This document shows, one piece after another, positions 1-64,000 of a stretch of DNA of 64,000 nt. The stretch comes from Pristionchus mayeri. Its lineage: Eukaryota > Nematoda > Chromadorea > Rhabditida > Neodiplogasteridae. A program made the position numbers and the translations under genes. Under the pieces are notes generated by a model. The model saw nothing but the letters and a program-made list of their open reading frames with translations, had not been told where the DNA came from and ran no database searches. The number at the start of each line of letters is the position of its first letter. Positions within the stretch are counted from its first letter, which is position 1. The stretch is from contig BTRK01000006.1 in the NCBI GenBank assembly GCA_036245805.1, positions 28,462,901 to 28,526,900 on the forward strand, written 5' to 3'.

Positions 1-3000
1 GACTGAGTCTTCCCTCCGTCACTTCTTCTGCAGATAACGACCCTTCGACTGAGTCTTCCCTCCGTCACTTCTTCTGCAGAGAACGACCCTTCGACTAAGT
101 CTTCCCTCCGTCACTTCTTCTGCAGATAACGACCCTTCGACTGAGTCTTCCCTCCGTCACTTCTTCTGCAGAGAACGACCCTTCGACTGAGCCTTCCCTC
201 CGTCACTTCTTCTGCGATGAACGACCCTTCGACTGAGTCTTCCCTCCGTCACTTCTTCTGCAGAGAACGACCCTTCGACTGAGCCTTCCCTCCGTCACTT
301 CTTCTGCGATGAACGACCCTTCGACTGAGTCTTCCCTCCGTCACTTCTTCTGCAGTGAACGACCCTTCGACTGAGCCTTCCCTCCGTCACTTCTTCTGCA
401 ATGAACGACCCTTCGACTGAGTCTTCCCTCCGTCACTTCTTCTGCAGTGAACGACCCTTCGACTGAGCCTTCCCTCCGTCACTTCTTCTGCAGTGAACGA
501 CCCTTCGACTGAGTCTTCCCTCCCTCACTTCTTCTGCAGTGAACGACCCTTCGACTGAGTCTTCCCTCCGTCACTTCTTCTGCAGATAACGACCCTTCGA
601 CTGAGTCTTCCCTCCGTCACTTCTTCTGCAGAGAACGACCCTTCGACTAAGTCTTCCCTCCGTCACTTCTTCTGCAGTGAACGACCCTTCGACTGAGCCT
701 TCCCTCCGTCACTTCTTCTGCAGTGAACGACCCTTCGACTGAGTCTTCCCTCCGTCACTTCTTCTGCAGTGAACGACCCTTCGACTGAATCTTCCCTCCG
801 TCACTTCTTCTGCAATGAACGACCCTTCGACTGAGTCTTCCCTCCGTCACTTCTTCTGCAGAGAACGACCCTTCGACTAAGTCTTCCCTCCGTCACTTCT
901 TCTGCAGATAACGACCCTTCGACTGAGTCTTCCCTCCGTCACTTCTTCTGCAGAGAACGACCCTTCGACTGAGCCTTCCCTCCGTCACTTCTTCTGCGAT
1001 GAACGACCCTTCGACTGAGTCTTCCCTCCGTCACTTCTTCTGCAGTGAACGACCCTTCGACTGAGCCTTCCCTCCGTCACTTCTTCTGCAATGAACGACC
1101 CTTCGACTGAGTCTTCCCTCCGTCACTTCTTCTGCAGTGAACGACCCTTCGACTGAGCCTTCCCTCCGTCACTTCTTCTGCAGTGAACGACCCTTCGACT
1201 GAGTCTTCCCTCCCTCACTTCTTCTGCAGTGAACGACCCTTCGACTGAGTCCTCCCTCCGTCACTTCTTCTGCAGATAACGACCCTTCGACTGAGTCTTC
1301 CCTCCGTCACTTCTTCTGCAGAGAACGACCCTTCGACTAAGTCTTCCCTCCGTCACTTCTTCTGCAGTGAACGACCCTTCGACTGAGCCTTCCCTCCGTC
1401 ACTTCTTCTGCAGTGAACGACCCTTCGACTGAGTCTTCCCTCCGTCACTTCTTCTGCAGTGAACGACCCTTCGACTGAGTCTTCCCTCCGTCACTTCTTC
1501 TGCAGAGAACGACCCTTCGACTAAGTCTTCCCTCCGTCACTTCTTCTGCAGATAACGACCCTTCGACTGAGTCTTCCCTCCGTCACTTCTTCTGCAGAGA
1601 ACGACCCTTCGACTGAGCCTTCCCTCCGTCACTTCTTCTGCAGAGAACGACCCTTCGACTGAGCCTTCCCTCCGTCACTTCTTCTGCGATGAACGACCCT
1701 TCGACTGAGTCTTCCCTCCGTCACTTCTTCTGCAGAGAACGACCCTTCGACTAAGTCTTCCCTCCGTCACTTCTTCTGCAGATAACGACCCTTCGACTGA
1801 GTCTTCCCTCCGTCACTTCTTCTGCAGAGAACGACCCTTCGACTGAGCCTTCCCTCCGTCACTTCTTCTGCGATGAACGACCCTTCGACTGAGTCTTCCC
1901 TCCGTCACTTCTTCTGCAGAGAACGACCCTTCGACTAAGTCTTCCCTCCGTCACTTCTTCTGCAGTGAACGACCCTTCGACTGAGCCTTCCCTCCGTCAC
2001 TTCTTCTGCAGTGAACGACCCTTCGACTGAGTCTTCCCTCCGTCACTTCTTCTGCAATGAACGACCCTTCGACTGAGCCTTCCCTCCGTCACTTCTTCTG
2101 CAATGAACGACCCTTCGACTGAGTCTTCCCTCCGTCACTTCTTCTGCAGAGAACGACCCTTCGACTAAGTCTTCCCTCCGTCACTTCTTCTGCAGAGATA
2201 ACGACCCTTCGACTGAGTCTTCCCTCCGTCACTTCTTCTGCAGAGAACGACCCTTCGACTGAGCCTTCCCTCCGTCACTTCTTCTGCGATGAACGACCCT
2301 TCGACTGAGTCTTCCCTCCGTCACTTCTTCTGCAGAGAACGACCCTTCGACTGAGCCTTCCCTCCGTCACTTCTTCTGCGATGAACGACCCTTCGACTGA
2401 GTCTTCCCTCCGTCACTTCTTCTGCAGTGAACGACCCTTCGACTGAGCCTTCCCTCCGTCACTTCTTCTGCAATGAACGACCCTTCGACTGAGTCTTCCC
2501 TCCGTCACTTCTTCTGCAGTGAACGACCCTTCGACTGAGCCTTCCCTCCGTCACTTCTTCTGCAGTGAACGACCCTTCGACTGAGTCTTCCCTCCCTCAC
2601 TTCTTCTGCAGTGAACGACCCTTCGACTGAGTCCTCCCTCCGTCACTTCTTCTGCAGATAACGACCCTTCGACTGAGTCTTCCCTCCGCCACTTCTTCTG
2701 CAGAGAACGACCCTTCGACTAAGTCTTCCCTCCGTCACTTCTTCTGCAGTGAACGACCCTTCGACTGAGCCTTCCCTCCGTCACTTCTTCTGCAGTGAAC
2801 GACCCTTCGACTGAGTCTTCCCTCCGTCACTTCTTCTGCAGTGAACGACCCTTCGACTGAGTCTTCCCTCCGTCACTTCTTCTGCAATGAACGACCCTTC
2901 GACTGAGCCTTCCCTCCGTCACTTCTTCTGCAATGAACAACCCTTCGACTGAGCCTTCCCTCCGTCACTTCTTCTGCAGTGAACGACCCTTCGACTGAGC

Positions 3001-6000
3001 CTTCCCTCCGTCACTTCTTCTGCAGTGAACGACCCTTCGACTGAGTCTTCCCTCCGTCACTTCTTCTGCAATGAACGACCCTTCGACTGAGCCTTCCCTC
3101 CGTCACTTCTTCTGCAATGAACGACCCTTCGACTGAGTCTTCCCTCCGTCACTTCTTCTGCAGAGAACGACCCTTCGACTAAGTCTTCCCTCCGTCACTT
3201 CTTCTGCAGATAACGACCCTTCGACTGAGTCTTCCCTCCGTCACTTCTTCTGCAGAGAACGACCCTTCGACTGAGCCTTCCCTCCGTCACTTCTTCTGCA
3301 GAGAACGACCCTTCGACTGAGTCTTCCCTCCGTCACTTCTTCTGCAGAGAACGACCCTTCGACTGAGCCTTCCCTCCGTCACTTCTTCTGCGATGAACGA
3401 CCCTTCGACTGAGTCTTCCCTCCGTCACTTCTTCTGCAGAGAACGACCCTTCGACTGAGCCTTCCCTCCGTCACTTCTTCTGCGATGAACGACCCTTCGA
3501 CTGAGTCTTCCCTCCGTCACTTCTTCTGCAGTGAACGACCCTTCGACTGAGCCTTCCCTCCGTCACTTCTTCTGCAATGAACGACCCTTCGACTGAGTCT
3601 TCCCTCCGTCACTTCTTCTGCAGTGAACGACCCTTCGACTGAGCCTTCCCTCCGTCACTTCTTCTGCAGTGAACGACCCTTCGACTGAGTCTTCCCTCCC
3701 TCACTTCTTCTGCAGTGAACGACCCTTCGACTGAGTCCTCCCTCCGTCACTTCTTCTGCAGATAACGACCCTTCGACTGAGTCTTCCCTCCGTCACTTCT
3801 TCTGCAGAGAACGACCCTTCGACTAAGTCTTCCCTCCGTCACTTCTTCTGCAGTGAACGACCCTTCGACTGAGCCTTCCCTCCGTCACTTCTTCTGCAGT
3901 GAACGACCCTTCGACTGAGTCTTCCCTCCGTCACTTCTTCTGCAGTGAACGACCCTTCGACTGAGTCTTCCCTCCGTCACTTCTTCTGCAATGAACGACC
4001 CTTCGACTGAGCCTTCCCTCCGTCACTTCTTCTGCAATGAACAACCCTTCGACTGAGCCTTCCCTCCGTCACTTCTTCTGCAGTGAACGACCCTTCGACT
4101 GAGCCTTCCCTCCGTCACTTCTTCTGCAGTGAACGACCCTTCGACTGAGTCTTCCCTCCGTCACTTCTTCTGCAATGAACGACCCTTCGACTGAGCCTTC
4201 CCTCCGTCACTTCTTCTGCAATGAACGACCCTTCGACTGAGTCTTCCCTCCGTCACTTCTTCTGCAGAGAACGACCCTTCGACTAAGTCTTCCCTCCGTC
4301 ACTTCTTCTGCAGATAACGACCCTTCGACTGAGTCTTCCCTCCGTCACTTCTTCTGCAGAGAACGACCCTTCGACTGAGCCTTCCCTCCGTCACTTCTTC
4401 TGCAGAGAACGACCCTTCGACTGAGCCTTCCCTCCGTCACTTCTTCTGCGATGAACGACCCTTCGACTGAGTCTTCCCTCCGTCACTTCTTCTGCAGAGA
4501 ACGACCCTTCGACTAAGTCTTCCCTCCGTCACTTCTTCTGCAGATAACGACCCTTCGACTGAGTCTTCCCTCCGTCACTTCTTCTGCAGAGAACGACCCT
4601 TCGACTGAGCCTTCCCTCCGTCACTTCTTCTGCGATGAACGACCCTTCGACTGAGTCTTCCCTCCGTCACTTCTTCTGCAGAGAACGACCCTTCGACTAA
4701 GTCTTCCCTCCGTCACTTCTTCTGCAGTGAACGACCCTTCGACTGAGCCTTCCCTCCGTCACTTCTTCTGCAGTGAACGACCCTTCGACTGAGTCTTCCC
4801 TCCGTCACTTCTTCTGCAATGAACGACCCTTCGACTGAGCCTTCCCTCCGTCACTTCTTTTGCAATGAACGACCCTTCGACTGAGTCTTCCCTCCGTCAC
4901 TTCTTCTGCAGAGAACGACCCTTCGACTAAGTCTTCCCTCCGTCACTTCTTCTGCAGAGATAACGACCCTTCGACTGAGTCTTCCCTCCGTCACTTCTTC
5001 TGCAGAGAACGACCCTTCGACTGAGCCTTCCCTCCGTCACTTCTTCTGCGATGAACGACCCTTCGACTGAGTCTTCCCTCCGTCACTTCTTCTGCAGAGA
5101 ACGACCCTTCGACTGAGCCTTCCCTCCGTCACTTCTTCTGCGATGAACGACCCTTCGACTGAGTCTTCCCTCCGTCACTTCTTCTGCAGTGAACGACCCT
5201 TCGACTGAGCCTTCCCTCCGTCACTTCTTCTGCAATGAACGACCCTTCGACTGAGTCTTCCCTCCGTCACTTCTTCTGCAGTGAACGACCCTTCGACTGA
5301 GCCTTCCCTCCGTCACTTCTTCTGCAGTGAACGACCCTTCGACTGAGTCTTCCCTCCCTCACTTCTTCTGCAGTGAACGACCCTTCGACTGAGTCCTCCC
5401 TCCGTCACTTCTTCTGCAGATAACGACCCTTCGACTGAGTCTTCCCTCCGTCACTTCTTCTGCAGAGAACGACCCTTCGACTAAGTCTTCCCTCCGTCAC
5501 TTCTTCTGCAGTGAACGACCCTTCGACTGAGCCTTCCCTCCGTCACTTCTTCTGCAGTGAACGACCCTTCGACTGAGTCTTCCCTCCGTCACTTCTTCTG
5601 CAGTGAACGACCCTTCGACTGAGCCTTCCCTCCGTCACTTCTTCTGCAGTGAACGACCCTTCGACTGAGTCTTCCCTCCCTCACTTCTTCTGCAGTGAAC
5701 GACCCTTCGACTGAGTCCTCCCTCCGTCACTTCTTCTGCAGATAACGACCCTTCGACTGAGTCTTCCCTCCGTCACTTCTTCTGCAGAGAACGACCCTTC
5801 GACTAAGTCTTCCCTCCGTCACTTCTTCTGCAGTGAACGACCCTTCGACTGAGCCTTCCCTCCGTCACTTCTTCTGCAGTGAACGACCCTTCGACTGAGC
5901 CTTCCCTCCGTCACTTCTTCTGCAGTGAACGACCCTTCGACTGAGTCTTCCCTCCGTCACTTCTTCTGCAATGAACGACCCTTCGACTGAGCCTTCCCTC

Positions 6001-9000
6001 CGTCACTTCTTTTGCAATGAACGACCCTTCGACTGAGTCTTCCCTCCGTCACTTCTTCTGCAGAGAACGACCCTTCGACTAAGTCTTCCCTCCGTCACTT
6101 CTTCTGCAGAGATAACGACCCTTCGACTGAGTCTTCCCTCCGTCACTTCTTCTGCAGAGAACGACCCTTCGACTGAGCCTTCCCTCCGTCACTTCTTCTG
6201 CGATGAACGACCCTTCGACTGAGTCTTCCCTCCGTCACTTCTTCTGCAGAGAACGACCCTTCGACTGAGCCTTCCCTCCGTCACTTCTTCTGCGATGAAC
6301 GACCCTTCGACTGAGTCTTCCCTCCGTCACTTCTTCTGCAGTGAACGACCCTTCGACTGAGCCTTCCCTCCGTCACTTCTTCTGCAATGAACGACCCTTC
6401 GACTGAGTCTTCCCTCCGTCACTTCTTCTGCAGTGAACGACCCTTCGACTGAGCCTTCCCTCCGTCACTTCTTCTGCAGTGAACGACCCTTCGACTGAGT
6501 CTTCCCTCCCTCACTTCTTCTGCAGTGAACGACCCTTCGACTGAGTCCTCCCTCCGTCACTTCTTCTGCAGATAACGACCCTTCGACTGAGTCTTCCCTC
6601 CGTCACTTCTTCTGCAGAGAACGACCCTTCGACTAAGTCTTCCCTCCGTCACTTCTTCTGCAGTGAACGACCCTTCGACTGAGCCTTCCCTCCGTCACTT
6701 CTTCTGCAGTGAACGACCCTTCGACTGAGTCTTCCCTCCGTCACTTCTTCTGCAGTGAACGACCCTTCGACTGAGTCTTTCCTCCGTCACTTCTTCTGCA
6801 GTGAACGACCCTTCGACTGATCCTTCCCTCCGTCACTTCTTCTGCAGTGAACGACCCTTCGACTGAGTCTTCCCTCCGTCACTTCTTCTGCAGTGAACGA
6901 CCCTTCGACTGATCCTTCCCTCCGTCACTTCTTCTGCAGTGAACGACCCTTCGACTGAGTCTTCCCTCCGTCACTTCTTCTGCAATGAACGACCCTTCGA
7001 CTGAGCCTTCCCTCCGTCACTTCTTCTGCAGTGAACGACCCTTCGACTGAGCCTTCCCTCCGTCACTTCTTCTGCAGTGAACGACCCTTCGACTGAGTCT
7101 TCCCTCCCTCACTTCTTCTGCAACGAACGACCCTTCGACTGAGTCTTCCCTCCGTCACTTCTTCTGCAGTGAACGACCCTTCGACTAAGTCTTCCCTCCG
7201 TCACTTCTTCTGCAATGAACGACCCTTCGACTGAGCCTTCCCTCCGTCACTTCTTCTGCAGTGAACGACCCTTCGACTGAGTCTTCCCTCCGTCACTTCT
7301 TCTGCAGTGAACGACCCTTCGACTGAGCCTTCCCTCCGTCACTTCTTCTGCGATGAACGACCCTTCGACTGAGTCTTCGCTCCGTCACTTCTTCTGCAGT
7401 GAACGACCCTTCGACTGAGTCTTCCCTCCGTCACTTCTTCTGCAGATAACGACCCTTCGACTGAGTCTTCCCTCCGTCACTTCTTCTGCAGAGAACGACC
7501 CTTCGACTGAGTCTTCCCTCCGTCACTTCTTCTGCAGTGAACGACCCTTCGACTGAGTCTTCCCTCCGTCACTTCTTCTGCAGTGAACGACCCTTCGACT
7601 GAGTCTTCCCTCCGTAACTTCTTCTGCAACGAACGACCCTTCGACTGAGTCTTCCCTCCGTCACTTCTTCTGCAGAGAACGACCCTTCGACTGAGTCTTC
7701 CCTCCGTCACTTCTTCTGCAGTGAACGACCCTTCGACTAAGTCTTCCCTCCGTCACTTCTTCTGCAATGAACGACCCTTCGACTGAGCCTTCCCTCCGTC
7801 ACTTCTTCTGCAGTGAACGACCCTTCGACTGAGCCTTCCCTCCGTCACTTCTTCTGCAGTGAACGACCCTTCGACTGAGTCTTCCCTCCGTCACTTCTTC
7901 TGCAGTGAACGACCCTTCGACTGAGCCTTCCCTCCGTCACTTCTTCTGCGATGAACGACCCTTCGACTGAGTCTTCGCTCCGTCACTTCTTCTGCAGTGA
8001 ACGACCCTTCGACTGAGTCTTCCCTCCGTCACTTCTTCTGCAGATAACGACCCTTCGACTGAGTCTTCCCTCCGTCACTTCTTCTGCAGAGAACGACCCT
8101 TCGACTGAGTCTTCCCTCCGTCACTTCTTCTGCAGTGAACGACCCTTCGACTGAGTCTTCCCTCCGTCACTTCTTCTGCAACGAACGACCCTTCGACTGA
8201 GTCTTCCCTCCGTCACTTCTTCTGCGATGAACGACCCTTCGACTGAGTCTTCGCTCCGTCACTTCTTCTGCAGTGAACGACCCTTCGACTAAGTCTTCCC
8301 TCCGTCACTTCTTCTGCAATGAACGACCCTTCGACTGAGCCTTCCCTCCGTCACTTCTTCTGCAGTGAACGACCCTTCGACTGAGCCTTCCCTCCGTCAC
8401 TTCTTCTGCAGTGAACGACCCTTCGACTGAGTCTTCCCTCCCTCACTTCTTCTGCAGTGAACGACCCTTCGACTGAGTCTTCCCTCCGTCACTTCTTCTG
8501 CAGATAACGACCCTTCGACTGAGTCTTCCCTCCGTCACTTCTTCTGCAATGAACGACCCTTCGACTGAGTCTTCCCTCCGTCACTTCTTCTGCAGTGAAC
8601 GACCCTTCGACTGAGTCTTCCCTCCGTCACTTCTTCTGCAGATAACGACCCTTCGACTGAGTCTTCCCTCCGTCACTTCTTCTGCAGAGAACGACCCTTC
8701 GACTGAGTCTTTCCTCCGTCACTTCTTCTGCAGTGAACGACCCTTCGACTGATCCTTCCCTCCGTCACTTCTTCTGCAGTGAACGACCCTTCGACTGAGT
8801 CTTCCCTCCGTCACTTCTTCTGCAGTGAACGACCCTTCGACTGATCCTTCCCTCCGTCACTTCTTCTGCAGTGAACGACCCTTCGACTGAGTCTTCCCTC
8901 CGTCACTTCTTCTGCGATGAACGACCCTTCGACTGAGTCTTCGCTCCGTCACTTCTTCTGCAGTGAACGACCCTTCGACTGAGTCTTTCCTCCGTCACTT

Positions 9001-12000
9001 CTTCTGCAGATAACGACCCTTCGACTGAGTCTTCCCTCCGTCACTTCTTCTGCAATGAACGACCCTTCGACTGAGCCTTCCCTCCGTCACTTCTTCTGCA
9101 ACGAACGACCCTTCGACTGAGTCTTCCCTCCGTCACTTCTTCTGCAGTGAACGACCCTTCGACTAAGTCTTCCCTCCGTCACTTCTTCTGCAATGAACGA
9201 CCCTTCGACTGAGTCTTCCCTCCGTCACTTCTTCTGCAGAGAACGACCCTTCGACTGAGTCTTCCCTCCGTCACTTCTTCTGCAGTGAACGACCCTTCGA
9301 CTAAGTCTTCCCTCCGTCACTTCTTCTGCAATGAACGACCCTTCGACTGAGTCTTCCCTCCGTCACTTCTTCTGCAGTGAACGACCCTTCGACTGAGTCT
9401 TCCCTCCGTCACTTCTTCTGCAGATAACGACCCTTCGACTGAGTCTTCCCTCCGTCACTTCTTCTGCAGTGAACGACCCTTCGACTGATCCTTCCCTCCG
9501 TCACTTCTTCTGCAGTGAACGACCCTTCGACTGAGTCTTCCCTCCGTCACTTCTTCTGCGATGAACGACCCTTCGACTGAGTCTTCGCTCCGTCACTTCT
9601 TCTGCAGTGAACGACCCTTCGACTGAGTCTTCCCTCCGTCACTTCTTCTGCAGTGAACGACCCTTCGACTGAGCCTTCCCTCCGTCACTTCTTCTGCGAT
9701 GAACGACCCTTCGACTGAGTCTTCGCTCCGTCACTTCTTCTGCAGTGAACGACCCTTCGACTGAGTCTTTCCTCCGTCACTTCTTCTGCAGATAACGACC
9801 CTTCGACTGAGTCTTCCCTCCGTCACTTCTTCTGCAGAGAACGACCCTTCGACTGAGTCTTCCCTCCGTCACTTCTTCTGCAGTGAACGACCCTTCGACT
9901 GAGTCTTCCCTCCGTCACTTCTTCTGCAGAGAACGACCCTTCGACTGAGTCTTCCCTCCGTCACTTCTTCTGCAGTGAATGACCCTTCGACTGATCCTTC
10001 CCTCCGTCACTTCTTCTGTAGTGAACGACCCTTCGACTGAGTCTTCCCTCCGTCACTTCTTCTGCGATGAACGACCCTTCGACTGAGTCTTCGCTCCGTC
10101 ACTTCTTCTGCAGTGAACGACCCTTCGACTGAGTCTTCCCTCCGTCACTTCTTCTGCAGTGAACGACCCTTCGACTGAGCCTTCCCTCCGTCACTTCTTC
10201 TGCGATGAACGACCCTTCGACTGAGTCTTCGCTCCGTCACTTCTTCTGCAGTGAACGACCCTTCGACTGAGTCTTTCCTCCGTCACTTCTTCTGCAGATA
10301 ACGACCCTTCGACTGAGTCTTCCCTCCGTCACTTCTTCTGCAGAGAACGACCCTTCGACTGAGTCTTCCCTCCGTCACTTCTTCTGCAGTGAACGACCCT
10401 TCGACTGAGTCTTCCCTCCGTCACTTCTTCTGCAGAGAACGACCCTTCGACTGAGTCTTCCCTCCGTCACTTCTTCTGCAGTGAACGACACTTCGACTGA
10501 GTCTTCCCTCCGTCACTTCTTCTGCAGAGAACGACCCTTCGACTAAGTCTTCCCTCCGTCACTTCTTCTGCAGTGAACGACCCTTCGACTGAGTCTTCCA
10601 TCCGTCACTTCTTCTGCAGTGAACGACCCTTCGACTGAGTCTTCCCTCCGTCACTTCTTCTGCAGATAACGACCCTTCGACTGAGTCTTCCCTCCGTTAC
10701 TTCTTCTGCAATGAACGACCCTTCGACTGAGCCTTCCCTCCGTCACTTCTTCTGCAATGAACGACCCTTCGACTGAGTCTTCCCTCCGTCACTTCTTCTG
10801 CAGAGAACGACCCTTCGACTGAGTCTTCCCTCCGTCACTTCTTCTGCAGTGAACGACCCTTCGACTGAGTCTTCCCTCCGTCACTTCTTCTGCAGTGAAC
10901 GACCCTTCGACTGAGTCTTCCCTCCGTCACTTCTTCTGCAGTGAACGACCCTTCGACTGAGCCTTCCCTCCGTCACTTCTTCTGCAATGAACGACCCTTC
11001 GACTGAGTCTTCCCTCCGTCACTTCTTCTGCAGTGAACGACCCTTCGACTGAGCCTTCCCTCCGTCACTTCTCCTGCAGTGAACGACCCTTCGACTGAGT
11101 CTTCCCTCCCTCACTTCTTCTGCAGTGAACGACCCTTCGACTGAGTCTTCCCTCCCTCACTTCTTCTGCAGTGAACGACCCTTCGACTGAGTCTTCCCTC
11201 CGTCACTTCTTCTGCAGATAACGACCCTTCGACTGAGTCTTCCCTCCGTCACTTCTTCTGCAGTGAACGACCCGTCGACTGAGCCTTCCCTCCGTCACTT
11301 CTCCTGCAGTGAACGACCCTTCGACTAAGTCTTCCCTCCGTCACTTCTTCTGCACAGAACGACCCTTCGACTAAGTCTTCCCTCCGTCACTTCTTCTGCA
11401 GATAACGACCCTTCGACTGAGTCTTCCCTCCGTCACTTCTTCTGCAGTGAACGACCCTTCGACTGAGTCTTCCCTCCGTCACTTCTTCTGCAGAGAACGA
11501 CCCTTCGACTGAGCCTTCCCTCCGTCACTTCTTCTGCGATGAACGACCCTTCGACTAAGTCTTCCCTCCGTCACTTCTTCTGCAGATAACGACCCTTCGA
11601 CTGAGTCTTCCCTCCGTCACTTCTTCTGCAGATAACGACCCTTCGACTGAGTCTTCCCTCCGTCACTTCTTCTGCAGTGAACGACCCGTCGACTGAGCCT
11701 TCCCTCCGTCACTTCTCCTGCAGTGAACGACCCTTCGACTAAGTCTTCCCTCCGTCACTTCTTCTGCAGAGAACGACCCTTCGACTAAGTCTTCCCTCCG
11801 TCACTTCTTCTGCAGATAACGACCCTTCGACTGAGTCTTCCCTCCGTCACTTCTTCTGCAGTGAACGACCCTTCGACTGAGCCTTCCCTCCGTCACTTCT
11901 TCTGCAATGAACGACCCTTCGACTGAGTCTTCCCTCCGTCACTTCTTCTGCAGTGAACGACCCTTCGACTGAGCCTTCCCTCCGTCACTTCTTCTGCAAT

Positions 12001-15000
12001 GAACGACCCTTCGACTGAGTCTTCCCTCCGTCACTTCTTCTGCAGTGAACGACCCTTCGACTGAGCCTTCCCTCCGTCACTTCTTCTGCAGTGAACGACC
12101 CTTCGACTGAGTCTTCCCTCCCTCACTTCTTCTGCAGTGAACGACCCTTCGACTGAGTCTTCCCTCCGTCACTTCTTCTGCAGATAACGACCCTTCGACT
12201 GAGTCTTCCCTCCGTCACTTCTTCTGCAGTGAACGACCCGTCGACTGAGCCTTCCCTCCGTCACTTCTCCTGCAGTGAACGACCCTTCGACTAAGTCTTC
12301 CCTCCGTCACTTCTTCTGCAGAGAACGACCCTTCGACTAAGTCTTCCCTCCGTCACTTCTTCTGCAGATAACGACCCTTCGACTGAGTCTTCCCTCCGTC
12401 ACTTCTTCTGCAGTGAACGACCCTTCGACTGAGTCTTCCCTCCGTCACTTCTTCTGCAGAGAACGACCCTTCGACTGAGCCTTCCCTCCGTCACTTCTTC
12501 TGCGATGAACGACCCTTCGACTAAGTCTTCCCTCCGTCACTTCTTCTGCAGATAACGACCCTTCGACTGAGTCTTCCCTCCGTCACTTCTTCTGCAGTGA
12601 ACGACCCTTCGACTGAGCCTTCCCTCCGTCACTTCTTCTGCAGTGAACGACCCTTCGACTGAGCCTTCCCTCCGTCACTTCTTCTGCAATGAACGACCCT
12701 TCGACTGAGTCTTCCCTCCGTCACTTCTTCTGCAGTGAACGACCCTTCGACTGAGCCTTCCCTCCGTCACTTCTTCTGCAGTGAACGACCCTTCGACTGA
12801 GTCTTCCCTCCGTCACTTCTTCTGCAGATAACGACCCTTCGACTGAGTCTTCCCTCCGTCACTTCTTCTGCAATGAACGACCCTTCGACTGAGTCTTCCC
12901 TCCGTCACTTCTTCTGCAGAGAACGACCCCTCGACTAAGTCTTCCCTCCGTCACTTCTTCTGCAGATAACGACCCTTCGACTGAGTCTTCCCTCCGTCAC
13001 TTCTTCTGCAGTGAACGACCCGTCGACTGAGCCTTCCCTCCGTCACTTCTTCTGCAGAGAACGACCCTTCGACTAAGTCTTCCCTCCGTCACTTCTTCTG
13101 CAGATAACGACCCTTCGACTGAGTCTTCCCTCCGTCACTTCTTCTGCAATGAACGACCCTTCGACTGAGTCTTCCCTCCGTCACTTCTTCTGCAGAGAAC
13201 GACCCTTCGACTAAGTCTTCCCTCCGTCACTTCTTCTGCAATGAACGACCCTTCGACTGAGTCTTCCCTCCGTCACTTCTTCTGCAGTGAACGACCCTTC
13301 GACTGGGTCTTCCCTCCGTCACTTCTCCTGCAGTGAACGACCCTTCGACTAAGTCTTCCCTCCGTCACTTCTTCTGCAGAGAACGACCCTTCGACTAAGT
13401 CTTCCCTCCGTCACTTCTTCTGCAGATAACGACCCTTCGACTGAGTCTTCCCTCCGTCACTTCTTCTGCAATGAACGACCCTTCGACTGAGTCTTCCCTC
13501 CGTCACTTCTTCTGCAGATAACGACCCTTCGACTGAGTCTTCCCTCCGTCACTTCTTCTGCAATGAACGACCCTTCGACTGAGTCTTCCCTCCGTCACTT
13601 CTTCTGCAGAGAACGACCCTTCGACTAAGTCTTCCCTCCGTCACTTCTTCTGCAGATAACGACCCTTCGACTGAGTCTTCCCTCCGTCACTTCTTCTGCA
13701 GTGAACGACCCGTCGACTGAGCCTTCCCTCCGTCACTTCTTCTGCAGAGAACGACCCTTCGACTAAGTCTTCCCTCCGTCACTTCTTCTGCAGATAACGA
13801 CCCTTCGACTGAGTCTTCCCTCCGTCACTTCTTCTGCAATGAACGACCCTTCGACTGAGTCTTCCCTCCGTCACTTCTTCTGCAGAGAACGACCCTTCGA
13901 CTAAGTCTTCCCTCCGTCACTTCTTCTGCAATGAACGACCCTTCGACTGAGTCTTCCCTCCGTCACTTCTTCTGCAGAGAACGACCCTTCGACTAAGTCT
14001 TCCCTCCGTCACTTCTTCTGCAGATAACGACCCTTCGACTGAGTCTTCCCTCCGTCACTTCTTCTGCAATGAACGACCCTTCGACTGAGTCTTCCCTCCG
14101 TCACTTCTTCTGCAGAGAACGACCCTTCGACTAAGTCTTCCCTCCGTCACTTCTTCTGCAGATAACGACCCTTCGACTGAGTCTTCCCTCCGTCACTTCT
14201 TCTGCAATGAACGACCCTTCGACTGAGTCTTCCCTCCGTCACTTCTTCTGCAGAGAACGACCCTTCGACTAAGTCTTCCCTCCGTCACTTCTTCTGCAGA
14301 TAACGACCCTTCGACTGAGTCTTCCCTCCGTCACTTCTTCTGCAGTGAACGACCCGTCGACTGAGCCTTCCCTCCGTCACTTCTTCTGCAGAGAACGACC
14401 CTTCGACTAAGTCTTCCCTCCGTCACTTCTTCTGCAGATAACGACCCTTCGACTGAGTCTTCGCTCCGTCACTTCTTCTGCAGTGAACGACCCTTCGACT
14501 GAGTCTTCCCTCCGTCACTTCTTCTGCAGTGAACGACCCTTCGACTGAGCCTTCCCTCCGTCACTTCTTCTGCGATGAACGACCCTTCGACTGAGACTTC
14601 GCTCCGTCACTTCTTCTGCAGTGAACGACCCTTCGACTGAGTCTTTCCTCCGTCACTTCTTCTGCAGATAACGACCCTTCGACTGAGTCTTCCCTCCGTC
14701 ACTTCTTCTGCAGAGAACGACCCTTCGACTGAGTCTTCCCTCCGTCACTTCTTCTGCAGTGAACGACCCTTCGACTGAGTCTTCCCTCCGTCACTTCTTC
14801 TGCAGAGAACGACCCTTCGACTGAGTCTTCCCTCCGTCACTTCTTCTGCAGTGAACGACACTTCGACTGAGTCTTCCCTCCGTCACTTCTTCTGCAGAGA
14901 ACGACCCTTCGACTAAGTCTTCCCTCCGTCACTTCTTCTGCAGTGAACGACCCTTCGACTGAGTCTTCCATCCGTCACTTCTTCTGCAGTGAACGACCCT

Positions 15001-17943
15001 TCGACTGAGTCTTCCTCCGTCACTTCTTCTGCAGATAACGACCCTTCGACTGAGTCTTCCCTCCGTCACTTCTTCTGCAATGAACGACCCTTCGACTGAG
15101 CCTTCCCTCCGTCACTTCTTCTGCAATGAACGACCCTTCGACTGAGTCTTCCCTCCGTCACTTCTTCTGCAGAGAACGACCCTTCGACTGAGTCTTCCCT
15201 CCGTCACTTCTTCTGCAGTGAACGACCCTTCGACTGAGTCTTCCCTCCGTCACTTCTTCTGCAGTGAACGACCCTTCGACTGAGTCTTCCCTCCGTCACT
15301 TCTTCTGCAGAGAACGACCCTTCGACTGAGTCTTCCCTCCGTCACTTCTTCTGCAATGAACGACCCTTCGACTGAGTCTTCCCTCCGTCACTTCTTCTGC
15401 AGTGAACGACCCGTCGACTGAGCCTTCCCTCCGTCACTTCTTCTGCAGAGAACGACCCTTCGACTAAGTCTTCCCTCCGTCACTTCTTCTGCAGATAACG
15501 ACCTTCGACTGAGTCTTCCCTCCGTCACTTCTTCTGCAGTGAACGACCCTTCGACTGAGTCTTCCCTCCGTCACTTCTTCTGCAGAGAACGACCCTTCGA
15601 CTGAGCCTTCCCTCCGTCACTTCTTCTGCGATGAACGACCCTTCGACTAAGTCTTCCCTCCGTCACTTCTTCTGCAGATAACGACCCTTCGACTGAGTCT
15701 TCCTTCCGTCACTTCTTCTGCAGAGAACGACCCTTCGACTGAGCCTTCCCTCCGTCACTTCTTCTGCGATGAACGACCCTTCGACTGAGTCTTCCCTCCG
15801 TCACTTCTTCTGCAGTGAACGACCCTTCGACTGAGCCTTCCCTCCGTCACTTCTTCTGCAATGAACGACCCTTCGACTGAGTCTTCCCTCCGTCACTTCT
15901 TCTGCAGTGAACGACCCTTCGACTGAGCCTTCCCTCCGTCACTTCTTCTGCAGTGAACGACCCTTCGACTGGGTCTTCCCTCCGTCACTTCTCCTGCAGT
16001 GAACGACCCTTCGACTAAGTCTTCCCTCCGTCACTTCTTCTGCAGAGAACGACCCTTCGACTAAGTCTTCCCTCCGTCACTTCTTCTGCAGATAACGACC
16101 CTTCGACTGAGTCTTCCCTCCGTCACTTCTTCTGCAGTGAACGACCCTTCGACTGAGTCTTCCCTCCGTCACTTCTTCTGCAGTGAACGACCCTTCGACT
16201 GAGTCTTCCCTCCGTCACTTCTTCTGCAATGAACGACCCTTCGACTAAGTCTTCCCTCCGTCACTTCTTCTGCAGAGAACGACCCTTCGACTAAGTCTTC
16301 CCTCCGTCACTTCTTCTGCAGATAACGACCCTTCGACTGAGTCTTCCCTCCGTCACTTCTTCTGCAGTGAACGACCCTTCGACTGAGTCTTCCCTCCGTC
16401 ACTTCTTCTGCAGATAACGACCCTTCGACTGAGTCTTCCCTCCGTCACTTCTTCTACAATGAACGACCCTTCGACTGAGCCTTCCCTCCGTCACTTCTTC
16501 TGCAATGAACGACCCTTCGACTGAGTCTTCCCTCCGTCACTTCTTCTGCAGTGAACGACCCTTCGACTGAGTCTTCCCTCCGTCACTTCTTCTGCAGATA
16601 ACGACCCTTCGACTGAGTCTTCCCTCCGTCACTTCTTCTGCAATGAACGACCCTTCGACTGAGCCTTCCCTCCGTCACTTCTTCTGCAGTGAACGACCCT
16701 TCGACTGAGTCTTCCCTCCGTCACTTCTTCTGCAGTGAACGACCCTTCGACTGAGTCTTCCCTCCCTCACTTCTTCTGCAGTGAACGACCCTTCGACTGA
16801 GTCTTCCCTCCGTCACTTCTTCTGCAGTGAACGACCCTTCGACTGAGTCTTCCCTCCGTCACTTCTTTTGCAGTGAACGACCCTTCGACTGAGTCTTCCC
16901 TCCGTCACTTCTTCTGCAGATAACGACCCTTCGACTGAGTCTTCCCTCCGTCACTTCTTCTACAATGAACGACCCTTCGACTGAGCCTTCCCTCCGTCAC
17001 TTCTTCTGCAATGAACGACCCTTCGACTGAGTCTTCCCTCCGTCACTTCTTCTGCAGTGAACGACCCTTCGACTGAGTCTTCCCTCCGTCACTTCTTCTG
17101 CAGATAACGACCCTTCGACTGAGTCTTCCCTCCGTCACTTCTTCTGCAATGAACGACCCTTCGACTGAGCCTTCCCTCCGTCACTTCTTCTGCAGTGAAC
17201 GACCCTTCGACTGAGTCTTCCCTCCGTCACTTCTTCTGCAGTGAACGACCCTTCGACTGAGTCTTCCCTCCCTCACTTCTTCTGCAGTGAACGACCCTTC
17301 GACTGAGTCTTCCCTCCGTCACTTCTTCTGCAGTGAACGACCCTTCGACTGAGTCTTCCCTCCGTCACTTCTTTTGCAGTGAACGACCCTTCGACTGAGT
17401 CTTCCCTCCGTCGCTTCTTCTGCAGATAACGACCCTTCGACTGAGTCTTCCCTCCGTCACTTCTTCTGCAGTGAACGACCCTTCGACTGAGTCTTCCCTC
17501 CGTCACTTCTTCTGCAATGAACGACCCTTCGACTGAGTCTTCCCTCCGTCACTTCTTCTGCAGAGAACGACCCTTCGACTAAGTCTTCCCTCCGTCACTT
17601 CTTCTGCAGATAACGACCCTTCGACTGAGTCTTCCCTCCGTCACTTCTTCTGCAGTGAACGACCCTTCGACTGAGTCTTCCCTCCGTCACTTCTTCTGCA
17701 ATGAACGACCCTTCGACTGAGTCTTCCCTCCGTCACTTCTTCTGCAGAGAACGACCCTTCGACTAAGTCTTCCCTCCGTCACTTCTTCTGCAGATAACGA
17801 CCCTTCGACTGAGTCTTCCCTCCGTCACTTCTTCTGCAGTGAACGACCCTTCGACTGAGTCTTCCCTCCGTCACTTCTTCTGCAGATAACGACCCTTCGA
17901 CTGAGTCTTCCCTCCGTCACTTCTTCTACAATGAACGACCACG
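1..17943. repeat. 46-bp tandem satellite array with higher-order structure
   Basis: About 390 head-to-tail copies of a 46-bp unit fill the whole stretch. Each unit has the core TTCCCTCCGTCACTTCTTCT followed by a variable CAGTGAAC/CAGATAAC/CAGAGAAC/CAATGAAC/CGATGAAC segment and GACCCTTCGACTGAG; most units carry a PstI site (CTGCAG). Copies differ mainly at three or four diagnostic positions (GAGTC/GAGCC/AAGTC, CCGTCAC/CCCTCAC, and the CAG-GAAC segment). A rare 48-bp variant (CAGAGATAAC) occurs at 2193, 4955 and 6107. The array runs off the left edge and is cut by the N gap on the right. No long reading frame is present; 77-codon open stretches are by-products of the periodicity. Confidence 0.97.
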
Positions 17944-18443
17944 NNNNNNNNNNNNNNNNNNNNNNNNNNNNNNNNNNNNNNNNNNNNNNNNNNNNNNNNN
18001 NNNNNNNNNNNNNNNNNNNNNNNNNNNNNNNNNNNNNNNNNNNNNNNNNNNNNNNNNNNNNNNNNNNNNNNNNNNNNNNNNNNNNNNNNNNNNNNNNNNN
18101 NNNNNNNNNNNNNNNNNNNNNNNNNNNNNNNNNNNNNNNNNNNNNNNNNNNNNNNNNNNNNNNNNNNNNNNNNNNNNNNNNNNNNNNNNNNNNNNNNNNN
18201 NNNNNNNNNNNNNNNNNNNNNNNNNNNNNNNNNNNNNNNNNNNNNNNNNNNNNNNNNNNNNNNNNNNNNNNNNNNNNNNNNNNNNNNNNNNNNNNNNNNN
18301 NNNNNNNNNNNNNNNNNNNNNNNNNNNNNNNNNNNNNNNNNNNNNNNNNNNNNNNNNNNNNNNNNNNNNNNNNNNNNNNNNNNNNNNNNNNNNNNNNNNN
18401 NNNNNNNNNNNNNNNNNNNNNNNNNNNNNNNNNNNNNNNNNNN
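17944..18443. other. Assembly gap of exactly 500 N
   Basis: All 500 positions are N. The round length suggests a placeholder of unknown true size. It separates the satellite from the carrier gene and hides the 5' exon(s) of that gene and the right end of the array. Confidence 0.99.
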
Positions 18444-18463
18444 CCCATTTCCTTTCTCTGCAG

Positions 18464-19616
18464 GGATCACTCCTCCTCTTTATTCTCTCGCTGTCATCAA
18501 TGCCACAGTATTCGGAATACACGGAATGGTCTCCAAGAAATTTGAAAACCCAGACTCTATTCAAGTGAGAAAAATGAGACTTCAACTATCTATTTTTGAT
18601 TGGACGCAGCTATAAAAGTAAATGTACAAATCTGCAATCAATCGATTGTACAGTATTATTTCCTCTTGTAGGCTCATTTCTCTGCGGGATGCGCCGCGGG
18701 TCTCGCTCAATCGATATTCGCGACTCCATCAGAACGGATAAAATTGCTGATCCAGATACAGAAGGATTCGGCACACACTAAATACAAGTCTCCGTTCCAT
18801 GCAGCGAGGAGTCTCGTACAGACAGAAGGAATCGGATGTCTCTCCCGGTCAGTTCCTCCCTTCCTCCCCCCCCCTCCCCCCCCTCTCCCTTCCCTTCCTG
18901 AGTAAGATGATGGCAGGGGCTTCATCGCGACAGTATTGCGTGATTGTCCAGCCTTCGGAATCTACTTCGCATCGTACGATTGGATGGCCAGGAAGATGAG
19001 TAAGGATGGGACGATGGAGAGTCTCACTACTCTCCAATTACTGAGTGCTGGAGGTCAGTACTGCTTCCTTCCCTCCCTTAATCCCTCTCCCTTTCAGGTG
19101 GGGCAGGAATGCTCTCGTGGTTATTCAACTACCCTACGGATATCATCAAGACCCGATTCCAGGTCGATTTCCTCTTTTCTCCTCCCTCATCTTCGATCTC
19201 AGGCTTGCAATTCGTACAAGTCGTACTACGATTGTATCCTCAAGACATACGCAGAGAATGGATGGCGATCCTTCTTTGTTGGTCTCAATTCCACACTCAT
19301 CAGGTATTGAATAGTCAATCAATCAGTCATCAATATGTTCATTTCGAGAGCATTCCCCTCCAATGCGGCTACCTTCTTCACAGTGGAATGGACTTATCGT
19401 TTGCTAATAGACAATAACCTATTCGATTCGCCGAAGGAGGGACACACTCACAAGCATAACAGCAAGGTTTGTGGTGGGTGGTATCCACAGCTAGTCCCTC
19501 CTCTGCAGAAGCAACACGTGATGATGCCTGATCTGTGGCACAAAAACTGGTTCATCCTTCCCGAGGCAGGATCCACCTCGATAGACCCCATGATTCACGG
19601 ATGTCGATTCATCTGA
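18464..19616 (+). CDS. Mitochondrial carrier (SLC25), carnitine/acylcarnitine type, 5' end missing
   Basis: Seven exons are visible: 18464-18564, 18672-18847, 18917-19055, 19098-19162, 19203-19303, 19349-19466 and 19509-19616 (TGA). All introns are GT..AG, phases match, and introns are about 40-107 bp. The translation carries SLC25 signatures: NATVFGIHG; the repeat-2 signature TPSERIKLLIQIQ; FIATVLRDCPAFGIYF; GAGMLSWLFNYPTDIIKTR (repeat 3); and RAFPSNAATFF. The SERIK..IQIQ form is typical of carnitine/acylcarnitine carriers (SLC25A20/A29/A45-48, C. elegans dif-1), which exchange carnitine esters across the inner mitochondrial membrane. About 269 codons are seen against a usual 300 or so, so repeat 1 begins in the N gap. 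The last intron (19467-19508, 42 bp) is divisible by three and could also be read through. Family assignment is secure; the substrate is inferred. Confidence 0.9.
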
Positions 19617-20128
19617 CGACCACGATTAGCCGATTGTTCACTCGCTATTCCACTCGATGCTCTTCAATGACGGTTAACCATTGTTCCCACCATCAATGCA
19701 TGCTTATTGTACCAAGTGAAAGATACCATTAGAAAGCATTATATATAGAGAGAAATAAACTCGATACTCGGGGTATAATCCATCATTTTATGATCACAAA
19801 ATAAAACAACTTAAAGATTAGTGCAACTTCAAAAAATTAACGAAGGAATTTGTGGATAAAGTGTAAGAAGATGGGAAACAAGAAGGAAGGTGGAAGAACC
19901 TTTTTCACATACAAATTTCGAAAACATAAAAAAATAGTTCCAAAAAAACGCTTAGAATACTGTCAACGATAAATAGTCCTGATAAAGGTGAAGCGATGGA
20001 TATCCTTGTGAAATCGGGTCGAACCTACTGAGGATCAGTTAAAATATTTAAACTCGAAAGGGGTGATTGAATACAAAACAATAATACAGAGCGTGATCAA
20101 ATAACACAGACCGTCTGGAGGGCGAGGG
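19617..20128. other. Convergent intergenic stretch
   Basis: This stretch lies between the stop of the plus-strand carrier gene and the stop of the minus-strand gene ending at 20129. It is AT-rich without a convincing reading frame, and holds only the putative 3' UTRs. Confidence 0.6.
19754..19759 (+). terminator. Candidate polyadenylation signal of the carrier gene
   Basis: AATAAA lies about 138 bp after the stop codon of the carrier gene. No cleavage site can be seen directly. Confidence 0.45.
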
Positions 20129-23100
20129 TTACACTTGTATATGAGCAGCCATAAATGAGAATGCTTCTCCCAATTGGGTCTCCTTGTTGTCGTAGCCAGA
20201 ACCATCCCTCATCGTCACCCTTCCATCCACATCCATTCTCAACTGTCTGGATTAGACATTCCACGTGGTGTGGGCAATCAGGTACGTTACATAGATTAGA
20301 TATAATACATAATGGATGCAAATTATAGCATACCCCTCATAAGAATGACCAATTGCGTCCTCATGAATGTGATGGTCTCTCATTGGATTCTCAATTATTT
20401 CTCCCATCTCGTCCCACTCATACTGATATCCATCCTCCTCGCCTCCTTCTCTCATATCTTCTTTGTAAATGCTCTGCTAAAAAAAACATACTTACAGTTG
20501 CGCCAATAAATTTTCGGAGACTTTTCAAACTTCTGTGTTTTTCAATCAGGAAAGTTATCGAGTCGAAAGTTGGTCATGGTATAGCAAATAGCAAACAGCC
20601 ATTGCATAATGATGGCGGAGCCTTACTGCAAAATAGGGTCGCAAAAAAAGTTAACATCTCGGATTCTATACAAGATAGAGGCTCGCTCCAGGCATCAAAA
20701 TGATCCCCACCACGATTTCAATTAATCCTGAGACTATGTTAGCAATGGATCAATATTTTCCTATAGTTTAAATACAAAAAAATCACTTTTTGCACGATCA
20801 ATTTTCAACACTACAAATTAGAGGGAAAATTTTGGAAAAATCCTATTTTTATAAAATAATGTTGAAAATGTATTGAAGAACTGATTCCCTACCTTTTAGG
20901 CATTTGGGCAACTTTCTAGGCCGAAGCAAACGATTTCTGGAGGTATATTCTGGTTCTGACTGCAAGGCACGCCTTTGTATGCGAAAGAGCAAGTGAAAAA
21001 ACGAAAAAAAACAGCGAAAGAGCCTCCGGAAATCAATAATTGCGGCTTGGAAAATATATGTTTTAAACAAGTTGGGAATCATATATTTCCAACTGTCTTG
21101 GATAAAAATTGGATTTCCCAAAATTGTCCTTCTTATTTGTAACTCTCAAAAATTGGTCATGCAAAAAATGCTGCAGCCAAGGTGTGAGAGCCACATTTTT
21201 TAAAAAATCTGGGACCCCCCACTCAAATCTTCAACAATTTTTCATTCTAACATGATGTGCAATGGGGTAATCGAGGGCGTTGAAAAAGGATAGCGTCACT
21301 AGAATCTCATTAAATGCTAATTTCAGCGAGTATCAGGTTGTTTTTCTAAGCCCCGCACCTCGTGGTGCGGTGCAAGCGATCCAGCGGTTCGCTGGGACAC
21401 ACCGGTTCAGCGTGTCATTTTTTCAAGATTTCGATCTTTTATTTTCAGTTTCTTTTGTTGTATTCAATAGAGCTTACATACATGACCAATAACCACTTTC
21501 CTGATGGGCAATTTTGAAGCAAAATAGGAGTGCCTAACTTCACAAGCATCCCAGTTAAATCATGACAGCGATTCCCAGGAAATATATTTTTCAACTGTAT
21601 CAACTAACGTCGCGAGCGTGCTCATACAGTACCGGACAAAAGTTTCGTAACAAATTCGTCGTTGTCATCTTTCTTCAAAACTAAGATAGAGACCTACGGT
21701 TTGCAGCATTCGATAGATAAACCGCACGAGAATATAAAGATACCATACATGATAGCTTAAATCTATATTGCAAAATACCGTAATCACGGCCCGTTAAAGC
21801 CTCCGAGGTCAGAGCCGCAACGCGTAAGAAATGCGCGTGGAGTTCGCTGGAGCGAAATAATAACAATCCTAGGATTAATATTGGGCGAGTGTTCAATTTT
21901 GGTTTAAAAAATATTATTTGTTTATATAATCTCTTCCGCATAAGCACAACGAATATTAATATTTCAAAAAAAGTATACATGTACGTCATTTAGGCGAAAA
22001 AAATGAACAAAACTCTATGTTAGCTTTCGTACTCGCTGTCTTCGAAATTTCGCATACTTATTCATGAATGGTTTCTGCATTAAGCGACAAGAAATTCGAT
22101 TTTTATCTATTCGGGAACGATTGATTTCATGTTGATGAAAATCACGATCGAAAATTTTTCGAATTTTGGAATTCGACATGCAACCAACATGAAACTTTGT
22201 ACAGTAGTTCTCCAACACTAATATACAGTACATGCAAAATTTTGACTCCGTAGCTCATCTGCGCTCAAAGATGTGACCAAAATACAAAATTTTAGATGTC
22301 TATGAAAATCGATATACCGGCTTTCTCTGAAATGCACCAAACCAGTCACATGTTAGATTATGATCATCAGAGTAGAGACCCGGGTGTGCGGTTAGAGTGC
22401 GTCCCCAGTTACCATAATTTGTAAGAAGGTTATCAAACATCGAACTGGCACACGCAGAACCGTAAACTGGGTTTTCAGGGTGCGATTTACTTTCAAAAAT
22501 ATTTTTTAACCATTTTCATGTTAAATAGTATATTGTTTTTGGCTTTAGCCGATTCTCCTATGAAACAAATGAACTATGGACAACTGGTGGTACTACATAA
22601 TAGTACCACCATTTGTCCATAGTTCATTGATAACTTCTCACCCGTCCTCACATTAGGCTAATTTCGAAAATGTTGTTTTCGTGCTGCTAATAAAGCATGT
22701 TATCGAGAATTCAAGCACTTGCCGTCTCTATTCGCGTGCATACATCAATTTTTGCTACCCTTGAGCATTTCTCAACGCCAAAACGGGCGCTGAGAAATGC
22801 TCGGAAACAAAAATATCCTCACTTGAACATGACGAACCTGTGGTTTGACTTTGCCGCGACCTACTTCTTGTGCCGGCAGTTGCCGTCTCTATTCGCTTTT
22901 GCAGGTCAATAGTGAACCATTGAGCATTGCTCTGGCAAAAACTGGGAGGTCGGAAATGATCCGAAAAAAAGTTATCGTCACTTAATTTTTTGGATTTTGT
23001 CGCTTGCCTTTGTTCAGGGGAGCGCTTGCTTGACAACCGCGCGCCTTCGTGGCCGCGTGCACGCACTTATGTGGCGGGAGTTTGGAAAAAATGGGGGGGG

Positions 23101-26100
23101 GGGGGTTTCTAGCCAGTTAATTTATTGTTTAATATTCAATCGATAATTTACGTTTATTGATTTTTCTTATAAAATAGAAAATACAAGTGCAACATATAAT
23201 TAGCTGGGAACGCATAACCGCATTACGCGTAACCGCAACGCGCCGCGGGAATACGAACTTGAAATCGCAACGCGTAACCGCGACGCAACGAGTGGCACCG
23301 CAACGCTCCACACCGCGGGAAATATGAACTGGATCCCCAAAGCGAAGAGGAGAAAGGGAGCTCCGTCCATTTATGACCGTTTCTAAAGCGGGGGAGCGGA
23401 GGGCCGTGCCGCGACCTACCTCCTTTTTTGCCGGTACTTGCCGTTTCTATTCGCTCACACCAGGGTACATGCTTCCTCCGTGCATCATTTGACAAAATGC
23501 TTCGCTTTATACTGCTCCGGAATTAGAAATATTGTTCATTAAAAACTCTACCCTTGACAATTTCTTTATTTCGTTGATATTTTCTCATATCTCACATATC
23601 ATTTTCTAGCCTTTCTACTCTTTCTTCATAAACGATTATCAAAATATTTCAGGAAATATACATGATTAATCCCTGGAATTAAACTACAAAAAATGATTTA
23701 AAAGCAAAATATTTAATATATTTAAAAAATAGCCATGACATGATGAAACAATGCGACACACGATGCGCTCCAACTCAAAAATTTGATTATTGTAGTTCCG
23801 AGAACATTACTCATTTTGTATTAATCTCCGTATTTTTTATATTCGGCATATTTTGTTAGTTTATTTTTGCCTACTCGATTATGCATACCCGAAAGTATAG
23901 AAAACACATTAAGAATCATTTTTTATAGCGCTTCCGAAAATTGCTATCTCTACATCAGAGGTTGTCACAGCAAAATCGCTGCACTGTTAGTTCTCGTCAT
24001 TTTTATGCGTTGCGCTACAGTATCTCATGCGTCGCGGCAGCCGGTGTTTTTGCATCAAAATCCCAAACTATATTTTAAAATATTTTATGAGTGTTTTCAG
24101 ATTCTTAGGCATGCCCAGTTCACTGAAATCAATACAAAATTTACCAAACAATGCTCAATTTATCAATAAAAAGGTGGTGTGTAAAAATTAAGGGGGTCGA
24201 TCTTCCCAAAGAATGGCAGTGTTTTGACACTATTTATTTATTGCATAAAATTAGTTACGGTCTAAATCGCAAGAATGATCATTGTTCCTAATGAAAAGGC
24301 CACAAATAAAAATACAGCATCTCATTTAACAAAACAATGCCGTTGAAAAAGTACGGTAGTTCAAAAATAAAGTCAGTTCCCATTTTTTAAATTTACTAGG
24401 CTCCTGGCACGGCATGCCTTAGGCTTTTTTACGGAAGTTAACTCGTGATAGCATTTTACGGAAGTGCGTTATTACGGTCTTGATGTTGCTGTGGTTGTGC
24501 TCTCTACACAGTTAGTGTGAACAGATTCCAACATACGGTAGAGTTTTAAAAAAATGTCTAAAACATACACGGAATTTGATTAGGGTATTTTGCAATATAG
24601 AGATAAGCTATCATGTATGGTATCGTTATCGTACGTGATGGAAATATAGGAACGGAAACCGTGAGATTTCGAAAAATATCATGTTTCGTGGAATATGGTG
24701 AATTTACATTTTTTGCGACTTTTGCTTTTTTTGCATTCTTTTTTCATATTTGTTTTCATAAAAAGGATGGCTTTTTACGCTGAAATATTGCTAGAAATGC
24801 ATTAAAAGCTCGTGAAAAACACGCAAGATTGATGAAATATCCGTAACCGGGTTTTAGTACGATTTCGTCAAAATTGCATGTTTTTTAAAGTGCTTTTACT
24901 GCATTTCTAGCAACATTTCAGCGTAAAACCACCATCCGTTTTATGAAAACGTATATGAAAAAAAGAATGCAAAAAAGCAAGTCGCAAAAGTGGAAATTCA
25001 CCTTAATCCTCGAAACGTGATATTTGTGGAAATCGCACGGTTTTCGTTCCTATATATGAGACCGTTTGCGATAGATTCGATAACTCCTAGCGAGGCCTCG
25101 GAACAGCTCGATACTTCAAATTCAAGAAAACATAGTTTCTGGGGTAGTTTTCGATCCTGAACACAATGGTCACCATCATTTTGCATAATGCGTTCATTGG
25201 AGTCCGGTGTGGTGCCTTGTCACTTCCGGCCAAAACTGATTTTATATGTGTATCTCGGCCAGATTAGATGCTGGAGTCACGAAATTTCGCGTTCGCGAGC
25301 AGAATTTTAGGGCGAATCGAGCTTTGTATTTGATTTGTCATGAATTTTGTCGGTTCGCGAGATAATGCGACTTTTGGACTCGATAACTTGTGCGAGGGGA
25401 GACCATAACCATTCGATCCTGCTTTTCATGCTTATTCGAATGGTATATGCATGTATGGCGATTGGAGGTCGACAGCATTCGTTCGTTCGATTTAATGATT
25501 TTTCACTGCATTTCACTGGAGAATTGATTAAAAAGGGGGAGGAAAATGATAGGGTGAATCATTTTGACCCTCTCATTCTTCGATTTACACAGAGAATTGC
25601 AGTGAAAAATCGCTAAATCGAAAGAACGAATGCTATGTCGACCTCCAACTGCCATGCATGTATATACAATTCGAATCGGCATGAAAAGCCGGATCGAATG
25701 GTTATGGTCTCCCCCCGCACAAGTTATCGAGTCAAAAAGTCGCATTATCTCGCGAACCGACAAAATTCATACCCAATGAAATACATGGCTCGATTCGCCT
25801 TGAAATTATGCTCGGGTACGCGAAATTTCGTGCTTTCAGCGTCTAATCTGGCCGAGATAAACATATAAAACCAGTTTTGGCAGGAAGTGACAAGGCGCCA
25901 CACCGGACCCCAATGAACGAATTATGCAAAATTATGGTGGCCATTGTGTTCAGCATCGAAAACTACCCCAGGAACCGTTTTCGTGAGTTTGAGGTTTCGA
26001 GCTGTTCCAAGGTCTTGTTGAATCTACAAACGGTCTCATATTCATCACGTACGATATATTCTCGTGCGGTTCATTTATCGAATGCTGCAAACCGTAGGTC

Positions 26101-29100
26101 TCTATCTTAATTTTGAAGAAACATATGCCAACAACAAATATGTTGCGAAACTTTTGTCCGGTATTGTAAGTCCCGTATGCTAACCTCGCTTTCTTCCACA
26201 ATCCGTCTGGGTCTACTGGCCATTTCGAGGAGTACTTCCTTCCTCGTTTTTTTCCTCCTCTTGCTGCTATTCTCACAGGGTAGATAGACGACAGGCATTT
26301 TCTGTACATGTGAAGCAGATTGATACTCCTTCGTCCTCATCGTTCTTCTGTAATACGCTATTATTATGCCTCTCCTCCCCATAGTCGAAAACTCTCATCT
26401 TTCACCTCGTCAATATCTCGGGGACATCAAATGGATTTCCAGAATTCGGGAGTGGTGTCCAACTGAATAACGAGTGCATTATTCCACCTCCAAGTTAGAT
26501 TCTTCAACTCTCTCATTTTTTTTCCATTCCTCTTCTTCTCACTCACCTGGTTTTCTTCCATTTCGATCTGACGAGCTCCTCCACATTCCTCATCATATCT
26601 GATCATTCCACCATGGGTTAGTATCTCCTGGTAGCTGACCTCTCTTTGTCACTCTCTCTGCAGCTGCTCCACTCATCACATCCATCTCTTCCGATGTCAC
26701 ATCATCCTTCTTCTTGTGAGACGGATCAACTCTAACAAACCTCAAAATCATATATCTCAAAAAATTCGCCATAGATCGTACAAGGGAAAATAATATTTCA
26801 CCCAAACAAGTCCGTAGATGTAACTTTTCCACGAATAGTTCAAAAATCGATCTTACAATTAGAAAGTCGTATCTCTTAGACCTCATTCCCGATGTTGAAA
26901 TTGGGATATTACTTTTTGAAACCCGTGAAAAAAATGCTTCCAAACTCCGTTCTCAGATGGAGCTTATGAGATCTTGGCGAAGAAAGCAAAGATTGAAATA
27001 AATTTCCTGCTTATTTGTAAAAAAAATGCTTCACATACATACAAATATGTCGGTTACACATGTTTCTTTGATTTTTCAAAATATGATTATAAAAATTCAC
27101 GTACACTAGATAGATGGAACCGTCATGGTGAGAGGGTTTCCAAACCATATCTTATAGCCAATTTCCGCATTAGGTGCAGTGGTGACTTTACAGGAAACGG
27201 AAACTTGAAGGCATAACATTATCCTCCACTGCCGTAAAGTTTTACGGCCTCCCTCCCTAAAACCCCACCGGTAACCCCCCCCCCCCCCCCCCCGACAAAA
27301 TTCATGACAAATTTTGTTGAAATTTGGTGAAATGGATGGGAAAATTGCATTTGTTGGTTAAATTTTACTATTTTTTTTGTTCCGAAAATATTTTTCTCAG
27401 AAATTGGCACTATTTCATTAGGTATCCCGGGCGAGTTGGAACATAACATCTCTAAAATATTGGCAGTTGTAGACTTGTTCGTCACCTCGTCTTCTGAGGG
27501 AAGGAAGATTCGCACAACTTCGAAGGGGCGGGGTTTGGCTCGGATCTAGAAAGATGTCAGCAATTCCAGCCTGATCGGACTAGCTTCAATTTTACTGCTG
27601 CTGACTCTTCTCAGTGGTCGATTCTCTCGATTCCTCTCAGATATCCATAGGAAAGAGAGTTGTTGATAGGGCAACTGACTCGGATGGATTCCACATCAGG
27701 TATTGACACTTGGAAATTAGTCGATTTGGCTGAGGAAGTAGATCATCAGGCCACATTCCCGTGGCCGAAAGTAAATCGATGTTGCGTAGGACTCGCGAAT
27801 CGCTGGAATGCGCCTGTTGGGAGGGGAACGAGTCCACGACACACAATCTCCTGAGCGTAGTGTCGGCGAAGAGATTGAGCTTCATTCCCTCCAGTCTAGT
27901 CGCCATCTCACCATGTTCGAATGCCATTCTATGGGATAGCTGAAAGAAGAAGGAATAAGGGAACATTGATTATAGAAGGGACCTCTTCTACTTCCTTCAC
28001 ATGTCCCTTCATATGATGATGAGGATGGAAGGTAGTCGGTTGGATGGTCTCCCTCTGCAACCACCTTTCATCCTTACACTCTCACCACCACCCCACCCCC
28101 CCCCCCCCTTGGATTAACAACGACTCACAGAATCCTCCTCGCAACTCATCCATACAAAGGGGACACTCAATATCTCATCGCCATCCCCTTGTGGTTCCTC
28201 ATCTTCTAGTGACGTTCCTTTGCACATCGTCTCAATTACCACGTTATCCTAACCATATTATGATATTGGCATCTCTCTTGGTGGTAGTCTTCAAAGAGAA
28301 CCTGCATGGTAACATCATTGGGGTTGTTGATGTACTTCCCGCATCCTGCATGTACTCCCTCTTCCTCATTCGCATCCTGTAATAAATACCTCCCCTCCAC
28401 TCGACACAAGCAGTACTAATTGTAAGAGACGCATAACGGACTCCATCAAGAATACCTTGACGCTGCTGACGAAGGGAAGAGGCTTCGTTCTCTTTCTGTA
28501 CTTCCTCTTCTTCTTCTTCGGTTCATCATCATCTTCCTCTCCCATGTCATCCAGAGAACTTCTTCCTTCGTTTTCACTCCTGCAACTCCCCTCTCCCTCT
28601 CAATCCCCTCCCTTCACTCACTCCATAGCTAGTAGTGCCTTCGTCCTTCTTGCCGCTTCTGCTCTACTCTTTGGTTTACGGTCCATCTACAAACAAATAT
28701 TGAGTAAGGACAAGGACGATATGACGCACCCCTTTCTCCTCTTTCTCACTTCCTATTTCTTTTTCTTTCTTTCTTTTCTTCTTTTCTTCTCTCTTCCTCT
28801 TCTCATCATTCTTCTTCTCCCTCCTCCTCTCCGCCTCTTCTCTCTTCTGCTCTTTCATTCTAGTTGCCTTCTCCCCTGCATCCATAATCTTCCTTCCAAT
28901 TTCGGCCAAAACTTCCTCTTCAGTCGGAGGACGCCCTCTGAATTCAATTTCAGTCAATTAATATTTGTATATTACTGCGATTGGATCCCAGTAAAGTACA
29001 AATATTTACAACGGCATCACAAAAAAACAAAAATGACCAAATTCTAACTCCTCTTTCTTCTTCGTCCTTCCTCCTTCATTTCTACTATTTTTCTTCCTCT

Positions 29101-29441
29101 CTCTTTTTCGATCCGCTTCATCATGTCTTCTCTCCTCTCCATTTACTTTGTCAGAGCAAATGGAATCGTTATAGTCGAGGATCAGCTGAAATAGATTAAT
29201 TTTTTTACTTCCTTGTATCCATCAAGAAAAGAATGATGAAACTGTTGTTCTTCCCATCCAATAATTCACCCTGGAAATGCTTGTTATCATTTTCTTCCTA
29301 AAATGTAGATTCACAGAAACAATAAAAAAGTACAACGTTAACCTCCTTCCTTTTCTTCTCATCTTGGCTCATCTGCTTCCTCTCTTTTGACTTTTCTACA
29401 CGCTCTTCCTCGAGTTCTTCATCGATAACGATTACTACAAA
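20129..29441 (-). CDS. Unrecognised multi-exon gene, Lys/Glu-rich protein (tentative model)
   Basis: I do not recognise the family. The C-terminal exons are 20334-20460 and 20129-20246 (stop TAA), giving ...HSYEG then QLRMDVDGRVT...MAAHIQV. A second exon group has consistent phases: about 26640-26741, 26547-26598, 26406-26462 and 26185-26347, with WTPLPNSGNPFDVPEI and SSKRRKKTRKEVLLEMA. A third group lies at about 27.7-29.44 kb: LSHRMAFEHGEMATRLEG (from 27939), an upstream exon with FHPHHHMKGHVKEVEE, the basic stretch EPKKKKRKYRKRTKP (a possible nuclear signal), a Glu/Lys-rich coiled-coil-like exon (28.68-28.96 kb), and ERVEKSKERKQMSQDE (29.34-29.44 kb). Joining the three groups into one gene is an inference. 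The splice across 20460/26185 is not in phase, so an exon may be missing or the transposon in that intron may have damaged the gene. Confidence 0.42.
20461..21626. other. AT-rich intron/intergenic DNA left of the transposon
   Basis: No gene-like exon was found. The stretch is AT-rich with long A and T runs; its only notable structure is the GC-rich hairpin cluster at 21353-21416. Confidence 0.5.
21353..21416. repeat. Cluster of three short GC-rich hairpins
   Basis: Three consecutive inverted repeats are present: CCGCACC/GGTGCGG with a TCGT loop (21353-21370), CCAGCG/CGCTGG with a GTT loop (21381-21395), and GACAC/GTGTC (21396-21416). They form a GC-rich island in AT-rich surroundings. Function is unknown; a non-coding RNA or a transposon end are possibilities. 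Confidence 0.6.
22571..22627. repeat. Near-perfect 27-bp-arm hairpin
   Basis: ATGAACTATGGACAACTGGT and its reverse complement flank a very short loop, with one mismatch in the arms. It lies inside the 4.5-kb TIR element and may be a tiny MITE remnant. Confidence 0.7.
22715..23465. repeat. Dispersed direct repeat around TTGCCGTCTCTATTCGC
   Basis: The phrase CTTGCCGTCTCTATTCGC or close variants appears near 22720, 22885 and 23440. The last two are preceded by related GCCGCGACCTAC...GCCGG text. A GC-rich island with repeated GCGTAACCGC motifs lies between them (23210-23290). No coding potential is convincing. Confidence 0.6.
25060..26045. repeat. Large imperfect palindrome with arms of about 450 bp
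   Basis: The left arm (about 25060-25510) and right arm (about 25590-26045) are inverted copies. Matching phrases include GTGCCTTGTCACTTCCGGCC against its inverse near 25880, and TCGCGAGATAATGCGACTTT against its inverse near 25740. The centre is near 25550. Small differences between arms show age. A fold-back transposon or an inverted duplication inside the TIR element would explain it. Confidence 0.8.
26742..27639. other. Repeat-derived intronic/intergenic DNA
   Basis: No exon is supported. The segment 27110-27180 contains TAGCCAATTTCCGCAT, which recurs in the foldback element at 30.2 and 30.46 kb. A run of about 16 C lies near 27280. Confidence 0.5.
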
Positions 29442-29639
29442 TCATGATATCATATTCTGAGTCAGAATATAGGATATCAATTTCATCGCCAGCCCTCTCG
29501 TTGAAATTGCGAGAAATACGAGGCCGTTTGCCTAAGAATCGATCAGAGGTTCAGACAGCAAAAAATTTCAATTTTTTGATCCCATGTGCTTTGGGGTAGT
29601 TAAAGGTAATGAAGACGATTGGGATATTTATTTCGCACG

Positions 29640-30665
29640 AGGAGGCCCCGTTGGCTTCAGACGACGTTGTCTTGAAATCAGATTTCTTTACATATAAGGG
29701 GGGGGGGGGTCCCAACAAGGGTGTTGGCACTTTCACGAACTAGTTCAGCCCGATAAGGGGTTTGTAATAATTGAACGAGCAACCACATATTACACTGTAA
29801 TATTTGGATGCTTGTTCGATTATTACAATTTTTTTTGATGCCTTTAAAAATGCTTGAAAATGAGTTTAAAGCATTTTTAAAGGTATCATAAAAATTTGTA
29901 ATAATTGAACAAGCAACCAAATATTACACTGTAATATTTTGTCGCTTGTTCAATTATTACAAACCCCTTATCGGGCTGAAATAGATCGTTAAAGTGCCAA
30001 CACCCTTGGGACCCTCCTTATATCTCGCACACCGATTGTGCTAAAATTAACAGAAAATTCTCCCTGGTGCAGAATAAGACGGCGAATACGCCTGTCTAAT
30101 TCATTTATTATAAATTTTAAAGAGGTAAAAAATACAACTTTGCACGGAGTAAGAATAGAGTTTGACGAAGTACACATATCTGACCGGCTTGGTGAGAGTA
30201 GTCCTAATATAAATTTATAGCCAATTTCCGCATCAAAATTTTAAAAACCCATTAATAAAGTGAAACATTTCTGCGAGAAACGCGCCTGTTGACGCTCTCC
30301 TCAACAGTTTCTCCCTCTCCCTCTTCTCTGCTCTCTCCATTTCATGTGCGCTCTCTCTTCAGCCCTCTTCAGGAGGCAGCGCTCGAGAGGGGCGTATCGC
30401 CTATTTTACTGTCAAAGTGCTTCCCTTTATTAATGTTTTCTCAAAATGTTGATGCGGAAATTGGCTGAAAATACAGATTTGGAATCCTATCACCAAAGCC
30501 GGTCAGATCGATAAATGAATTTATGATAAATGAATTAGACAGGTGTATTCACCGTTTTATTCTGCACCAGGGAAAATTTTCTGTTAATTTTAGCACTATT
30601 TATGTGCGAGATATATAAAGAAATCTGATTTCAACGCAACGTCGTCTGGAGCCAACGGTGCCACC
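29640..30665. mobile_element. Foldback element interrupted by a second foldback element
   Basis: The outer arms match in inverse orientation: GGCTTCAGACGACGTTGTC (left) with the GACAACGTCGTCTGGAGCC-like text at 30.63-30.66 kb, and 30040-30240 with 30445-30605 (CCTGGTGCAGAATAAGACGG, TAGCCAATTTCCGCAT). A unique CT-rich core lies at about 30.25-30.44 kb. A second, smaller palindrome (29693-30024) is inserted into the left arm. No protein is encoded. Confidence 0.7.
29693..30024. mobile_element. Nested MITE-like palindrome with TATAAGG termini
   Basis: The arms GTGTTGGCACTTT...CCCGATAAGGGGTTTGTAAT and their inverse surround AATATTACAGTGTAATATT-like cores. The termini TATAAGGGGGG...GGGTCCC and GGGACCCTCCTTATA are inverse. 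The TATAAGG-type end resembles the TIR of the element at 32760. Confidence 0.7.
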
Positions 30666-30950
30666 TCGTGCAAAATAAATATCCCCATCATCTTCAGCAC
30701 CTTTTCCTTCATCATCATAGTCAAATTTCTTGCGAGGACACTTGTGCAAGTTTTCAATATTCCGCTTCAACCTAATCGGATATTTTTTGAAACTGATCAT
30801 AGAAAAATGAGAGAAAAATATTTCTGATTAGATTTTTTTTAAACTCATAATTCCTAATTAGATTCCAACGTTATCTGATCAGGTATTAAAGTTGTCTTAT
30901 CTATTTTCCTATAAAGAGCGCGGTGTCTGTGTCTTCGCTAGAACCGGACC

Positions 30951-30987
30951 CCCGCTGAAGGCGGGAGCAACCGGGTTATAACCGGTT
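30951..30987. repeat. Pair of adjacent short hairpins
   Basis: CCCGC-TGAAG-GCGGG is followed by AACCGG-GTTATAA-CCGGTT. The arrangement recalls the hairpin cluster at 21353. Function is unknown. Confidence 0.55.
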
Positions 30988-32759
30988 AGGTAGTTTATAA
31001 AATAATCTGAACAAAATTAGGTCACTATTGCGCCTCAAAATTAGGTCACTACTTGTGCCGAATTGATAACAATATAGACAAATGCGATTCCAAATTTTCA
31101 ACTTCTCCGATTAGATATCAATAGATTCAAACAGAGTTACCATAGTAATCATGATTTCATACCATCTTCTTCTTCTGCAGGGTACGTACAGAAAAGGTGC
31201 AAGGGCGAATCGGAGAGCTCGTCTTTCCAAGAGACGCATTTTCTCGTATTATTGGGTGATAACTGGATGATGTTTGAATTTCTGTAGTGTTGGGAACTGA
31301 TCAATATGATACCATTTCATTCGTCGAATATCGAAGAATTGAGCGGACTCCGGTGATCTCTCTGTGATCCAGTTCGATCTAAAATATACATCACATCAGC
31401 GCCGGAATAATTCCTGTAATGTCGAGCATGCTCGACACAAAAAAATCGAATCGTTAATTTCTCTACCAAGTGATATAATCTATATTCGAAGAACGTACAT
31501 TGTTCTCTGGAGGTTGTAAATCCGACATCGCGATGAGACACTCGAGGATGGTTCGAGTATGTCAACAATACGCACTGGAATTTAGCTTAGATTACAACAA
31601 TTGAACTTATGTGTAGCATAGGCATTGTGGGTTGCACGGTGCCGAGGGTGCAAAAATGCAAATTGGCCGCTTTTTTCTATACTATTTCCCGGATGAATTT
31701 GCTTTTCAATTTTTATATTCAATTTTCAGCTCGTATTTATATGAAAATATTATTTTAGTTATACCAGGATATACAGAACATGCCTATCTATCAGCTAGAA
31801 CACATCTCTGTAGATTTATTGCCAATATTGCTAAGTGGCGGCATGTTTTAGAAAATGTCAAATTTCATATGACTTCTATGACCTACCACCGCCTTCCCGG
31901 GCTTCCCCACCTAACCAAACCACTTGTTTCGAATCGGCCGTGCACTGGGCTATCACGCAATGTATAACACCAGCCTTGATAGCCGTTCGGAAGTACTGAT
32001 ATTTCCACTTAAATGACCAACACTAAACTTTTGCAAATCGCTAATTAATCTTTTCTCTTCTGTGAAAAGAACATTAAAATCAAATCTATCCTATTGAAAG
32101 TGCATGTGTGCATATTCATAAGAAATAAAATTCAATAGAAACGTAGAAAAATAAATATGAACATTATTTTGCTAAGTCGATTGCATGTATGACCCAACTC
32201 ACCGACACAACTCATCATTCCCAATTCAGTTTTGAAAGATCGCTGTATTTTTGTTATTTTAAATAATTTTTATATTTAATTTTCCTAGATCGTTTCAGCA
32301 TCACTGATTACATACGTGTATTAAAAGAAAGTATTTATTTAGCGCCTTTGAATAATGTCCATTGCTCTTGCTACTTGTGTAGTAATACCTGTTTCTATTG
32401 ATATGAGAGCTGCGTGTCCACATGGGCAGTCTCACTTCCAAATATGATAATCTACAAGTATTAGCTATAAATGACAGCCATTTTCAAAACAAAAATTGAA
32501 AAAAACTAGAAGAAAAAAATGTAAAAAAGAGAATTACGAAAACATCGATCGCAAGTTACGGACATTTTAATAAATCTTCCCAGGAAATTCTTCCCTGATT
32601 CAGGAAATCACCTTCATTATTGATTGGATTATAGATTTTTATTTATAATGAATTTTAAAGGAATGTAATTGAGGAATGAAATTATGCACATACAATTTTT
32701 ATGCACATACAATGATATAATTGAAAAATTAATTTTAAAATGTCTCTTGGACTTGAATG
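30988..32759. other. AT-rich DNA without a supported gene
   Basis: Reading frames here are short and AT-driven, without splice-linked exons. I see no recognisable element apart from AT-rich text. Confidence 0.5.
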
Positions 32760-33039
32760 AATATAAGGGGGGTGCGAGACGTATTTTACCAAATCAAAAG
32801 GTTTGGAAGCCGTTTGGAATAACTTTGACAGCCAAAAAAGTTGCACGTTTTATTTTTCATTCGAAATGGATGCAAGTAATGGGAAACGGAGAGGTCGAAT
32901 TTGCAATCGAAAAAATACTCAAAATTATTGCAATTTGAATTTTTTTCAGATTTTCTTTGAAAAAATGGCGTGGATGGACAGCGACGACTATGGATGCTTC
33001 ATGACTCATTATTGATTGTTCTAAGTGAATAAAATGTGC

Positions 33040-33300
33040 TTTTAAAGTTACCCAACACCCTCGAAAATGCCTTTCTATATTATTTAACAATATAATAGAA
33101 CGGGCTCTAATTAGTTAAACTGGAATAATAAAAATAATTGAAATGCAATATTTGCACCAGCGTAGAGCCGCAAAGTAAGAGTTTGAATTGCCTGATCACG
33201 CCCGCTCTCTCCCTTGTACACACTATCTCGCACGTTTTGTCGTGATCAGGGTACTCCCGCCAATTCAAATTATTTTCATGGGTGTTGGGAAACTTTAATG
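33040..33300. repeat. Foldback sequence
   Basis: AAAGTTACCCAACACCCTCG at the left matches the inverse of ATGGGTGTTGGGAAACTTTA at the right. Inside, TTTGAATTGCCTGATCACG pairs with CGTGATCAGGGTACTCCCG...TTCAAA. A diverged relative of its core (GTTGCCTGATCTTGCGCCCT) occurs at 35052-35140. Confidence 0.6.
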
Positions 33301-33699
33301 AGAAATATTGTAAATGAAGTACACATATTGACGGTCACTATGAATACGTATCAATGAATCAAGTTTATCTGGCAAAATTGAGACTAGGTAAATGCCTCTT
33401 ACGAGGTCGTGAAATTAAAGTTAACAGACGAGGACGAAACCCTGATCTGACCCTAATCTCGTCGCGTGTACGAGAGAGTATGCAAAAGTGAGAGAGCGCG
33501 GGATTACGCTGATCATTTCCGGCTTTCCCTTGAGGCTATTATTGATTTTTTTATCATTTTTGTATATTCATTCTCAACTAATTCAGCCATCGGCTATTCG
33601 ATGGAGGACAAAAAATGGGGGGTCAATTTCGTCCTCGTCCGGCAACTTTAAGAGCATAAAGTACAAATACTACGAGATAAATAAAACGACTTGCGTTCC

Positions 33700-34481
33700 T
33701 GCGACAGCAGGTGTGCTTGAAAATCGCGGCCGCATCAGACGCCACGAAGTACTCCACCTGCAGGAGGACATAATTGACGACGGTATCCTATTACCATCAC
33801 ATGCCGGCCAGGTCGTCCTCGGGCACCGACTGGTCCGCGATCACGATGGGACGGCCGCCGCGTGCACGTTGTCCTTGCAGATGACCATCACGATGGCCAG
33901 ATCCTCGTCCACCATCACCAGCGGGCCGTGCTTCAGCTCGCCCGACATGATGCCCTCGCAGTGCATGTACGACAACTCCTGACAGAGATCAAAAATCAAT
34001 CCTTGATCAGTATGACATTACTACAGTAGTCATATGTGACGGTGACCTACAGTATCCACCACTATCGTACCTTGATCTTGAGTGCGCCCTCGAAGCAGGT
34101 GGCGAAATTGAATCCTCTGCCCATCACGAGCAGCGACTTCTATTTGTAGATCTCCTTCGCGATGCTCTTGACCTCATCGTCCAACTTGAGCACCTCCGAG
34201 ATGTGACCTGAGGACGGAATCGATCAGCATTTGCTGATTTACAATGAAGTCGCAACCGGTCGGAACCAAGCAGGAACCAGAGCCAGCCACGTACCAACCA
34301 GGCACAGGAACCTAGTGATCCTTGGCCATGGTACCAGCCTCGGTACCACGGTGGCAGCCCACGTACCAGAGAGGTTGTTGAGGGCTTCGATGATGGCAGC
34401 GCGGCGTTCCTCGATCGATTTGCGATCCTCCGACAGCACGAGTGCGAGCATCAGCAGAGATAGCATCTGGGACGTGTACGC
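33700..34481 (-). pseudogene. GFAT (glutamine-fructose-6-phosphate aminotransferase) fragment, exons shuffled
   Basis: Three exons with good splice sites match the sugar isomerase (SIS) domain of GFAT, which makes glucosamine-6-phosphate. They are 34367-34481 (AYTSQMLSLLMLALVLSEDR), 34071-34207 (LLVMGRGFNFATCFEGALK) and about 33780-33978 (ELSYMHCEGIMSGELKHGPL). The second exon carries an in-frame TAG (34140-34142); the third has a frameshift or deletion near 33850 before IVIADQSVPEDDLAGM and a stop. A further exon-like piece at 33700-33757 (VEYFVASDAAAIFKHT) comes from the N-terminal half of GFAT, yet lies downstream of the C-terminal exons, so order is scrambled. The segment is much more GC-rich than its neighbours. 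It cannot encode an enzyme. Confidence 0.85.
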
Positions 34482-34906
34482 CTGCAAGGTTTCAACTATC
34501 CGGATCCTAGAACCAGATGGGCAGGCACCTCAGTGCCAGGCTACCACGGGAACCAAGCAATCAACGTCATTCTAGGAAGCATCTCGGCCAAGTTTCACGT
34601 CTATCCCTTATAATGACGCTCACCACGATTTTGAGCTGACACCGTTATATTATTTGCCTAAGAATCGAGGGTTGAATAAGAATCGAGTGAAACCCAGCAA
34701 AGCCCATAAATCTCATTTCTCCGAAACTCAGTGATTTGGGTTTATCTATGGCGCGTTTATCGTCGTCGAGCCCCCCTCATTGCTATGTCAAATCTATTAC
34801 ACTGCAACACATTTTGGACTCAAAATTGTTGCAAATTTTTTTGTGCTGTATCTGGTTCGAAACCTTTTGATTTGGTAAAATACGTCTCGCACCCCCCTTA
34901 TATTTT

Positions 34907-35170
34907 TTCTTCAAATTAACACAACAAGGGTCAAATGACCCCCTATTGTTAATTCTCCATCGGATATACGCTGCCTGGATTTGCTGGAAAATATTTCAAA
35001 AAATTTGAAAAAAATCAATAATTGCTTTTGTATGGCCGGAAATTATCAGGTTGGAGTTGCCTGATCTTGCGCCCTCTCTCTTTTGTACACTCTTTTATAT
35101 ACGCTGCTCGTGGAACCTTATGATCAGGAATTGGTCCTTGTTGGGGAAGTTCAAGGAGTATGTAGGAATA
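34907..35170. other. Short AT-rich spacer with foldback relative
   Basis: It contains the TTGCCTGATC...TTATGATCAGGA inverted motif related to 33180-33250. It forms the left flank of the mariner insertion; the flank resumes after 36450. Confidence 0.5.
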
Positions 35171-36450
35171 CAGGGTGCGGAGAAAGTATGGCAACATAGA
35201 TTTAACCATGTATTTTCTTTCAAATCCATCGCACACTTTTGAAACGGTACACAGTGTTGATCAGAGATAGTAGGAACATAACAACAAGAGGTTACTCGAT
35301 TTGACGTCCTTTGGCCTTGATGACAGCCTTGAGACGAGAAGGAACTGACTCGGCGACGTCCCGAAGGTACTTCTTATCGATCTTGTTCCATGCCTTTTGA
35401 AGGGAGTTCTCGAAACTCTCCAGATTCGGGTGGCGGGTAGAGGAAGCTTCCTTCTCCAGTACCGACCACACGCTAAAGTCGAGGGGGTTGAGATCGGGGC
35501 TGTTGGAGGGCCATTCATTCGATGGAATGAAATCGGGAAGATGCCTTGTGCACCAGGTCTGGGTGAATTTTGCGGAATGAGCAGGGGCAGAATCTTGCTG
35601 GAAGGTCCAATGTCGCCCTTTGAAGTGGGAACGTGACCAGGGAAGAAGGGTCTTCTCCAGGATCTCCTTGATGTAATAGTGCTTCTTCACTTTGGCACCG
35701 GGCTTGACGAAACAAGGGGAGTCTTGCCGGTGGAACACACTCCTGCCCAAACCATCACTGACTGGGGGTGCGAAACTCGAGAGACGGTTCTGCCTCTGGC
35801 GTTGGCTTGTTCGGCAGACTGGGCGATCACTCTCATATTCTGACTATTGAAGACCTGCTCCACAGTGAAGATCTTCTCAATCTAGTAGACAGTCGTAAGA
35901 TGCTCGGCCCTCGCCAGGAGCTTCTTGCATCTCTTCAGTCTCTTTTCCTTGTAAATGGCAGTCAGACCATGGCTCTTTCGCATTTTGTAAGGGTGAGACA
36001 TGAGTCCAGAATGGACGATCTTGCGGACCGAATGCTCGTCAATCCCGAGGTCATGGGCCATCTTCCTCATAGATCTCTTGGGATTGCGTGCAACTCGCTT
36101 CTGCACGATTTTCTTGTTCTTCTGAGTGACAGCGGAGTGAGGTCTGCCCACTCTAGGACGGTTATTAGTCGTGCCAAGCTCCTTGAAACGGCGGATGGTC
36201 TTGAACACGGTCGGACGGGAAACACGTAGTTTCTTCGAGATTTCAGCTGGTCTCTCTCCAGTAGTCCAACGGTCAATAATTGATTGCCAGAACTGGTGGG
36301 GTCGAACCATGACTAGGGGAAACTAATTGAAGTGCGCGTTGAATACCTCTTACTATTTGCTAAATCGTGTCATAACATGTATTAACAGGTTTCCAGGAAT
36401 GATGAAATATTTGAGTTCAAACTTTGTTTCCATACTTTCTCCGCACCCTG
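35171..36450 (-). mobile_element. 1.28-kb mariner-like (DD37D) transposon copy
   Basis: The terminal inverted repeats are identical for 21 bp, starting CAGGGTGCGGAGAAAGTATG, and are flanked by TA on both sides. The single internal gene runs on the minus strand and encodes a transposase of the IS630-Tc1-mariner superfamily. The third catalytic Asp follows the second by 37 residues (QQDSAPAH ... SPDLNPLD), as in the maT/DD37D group. Complete ends with a damaged gene make it a non-autonomous copy. Confidence 0.92.
35292..36310 (-). pseudogene. Broken DD37D mariner-like transposase
   Basis: The ATG at 36310 opens a helix-turn-helix N-terminus (FWQSIIDRWTTGERPAEISK, then RVSRPTVFKTIRRF) followed by the GRPHSA linker. 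An in-frame TAG at 35882-35884 falls just at the first catalytic block; the residue expected to be the first Asp (before EKIFTVE) reads Ile. A one-base deletion near 35707-35713 shifts the frame. The second and third blocks follow intact (TFQQDSAPAHSAKF, SNSPDLNPLDFSVW), ending at 35292. Three separate lesions indicate an inactive copy. Confidence 0.88.
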
Positions 36451-36730
36451 TAGGAAGAATGATTTGTATCGACTTAGATGCTCCATGAAGATATTGTTTC
36501 AACTTGATCATTAAATTTTACTTTATACACAAAAAGTTTAATATTGGTTAATCCAAACAAAGATATATATTTGGTATGAACGGAATGATTTGCTATTACT
36601 TCAACTTGTGGTGATGATTCAACTCAGTATAGTGGTGTGATCTTGTGGACTTCATAGGGGTTCTCGCATCTACATGCTAATACGGCTTTGTTGATCTGAG
36701 AGTGGAGTTTTATTTGATAAGAGTGCCCAC
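36451..36730. other. Spacer between the mariner copy and the secreted-protein gene
   Basis: AT-rich. It includes the presumed 3' UTR of the minus-strand gene ending at 36731. Nothing else is seen. Confidence 0.5.
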
Positions 36731-38104
36731 TCACATTGTTGCTCCACGAGACTGATTTCCGAGTGAATTCTTGGATAACCTGCAGTTGTTCATGGGGATC
36801 TCTAGAAGGGGGCTGCACTCACTGTGCATGGCACACGGACATTGCTCATCGTGTGCTGCTCTCCATACACTGATTTGCCGTCTTCTTCGTATCTCCTGAA
36901 CTCTTCTTCATTCTCCTCTCTCCCTCTTCCTTCTCCTCTCTCCTTCTCCCATTCACTCACACGAACATCTTCGAATTCCTCGTTCCCATCTGCTGCACTG
37001 TCACTCCTCCATACATCTCCAGATCTCGTAGCTAAGGAATGAACGCTCCCCCCTCTCCCAACCCCCCCCCCCCCCTCCCTCTCTACTCTCACCCCCTTCT
37101 CAATCTCTCCTCTGTAGTACTCGATCTTCCCCTCATCCCATGGATACTTGGTGTATATTCGAAGCAGAGCGGTCCTCGCACAATCCCTTCAATCGTCAAT
37201 AATATAATTATTAGGGTGTCCCATAAGTTTCCGGACATTATGAACATTTTGCTTTCTAAGTTAGATATCTAATCTAACAACATTCTACCATAGACTATTT
37301 GAAAGTGTGTGATACTACTTTCAATATAAATCATTAGACTAGCATAGCTGGTTCTTTATATTTGAACAAAATATAGCAAAATCCAAAAAATGATTTTTTG
37401 AATTATTTTGCTAATGGATGTGAGTTGAAATTCAATTACAGTCTTTAATTAATACACACAGCTATTCAATAATTCCAGGCATATTTCTGATATCTGGATT
37501 TGCTTTGCGTCATCGATTGGAAATTTTGCTTTTTTGCAAAGTGTCTTCAAAGGCATTGCTTTGTTACGTTCTAAAAACAACCTCAAGAGGTTGAGAAAAT
37601 ATTATCATCACTTTTAAAATTGTTTTTGATACAATTGGTTAGCGAAGGTCTAAAATATGCTCGAAAATATACAACTAACCCAAACAGTGTAAACTTGATT
37701 TTCGATTTTTCCATTTTCTTACTACTGGAATGGCAGTACAACCGATGTTAATATATTAGTATATAAACAGTAAGATACTGATTACACCACACACATCTGG
37801 CTCTCCTAGAATCTCGCGGACAGGTTGCAAAAAAGCAAAACAAAGTGCTCATAAATGAACGTTTTCGAAGATCGTAGATGGGTTGAAAAAAAAGTCCGAG
37901 AACTTATGGGACACCCTAATACTTCACAGTCACTCGTATTTCCTGTCCTTCTCATCGTTCTTCTCTTCTCCTACCTGGGATCGGCGAAGAATTGTTCCTG
38001 CTCTTGGGGCGAACATCCCTGAAATGACGCTGCTGCTAGTAGAGAAAGTGTGCAACCTGATAGAGGGGGAAGAGACAGGAGAGGAGGAAGAGAGAGATGA
38101 CCAT
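36731..38104 (-). CDS. Small secreted protein of unknown family
   Basis: The ATG at 38104 starts a strongly hydrophobic signal peptide (MVISLFLLSCLFPLYQ). Exons: 38057-38104, 37975-38018, 37093-37186, 36961-37031 and 36731 to about 36902 (stop TGA 36731-36733). The joined protein is about 142 residues and includes GCSPQEQEQFFADPRDCA, ALLRIYTKYPWDEGKIEYY and a Cys-containing tail (DEQCPCAMHSECSPLLEI). Phases agree across the first four exons; the acceptor of the last exon lacks a pyrimidine tract and is tentative. The intron 37187-37974 holds a MITE. I do not recognise the family; secretion is inferred from the N-terminus. The gene lies 0.5 kb downstream of mlt-11 on the same strand. Confidence 0.55.
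37210..37920. mobile_element. 711-bp MITE with TIR TTAGGGTGTCCCATAAGTT
   Basis: The left end ATTAGGGTGTCCCATAAGTT and right end AACTTATGGGACACCCTAAT are exact inverse copies. TA dinucleotides at the borders fit a Tc1/mariner-type non-autonomous element. The interior is AT-rich without a transposase. It sits inside an intron of the secreted-protein gene. Confidence 0.85.
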
Positions 38105-38597
38105 TCAAGATGCACCAGAGAGTGAATGATCCTCCTTCCATCTCGGTGTTTGATCACTATTCTCCCTCTCCAACGATCCCTTCAATTATGAGATACTATG
38201 CTTTCCCCTTTAAGTTTACTCTCACATCCATCATCCATAGGGGAAATCGATCGTGTATAGTCAGGCAATAATATTATTACTTTATCCGGTCAACGTGGCG
38301 GATAAAAATAAGGGAGCGAAAGCGGGAACAAATTCCCTATTACACAGCCTGATGTGTTTGGGATAGATTGACTGAAATGAGGGGATCGAATATTATTAAG
38401 GGGCGGGTAACACACAAAATAAATACAGCAACGACAAAATCGAAGGAAAAATAATATGAGCAATTATTATTATCTATTTCAGTGAGCTTTTTTAAGAAGA
38501 GGAATGGAGAATGGTATGGAATGAAGAAAGCGCGTGAACTCGTGTTGAAGTGAGAAGAAGGAACAAATCAAACATGGCAGATTACAAAGATCAAAGA

Positions 38598-39754
38598 TCA
38601 AGACATGCAAGTGGACTCGCAATCAGCCTTGCGCTCAAATCGATTCTCATTTCCTCCGCAACCCTGGAAAGTGACCTTTGATCTTCTATATCTTCTCCTT
38701 TATCGTTTGCCCCATCCTCTTACCTTGTAGAAATATAGTTTGCATCTTCCATCGACCTCCGAATAGAAGTAGTGCAGGTTTGTTCTGGGTGCTACTTCAT
38801 CTTCTCTACAGACTCTTCCCTCGTCGGGTCTCAGTTGGCATCTCGATCTATCGATTGTCTCCTTCGGGGGTACGGTACTCTCCGATTCCAAGACGGGAGA
38901 AGGGACGTTAGAGATGAAGACAGATGAAGAATCGTCTTGGATGGAGGGAAGAATGATGTCGGACACTGGAGTGAATTGGATGAGTGAGAGGGAGTGGAAG
39001 GGGGGGGGGACTGACCTTCCTTCTGTTCTTCTTCGTGTCTACTCGACTTGATCATCATTCTGGCCAGTTCTTCTTCTTCCTCCTCTTCCTCCTTAACTTC
39101 TGCTTCATCGATGAATCTCTCGAGAGAAGATCCCTTTGGTGACTTGGGAACAATGAAGTCATCCATTGCCTTCTAAATATCCATCCATGATGCCATTGAT
39201 AGAGTGATTCTCTCACCTTCTCCATCTCTACTGATTCCTCCTCTAGCGACGTCTTCTGATCAGCTGGGAGCGACCCTCTCTCGATTACTTCTCCCGAATT
39301 AGGATTCCTCTTTCCGAAGTAGGGAGGGATAACTCCATGCTGGTAGGGAATACGATATGACGATCCGAGGATGGGACAGCATAGACGGGCTGCAGAGAGA
39401 TAGAGAGAGGGGAGAGGGAGAGGGAGAGAGAGAGAGGAGGGGGGTGGGAATACTGTATCTCCTCCACAACTCACTTCCTTGGTCGGCATTGATTGCGCAG
39501 TAGAATCCCTTGGGGCACATTTTGAGTCCGTCGAATCCAGATCCGCAAGTGCGTACTTTGCCGGCCTTTGTGAGGAGGGGATCGGAAGCATCGGGACAAT
39601 ACTGCTGAGGGGCACGAGTAGAAGTAGTGGTAGCGGAGAGGGCTGAAGAAGAATGAGTGAGGGGAAGGAGGGAGAGAGGGACTCACTCGTAGTCTGTTGG
39701 GTCTCCTTCACGGAGGAGGAAGCAGAGAGAATCTCGTTGAGGGCTGCAGATAAT

Positions 39755-39811
<57 letters not shown>

Positions 39812-42800
39812 CTCCCTTCCTCTCTGTCACTCACATAGATTGGGGCAGCATACATCGGGAGGGCCCTGTCTACAGAAGTATCCCTGGGGGCATCCAATGG
39901 ACTCGGTGGTGTTTCCACAGAGAACGGGAGCGGATCCTCCAAGGGGTTCTCCCGAGGGGCAAGTGCCTGGGGGCAGATCTGACGCCAATCTCTGTTGTTG
40001 TGTTGCAGTATCTGCAGAGAGAGAGAGATGAAGAGTGAAAGAAGGAGATGGAGGGGGAGGAGGAGAGGGAAGACTCACCTCTCACTCCCTTCACACAAGT
40101 CTCTTCACAATCAACCATCGATCCGAAGTTGTTCGCATTTCCATTGCAACCGGAATAGTGGAAGAGACGGCAAGAATCGGATGACTTGTCGTAGAAGTAT
40201 CTGAATGATTCGAGTGATCCCCTCCCCCTTCCCTCCCCCCTCCCCTCCCCCCTCCCCTCCCCCTTCCCTCACTCACCTCAGATGTTGTTCTGCGCACTCT
40301 CCCTTCTGGAGGGGGTAATCACACGGAGTCTTCCTTCCCTTCCCTGGATGTCTTCTCATCGTCTTCGCTGCTCTTGCAGATGAGATCTGTTTGATGGGAG
40401 CTCCATCGAATCGAAGGGGATCGAGAGAGAAGAGACCCGTCTCCCTCTTCCTCCGAGACGAAGAGATCACTGAGTCACGCAGACGTCTGCAATCCACTCA
40501 TTGCTACTCCCCCTCCCCCCCCCCCCTCTCCCCCCCCCCCTCTTCCCTTCCATACCTGATATTGAGATGGCCAAATCGTTTGTATCCTTGTTTGGTTTCC
40601 TCTCCGTTGTATCCTCCGAATACGTGCTTGTCATAGGGGTCCTCATCTTCGGGACAACAGAAGTAGTCCAGACCGTTGAAGTAGCAGACGGACTTATCGG
40701 GACACTGATTCTTGCCTGGCAGACACATCACGGGACGACCATCCGCGTATCTGAGAGAAGAGATTGTAGGGGGAGGGGGGGAGGGGGAGGGGTAGGGGGA
40801 CTCACTTCAATTCGGGGGCTGAATTGGGACAGGAAGGGAGTGCGGGATGAGAGGGGACGTCATCCTCCTCCTCGACTTCAGCTGCATTTTCAATGGGGAG
40901 TCTCCCATTGGACTCTGCGAATGTCTTGATTCCATTGGCTCTCCGTCCAGTCTGATAGTTCACTGTCTCAGGAGGGGAAGGGGCGACAATGGGGAGTTCT
41001 TCTCCATTCACATCCACTACATTCTTGATGGGATCAGTGTGGTAGTTCTTCTGAACTGTCTTCGATCCATGCACAGCTGGGACGACGCCATCAGGAATCT
41101 TCTCGTTCAGATCAGTGGAGTCATCGATTGAGGTCAAAGGGGGGATGGATGGGGTGTTGAGGGGGGAAGCATCATCAGATCCCATTAAGGGATCCTCTCC
41201 TTCTCCTTCGTAATCTTCTTCTTCTTCCTCTTCACTCAAAGGTTCATTCGCCTCCATCATATCGGAGGGAGTGCACACTCTCTCGCAATCTGAGAGAGAA
41301 TCGAATTGATTCGTGTTTCCTCCCACTCCTTCGAAGATGAATTGTTCGCATCGAAGAGACTTCATCGAGAAGAACCTGGGGAGAGAGAGAGAGAGATACC
41401 CTGACTATCCCTTGATGACTCGATAACTAACCACTTGGAAGCGAATCCTCCTCCAGTGCCACTATCCTTGGACAGAGTGCACTTCTCTGGCAGTTGAGAG
41501 AGGAGAGTCGCTGATTCTCCCTTTGATCCACATCTCACTTCACACGTCTTCCTCTCCGCGAAATTGTTCCCGTTCCCACCACATCCTCCGTATGAGAACT
41601 GTTCACATCGAGAGGAAGCAGGATTGAAGTACCTGAGAGAGAGAGAGAGAGGAATGAGTGGATGGGTGAGTCAACTGACCATCTGGGCGAGTAATCGAAG
41701 CACGGGCCAGCTTCTGCCGATAGACTGCACAGTGCAGTAGGATGAGACTCGGCCACTGAGGGAGAGATCTCTTCTGGAAGGAATCAGTGACACTACAGTC
41801 TCAAATGGTTCATTCAGAAGGGAAAGAGGGAGTCTCTCACCAGGGAGAACTGCGATTCCAACGGGACCATCGGGGATTGGCTGTCTTCCTGCGCCATCGG
41901 GAAGGACTGCAACAGGCACCATCGTCGTCGTTGAAGGAGAAGTCGTCGAGGGGGAAGACGTCGAGGGAGAAGAAGGAACATCTGAATCATCTCCTTCCTC
42001 TTCCTCTTCCTCTTCGTATTCAGTGTCCATCTCAGATGGAACGGGGAAGACTATCTCCTCCTTCTTCTCCTCCTTGAGAGAGGGGATTGGCTGGGAGAAG
42101 GGAGTGAGTGTCACTGAAGGAGTGGGAAGGGGGGAGAAGGTGGAAGCAGGAGTGGGAACAGGCGCGAACGTGCTCTCAGCCACAGGGAATGGAGCGAACG
42201 TCGACTCTGCCAATGGGAATGGATTGAAGGTGCTGGGAGGAAGGGGAATCGAGGGAGTTGTTGAATCAGCCAATGAATTGGGAGAAGGAGAAGGGATGGG
42301 GGAGGTGACTTCCTCGAGGGAAATATCCTCGCCCTCTCCCAGATTAACTTCCAATCCTCCCTGGATGGCCTGTTCAGGGGAAGAGTGCACTGGGGATGCA
42401 GATTCATGCGGACGAGAACCTTCCTTGATAGAAGAATCAGAGGGGGGAGGAGTGGGAAGAGTGACGGTGGAGGAAGGGAGGGTAGGAGGGAGGGTGGAGG
42501 AAGGAGTGGGGAGGCGAGAAGCGGAGGTGGCGGTGTTGCCCCCCTCGATGCGGTGGAGGGGAAGCTTCTTTGTGGGAGAGACAGACGAAGCATGCACCGA
42601 AGAAGAGACATCTGAAGCAGATGCAGATTGAACATGCTCATGCTGAGGAAGAGGAGAAAGTGATGGGAGTGGAAGTGAGGAGGGAGGGTTAGGAACTGAA
42701 GGAACTGAAGGCAGTGAAGGCAGTGAGGGGAGTGAAGGGAGTGCAGTAACTGAGGAGAGTGAAGGGAGTGAGTGAATGCGTTCAATCGAAGGTATGTCGA

Positions 42801-45800
42801 TGTGCCGAGACTCACGAGTGATTGACTCATTCATACTCTTCAGAAAGATGTCTAGATTATCAGGAGGACGGAATCGATTGGGGATCGATTGAATGTGAGA
42901 TGGAGGAGGAAGAAGGAAACGAGGAGTATCCTCGAATACGGAGACCGGCAATGGTGTCGTATCTTCCTCTGAAGAAGGAAGAGTGGAATGACCATCGAGT
43001 GAACTGAGGAATTCACGAAGGGAGACAATAGGGGATGGAGGGAGAAGAGGGGTCAACTGAGGAGAAGTACTGTTTGTTATTATATCTGCGATGGAGGAGA
43101 TCATGGACGTTATCTCATTCACTTCCTCGTTCGAGAAGGAGGAATTGAAGGAGGAATTGGAGAATGAGGAGGAGGAGGAGGAGGAAGGCACTTGAACACC
43201 ATCCATTTCAGAGAGGATATCACTCTCTTCTTCACTCAATTCGTCTTCTGATTCAGATGAAGTCATCGTTGAATGCTCAATGGAGATGGGCGATTCAGTT
43301 GATGTCGTCGATTCCTCAGTCGTCGTTGATTGAATGGATGGAGGAATGGAAGATCTCTCACTCTCACTCTTCTCATTCGTATCAAAGGAAGTAATTCTCT
43401 CAGTGCTCGTAACTCTCTCATTCATAGTCAAGTTCATCTTCACGTCTTCCTCATCACCTTCTGAGATGATCACGTAATCTTCCGTTCCCTCTTCCTCCTC
43501 TTCCTCCTCTTCCTCTTCGTATCTTGTTGTCTCCTCTTCCTTCATCCCTCCAGTCGATGTTTCATCTTCTTCCGAAGAATCATCTTCATTAGTCTCCACG
43601 ACAGACATCACTTTCGGCAGAGTTATATTGATAGTGGGCGTAACAGTGGTGGTAGATGTGCTTCCACTGGTAGTCGTCACCATCTCGGGAATGGTCACAA
43701 TGGTAGGCGATGTGGATTCAACCACTTCTTCCATTGTCTTCTCCTTCTTTCTGTTCTTCTCAATCCTCTTATCTTTCTCTCCTTCTTCTCTTCCTCTACC
43801 TTCTGCTCAATCTTCTTCTCTTCCTCTTCCTTCTTCTCAATCTGCTTCTCTTCCTCTTCCTCTTCCTCTTCCTCTTCATTCTTCTCCTTTTCCTTCTGTT
43901 CCTCTTCCTTCTTCTCAATCTTCTTCTGTTCCTCTTCCTTCTTTTCATTCTCCTTCTCATCCTCTACCTTCTGCTCAATCTTCTTCTCTTCCTTCTTCTC
44001 AATCTTCTTCTCTTCCTTCTTCTCAATCTTCTTCTCTTCCTTCTTCTCAATCTTCTTCTCTTCCTTCTTCTCAATCTTCTTCTCTTCCTTCTTCTCAATC
44101 TTCTTCTCTTCCTCTTCCTTCTTCTCAATCTGCTTCTCTTCCTCTTCCTCTACCTCTTCCTCTTCATTCTTCTCCTTTTCCTTCTCTTCCTCTTCCTTCT
44201 TCTCAATCTTCTTCTGTTCCTCTTCCATCTTCTCATTCTCCTTCGTACGAGTAGTCGTCACTACTTGAGCATGAGTGATACTCTCCTTCTCTTCTTCTTC
44301 AATGGTTGTCGTCTCAATCTTTTCTTCCTTCTTCTTGGGTATAGGTCTAACCCTTACTCTGAGAGGGGTGGGCCTTCTCGATAGAGGCACTACTTCTTCA
44401 CTCCTCTTCACTTCAATTCCAGGAGCTTCTTCATCGATTGGAAGAGGTATGAGTATTCGTGCTCTCTCTGCAGTCGGATGTGCCAATATCTTCGTTCTCG
44501 ACCCTTTCACTCGATTCATTTCTACTTCTGGTTCTTCTTCGTGTAGACTGGTTAATGGTGTGAGATCGACTACCCTCTGGTGGTGCATTCGTGCATTCTC
44601 AGAATTGGATCTCATCATCTGCTCTCCTACTCTTATCATGTGCTGTATGTGTGGTGCGAGGGGGTGCGATGGTGCGATTCCCTCATTGCCATCGGGAAGG
44701 TGGAAGAGGTGTAGTGTGCCAGCTGGCATTGGTGAAGGGTGTGAATGGTGGATTGGGAATGGAGGAGGAATCTCACCATTCTTCTCCTTCTCGAAAGAGT
44801 GATGGAAAGTGTCGACATCTTGGATGAATCGATCGAATATTTCCTTGGGAAGAGTCTGATCTTGAGGGACGATAACTCGGGGTGGATTGGGGACTCTGAC
44901 TACTCCTTCCACTGCACTCTTCTTCACTCCTTCATCCACTGATTCCTCCACTCTCGTCCTCTCCTCGTGTCCATTCACTCCTCTCGCAGTCGTGTGAACA
45001 GTGGATGGTCGAGTGGGCACAGGACGACGAGTCGTTGTCTCTCTTCTAGTAGTCGTGCGGGTCGTGGTTGGGACTGGATGGGTCGTGGTCTGGGCAGCAC
45101 GGGTCGAGGTCGGAGCAGATCGGGTGGTGGTGGCAGGGTGAGCAGTGGTTGTCACAGGCTTGGTAGCAGTCTTGATCGGAGACTTGGGAAGGGCAGTGGC
45201 CTCTGGTCCCTCGTGCTCCAATGCCCATTGCATTATCTCGTCGATGGGGATAGGCTTGAAGGTGCGGACTACGTCGGAGGGGATTGGATGGAGTGGATGG
45301 GGAGAAGCAGTGGAAGTAGGGAGAGGGAGAGGAGAGGAAGCAGTGCCTGGAGTCTCCATGAAGGGCAAGGACTTGTCTCCATTCTCAGAGAGACGACGGG
45401 AGATCATCGCCAGAGTCGGATCTGCTTCAGAGAGGAAATCTGCAATCGAGAATGGAGCATGCAAACTGAGAGAAAGAGAACACAGACAACGAAGAAGTTA
45501 GACATGCAAGGAGAGAGTGATGACTCCCGTGGACTCTCGGGGTTAGAGAGACGAGAGAACACGGGGAGAGGAGAGAGTGCAGTCTGGATAGAGAAGGAGG
45601 GAGGGAGGGAGGGAGGGAGGGAGGAGGAGGAGGAGGGACTACCAATGGACGACCTGGATTAGAACACCCCACTCTGACGAGATCCGTTGAAGGGAAGATA
45701 TTAGAGATAGGAAGGGCATTCAATGGAGGGAGATATCACTCACTTGAGAATCGGGCGCAGTGAATCTCGCATTCCCTCTGGGAGAAGAAGTGATTACGAT

Positions 45801-48800
45801 TGCCAGCACAGCCACCATATCTAAAATAATCAGTTATCGATCGATCGGGTACGGTAAGAAATATCACCTGAAGGAGTGACATCTTCCATCCTTGGGATCG
45901 AAATAGAATCTCTCGATGAATCGATCGCACGGTCCTGCATCCAGGGGCTGGAGACACTTCTCGCCAAGAGCATCGGGGAGAGGGAGATTGGATTTGGATG
46001 GATGAGGGAAAGGAGATGATTTGGATGGAGATGAGAGAGGGGGAGGAAGGGGTTTGTCGTGAGTGTCATGAGTCGTGACTGCCTCTTGACGAAGAGGATG
46101 GGAACGAGAAGGAGCTGGAGGAGAAGGAGAAGAGGGAGGAGAAGGAGCGGAGGAAGGAGAAGGAGGAGAGGGCGAATGATGTTGATGAGGGGCAGGAGGA
46201 GAAGCATGAGGGGAGGTGGGACGAGCAGAGGTGGGAGGAGAAGAGGTTGTTGATGGGGAAGTGGGATGGGAGATGGGGATAGATGGAGGAGGCTGAACTG
46301 CCTCTCCCTCACGAGGACACGAACACTCAGTGCATCCAAGTCTGCAATGAGGGAATACGGTAGAGTACGGTAAGGATACTGTACCTGTTCGTGAATGTAG
46401 TGCAGGGGTCGACGCAGCGAGAGGGATCCACAGGAGGGCATTGAACGACAGGAGGGACAACTCCATCTGCAATCGATTGATTCCTCTCCCATACCCTTCT
46501 GGTACAGTACCTCTATTGGGGGGACAACTGCAGAAGGGACATCCTCTGAGATCGAGGAGCATCTGGCATCTCTGGAGATCGCATCCAGGTCTAGGGGAGC
46601 ATCCATTGGCCAGTAGATGGTTGCACTGTCCTCTGCATTCTCCCAGAGAAGCGAAGTTGTTCCCATTGCCTCCACATCCTCCGTAGTTGAATGGACGACA
46701 GTCACCCATCCCTCCATCGAATGCGAATCTCTGAGATCACAGCTAGTTACTAACTGGGGGTTGATCTTTGATCTCTGACCTGGAATACTCCGGAACACTC
46801 TCCCGCGTCGACGGAGGAAGTGCAGACGTCTCCGCTCACTGTATCTATCAAGGAGGTATTCACCATCATCTTCCTTCTAACCAGTGGATATCCCCGTAGG
46901 CTGTCCAATGATTCCTCCCTCTACTACTCACCCTGTTGGCATCTCTGCTTGCATTCGACCATCGTTGCGAAGTTGTTTCCGTTTCCTCCGCATCCTCCAT
47001 AAGTGAAGGGACGACACTCTCCAGCTTCAGCATCGAATGCGAATCTCTGAAAGAGAAAAAGAGAAGTCTCCATCTGATCTTTGATCTCTGCCTACCTGGA
47101 AAACTCCATTGCATTCTCCAGTATCGACATCATGCTTGCACACATTCATCACGACTGCAGCAGTGGGAAGAACTGCAAGGGTACGGTATCGATCTACCAT
47201 CGATCGATTGAGGGTCAATAGTGCGAGTGAAGGAATTGCAGTCTCCTTTCCAATGTGACAGTGCTGCGGAGTGCTTCAAGAGCCCGTGCACCGTAACCAG
47301 GTCGAACCAGGAACCAAGGAGGGGAGGGGAGAGGAGAGGAGGGGGGGGAGAGGGGGAGGAGAGGAGTGAAGGGGAGGAATAAGCATGAGTACGTACTGCC
47401 ACCACGAGCCAATGCTTCACCATTGCAGATGGAGAGACACTCCTCTCGACTCGCGAAGTTATTGCCATTCCCTTGACAGCCAGTGTAAGTGAACACCTGA
47501 AGGGAGAGGGAGAGGTAGAGGGAGAAGGATAGGGAGGGAGAGAGGAGGGAGTATTCCTAGACTAGCTGGATGCAGAGTGAGTACTCACCTCGCAATTAGC
47601 CTTCTGTTCATTCCAGAACCATCGTACAAAGTGACCCTGGCAGTTGCCCGTATCGAGGGGATGGGCACAGCGATTACCTGCGAGAGAAGCATGCACAACT
47701 GAGGAGAAGCAAGCGGATACAGGGGGATGCATACTCTCTGTGGGAAGGGGGGGGGAGGGGGGCATACCCTCTGGTAGATCTCTCCTTCCACTCTCAATGG
47801 GGGTCTCCTTCACAGTCTCAGTAGTGACTCTTGGGACGAAAGGAGTCGTCTCTTGCACTCTTTCGACGGTTCGAGTCTCCTGCACGTGCGTAGTGGTAGG
47901 TTGAGTCTGCTGGAAGCGATTGGTTCGAATCAAGCCAGTCCTCGATTCTCACTCTTCGTGTAGTTGTGGTGGGGGGTACGGTAGTGGGCGGGGCAGTAGG
48001 GAGAGGGGCCTTCTTCACTCCACATCTTTGCTCGCAATCTTCAACTCGGGCGAAGTTGTTTCCATTTCCTTCGCAGCCTCCGAAGAAGAAATATTTGCAT
48101 TCTTTCGTCTCCGAATTGAAGAAGAATCTAAAGAGGATTATTTATTGATGGGAGAGAGGGATTAAGAGTGGAGTTTGACCTACCTCAGTTCATACTTGTC
48201 GCATGGTCCGCGTTCCTTCGGCATGGAGCAGATATCAGCGTTGACATCGGATCGGAGATTGTCCACTGGAATGAGTGATTAGACACTGAGTCTTCTTCTA
48301 TAAAGAGTAACTCCTCTCGCACCTTCGCTCTTCTTTTCTTCCTCACAGCAGATTGATTGTCCTCCGATGGAATGGCATTCATAGCCAGAAGGACAACTCT
48401 GCTTCGCGCAATTCACATAATATCCTTGAGTGGATCGGAGAGGGAGTCCCCTTGGACATTCCACCGAAACGGGCACACATCTATCACGACATTCCTCCTC
48501 TGATTCGTAGTTGTTACCATTGCCTCCGCAACCTCAACGAGAGAGAATTGAAGGAGAGAGGGAGGGGGGGGGGGGGAGGGGGGAGGGGGGAGGCATTTCG
48601 ATCATCCATTCATTCCACAATTCCTTCTAGTCTCATTCTTCATTGACTTCTCATCAACTGACCAGAGTATGCGAATCTCTTGCATTCTTGTCCTTCCTCA
48701 TGGTAGTGCCATCTCACGAGATTGGAAGAGCAAGGGCCCGTCTCGGGGATTCCCACGCATTCATTCGTACGAGGAGGAGAAGCAACGACGATTCCTCCAA

Positions 48801-50412
48801 TCAATTCATTCTTCCCTACTCATTCCTCTCTTCCATTCCCGGATCTCCTTAGTCGATTACTTCTTTCTTTCTGTATGTTATTGAGTGGATAAATGAGTGA
48901 GAGTCTCTCTCTCTCTTGGTTATCGTCCATGTGATCATTTTCAAGTGGGACATAGGAGGGAAGTCGATGGATGAGTCGACCCCCTTCCTCTCATTTCCAA
49001 CCCGAAACTTTCCCTCGAATGAGATACACGAGAAAAGCAGTAAGGATCTAGCAGAAAGTGAAAGGAAGCGAGAATTGGATAGGGAAAGTTGAGAGGGAAG
49101 AGCGGAGAGTGAAATGGAACAAAGTGGAATGAGAAAGTGCATGGGGAGAGAAGACCTCACTGGAGGAGAACGGTGCAAGGATAAAGAGACAGGAGGAGAA
49201 TGGAGGAGGGGGCAGAGAGAGCAGAGTCTATCTATCAATCACTTCGGTATTAGAGGTAGCGTACCATCACAATCGGGTCTGGATCCATCTCTGGTTCTTG
49301 AGTTGGACACTTCGATTCCGTCTTCGTCGACACAGAAACACTGACGGGCATCTGGTTCGCATTGAGTGCGGGCGAAGTTACCTGGATGATGCAAGGATAG
49401 AATAGAGTGTTCATAATTGGGAATGGATGTATCAAGAGGGAGACTCACCATTTCCATCACACTGGGGAACGAATCCTCCCTTAATGAGCGAGGAAGACGC
49501 CAATGAACGACGTCTATCGCATTCTACAAATATCGATTGGATCATCACTTGATGAATGGATGCTCACCAGTACGGGCTTCCTTGGTTGTCGTTGTGGAGG
49601 CAGTCGTCGATCGTACAGTAGTGGAAGGGGATACGGTAGTGGAGGGGGATACTGTAGTGGAGGGAAGTGTAGTAGGAAGGGACGTCTCAGTGATGGGAGT
49701 TCGAGTGGATGGGTTCATTGCTTCTTTCTCCAGAGGAGCGATAGTTCCATACGTCTCGAAGGAATCTCCAAGGGGGATAATTCGGAGGTTTCCTGAAGTA
49801 ATCAAATACGAGGATGTGATCCAATTATGAGAGGATAGTGAATGATTACCTGGTTCGACACATGCCTTCTCGCACTCTTCCTTGAATCGGAATAGTTGTG
49901 GTTCGGAAGCATCGTTGGCGCAATGACCTGAGGAAGAAGAATCACTCTCACTCACTTATATCGGAGTTGCACTTAAAGAGGGAAAGTGATTACTCACCGT
50001 ACGGATAAGAGACGCATTCATCATTTCTCATGTAGTATCTAAGTACGAATTGAGATCGAGTGGGTGCTCCATTCCCGTTTGGGCATCTTCCTCTGAAGGG
50101 CTGACGGTCGCAAGGATCCACTTCAGCCGCTCAAAGGAAACAATAGTTTCAGATTAGGAGATTGATAGTCTACCGTAGTCTTAGAATGGGAGATCTATAG
50201 TCTACCGTAGTCTTAGAATGGGAGATCGATAGTCTACCGTAGTCTTAGAATGGGAGATCGATAGTCTACCGTAGTCTTAGAATGGGAGATCGATAGTCTA
50301 CCGTAGTCTTAGAATGGGGGATCGATAGTCTACCGTAGTCGTCTTTGTGAAAGGACAACTGACCTTGTGAAAGGGCCGAAGCCACTAACAGAAGCGCTAT
50401 GGAGCGCCTCAT
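38598..50412 (-). CDS. mlt-11: MLT-11-like multi-Kunitz secreted protein (moulting factor)
   Basis: 34 exons join in phase from ATG 50412 to TGA 38598-38600, about 2,920 residues. Order: signal peptide ([17 protein letters not shown]); Kunitz K1; thyroglobulin type-1 (about 162-225, [11 protein letters not shown]); K2; lustrin-like Cys module; K3-K6; two antistasin-like modules ([17 protein letters not shown]); Pro/Ser linker; K7; 3.6-kb exon 41841-45439 (Thr/Ser/Pro, Glu/Lys repeats, acidic); K8; degenerate K9; acidic linker; lustrin-like module; RRKR basic site; K10; two lustrin-like modules; K11 at the C-terminus (GCGGNENRF). Kunitz domains inhibit serine proteases, thyroglobulin domains often cysteine proteases. 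In C. elegans MLT-11 is a secreted cuticle/moulting protein. The large exon contains an apparent -1 frameshift between 43700 and 43810. Orthology rests on architecture and is strong but not proved. Confidence 0.87.
38724..38965 (-). other. mlt-11: mlt-11 penultimate exon, first part of Kunitz K11
   Basis: It carries [13 protein letters not shown] with Arg at P1, the only clearly trypsin-type reactive site in the protein. The domain is completed by the last exon 38598-38663 (ADCESTCMS, then stop). Confidence 0.85.
39762..39808. repeat. (CT)n microsatellite in a mlt-11 intron
   Basis: About 23 CT repeats sit immediately after exon 39835-40011 on the coding strand, forming a GA tract in the transcript. 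Confidence 0.9.
40277..40486 (-). other. mlt-11: mlt-11 exon with dibasic RRKR site before Kunitz K10
   Basis: [16 protein letters not shown] offers a furin-type R-x-K/R-R cleavage site between the second lustrin-like module and K10 ([12 protein letters not shown]). It could release the C-terminal part. Cleavage is inferred from sequence only. Confidence 0.7.
41841..45439 (-). other. mlt-11: mlt-11 giant low-complexity exon with frameshift
   Basis: The exon enters in phase 1 and exits in phase 1, so its length should be divisible by three; 3,599 bases is one short. The first reading frame covers Thr-rich and (KIEKKEE)n text down to about 43808. The second is open only below 43811 and runs through Ser/Glu-rich text to the donor at 41841. 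The Glu/Lys part is a 24-bp repeat (43960-44130). A base lost in the assembly of this repeat is the simplest explanation. Confidence 0.75.
50169..50340. repeat. 32-bp tandem repeat in intron 1 of mlt-11
   Basis: About 5.4 copies of a 32-bp unit starting TCTACCGTAGTCTTAGAATG, at 50169, 50201, 50233, 50265, 50297 and 50329. Copies are nearly identical, suggesting recent expansion. It lies within the first intron, between the signal-peptide exon and K1. Confidence 0.95.
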
Positions 50413-50424
50413 TTGATCTCCCTT

Positions 50425-50431
50425 CTGGAAT
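50425..50431 (-). promoter_or_regulatory. Candidate trans-splice acceptor upstream of the mlt-11 ATG
   Basis: On the minus strand ATAATTCCAG is followed by AAGGGAGATCAAATG, so a good 3' splice site lies 12 bases before the start codon with no obvious upstream exon. In nematodes this is the usual layout for spliced-leader addition. Use of the site is inferred. Confidence 0.45.
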
Positions 50432-52723
50432 TATCGATTTATTGTGAATGGATTAGGACTTGAATGAAGGGATTACGTGTTCTGAAGGATAATGGAATGA
50501 GATGGAAATAGGGCGGTTCGAATGGAAAAGATGGTGGGAATTGTGAAATGACCCGTCCAGAGTGATAGGGAATGGAGAGATTAGAAGAAGCACATCCGGA
50601 ATGTCTATTATGGAGAGATTGAATGGGCATGGAGGATCAAATGTGAGGTGTGGAGAGGGGAGGGGGGGGGAGGGGGGAGGGGAGAGGAGAGAGGGGGGAG
50701 GGGAGGATGTACCCTCAGGATCTGAGGATATGAGGATGTACCCTCAGGACACGAGAGATTATGAGAAACGATACTAAGGATCCATTCACTTTTAGCGACC
50801 TTGACATCAAAAGGAGTTCAGTTTTCGGGTGTGATGAATGAGATGGAAGATCAGAAGAATGAGGAAAGATTATGGAGTCAAACAGCATGAATAGAAGAAA
50901 GGTACTGTATCGGGAGGAGACCATGGTAGGAGAAGGAACCAATGCCGATCCATTCTTCCAAGAAAGTCACAAGATACACGAAGAAAAGAGCAGATAGTGA
51001 TAGATCCAGAATAGCTCCTCCCTACCCCCTCCCTCTCATCTCCTCCCTACCTCCTCCCCCTCTCTCTCCTCCCACCTTCCTTCTTCTCCCTTCCCTTTTC
51101 AGCTTCTTCCTACTGGCTAAAATAGGTCGAAGAATGACTCCCACTCCGTCTCGAGAGGGAGATCCTCTGAGAAATGAAGAGAGGGGAAGAGAGAGAGAGA
51201 ACGGAGAAGTGAAAGCTAGATTGAAACTAGCCTGAGTTGATGTGATCGAGGAGTCATTGAAAGAAAGGTGATGAAACTTACGTGAATTATGAATTCTAGT
51301 TGGGACAATGAGTTTGCAAAAGTAAGGAATTCGAGTGATGAGAAGGAGTCGCATGGGGGTATGCATTCGGATTGTGATCTATCTCGAATGGAATCTATCC
51401 GTGAGGTCAATGAGAATGCAGCCTACTTCGACGTAGAGATTGGAAGGAGAGATGGAATGAGAGAGAAAGCAGATGGATCGAAGGGGAGAAATCAGTGAAT
51501 CGGGGTGTTGAATGGGACTGGATGGGATTGCCCTCACGGTACTCCCATTGGATGAGCGGATTGGCGAGAATAAAGGAACGGACGAAAGAATGTCAAGAGA
51601 CCTCTTTTTGTCTCGGACCAGCCATTTCTTGTTGGATGGGAGAGGATGAGTAATGCGAATATTGAAGAGAAGATTGGCAGGATTATGGAGGATGAGCGAT
51701 GATTATGAGCATCACTCAGAATGGAAAGATATCCACCATTCCTCATTCTACCAACATCAAGACGACTAGGAAACTATGCTACACAATAAGGAGTTTAGGC
51801 AATTCAGGAACTCTCGATTTCCCTTTCGTATTCTATCTGCGAGTGATTGGGAAGGTTCAGTGATAGGGAAGAGAAATAGACGATACTCAGTCATTGTCCT
51901 AGATTTCCCCCAGTGAGAGTGAGATAATGGAATGCTAAGGAGATACGGATATCAGCAAGGATGGAGATGTGAGTTCATTAGAGGGACAGAGATAGGGCTT
52001 CTCCTATCGCACAATTCTACAGTTTGGGAGGGGAATGTGTGTGGTAAGCAAATGTGAGTAGTCAGAGGTGGATATGGAAAGGGAAAAGGAGTGGCTGGAT
52101 GAAAAGGACTCCCATTGAGAAAAGACTAGGGGAATGAGGAGGGAGGATTCACTGATCTCGTCTATCAGATCAAGGATATCGTGACTCGATGTACATCGTA
52201 ACGAGGTGTGAATGGGAGTGTTCCCCTAGGGGGATCTATCTCTTCCCCTCATCTGCTGACCCCCTCTAGGAAGGATGTTATTGAAGGAATCTCCACCTAC
52301 CCATTCCATATCTCTTCCTCCTCATCTCTCCCATTCCTTCTTCTTTGCAAAAGTGCACATTCCCATCACTATCACTCGTCGTTTTCCCTCTTTTCCCTCA
52401 TCTGATGAGCCTTACAAAAGGTGTAAATAGTCAACAATACTTTTATCATACAAGTCAATGTGTAGATATTCTCGGTTAGTCATTCGTATCACCGTAATCA
52501 CTCGATATTCAGTCAATGGCAATGTGGATAATGTATGGAAGGGGCAAGATTGAGAATGAATACTAGAATAAGAGAGACTCGCTAGTCAATGCTAATTAAC
52601 AAAAAATTAAATAAATGCACACACTGATCGTTCACTAAAAGGGAAACTCGGAGTAGATAAATGAAGACTACGCGAATTTATGGATGAGATCAGAAGAATT
52701 GAGGTACGAAAGGAGGGAGGAGA
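50432..52723. other. Intergenic region between vab-8 and mlt-11 (mlt-11 upstream region)
   Basis: No supported exon. It should hold the mlt-11 promoter and the vab-8 3' UTR. G-rich runs lie at 50655-50705, a small direct duplication (AGGATGTACCCTCAGGA) at about 50703 and 50732, and one AGGTCA nuclear-receptor half site at 51405-51410. In C. elegans mlt-11 is under NHR-23 control, but a single half site is weak evidence. Confidence 0.5.
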
Positions 52724-55700
52724 TCACAACAAAGAAGTAACAAGCATCGCATGGTTCTGACATGCAACGAGTCTCTTCTCCAGAATTCGATTCTCCTAAA
52801 ATGAACAATTTAGAATTGATTGTATTGTCCTCAGAGAAAGAAAACGGTAAAGTGAGGGACAAGAATGAACACTGAACGAATGTGCAATCGATCTACCGAT
52901 CGATAACGGGAAATTGGATCTACAATAATCTGGATATCACCACGATTCGTACTCACCACCCTGTGTAGTGCCTATTACTCCTGTAAGTGTCTGATACCTC
53001 CCTCTAGCGTTCTCCTTTCCTCTACCGTACCCTTATCCTTCCTTCTACCGTACCCGTGATCTACCTGCATGAGAGTGTCTAGCAGAGTAGTGTGTGATAG
53101 GGCGCTCTTCCCTTCCAATTCTCCCCATTCCTCGACTCTTTCTCCAATTCGTTCCTTGGCCTCTCGTAGATCCTTAAATGGAGATCAGAATGGAATCAAT
53201 CGTGGTCTTCCCCTCACCATCTGAAGTTTCCTCTGTTTCTCCCTCAATTTGTCACTTTCTCTCGCTGCCATTCCACATCTCTTCTCAATCACTCGGAATC
53301 GATCGTTTTTCTCGTTCCTCGCTGCAATTCCACCCCTTTCCCCTCTCCTCCCCCCTCCTCTCCTCCCTTCTCTCCTCCCTCATCTTCCTCTCCTCCTCCC
53401 TTCCTCTCCTCAACTCACAGTAATATCGATAGTCTCCAGTGGCAGATTCATATCCGGATGATGCAGAGTAACTCTCCCTCTTGTTCTTCTTTCCACTCAC
53501 TAAACTGCTTCCATTGTCATCCGACCCTCTACCAGAAGACTCCGCCCCCGAGTGAACACGGGCTGGAGTAACCTGCGATAGATCAAAGATCAATTACACT
53601 CATTCCGCATGCTAGTCATTCTAAATCACTAATGAGGATTGGAGAATTCAAATGTAGATGGAGAGAGAAGGAGGACCTTAGAGTAGGGTGATCGAAGGGA
53701 GAGATTGGAGTGGGAAGGAGTGACTTCCTCTCTCTTCTTCCCTGATTCCTCCTTCTCACGAGAACGACCCCTGCAGAAGATGAGAAGTGAATGAATGAGG
53801 GAATACTCACGATCTCCTTTCCTTCCTCACGGGGAGACTACTACTCTTCGATCGATGAATGGGAGATGAAGAATTAGAGAGAGAAGGAGTTCTTGAGGGG
53901 AAGACCACCTTCCGAGAGGAGATAATGGGAGTAGAAGGGAGGGAGTCAGAGGAATGATCAACACGCTTAAGACTGAAATACCAAGAATGGAATAACGAAT
54001 TATGAGGAATTGCACATACGAAAACTCTTTTGATCCAATAACAATTCACTCAAATTCTGTCGCTCCTCAATCTCGATAATCTCACCCCGCTGCCTTAAGA
54101 GTGAAGTTGGATAGATGAGTAGTGAATTGTTTGAGGAGAGGAGGTTCCAATTGTCTCTTGATCTCTTCCCTCCTCCTTCTCAATTCCTCTTCTTCTTCTT
54201 TCAATTCATCTCTTCTCCTTCTCAATTCCTCCTTCCTCTCTTCTTCTTCCTTCTTCATTGCATCATTCGAACTACTAGAACTCGTCTGGCAGCAGTTCAA
54301 TCCCATTCTTTTCTTCTGTCGTTGTCTCTCATTCTCATTCAACTGCAATGGTCAGTTCCTCTTCCTTCTCCCCTTTCCACTCACTTCCTTCAATCGTTCG
54401 TTACCGTATTCCTCTAGATGGCTAGCCCTTCTGTACACATCCATCTCCGATGGTTCCTCCTCCATCGACAGAAGTGATGAAGTCTGCAAGAACTCGTGAA
54501 TGGGAAGCATCAATGGACGAGATACCCTGGAGGTCTCCTTCAGTAGTTCTCCTCTTACTCGAGTGAGCATATCATGGGAGAGAACGGAAGAAATCGAAGC
54601 TCCCATCGCCCTTTCGAGATCTCCATCCTGTCCCTAAAGAGAAGGAATTGGTCTCGATAGATGTCTCCTCCCTCCCTGTACCTCCAATGATTCTCCCTCG
54701 TGCACTTCACTACCATCGATAGCTTCTCGACTCAGAATGGAGAGTGGATGTTTCCCATTGGTGAGAATGGCAGATTGTCCACTTCTGATTGACTCTCGAA
54801 GGGAATCTTCGTCCATCTCCAGAATGTCCTCCAATGGACGAGGCAATCGAATCTCACTGCAATATCTAACTATTAGCTCATTCCAAGAGATATCTCTTCA
54901 ATCCTCACCCTTCTTTCTCATCTAAGCAATCATTCTCTTCGTAGTCGTCATCTTCATCTTCTCCATCATTCTTCCCCTTTTCACTTCCCATCGATTCTTC
55001 CATCCACAATAGAATTGCTTGTCGTTTCTCTTCCTCTTCTGCTTCACTCAAAACCAATGATTATTATATTGAAGGACGAATTGATTGAACGACTGGGGGG
55101 AATCTGACCGATGTCTTCTCTTGTCTGTCTCGTTCCCTTCTCTTCTTCCACTCTTGGATGCTCCGCCGAAGATCACTCGAGGCTGCAATCACACACTACT
55201 CCCGGGGGGCGGACATTTGCGCAACGACCATTTGCGCAACGGAGCGCCGTTCGAAGGGAAGTTGACTTAACAAATTGGGAGTTGTTTCACTGTAACTAGT
55301 GTGCAGTAACCCTACAAGTACATACATAAATCTTGTTGCTAGGCGATCATGAGTTTTACTCGTCATCAACGACCGGGGGTTCATGGTTCAAAATTGAGAA
55401 TTTGAGTAAAAAATCATGGTTAGATAGACACCAAATTCCGTAAACAATCCACATCCATTTTAGTGGGATACATTAGTTACTGAGGTACTAAAATATCGAT
55501 TGGTTACAGTACTCTGTGTTTGTCTAATCTTGATTTTCTACTCAAATTCTCAATTTTGGACCATGAACCCCCGGTCGTTGGTGACGAGTAAAACTAATGA
55601 TCGCCTAGCAACAAGATTAATGTATGTACTTGTAAGGTAGCACACACTAGTTACAGTGTAACAACTCCCAATTTGTTAAGTCAACTTCCCTTCGAACGGC

Positions 55701-58700
55701 GCTCCGTTGCGCAAGTGGTCATTGCGCAAATGTCCGCCCCCCCCCCCCCCCCCCTACTCCCTATTCAGATGTCGATATTCGCATAACATCAATATCTGAC
55801 TATTTCATCTTCCTCTTCATCATCGATGATTCCTTTGCTTGTCCCAGGAGGGGAAATCATCTCTTCGTATACTCGAGAGTAGGGAGAGAAGAATGGAGTG
55901 TAGCCTGGAATGAGAAGCCTCATTCCTCCTCCTCTCATTCCCTCTCTTACCTTTGAGAAGGGGTGCTACACTGCTACCCGGTAGTCCTTCCCTTGATGGA
56001 GAAGGAAGGGAACAATGAGAGGGGGAAGAAGAACAGTGGATAGGAGACAACTGAAGACATTCAATCATCATCTCAAGCTGAATCCCCATTGATTCACCTG
56101 GAATTCCAATGGTTTCAGTGGTACTTCGAGGGTCGGAATTCTCGATTCCCTCATTACTTTATCCTTCCCTGATGACCGACGACCTAGAGTGCATTCGTAT
56201 TGAAGAGGATGGAGAGAGGGGAGAGGGGGGAAGGGAAGGGGAGGAGAGGAGGGAGAGGGAGGAAGGAGTGACCATTACCTAGATAGATGACAGTCTCTGC
56301 AGTAGATTGTTCAGACGAAGACTCGAGATCCGATCTCTTTTTCCTCTCGGTCGAAGAGACAGAAGATGATTCGATTCCCTGAATGGTCCTTTTATTCCTT
56401 CGATTAGATGGGAGTGAGTACTAATCGAGGGGAGACACAAAGAGAGAAGAAGAAGAGGAAGGAGGAGGGAGTCATCCTCTCTCCGCAATCAGTTGTATGC
56501 ACTACTAACCAGTGAGAGGAAGACGGATTTCCGACATACAAATATCTCACTACAATTCACGCTACGTAGACTTGCTAGTGTTTTGTAGAGTAAGTGAACA
56601 CCCTCATCTCAAGTTGTTGTTAGTTTTTTCTCTACTTATCACTCTTTCCCTTCCCCAAGTTGTAACATATAGATTGTGGTGGTGCGTGATAGGTTGATCC
56701 TCTATAGAGACTATCGTCGTTCCCTTCCTCAAACAGACTCACCCTCACTCTCCTTCCTACTCGACGTGCTTTACTCAGTTTACTGGCAAGTTGCAGAATG
56801 TTCTCGTTCTCGTCTCTGGAATGAAGGAGGAGAGAGGAAGAGAGGAGGGAGAGGAAGAGGGAGGGGAGGGAGTGGAGGGGTAAAAGTTTCACAGTGAAAT
56901 CCCAGTGGGGAGCCCGCATGTATCTCACTTGGAAATCCACTGGGATCCCACTGGGAAACTCGCTCCCACTGGATCCCACTGGGATACTACTGTGATCCCA
57001 CTGAGAAAATCCACAGGGATCCCACTTGGAAAAATCCCACTGGGAAATTCCACTGTGATCCCACTGGGATCCCACTGTGAAATTCCACTTTCATCCCACT
57101 GGGATAGCGACTTGAACAGACTTTCCCAGTGGGATCACAGTGGTACCCCAGTGGGATCCCAGTGGATTTCCCAGTGAGATACATGCGGGCTCCCCACTGG
57201 GATTTCACTGGGATCCCACTGTTCAACTTTTACCAGAGATGAGAGAGAGAGGAGGGGGTACCTCCGATGTGCGAATGAGCATAGAATGGTGGTTAGTCTG
57301 CATCGGCCGACCTCGCATCGCAGTAGTTGACCCAGTGTGGAGTCTCTGCAATTCCATCCTTGCATGTACTGACGACGAAGGATTCGAAGGGAGACAAAGA
57401 AGTCCCAGAATTATACAACTCCCCCCGCTCTCTCTCTGCACATTAAAACAATATCCTTGTTGATCTCTCTCCCTCCGAACTTCCCTCAATCCACTTCAAT
57501 CGTTTTCTCGAGATGTCTCAGTAGCCCTCAATTCATTGTTTCTTTCCCCTTCTATTCCTAAGGGACGTCTCTCGTTTTGATGTCCAACAATCGAAGGACT
57601 TAGGACGGCAAAAGGAGCCGAAAGGGGGCTACTACCACGGGAGGAATTACTCATCCCCCCCCCTTCGATCCATGCAGTGATGAATTACGAACCACTTCTT
57701 CCTATTACCACTCTCAGGAGGAGACAAGCTAATTGGAAGAGATATCGGAGGACTCACCTATTGGGAAGATTCTTCTGTCCCTGAGAGAGAGAGATGAGGA
57801 TGTTACCTATGGAGGGCATCGAGAGAGAACCACGTTGAGAGTTACGTTCACCCATTCCGAGATCTACCTGAAGAGGACGGGGGATGGGGGATGGGGGGGG
57901 GGGGGGGTAGGGAATGGGAGGAGAGACTGACCAGATGGAAGGAGGACTTCCTTTCTGATCTGTATAGAGAAAGAGTGATGAAGAGATGGGAGAGTCGTTG
58001 AGTTTCTTCCTCCTCTGAAGATGTCAAGAAATGAGATATCCACGACCATTTAATGGAGAATCTCTTGCAGACACCTGTCTCTACTCAATTACAGGATAAA
58101 CAGAGGGAAGAGGTCAATTGGCAGTCCCGAAGCACACTGGATTACTGTTCGAGGAGGGGGAGAGAGGGGGGAGGGGGGGGGGGGGAGGAGACTGACCGAT
58201 GAGTCGGAAGTCGATGACAGTATTGAGGTAGAACATAGCCTGATCGATGGAGTCGACTCTAATCTCAGAGACATTCTCTATTCTCGCTCCTTCTACTGCA
58301 TCTTCCACTATCCGAACAGGAAATCGACGGGGATCTGTAATGATCTTTCTCCCTTCCTTTCCCTTCCTCTCCCTCACCAGTATTAAATTGGCTGAGTAGA
58401 TCAGTGATAGCATCGGTCCTCTGTGAGTAGTGAATGGCTGATAACTTGACCATGTATCCACTCCTAATAGCTTCGACACTGCAGAGATTAAGAATGAAGG
58501 ATGAGAGGAGGGAGGGAGGAAACCTCTTCTCGAGGATTGGGAATAGGTAAGAGATCGTCGATTGGCTGATTCCTTGCTGATCGTGGATGGAAGAGTAGAG
58601 AGAGGCATTCTTTGCTGCAATTCTCCCTTCTCTTCTTCCTTCTCAGACACTTCTTCCTTCCTTCCTTCATTCTACCATTTTATGATGTGACTGAGTGGTC

Positions 58701-59133
58701 ACTCCCACACATGATACACACACTTTTTACGAGCCGTTCGATGAGGAATAAAGTGAAGGAACGGAAGAGAGAGAGATGAATAGAGGGAAGAGAAGGATCT
58801 AGTAATTAGACTATGTGGGGGGATCATTCAGTGTATCAGAGGGATTAGAGAAGACATCAACTAGTGAGACAATGAGAGGAGAGTGTCAATGGTAGGAGTG
58901 GACTTGGAGTGTTACTCGAGGGGGAGATGAGGGGGGGGAGGGGGGAAGGGAGGGGGGAAGGGAGGGGGGAAGGGAGGGGGGAAGGAGGGGGGGGGGGGAA
59001 GGGGAGGGAGGGTGAAGGGGGGGAGGAGGGGGCACTCACTAGCGGAAGATCCTCCGAAGGAGATGAGACAACCGTCGATGCCCGATAGAAGGCCATGGAG
59101 GAGATCGGGGAGGAGGGAAGAAGAGATCTCACT
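52724..59133 (-). CDS. vab-8: Atypical kinesin VAB-8/KIF26-like, N-terminus unresolved
   Basis: Traced exons: 59040-59133, 58524-58614, 58378-58478, 58197-58334, 57932-58014, 57758-57867, 57262-57435, 56749 to about 56808, 56279-56420, 56098-56168, 55951-56050, 55801-55904, 55109-55182, 54909-55046, 54682-54856, 54385-54633, 54086-54342, 53811-53972, 53677-53770, 53419-53572, 53218-53321, 53065-53172 and 52724-52795 (TGA). Motor motifs: [20 protein letters not shown] (P-loop region), [27 protein letters not shown] and [17 protein letters not shown]. Then coiled coil ([17 protein letters not shown]), and a KIF26-like tail ([10 protein letters not shown]...W..., [20 protein letters not shown]). 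The GKS/T of the P-loop is absent, as in this non-classical branch. In C. elegans VAB-8 directs posterior cell and axon migration. At least one short motor exon between 57435 and 57758 and the 5' exons are not found. Confidence 0.85.
55204..55745. mobile_element. 0.54-kb TIR/foldback MITE in a vab-8 intron
   Basis: Arms of about 200 bp are inverse copies: GCGGACATTTGCGCAACGAC...CGAACGGCGCTCCG-type text at both ends, and CATGAACCCCCGGTCGTTG near the centre. The right end abuts a long C run. It sits wholly in the intron 55183-55800 and encodes nothing. Confidence 0.85.
56897..57232. repeat. Foldback built of many TCCCACTGGGA motifs, in a vab-8 intron
   Basis: The region has long inverted arms (GGGAGCCCGCATGTATCTCA against its inverse at about 57175-57195). 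It is filled with some twenty copies of the near-palindrome TCCCACTGGGA/TCCCAGTGGGA in both orientations, often within GATCCCACTGGGAAA. No coding frame is supported. It occupies much of the intron between exons 57262-57435 and 56749-56808. Confidence 0.85.
58922..59032. repeat. G-tract repeat (AAGGGAGGGGGG)n
   Basis: Repeated G3-G9 runs on the plus strand include four copies of a 12-bp unit. The transcript of vab-8 reads it as a C-rich tract directly after the P-loop exon. Confidence 0.9.
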
Positions 59134-60127
59134 CTGCAATAGAGGGAATTCTCTCACTTCCTCTTCATCTCCCTTTCAGTTCACTTCGATTACACCTTTT
59201 TCTCTCGATGACTCGAAGAGGCAAAGAGTTGTCACAGGGAGTGTTTTGAGTGTGAAAGAGGTAGTAAATAATCTCGCCAACCCATCTAACAATAGTTAAC
59301 TTGCCGATAGTGATCTCTTGCGTAACCCTCCCCCCTATCAGCTGGCCTTATCCTTCCCTCCTCCTTCTCCCTCCTCCCTCTCTCAACCATTGGATTAGTG
59401 ACAAACATCTGAGTAATGGGATCTGCCCAAGTAGTGGATGATGAATGTCCTTCTTCCTCTTGTCTCTCACGTCTTTCATTCTCTCTGGGGGAATGCATCA
59501 TTCAATTCCCTTCCTCCACCGACACTCCTTCATATTCTAGTAACACCTCTCACCTTACAACTACTTTCGCATTATCAAGTCTAACTCTCTGCTCCGATAG
59601 AAGGTGCTGACCATAAGCCATCTCACTCATCCTCCCTCTCTCCCTTTCTTTATTTTTTTTCACTCCACGGTTAATAGTCCTACAATCCTCATTATTCCTC
59701 TGCATCAAAGATATCTCCGAGCGATTTACGAGTCTTTTCCGGTGAGTGAACGGATCTCTTCCTTCTCCCTCCCACACTCCCTTCATATTCGAGAATAGAG
59801 AGGGAAATGAGTGATTACCTGGGCACACTCCGGTGTGAACACCGTATCAAATGCGTGCCTCGAGTGCGATTTCGTCGTGTGTGGGAGTAATATCTGATTG
59901 GTTGTTGTACAGTAAGAGAGACAACCGGGACGGAGATCATGGGAGGAGAGACGAGCACAGAGACGGATCTGAGAGAGAGAGAGAGAGAGAGAGATGATTG
60001 GAGATCAGCTATTATTCCTTCTTGATTCTCACCTTGTTCTTGTGGAGTCTCGGGAGCCCAGGAGGCCGTGGGCCTCTGTTCATGGTGTGGTGCGAGTGCA
60101 CCCAGAAGGGCGAGGAATACTGAAGAC
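59134..60127 (-). other. Probable 5' exons of vab-8, not resolved
   Basis: Candidate coding pieces on the minus strand are MNRGPRPPGLPRLHKNK followed by a GTGAGA donor (about 60030-60082), SEQRVRLDNAKVVVR with a GTGAGA donor (about 59552-59620), and TTWADPITQMFVTNPM (about 59395-59445). KVVVR resembles the first strand of a kinesin motor. Joins and phases could not be confirmed. Confidence 0.35.
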
Positions 60128-62692
60128 ACGGAATGAATCGAAGTGATCGGAATGAGACGGATAGAGAAGAGTAGCGAAGAAGTACAGATGGAAGGAAGTA
60201 ATAGAGAGAAAAGGGGCGACTTCCATGGGGCAAAGGGAAGACTCGGTTACACAATAGTAGTTCTAATTCCATTGGAAGGAAGGGAAGGAGAAGGCTAACA
60301 AGGAGTAGAAAGAGAAGAGGATTTCCGAGTGATGAACAACAGAAGAGAATGGACGAGACGAGGGATGATGAGAGATCAGAGTGACCAGTACTGTACTCTT
60401 AGATTACGGTATTCATTAGGGAAAGGGAGAAAGAAAGTGTGAAGAAGAATGATGAATGGAAGCAGTGGTCACTTATCCAATTCTGCTCTTCTCCCGTTCC
60501 ATCGCCTTGAGTTGGAAGGAGGAAGAGACATAATGACATCTGGAGGGGCAGGCCCTCTGATTCCATACTGATGAGTTCACACAATTCTCAATCTGAGAAG
60601 GAGAAGAGGAGAGAGGACCACTTGAGAACCATTGTTGATTTGATAGAGAAGAAGATGGGGAAAGTTGGAGGAAGAGACGAAGAAACGGGGAAACCGAAGG
60701 ATGAATGATGAAAGGAACGGAGATTGGAGATTAGAAGGACTAGAAGTAGAGATAGAAGAGAAGAAGAGAATGGAAGGCACGATAAATTGGACCTCCCCTA
60801 AGAGTTGGAAGGAGGTAATGGAGTTGGATTGGAAGAGAGATGAGAGGAAGAGTGTAGAGAGGGAAGGAGATGATAGAAGAGGGAGGTTGCACGAGTTAAT
60901 CTTCTGAAACTGATTCTACACACGAGAGATGATGAATGGACACGTTGAGAAGAGAGAAAGAAGGTACACTTCGGGTGTCTCACTCTCATTCGTCCTTCTG
61001 ATCACTGAAATCTTATTAATTGAGTCTGCAGAATGGATGAGATGTGCAGTATGAACATGATTAGACGGGAAGAGAGGAGAGGGAAGAGGAGGAGGAATGA
61101 TGGAGGAGACGGATAGGAGGGATAAGCTGCACGAGAATATTACAACTATCACTTCAGAAAAATGAGTGTAGAGGGATGAATGTGACCAGAAGAAAGAAGG
61201 ACATACTGAAGGAGAGGAAGAAGACTCGTGGAAGAGAAGTAATAGAGTGATGACGAATCGAGAAATGGAAGTGATGAGTGCAAGCAAGAGGGAATAGATC
61301 CAATCTGGTACCATCTGGTACCACCAGAAGGTAGATCAACGAAGAGAAAGAATGAAAGAGACAGATCGACGGGAGATCGAAGAGTAGAGAGTCCTTCCGA
61401 CCTTCCACTCATCATCTATTTATCCATTGGAGAGGGAGTAAATTAATGTTCACGGTAGGCAAGAAGGTAAGGGAAATGAGAGGGTGAAAGGACTGAAAAT
61501 GAGAAGAGTGAGAAGAACATCTGGAGGAGAGAAGAGAGAAGAGAAGAAGAACTAAGGAGGAGGAATGGGCATCTAGGGAGAGAAGCAAAAGGTGAGAAGA
61601 GCAACAAGGAATTCATGAGAGAGATCGTTTAATTGTAGATGCAAATTAGCAACAACCACCAAATCGTATCTAATAATCGGCAAGTGTGAAATGTATCCAC
61701 TCTCTCTCTCTCTCTCGTCATCTTCTCTTTTCTCTGATCAGTCTTCGTCACTCAAGCTCTTGTGCTAAATTGCGATCAGTCGAGAGGGAGGAGAGGGGAG
61801 GGGGGGGGGAGGGAGGGAGAGGGGTTAGAGGGGAAGGAGAGGCACCGATAGCACATCGCCCGCTCAAATCATAATCATAAAGGGCGCGGAAGAGGATGAT
61901 AAAAAGAATGATTGGAATCACTCTCATTTTTGAGCATTTAGTGGTACGAAGTGATTCGATGTGGTAATGGAATGGGAAGAGAATGGAACTCTCGATATGG
62001 AAGAGATTCGCCATCGAGAGAGAGAAGGGAAGGAAGACAAGAGAAGGGCCATTTGGGAGGATGAAAGGGAAGGATGGAGATTGCGAGAGAATGAAAGACG
62101 ACTGGACGAAATAATCAAATTATGCAACCCCCTGAGGGAGAGAGAATATCTCGAGAGACAAGCAAAGAGGGGCGAGTGATAGTAGGAGAAGGGCAAGGGA
62201 GATGCCTTGGCGATAAACTTTGAGATGATGTAATTAAGAAGACAGTACCCTCTGGCACTTCCTCTCACTGGCTAGATTAACACAATGAAGGCAGTGGTTA
62301 ATCTCCCTCCCTGTAGCAGTTCTCGAGTCAATTTATTGAAGAGACTACAGAGACAACTAAAACTAAAAGAACAAAGAGAAAATATAACACAATCGATTCA
62401 TAATAACAAACTATTTGATCTACTATTAGTCTATCTAGACACGAAGAAAAGACAGAATCACAAACCGAGAGTGTATTGACAAAGAGGGCACAGTGTAGTC
62501 AACGAGGATATTCAAATGATCGGGGATGATCAGTAACAGCTACTCGTTATTGAAAGGGAGGCGAGGGGAGAGGGGAGGGCTAGTCTCACTCCACAGTGAG
62601 AGGGGCGGAGTCACAAGGAAAGGAGGGAGGGAGGGTGGAGACGATGGAGGAGTACGTGCAGCTACTCCACATCAGGCTAATCACCCCTCCCC

Positions 62693-62725
<33 letters not shown>
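60128..62725. other. Intergenic DNA between vab-8 and the DHTKD1-like gene
   Basis: Mostly purine-rich DNA with scattered frames and no splice-linked exons that I can defend. A plus-strand open stretch at 61961-62179 is Glu/Arg-rich and probably compositional. The stretch should contain the vab-8 promoter and the 3' UTR of the next gene. Confidence 0.45.

Positions 62726-62727
<2 letters not shown>
62693..62727. repeat. (CT)n microsatellite at a stop codon
   Basis: About 16 CT repeats abut the TGA of the DHTKD1-like gene on the minus strand. Confidence 0.9.
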
Positions 62728-62730
<3 letters not shown>

Positions 62731-63926
62731 CGAATGTCTCTCTCATCACTTCCTCTGCTTCCTCAGCATGGAATTGTCCGATGGCAGTGGCAGTATGTGC
62801 CAGTTCACGACGACCCGCGTACTTCAGCTGCAAAGATCAAAGATTAGACGACACTAGTCCATTCTATCCTCCTATAGTACTCCTTCCCCGCCTCAGGACT
62901 GAACATCAGTGTGCGTATCACCTTACACCTCTCCCATAGTAGCGAGTCTTGACAATCTTCCTCAAAGTGTGAAGCTCTCCCTTCCCTCTCCTTTCTTTCC
63001 TCCCCCACTTGTAACCTGAGATGCGTATCTCCAGCCTTCTCAATTTGGCCATTCTCTATCATCACATCTAATCTATCTTCCACTCCTTCCACCATAGGAA
63101 GCAAAATAGAGCGTAGAAGTGTCTTCCATGGCCATTCTTCTCTACCGTAGTCTCCTCCCGATGTGCGTACGACTCCTTCCTCATCTCTATTCCCTATCAC
63201 AACTCCCCATCTCCTCTTCTTCCTTCTCATCTCCCTTCGCACTCTCAGATGGACACTCCAATTTCCTGTACGAGACAATGGACGGAAAGAAGGGCAGAGA
63301 AGAGGAAAGATACCGATAGAAGAATACTCTATCTCATCGCACTTCTACTCACTACTGTCATCTTATCTCTAGTCTACCGTACCCTTCTCCTATCGCAGAC
63401 TGACTAATGTTATTTCTTATCATCTTCTTATCACGATGGGGTCATATGCAGGGTGGGGCTGCTCACTCTTTCTCTCAACACATCGTCGTCATAAAAAAGT
63501 TCACTTCGCTTCTCTTCCTTTTCCGTCGGTGATGATCAAAGGAGTCAATCGTCGACTACTCCTCACATCTCCTCACTCCATCTCAACATTCCTACACCCT
63601 GTATAACCAACTGTGAATTGAGAAAGGGAAAGAGGCGATTTCCTGCAACTCTTCCAAATCATGGTTATATTGGAATGGGGGAAAAGTGAATGGACGACCC
63701 GTCTGAGCCACTCTGAATATACTGCAGACACCCTCTTCTTCCTCCTTCCTTCCCTCACCACCGTATCTCCCCCTCCCCATTGATGTGTCTACATGCCCCC
63801 TCACAATCTCAATCCCTCCTCCCTTCTCTTCTCTTCTCACCTTCACTCCGACAGCATTCTCGAATCGTGGGTTGACGAATGGCCATGCTCCTGCATTCCG
63901 AGGCTCTTCCTGAGACCACACGAAAC
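62726..63926 (-). CDS. DHTKD1-like 2-oxoglutarate/2-oxoadipate dehydrogenase E1, C-terminal part
   Basis: Two exons: 63841-63926 ([20 protein letters not shown]) and 62726-62827 ([19 protein letters not shown], ending VMRETFE and TGA). They join in phase 0 across a 1-kb GT..AG intron. The pattern W-[AS]-QEEP-N-G-W-F-V-PRF followed by a GR....TA.G...H tail is the C-terminal signature of thiamine-dependent 2-oxoacid dehydrogenase E1 enzymes; QEEP...GPW/GAW is closest to DHTKD1 (2-oxoadipate dehydrogenase, lysine degradation, mitochondrial matrix). The upstream exons lie beyond the right edge. An open frame inside the intron (62844-63278) is not supported as coding. Confidence 0.85.
62828..63840. 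other. Intron of the DHTKD1-like gene with long open frames
   Basis: The intron spans GTGAG...TTTGCAG. It contains a minus-strand open frame at 62844-63278 and another reading from the preceding exon to 63592. Neither resembles E1 enzymes, while the exon at 62726-62827 does. The low stop density follows from purine richness. Confidence 0.55.
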
Positions 63927-64000
63927 CTACAATTGGAATATATATATATGAAAGGACAATAAGAAGGACTATCGGTTGTACGATCCGAGAGAGGACACTA

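What the first reader, a model, noticed from the sequence alone, without database searches (positions are those of the whole stretch)
32760..34906. Captured and shuffled GFAT gene fragment between matched transposon ends
A GC-rich GFAT fragment with intact introns, one nonsense codon and a frameshift lies between perfect 43-bp TIRs. SIS-domain exons precede an exon piece from the N-terminal half, the reverse of the normal gene order. Retained introns rule out retroposition. This is the pattern expected from DNA-level gene capture (Pack-TIR behaviour), rarely documented in nematodes.
Basis: partly seen in the sequence, partly recalled or inferred. Interest (0 to 1): 0.75.

Follow-up and report, generated by a model that had tools for sequence, protein, structure and literature searches.

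The report
GFAT gene pieces inside a transposon
In the nematode Pristionchus mayeri a small cut-and-paste transposon has picked up and rearranged pieces of a sugar-metabolism gene, an uncommon but already described process; here the pieces seem to come from a version of the gene that had diverged from the one the worm carries today.

Summary
Window 32760-34904 (Pristionchus mayeri, contig C6) has 45-bp perfect terminal inverted repeats (49 bp, 1 mismatch). Inside lie three pieces of GFAT with two complete introns, in the order late exons, then an earlier exon. The closest full gene is on another contig (C4). The stop codon is real. The frameshift is not an independent indel: it falls at a 114-bp deletion that joins two pieces.

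The best explanation is a single-copy Pack-TIR: gap repair with template switching inside a TIR element, then two TTAA-flanked MITE insertions. Movement after capture is not shown: no second copy was found and no TSD longer than TA/TATA exists. The kind is known in nematodes (four Pack-TIRs in the worm reference genome, Tan 2021; Turmoil-1, Sela 2008).

New here is a clock conflict. Fragment and resident GFAT differ by about 16-17% at synonymous and intron sites, but by only 7 amino-acid or stop changes in 364 nonsynonymous sites and by no exon indels. TIR identity and nested MITEs also point to a young element. If rates are comparable, most divergence preceded capture, so the donor was a functional but diverged GFAT: a lost paralogue, an old haplotype, or another lineage. 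Which one cannot be settled with the data held.

The parts
32760..32808 (+). left terminal inverted repeat (45 bp perfect with the right one, 49 bp with 1 mismatch)
34856..34904 (-). right terminal inverted repeat
32809..33041 (+). left subterminal part of the element; its first ~96 bp belong to the 148-bp, 89% match to a solo end at C1:7241281-7241428, for the rest no other copy was found (query 32755-33035)
33042..33298 (.). nested MITE 1 with TTAA on both sides; other genomic copies up to 98% identical
33299..33414 (.). element-specific DNA, no other copy found in the genome (query 33297-33410)
33415..33651 (.). nested MITE 2 with TTAA on both sides; other genomic copies up to 97% identical
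33652..33710 (.). element-specific DNA, no other copy found (query 33640-33720)
33711..33757 (-). GFAT piece C: exon part encoding VEYFVASDAAAIFKH (resident: VEYFVASDAAAIVEH), upstream of A and B in the normal gene
33758..33799 (-). acceptor site and shortened remnant of the intron upstream of piece C (weak homology), then junction to piece B
33800..33865 (-). GFAT piece B: part of the exon encoding ARGGRPIVIADQSVPEDDLAGM
33866..33978 (-). GFAT piece A, exon A3 (ELSYMHCEGIMSG...); its end is joined to piece B by a 114-bp deletion
33979..34070 (-). retained intron A2-A3 (92 bp; 13 differences in 86 aligned bases)
34071..34207 (-). GFAT piece A, exon A2 (GHISEVLKL...); stop codon TAG at 34140-34142
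34208..34366 (-). retained intron A1-A2 (159 bp; 22 differences in 158 aligned bases)
34367..34481 (-). GFAT piece A, exon A1 (AYTSQMLSLLM...)
34482..34553 (-). part of the intron upstream of exon A1
34653..34754 (+). single terminal fragment of another repeat family (three fuller copies examined are palindromes of about 1-1.5 kb); partner end absent here
34755..34855 (+). right subterminal part of the element, no other copy among the 40 of 59 candidates scored

Best explanation
This is a single-copy Pack-TIR: a low-copy TIR DNA transposon that carries pieces of a host gene. Inferred mechanism: a double-strand break or excision gap inside the element was repaired by copying DNA from a GFAT gene, with template switches that dropped 114 bp between two pieces, returned to an earlier exon out of order, and probably also picked up the end of another repeat. 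Later two TTAA-type MITEs inserted into it. In-place gap filling is judged more likely than capture elsewhere followed by a jump. The donor was most likely a GFAT gene still under purifying selection that had already diverged from today's resident gene by very roughly 13-14% at neutral sites (a lost paralogue, an old divergent haplotype, or another lineage). The fragment is most likely a dead pseudogene piece, not a new gene; transcription was not tested. Shown: anatomy, order, copies found, divergence counts. Inferred: gap repair, identity of the donor, order of events.
For: TIR pair with element-specific DNA on both sides of the GFAT pieces. One GFAT gene found elsewhere, on C4 (one search used 386 residues of the later part), and no further matches to its 18-kb locus in the window. 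Complete introns kept. Order A-B-C against C-A-B. Divergence: 17 synonymous codon changes (110 sites, dS 0.173), introns 35 of 244 (JC 0.159), against 7 nonsynonymous or stop changes in 364 sites (dN 0.019) and 0 exon indels in 474 bases against 5 indel events in 244 aligned intron bases. If half the divergence had accrued neutrally on the fragment, 29.0-31.5 nonsynonymous changes are expected, Poisson P 1.2e-6 to 1.6e-7, and 0 of 3000 simulations per kappa value (1, 2, 4) gave 7 or fewer; a share of 10-20% is compatible. All 7 nonsynonymous changes run GC to AT, intron changes do not (13 against 17). TIRs 1 difference in 49, where equal split predicts about 8.5 (P 0.002). Nested MITE 1 up to 98% identical to other copies.
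Against: No second copy and no clear TSD, so mobility of the captured unit is unproven. Junction microhomology is slight (1 bp at A/B; the others are blurred by divergence and were not tested). Donor gene and element are on different contigs, against the cis bias that Tan 2021 reports for single-copy Pack-TIRs. The donor inference rests on 158 codons and 244 intron bases, assumes equal neutral rates in fragment and resident gene, and is uneven between pieces (B 1 difference in 67, C 6 in 45). No outgroup DNA was available to polarise the synonymous changes. Synonymous changes lean GC to AT towards the fragment (10 against 4), which would fit some extra drift on the fragment. TIR identity can also be kept by gene conversion.
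Confidence: 0.75

Rival explanations
1. Ordinary capture from the direct ancestor of the resident GFAT gene long ago, followed by neutral decay of the fragment.
For: The resident gene is the closest match found in the genome; simplest history; synonymous changes lean GC to AT towards the fragment.
Against: Expected 29.0-31.5 nonsynonymous changes on the fragment, 7 seen; 0 of 3000 simulations at equal split for each of three kappa values; no exon indels; near-identical TIRs.
Confidence: 0.15
2. A GFAT copy decayed in place and the transposon ends inserted around it later.
For: Both TIRs could in principle be separate insertions; a third, solo end exists on C1.
Against: Shuffled order; no other match to the C4 GFAT locus within the 64-kb window; the 2 ends are an inverted pair with 45 identical bases while only 3 such ends were found in 290.8 Mb; element-specific DNA lies inside the TIRs on both sides.
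Confidence: 0.04
3. Retroposition or reverse transcription of an unspliced transcript.
For: The three pieces share one orientation.
Against: Two complete introns; no poly-A seen by eye; the missing stretch between A and B is not an intron but parts of two exons plus the intron; TIRs at both ends.
Confidence: 0.02
4. The element captured GFAT elsewhere and then jumped here as a unit (transposition-dependent), rather than being filled in place. This is a variant of the best explanation, so its odds overlap with it.
For: Donor gene on another contig; flanks compatible with a TA/TATA target duplication.
Against: No second copy found; the TA/TATA match is weak because the ends lie in an AT palindrome; only three ends of the family were found in this genome.
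Confidence: 0.3

Closest known systems
Single-copy Pack-TIRs of animal genomes, including four in the worm reference genome (Tan et al. 2021, PMC8277862; abstract, sections 7-8 and found passages read)
   Same: TIR DNA transposon ends around duplicated non-TE DNA; single copy; explained by gap filling with template switching
   Different: Donor on another contig, whereas Tan reports 59.8% intrachromosomal; three pieces in changed order; donor appears to have diverged before capture, while that study kept cases whose parental copy could be unambiguously identified
Turmoil-1 of C. elegans (Sela et al. 2008, PMC2572040, part 1 of 2 of the text read)
   Same: nematode DNA transposon holding fragments of host protein-coding genes (rsp-2, cpg-3), one of them two exons with their intron
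   Different: Fragments lie in the 760-bp ITRs of a Harbinger element with one complete and eight partial copies; here the fragment is internal, single copy, and the superfamily is not identified
Pack-MULEs of plants (recalled, and as described in PMC8277862)
   Same: captured gene fragments inside TIR elements
   Different: no 5-12 bp TSD, no second copy found; no transposase part was found to classify it

Membership tests
Pack-TIR (as used by Tan 2021) | inverted terminal repeats of a DNA transposon at both ends | tested here: met
   45 bp perfect; a third end on C1 shows that the TIR is a repeat
Pack-TIR (as used by Tan 2021) | internal non-TE sequence with an identifiable parental copy elsewhere | tested here: met
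   GFAT on C4; the direct donor may be a lost relative of it
Pack-TIR (as used by Tan 2021) | target site duplication | tested here: inconclusive
   only TA/TATA (or AT/ATAT) possible in an AT palindrome
Pack-TIR (as used by Tan 2021) | identifiable transposon of the same family without the captured DNA | tested here: inconclusive
   only a 148-bp solo end at 89% identity; no full element found
Transposition-dependent (multicopy) Pack-TIR | more than one copy with the same captured fragment | tested here: not met
Tc1/mariner superfamily | TA target duplication and DDE/D transposase (recalled) | tested here: inconclusive
   TA possible; no transposase seen: the 49-aa left-end ORF has no Pfam match up to E 5
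Pack-MULE / hAT / Harbinger / piggyBac | 9-11 bp / 8 bp / 3-bp / TTAA target duplication (sizes recalled, 3 bp for Harbinger also in PMC2572040) | tested here: not met
   no direct repeat of 3 or of 5-12 bp, and no TTAA, at 25 mirrored end positions
Processed pseudogene | introns removed | tested here: not met
   two complete introns

The most novel reading that the evidence does not exclude
The element captured its GFAT pieces in another species or a strongly isolated lineage and brought them into P. mayeri by horizontal transfer or hybridisation. This would explain a donor very roughly 13-14% diverged at neutral sites, young TIRs, and a transposon family with only three ends found in the genome. 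It would be a DNA transposon carrying a datable piece of a foreign host's gene.
Probability: 0.15. Interest if true: 0.75.

Novelty: new member of a known kind. Interest (0 to 1): 0.4.

Why it matters
A captured gene fragment with intact introns is a fossil of the donor gene at the time of capture. When damage in the fragment is far smaller than its neutral divergence from the resident gene, the fragment preserves a GFAT version that was not found elsewhere in this assembly. Pack-TIRs could therefore be used to detect lost paralogues, ancient haplotypes or foreign donors in nematodes. The capture itself adds one worked case in Pristionchus to a known process.

Tried and rejected
Intron-exact loss: a first BLAST suggested that exactly one intron was missing between pieces A and B, which would have pointed to RNA. 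The sequences show that the gap also takes parts of both exons, so this was dropped. Partial 3' GFAT duplicate on C4 (13928037 region) as donor: it overlaps the fragment only in 45 bp of A and in B. In the 45 bp it differs from the fragment at 3 bases, the main gene at 1; at one base it agrees with the fragment against the main gene. That is too little to name or exclude it; the main gene is closer. More TIR copies: a 26-mer and a 22-mer with up to 3 mismatches gave 3 real ends; the fourth hit of the 22-mer (L049) has a G run and no further TIR, and the reversed control also gave 1. Transposase: Pfam gave nothing for the left-end ORF. A short 24-27 bp resemblance of the DNA after piece C to exon A1 was seen by eye and dropped as possible chance. 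Microhomology was not tested statistically. A paper search with loose terms listed 20 of 31,539 papers, none of them with the name P. mayeri; the species name alone gave 5 papers, none on gene capture by title.

What is said on novelty in nematodes rests on searches only.

Full report
Where it is. The window is C6:28462901-28526900 of a 290.8-Mb genome in 73 contigs. The best database match to the GFAT of contig C4 is a 739-aa protein annotated as Pristionchus mayeri ('partial' in its record), on a contig of 48,753,889 bases, the length of C4. P. mayeri is a self-fertilising hermaphrodite with few males (passage in PMC9449363).

The observation. The inverted ends are real: 54-nt arms at 94%, with a 45-bp perfect core, 32760-32804 / 34860-34904. 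Between them are three GFAT pieces on the - strand. A is 33866-34489 plus upstream intron to 34553, B is 33800-33866, C is 33711-33757 plus a short intron remnant. In the resident gene the order is C, A, B; here it is A, B, C. The junction A/B is a 114-bp deletion with 1 shared base that removes the end of one exon, a whole intron and the start of the next exon. The nonsense codon is at 34140-34142.

Copies. A genome search with 386 residues of the later part of GFAT gave 14 matches: 10 on C4 and 4 in this window. The C4 matches are one gene plus a 3'-end duplicate nearby. The TIR occurs 3 times in the genome at up to 3 mismatches in 26 bases: the two ends here and one solo end at C1:7241288; a 22-mer search added only a chance hit. 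The left end matches the C1 end over 148 bp at 89%. The stretches 33297-33410 and 33640-33720 have no other copy found. These searches score a limited number of candidates (40 of 2111, 40 of 59) and skip very common words, so counts of repeats are lower bounds. Two MITEs sit inside, each flanked by TTAA, with other copies up to 98% and 97% identical. At 34653-34754 lies one end of another repeat; three fuller copies examined are palindromes of about 1-1.5 kb.

Target site. The ends lie in ATATA/TATAT. Over 25 mirrored end positions only 2-bp (TA, AT, one TT) and 4-bp (TATA, ATAT) direct repeats occur; none of 3 or of 5-12 bp. The superfamily stays open; Tc1/mariner is allowed, not shown. The left-end 49-aa ORF has no Pfam match.

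Clocks. Over 158 codons fragment and resident differ by 17 synonymous and 7 nonsynonymous or stop changes: dS 0.173, dN 0.019. Introns differ at 35 of 244 aligned bases (JC 0.159). There are 5 indel events in introns and none in 474 exon bases (Fisher P 0.005). Of the seven amino-acid or stop changes, four (the stop, L to F, A to V, E to K) hit positions that are the same in the four Pristionchus proteins, one (V to F) a position that is V or I, and two (L to I, R to S) variable positions (proteins, compared by eye). If the fragment had carried half of the neutral divergence, 29.0-31.5 such changes would be expected; Poisson P is 1.2e-6 to 1.6e-7. Simulation at kappa 1, 2 and 4 (resident branch with omega 0.03) gave 7 or fewer in 0 of 3000 runs each at a 50% share, in 0.03-0.6% at 30%, 3.6-20% at 20%, and 47-77% at 10%. 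The TIR pair (1 of 49) and the nested MITEs point to the same small age. So probably no more than about a fifth of the divergence arose after capture, if fragment and resident gene mutate at like rates. All seven nonsynonymous changes are GC to AT, as expected of drift in a dead GC-rich fragment; intron changes are 13 GC to AT and 17 AT to GC (Fisher against synonymous plus intron P 0.03, small numbers, chosen after seeing the data). Against this, synonymous changes lean 10 to 4 towards AT in the fragment, and pieces are uneven (B 1 in 67, C 6 in 45).

Donor. Three readings fit. A lost paralogue: C4 holds a broken 3' duplicate of GFAT that is itself a mosaic, 16 differences in 132 bases at one end, then 0 in 110 and 2 in 150, then 14 in 342, so a diverged second copy of at least this part exists next to the gene. 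In the 45 bases of piece A where it overlaps the fragment it is further from the fragment (3 differences) than the main gene is (1), yet shares one base with the fragment against the main gene: undecided. A run of 500 N lies upstream of the GFAT start (an assembly gap or a stretch withheld by the tool), so a missing copy cannot be excluded. An old haplotype: hyper-divergent haplotypes cover about a fifth of the C. elegans genome (passage in PMC10461856). Another lineage: transfer of DNA transposons into diplogastrids is reported (PMC9297572, passages). My weights given a diverged donor are about 0.4, 0.4 and 0.2; they are judgement, not computed.

Mechanism. Tan et al. explain single-copy Pack-TIRs by gap filling after breaks inside TEs, with template switching, microhomology (median 2 bp) at one or both breakpoints in 67.6%, and report 59.8% intrachromosomal donors and only 1.4% multicopy cases (PMC8277862 sections 7 and 8). 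A single copy with several template pieces fits; the donor on another contig is in the minority class.

Known or new. Four Pack-TIRs are reported in the worm reference genome and Turmoil-1 carries two host fragments. The case is therefore a new member of a known kind. Its special feature is the evidence for a donor that was not found in the assembly.

Noticed in passing
window 35292-36310, - strand: Two ORFs (152 and 142 aa) that look by eye like a broken mariner/Tc1-type transposase just outside the element.
   Followed up: no
C4:13928037 region (in L011): Partial 3' duplicate of GFAT, mosaic in divergence: 16 of 132, then 0 of 110, 2 of 150 and 14 of 342 differences from the main gene, suggesting gene conversion or two-step origin.
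   Followed up: partly
L019, L022, L029: Family of palindromic (foldback) elements of about 1-1.5 kb, one end of which lies in the insert at 34653-34754.
   Followed up: partly
window 32917-32936 and 34818-34837: A 20-base direct repeat (90%) in the left and right subterminal parts of the element.
   Followed up: no
window 34933-35104: A degraded relative of nested MITE 2 (68%) and a 44-base piece like MITE 1 (80%) lie just right of the element.
   Followed up: no
window 40802-45464, - strand: Large low-complexity ORFs (187, 687 and 589 aa), the first with a cysteine pattern that resembles the end of a Kunitz domain by eye.
   Followed up: no
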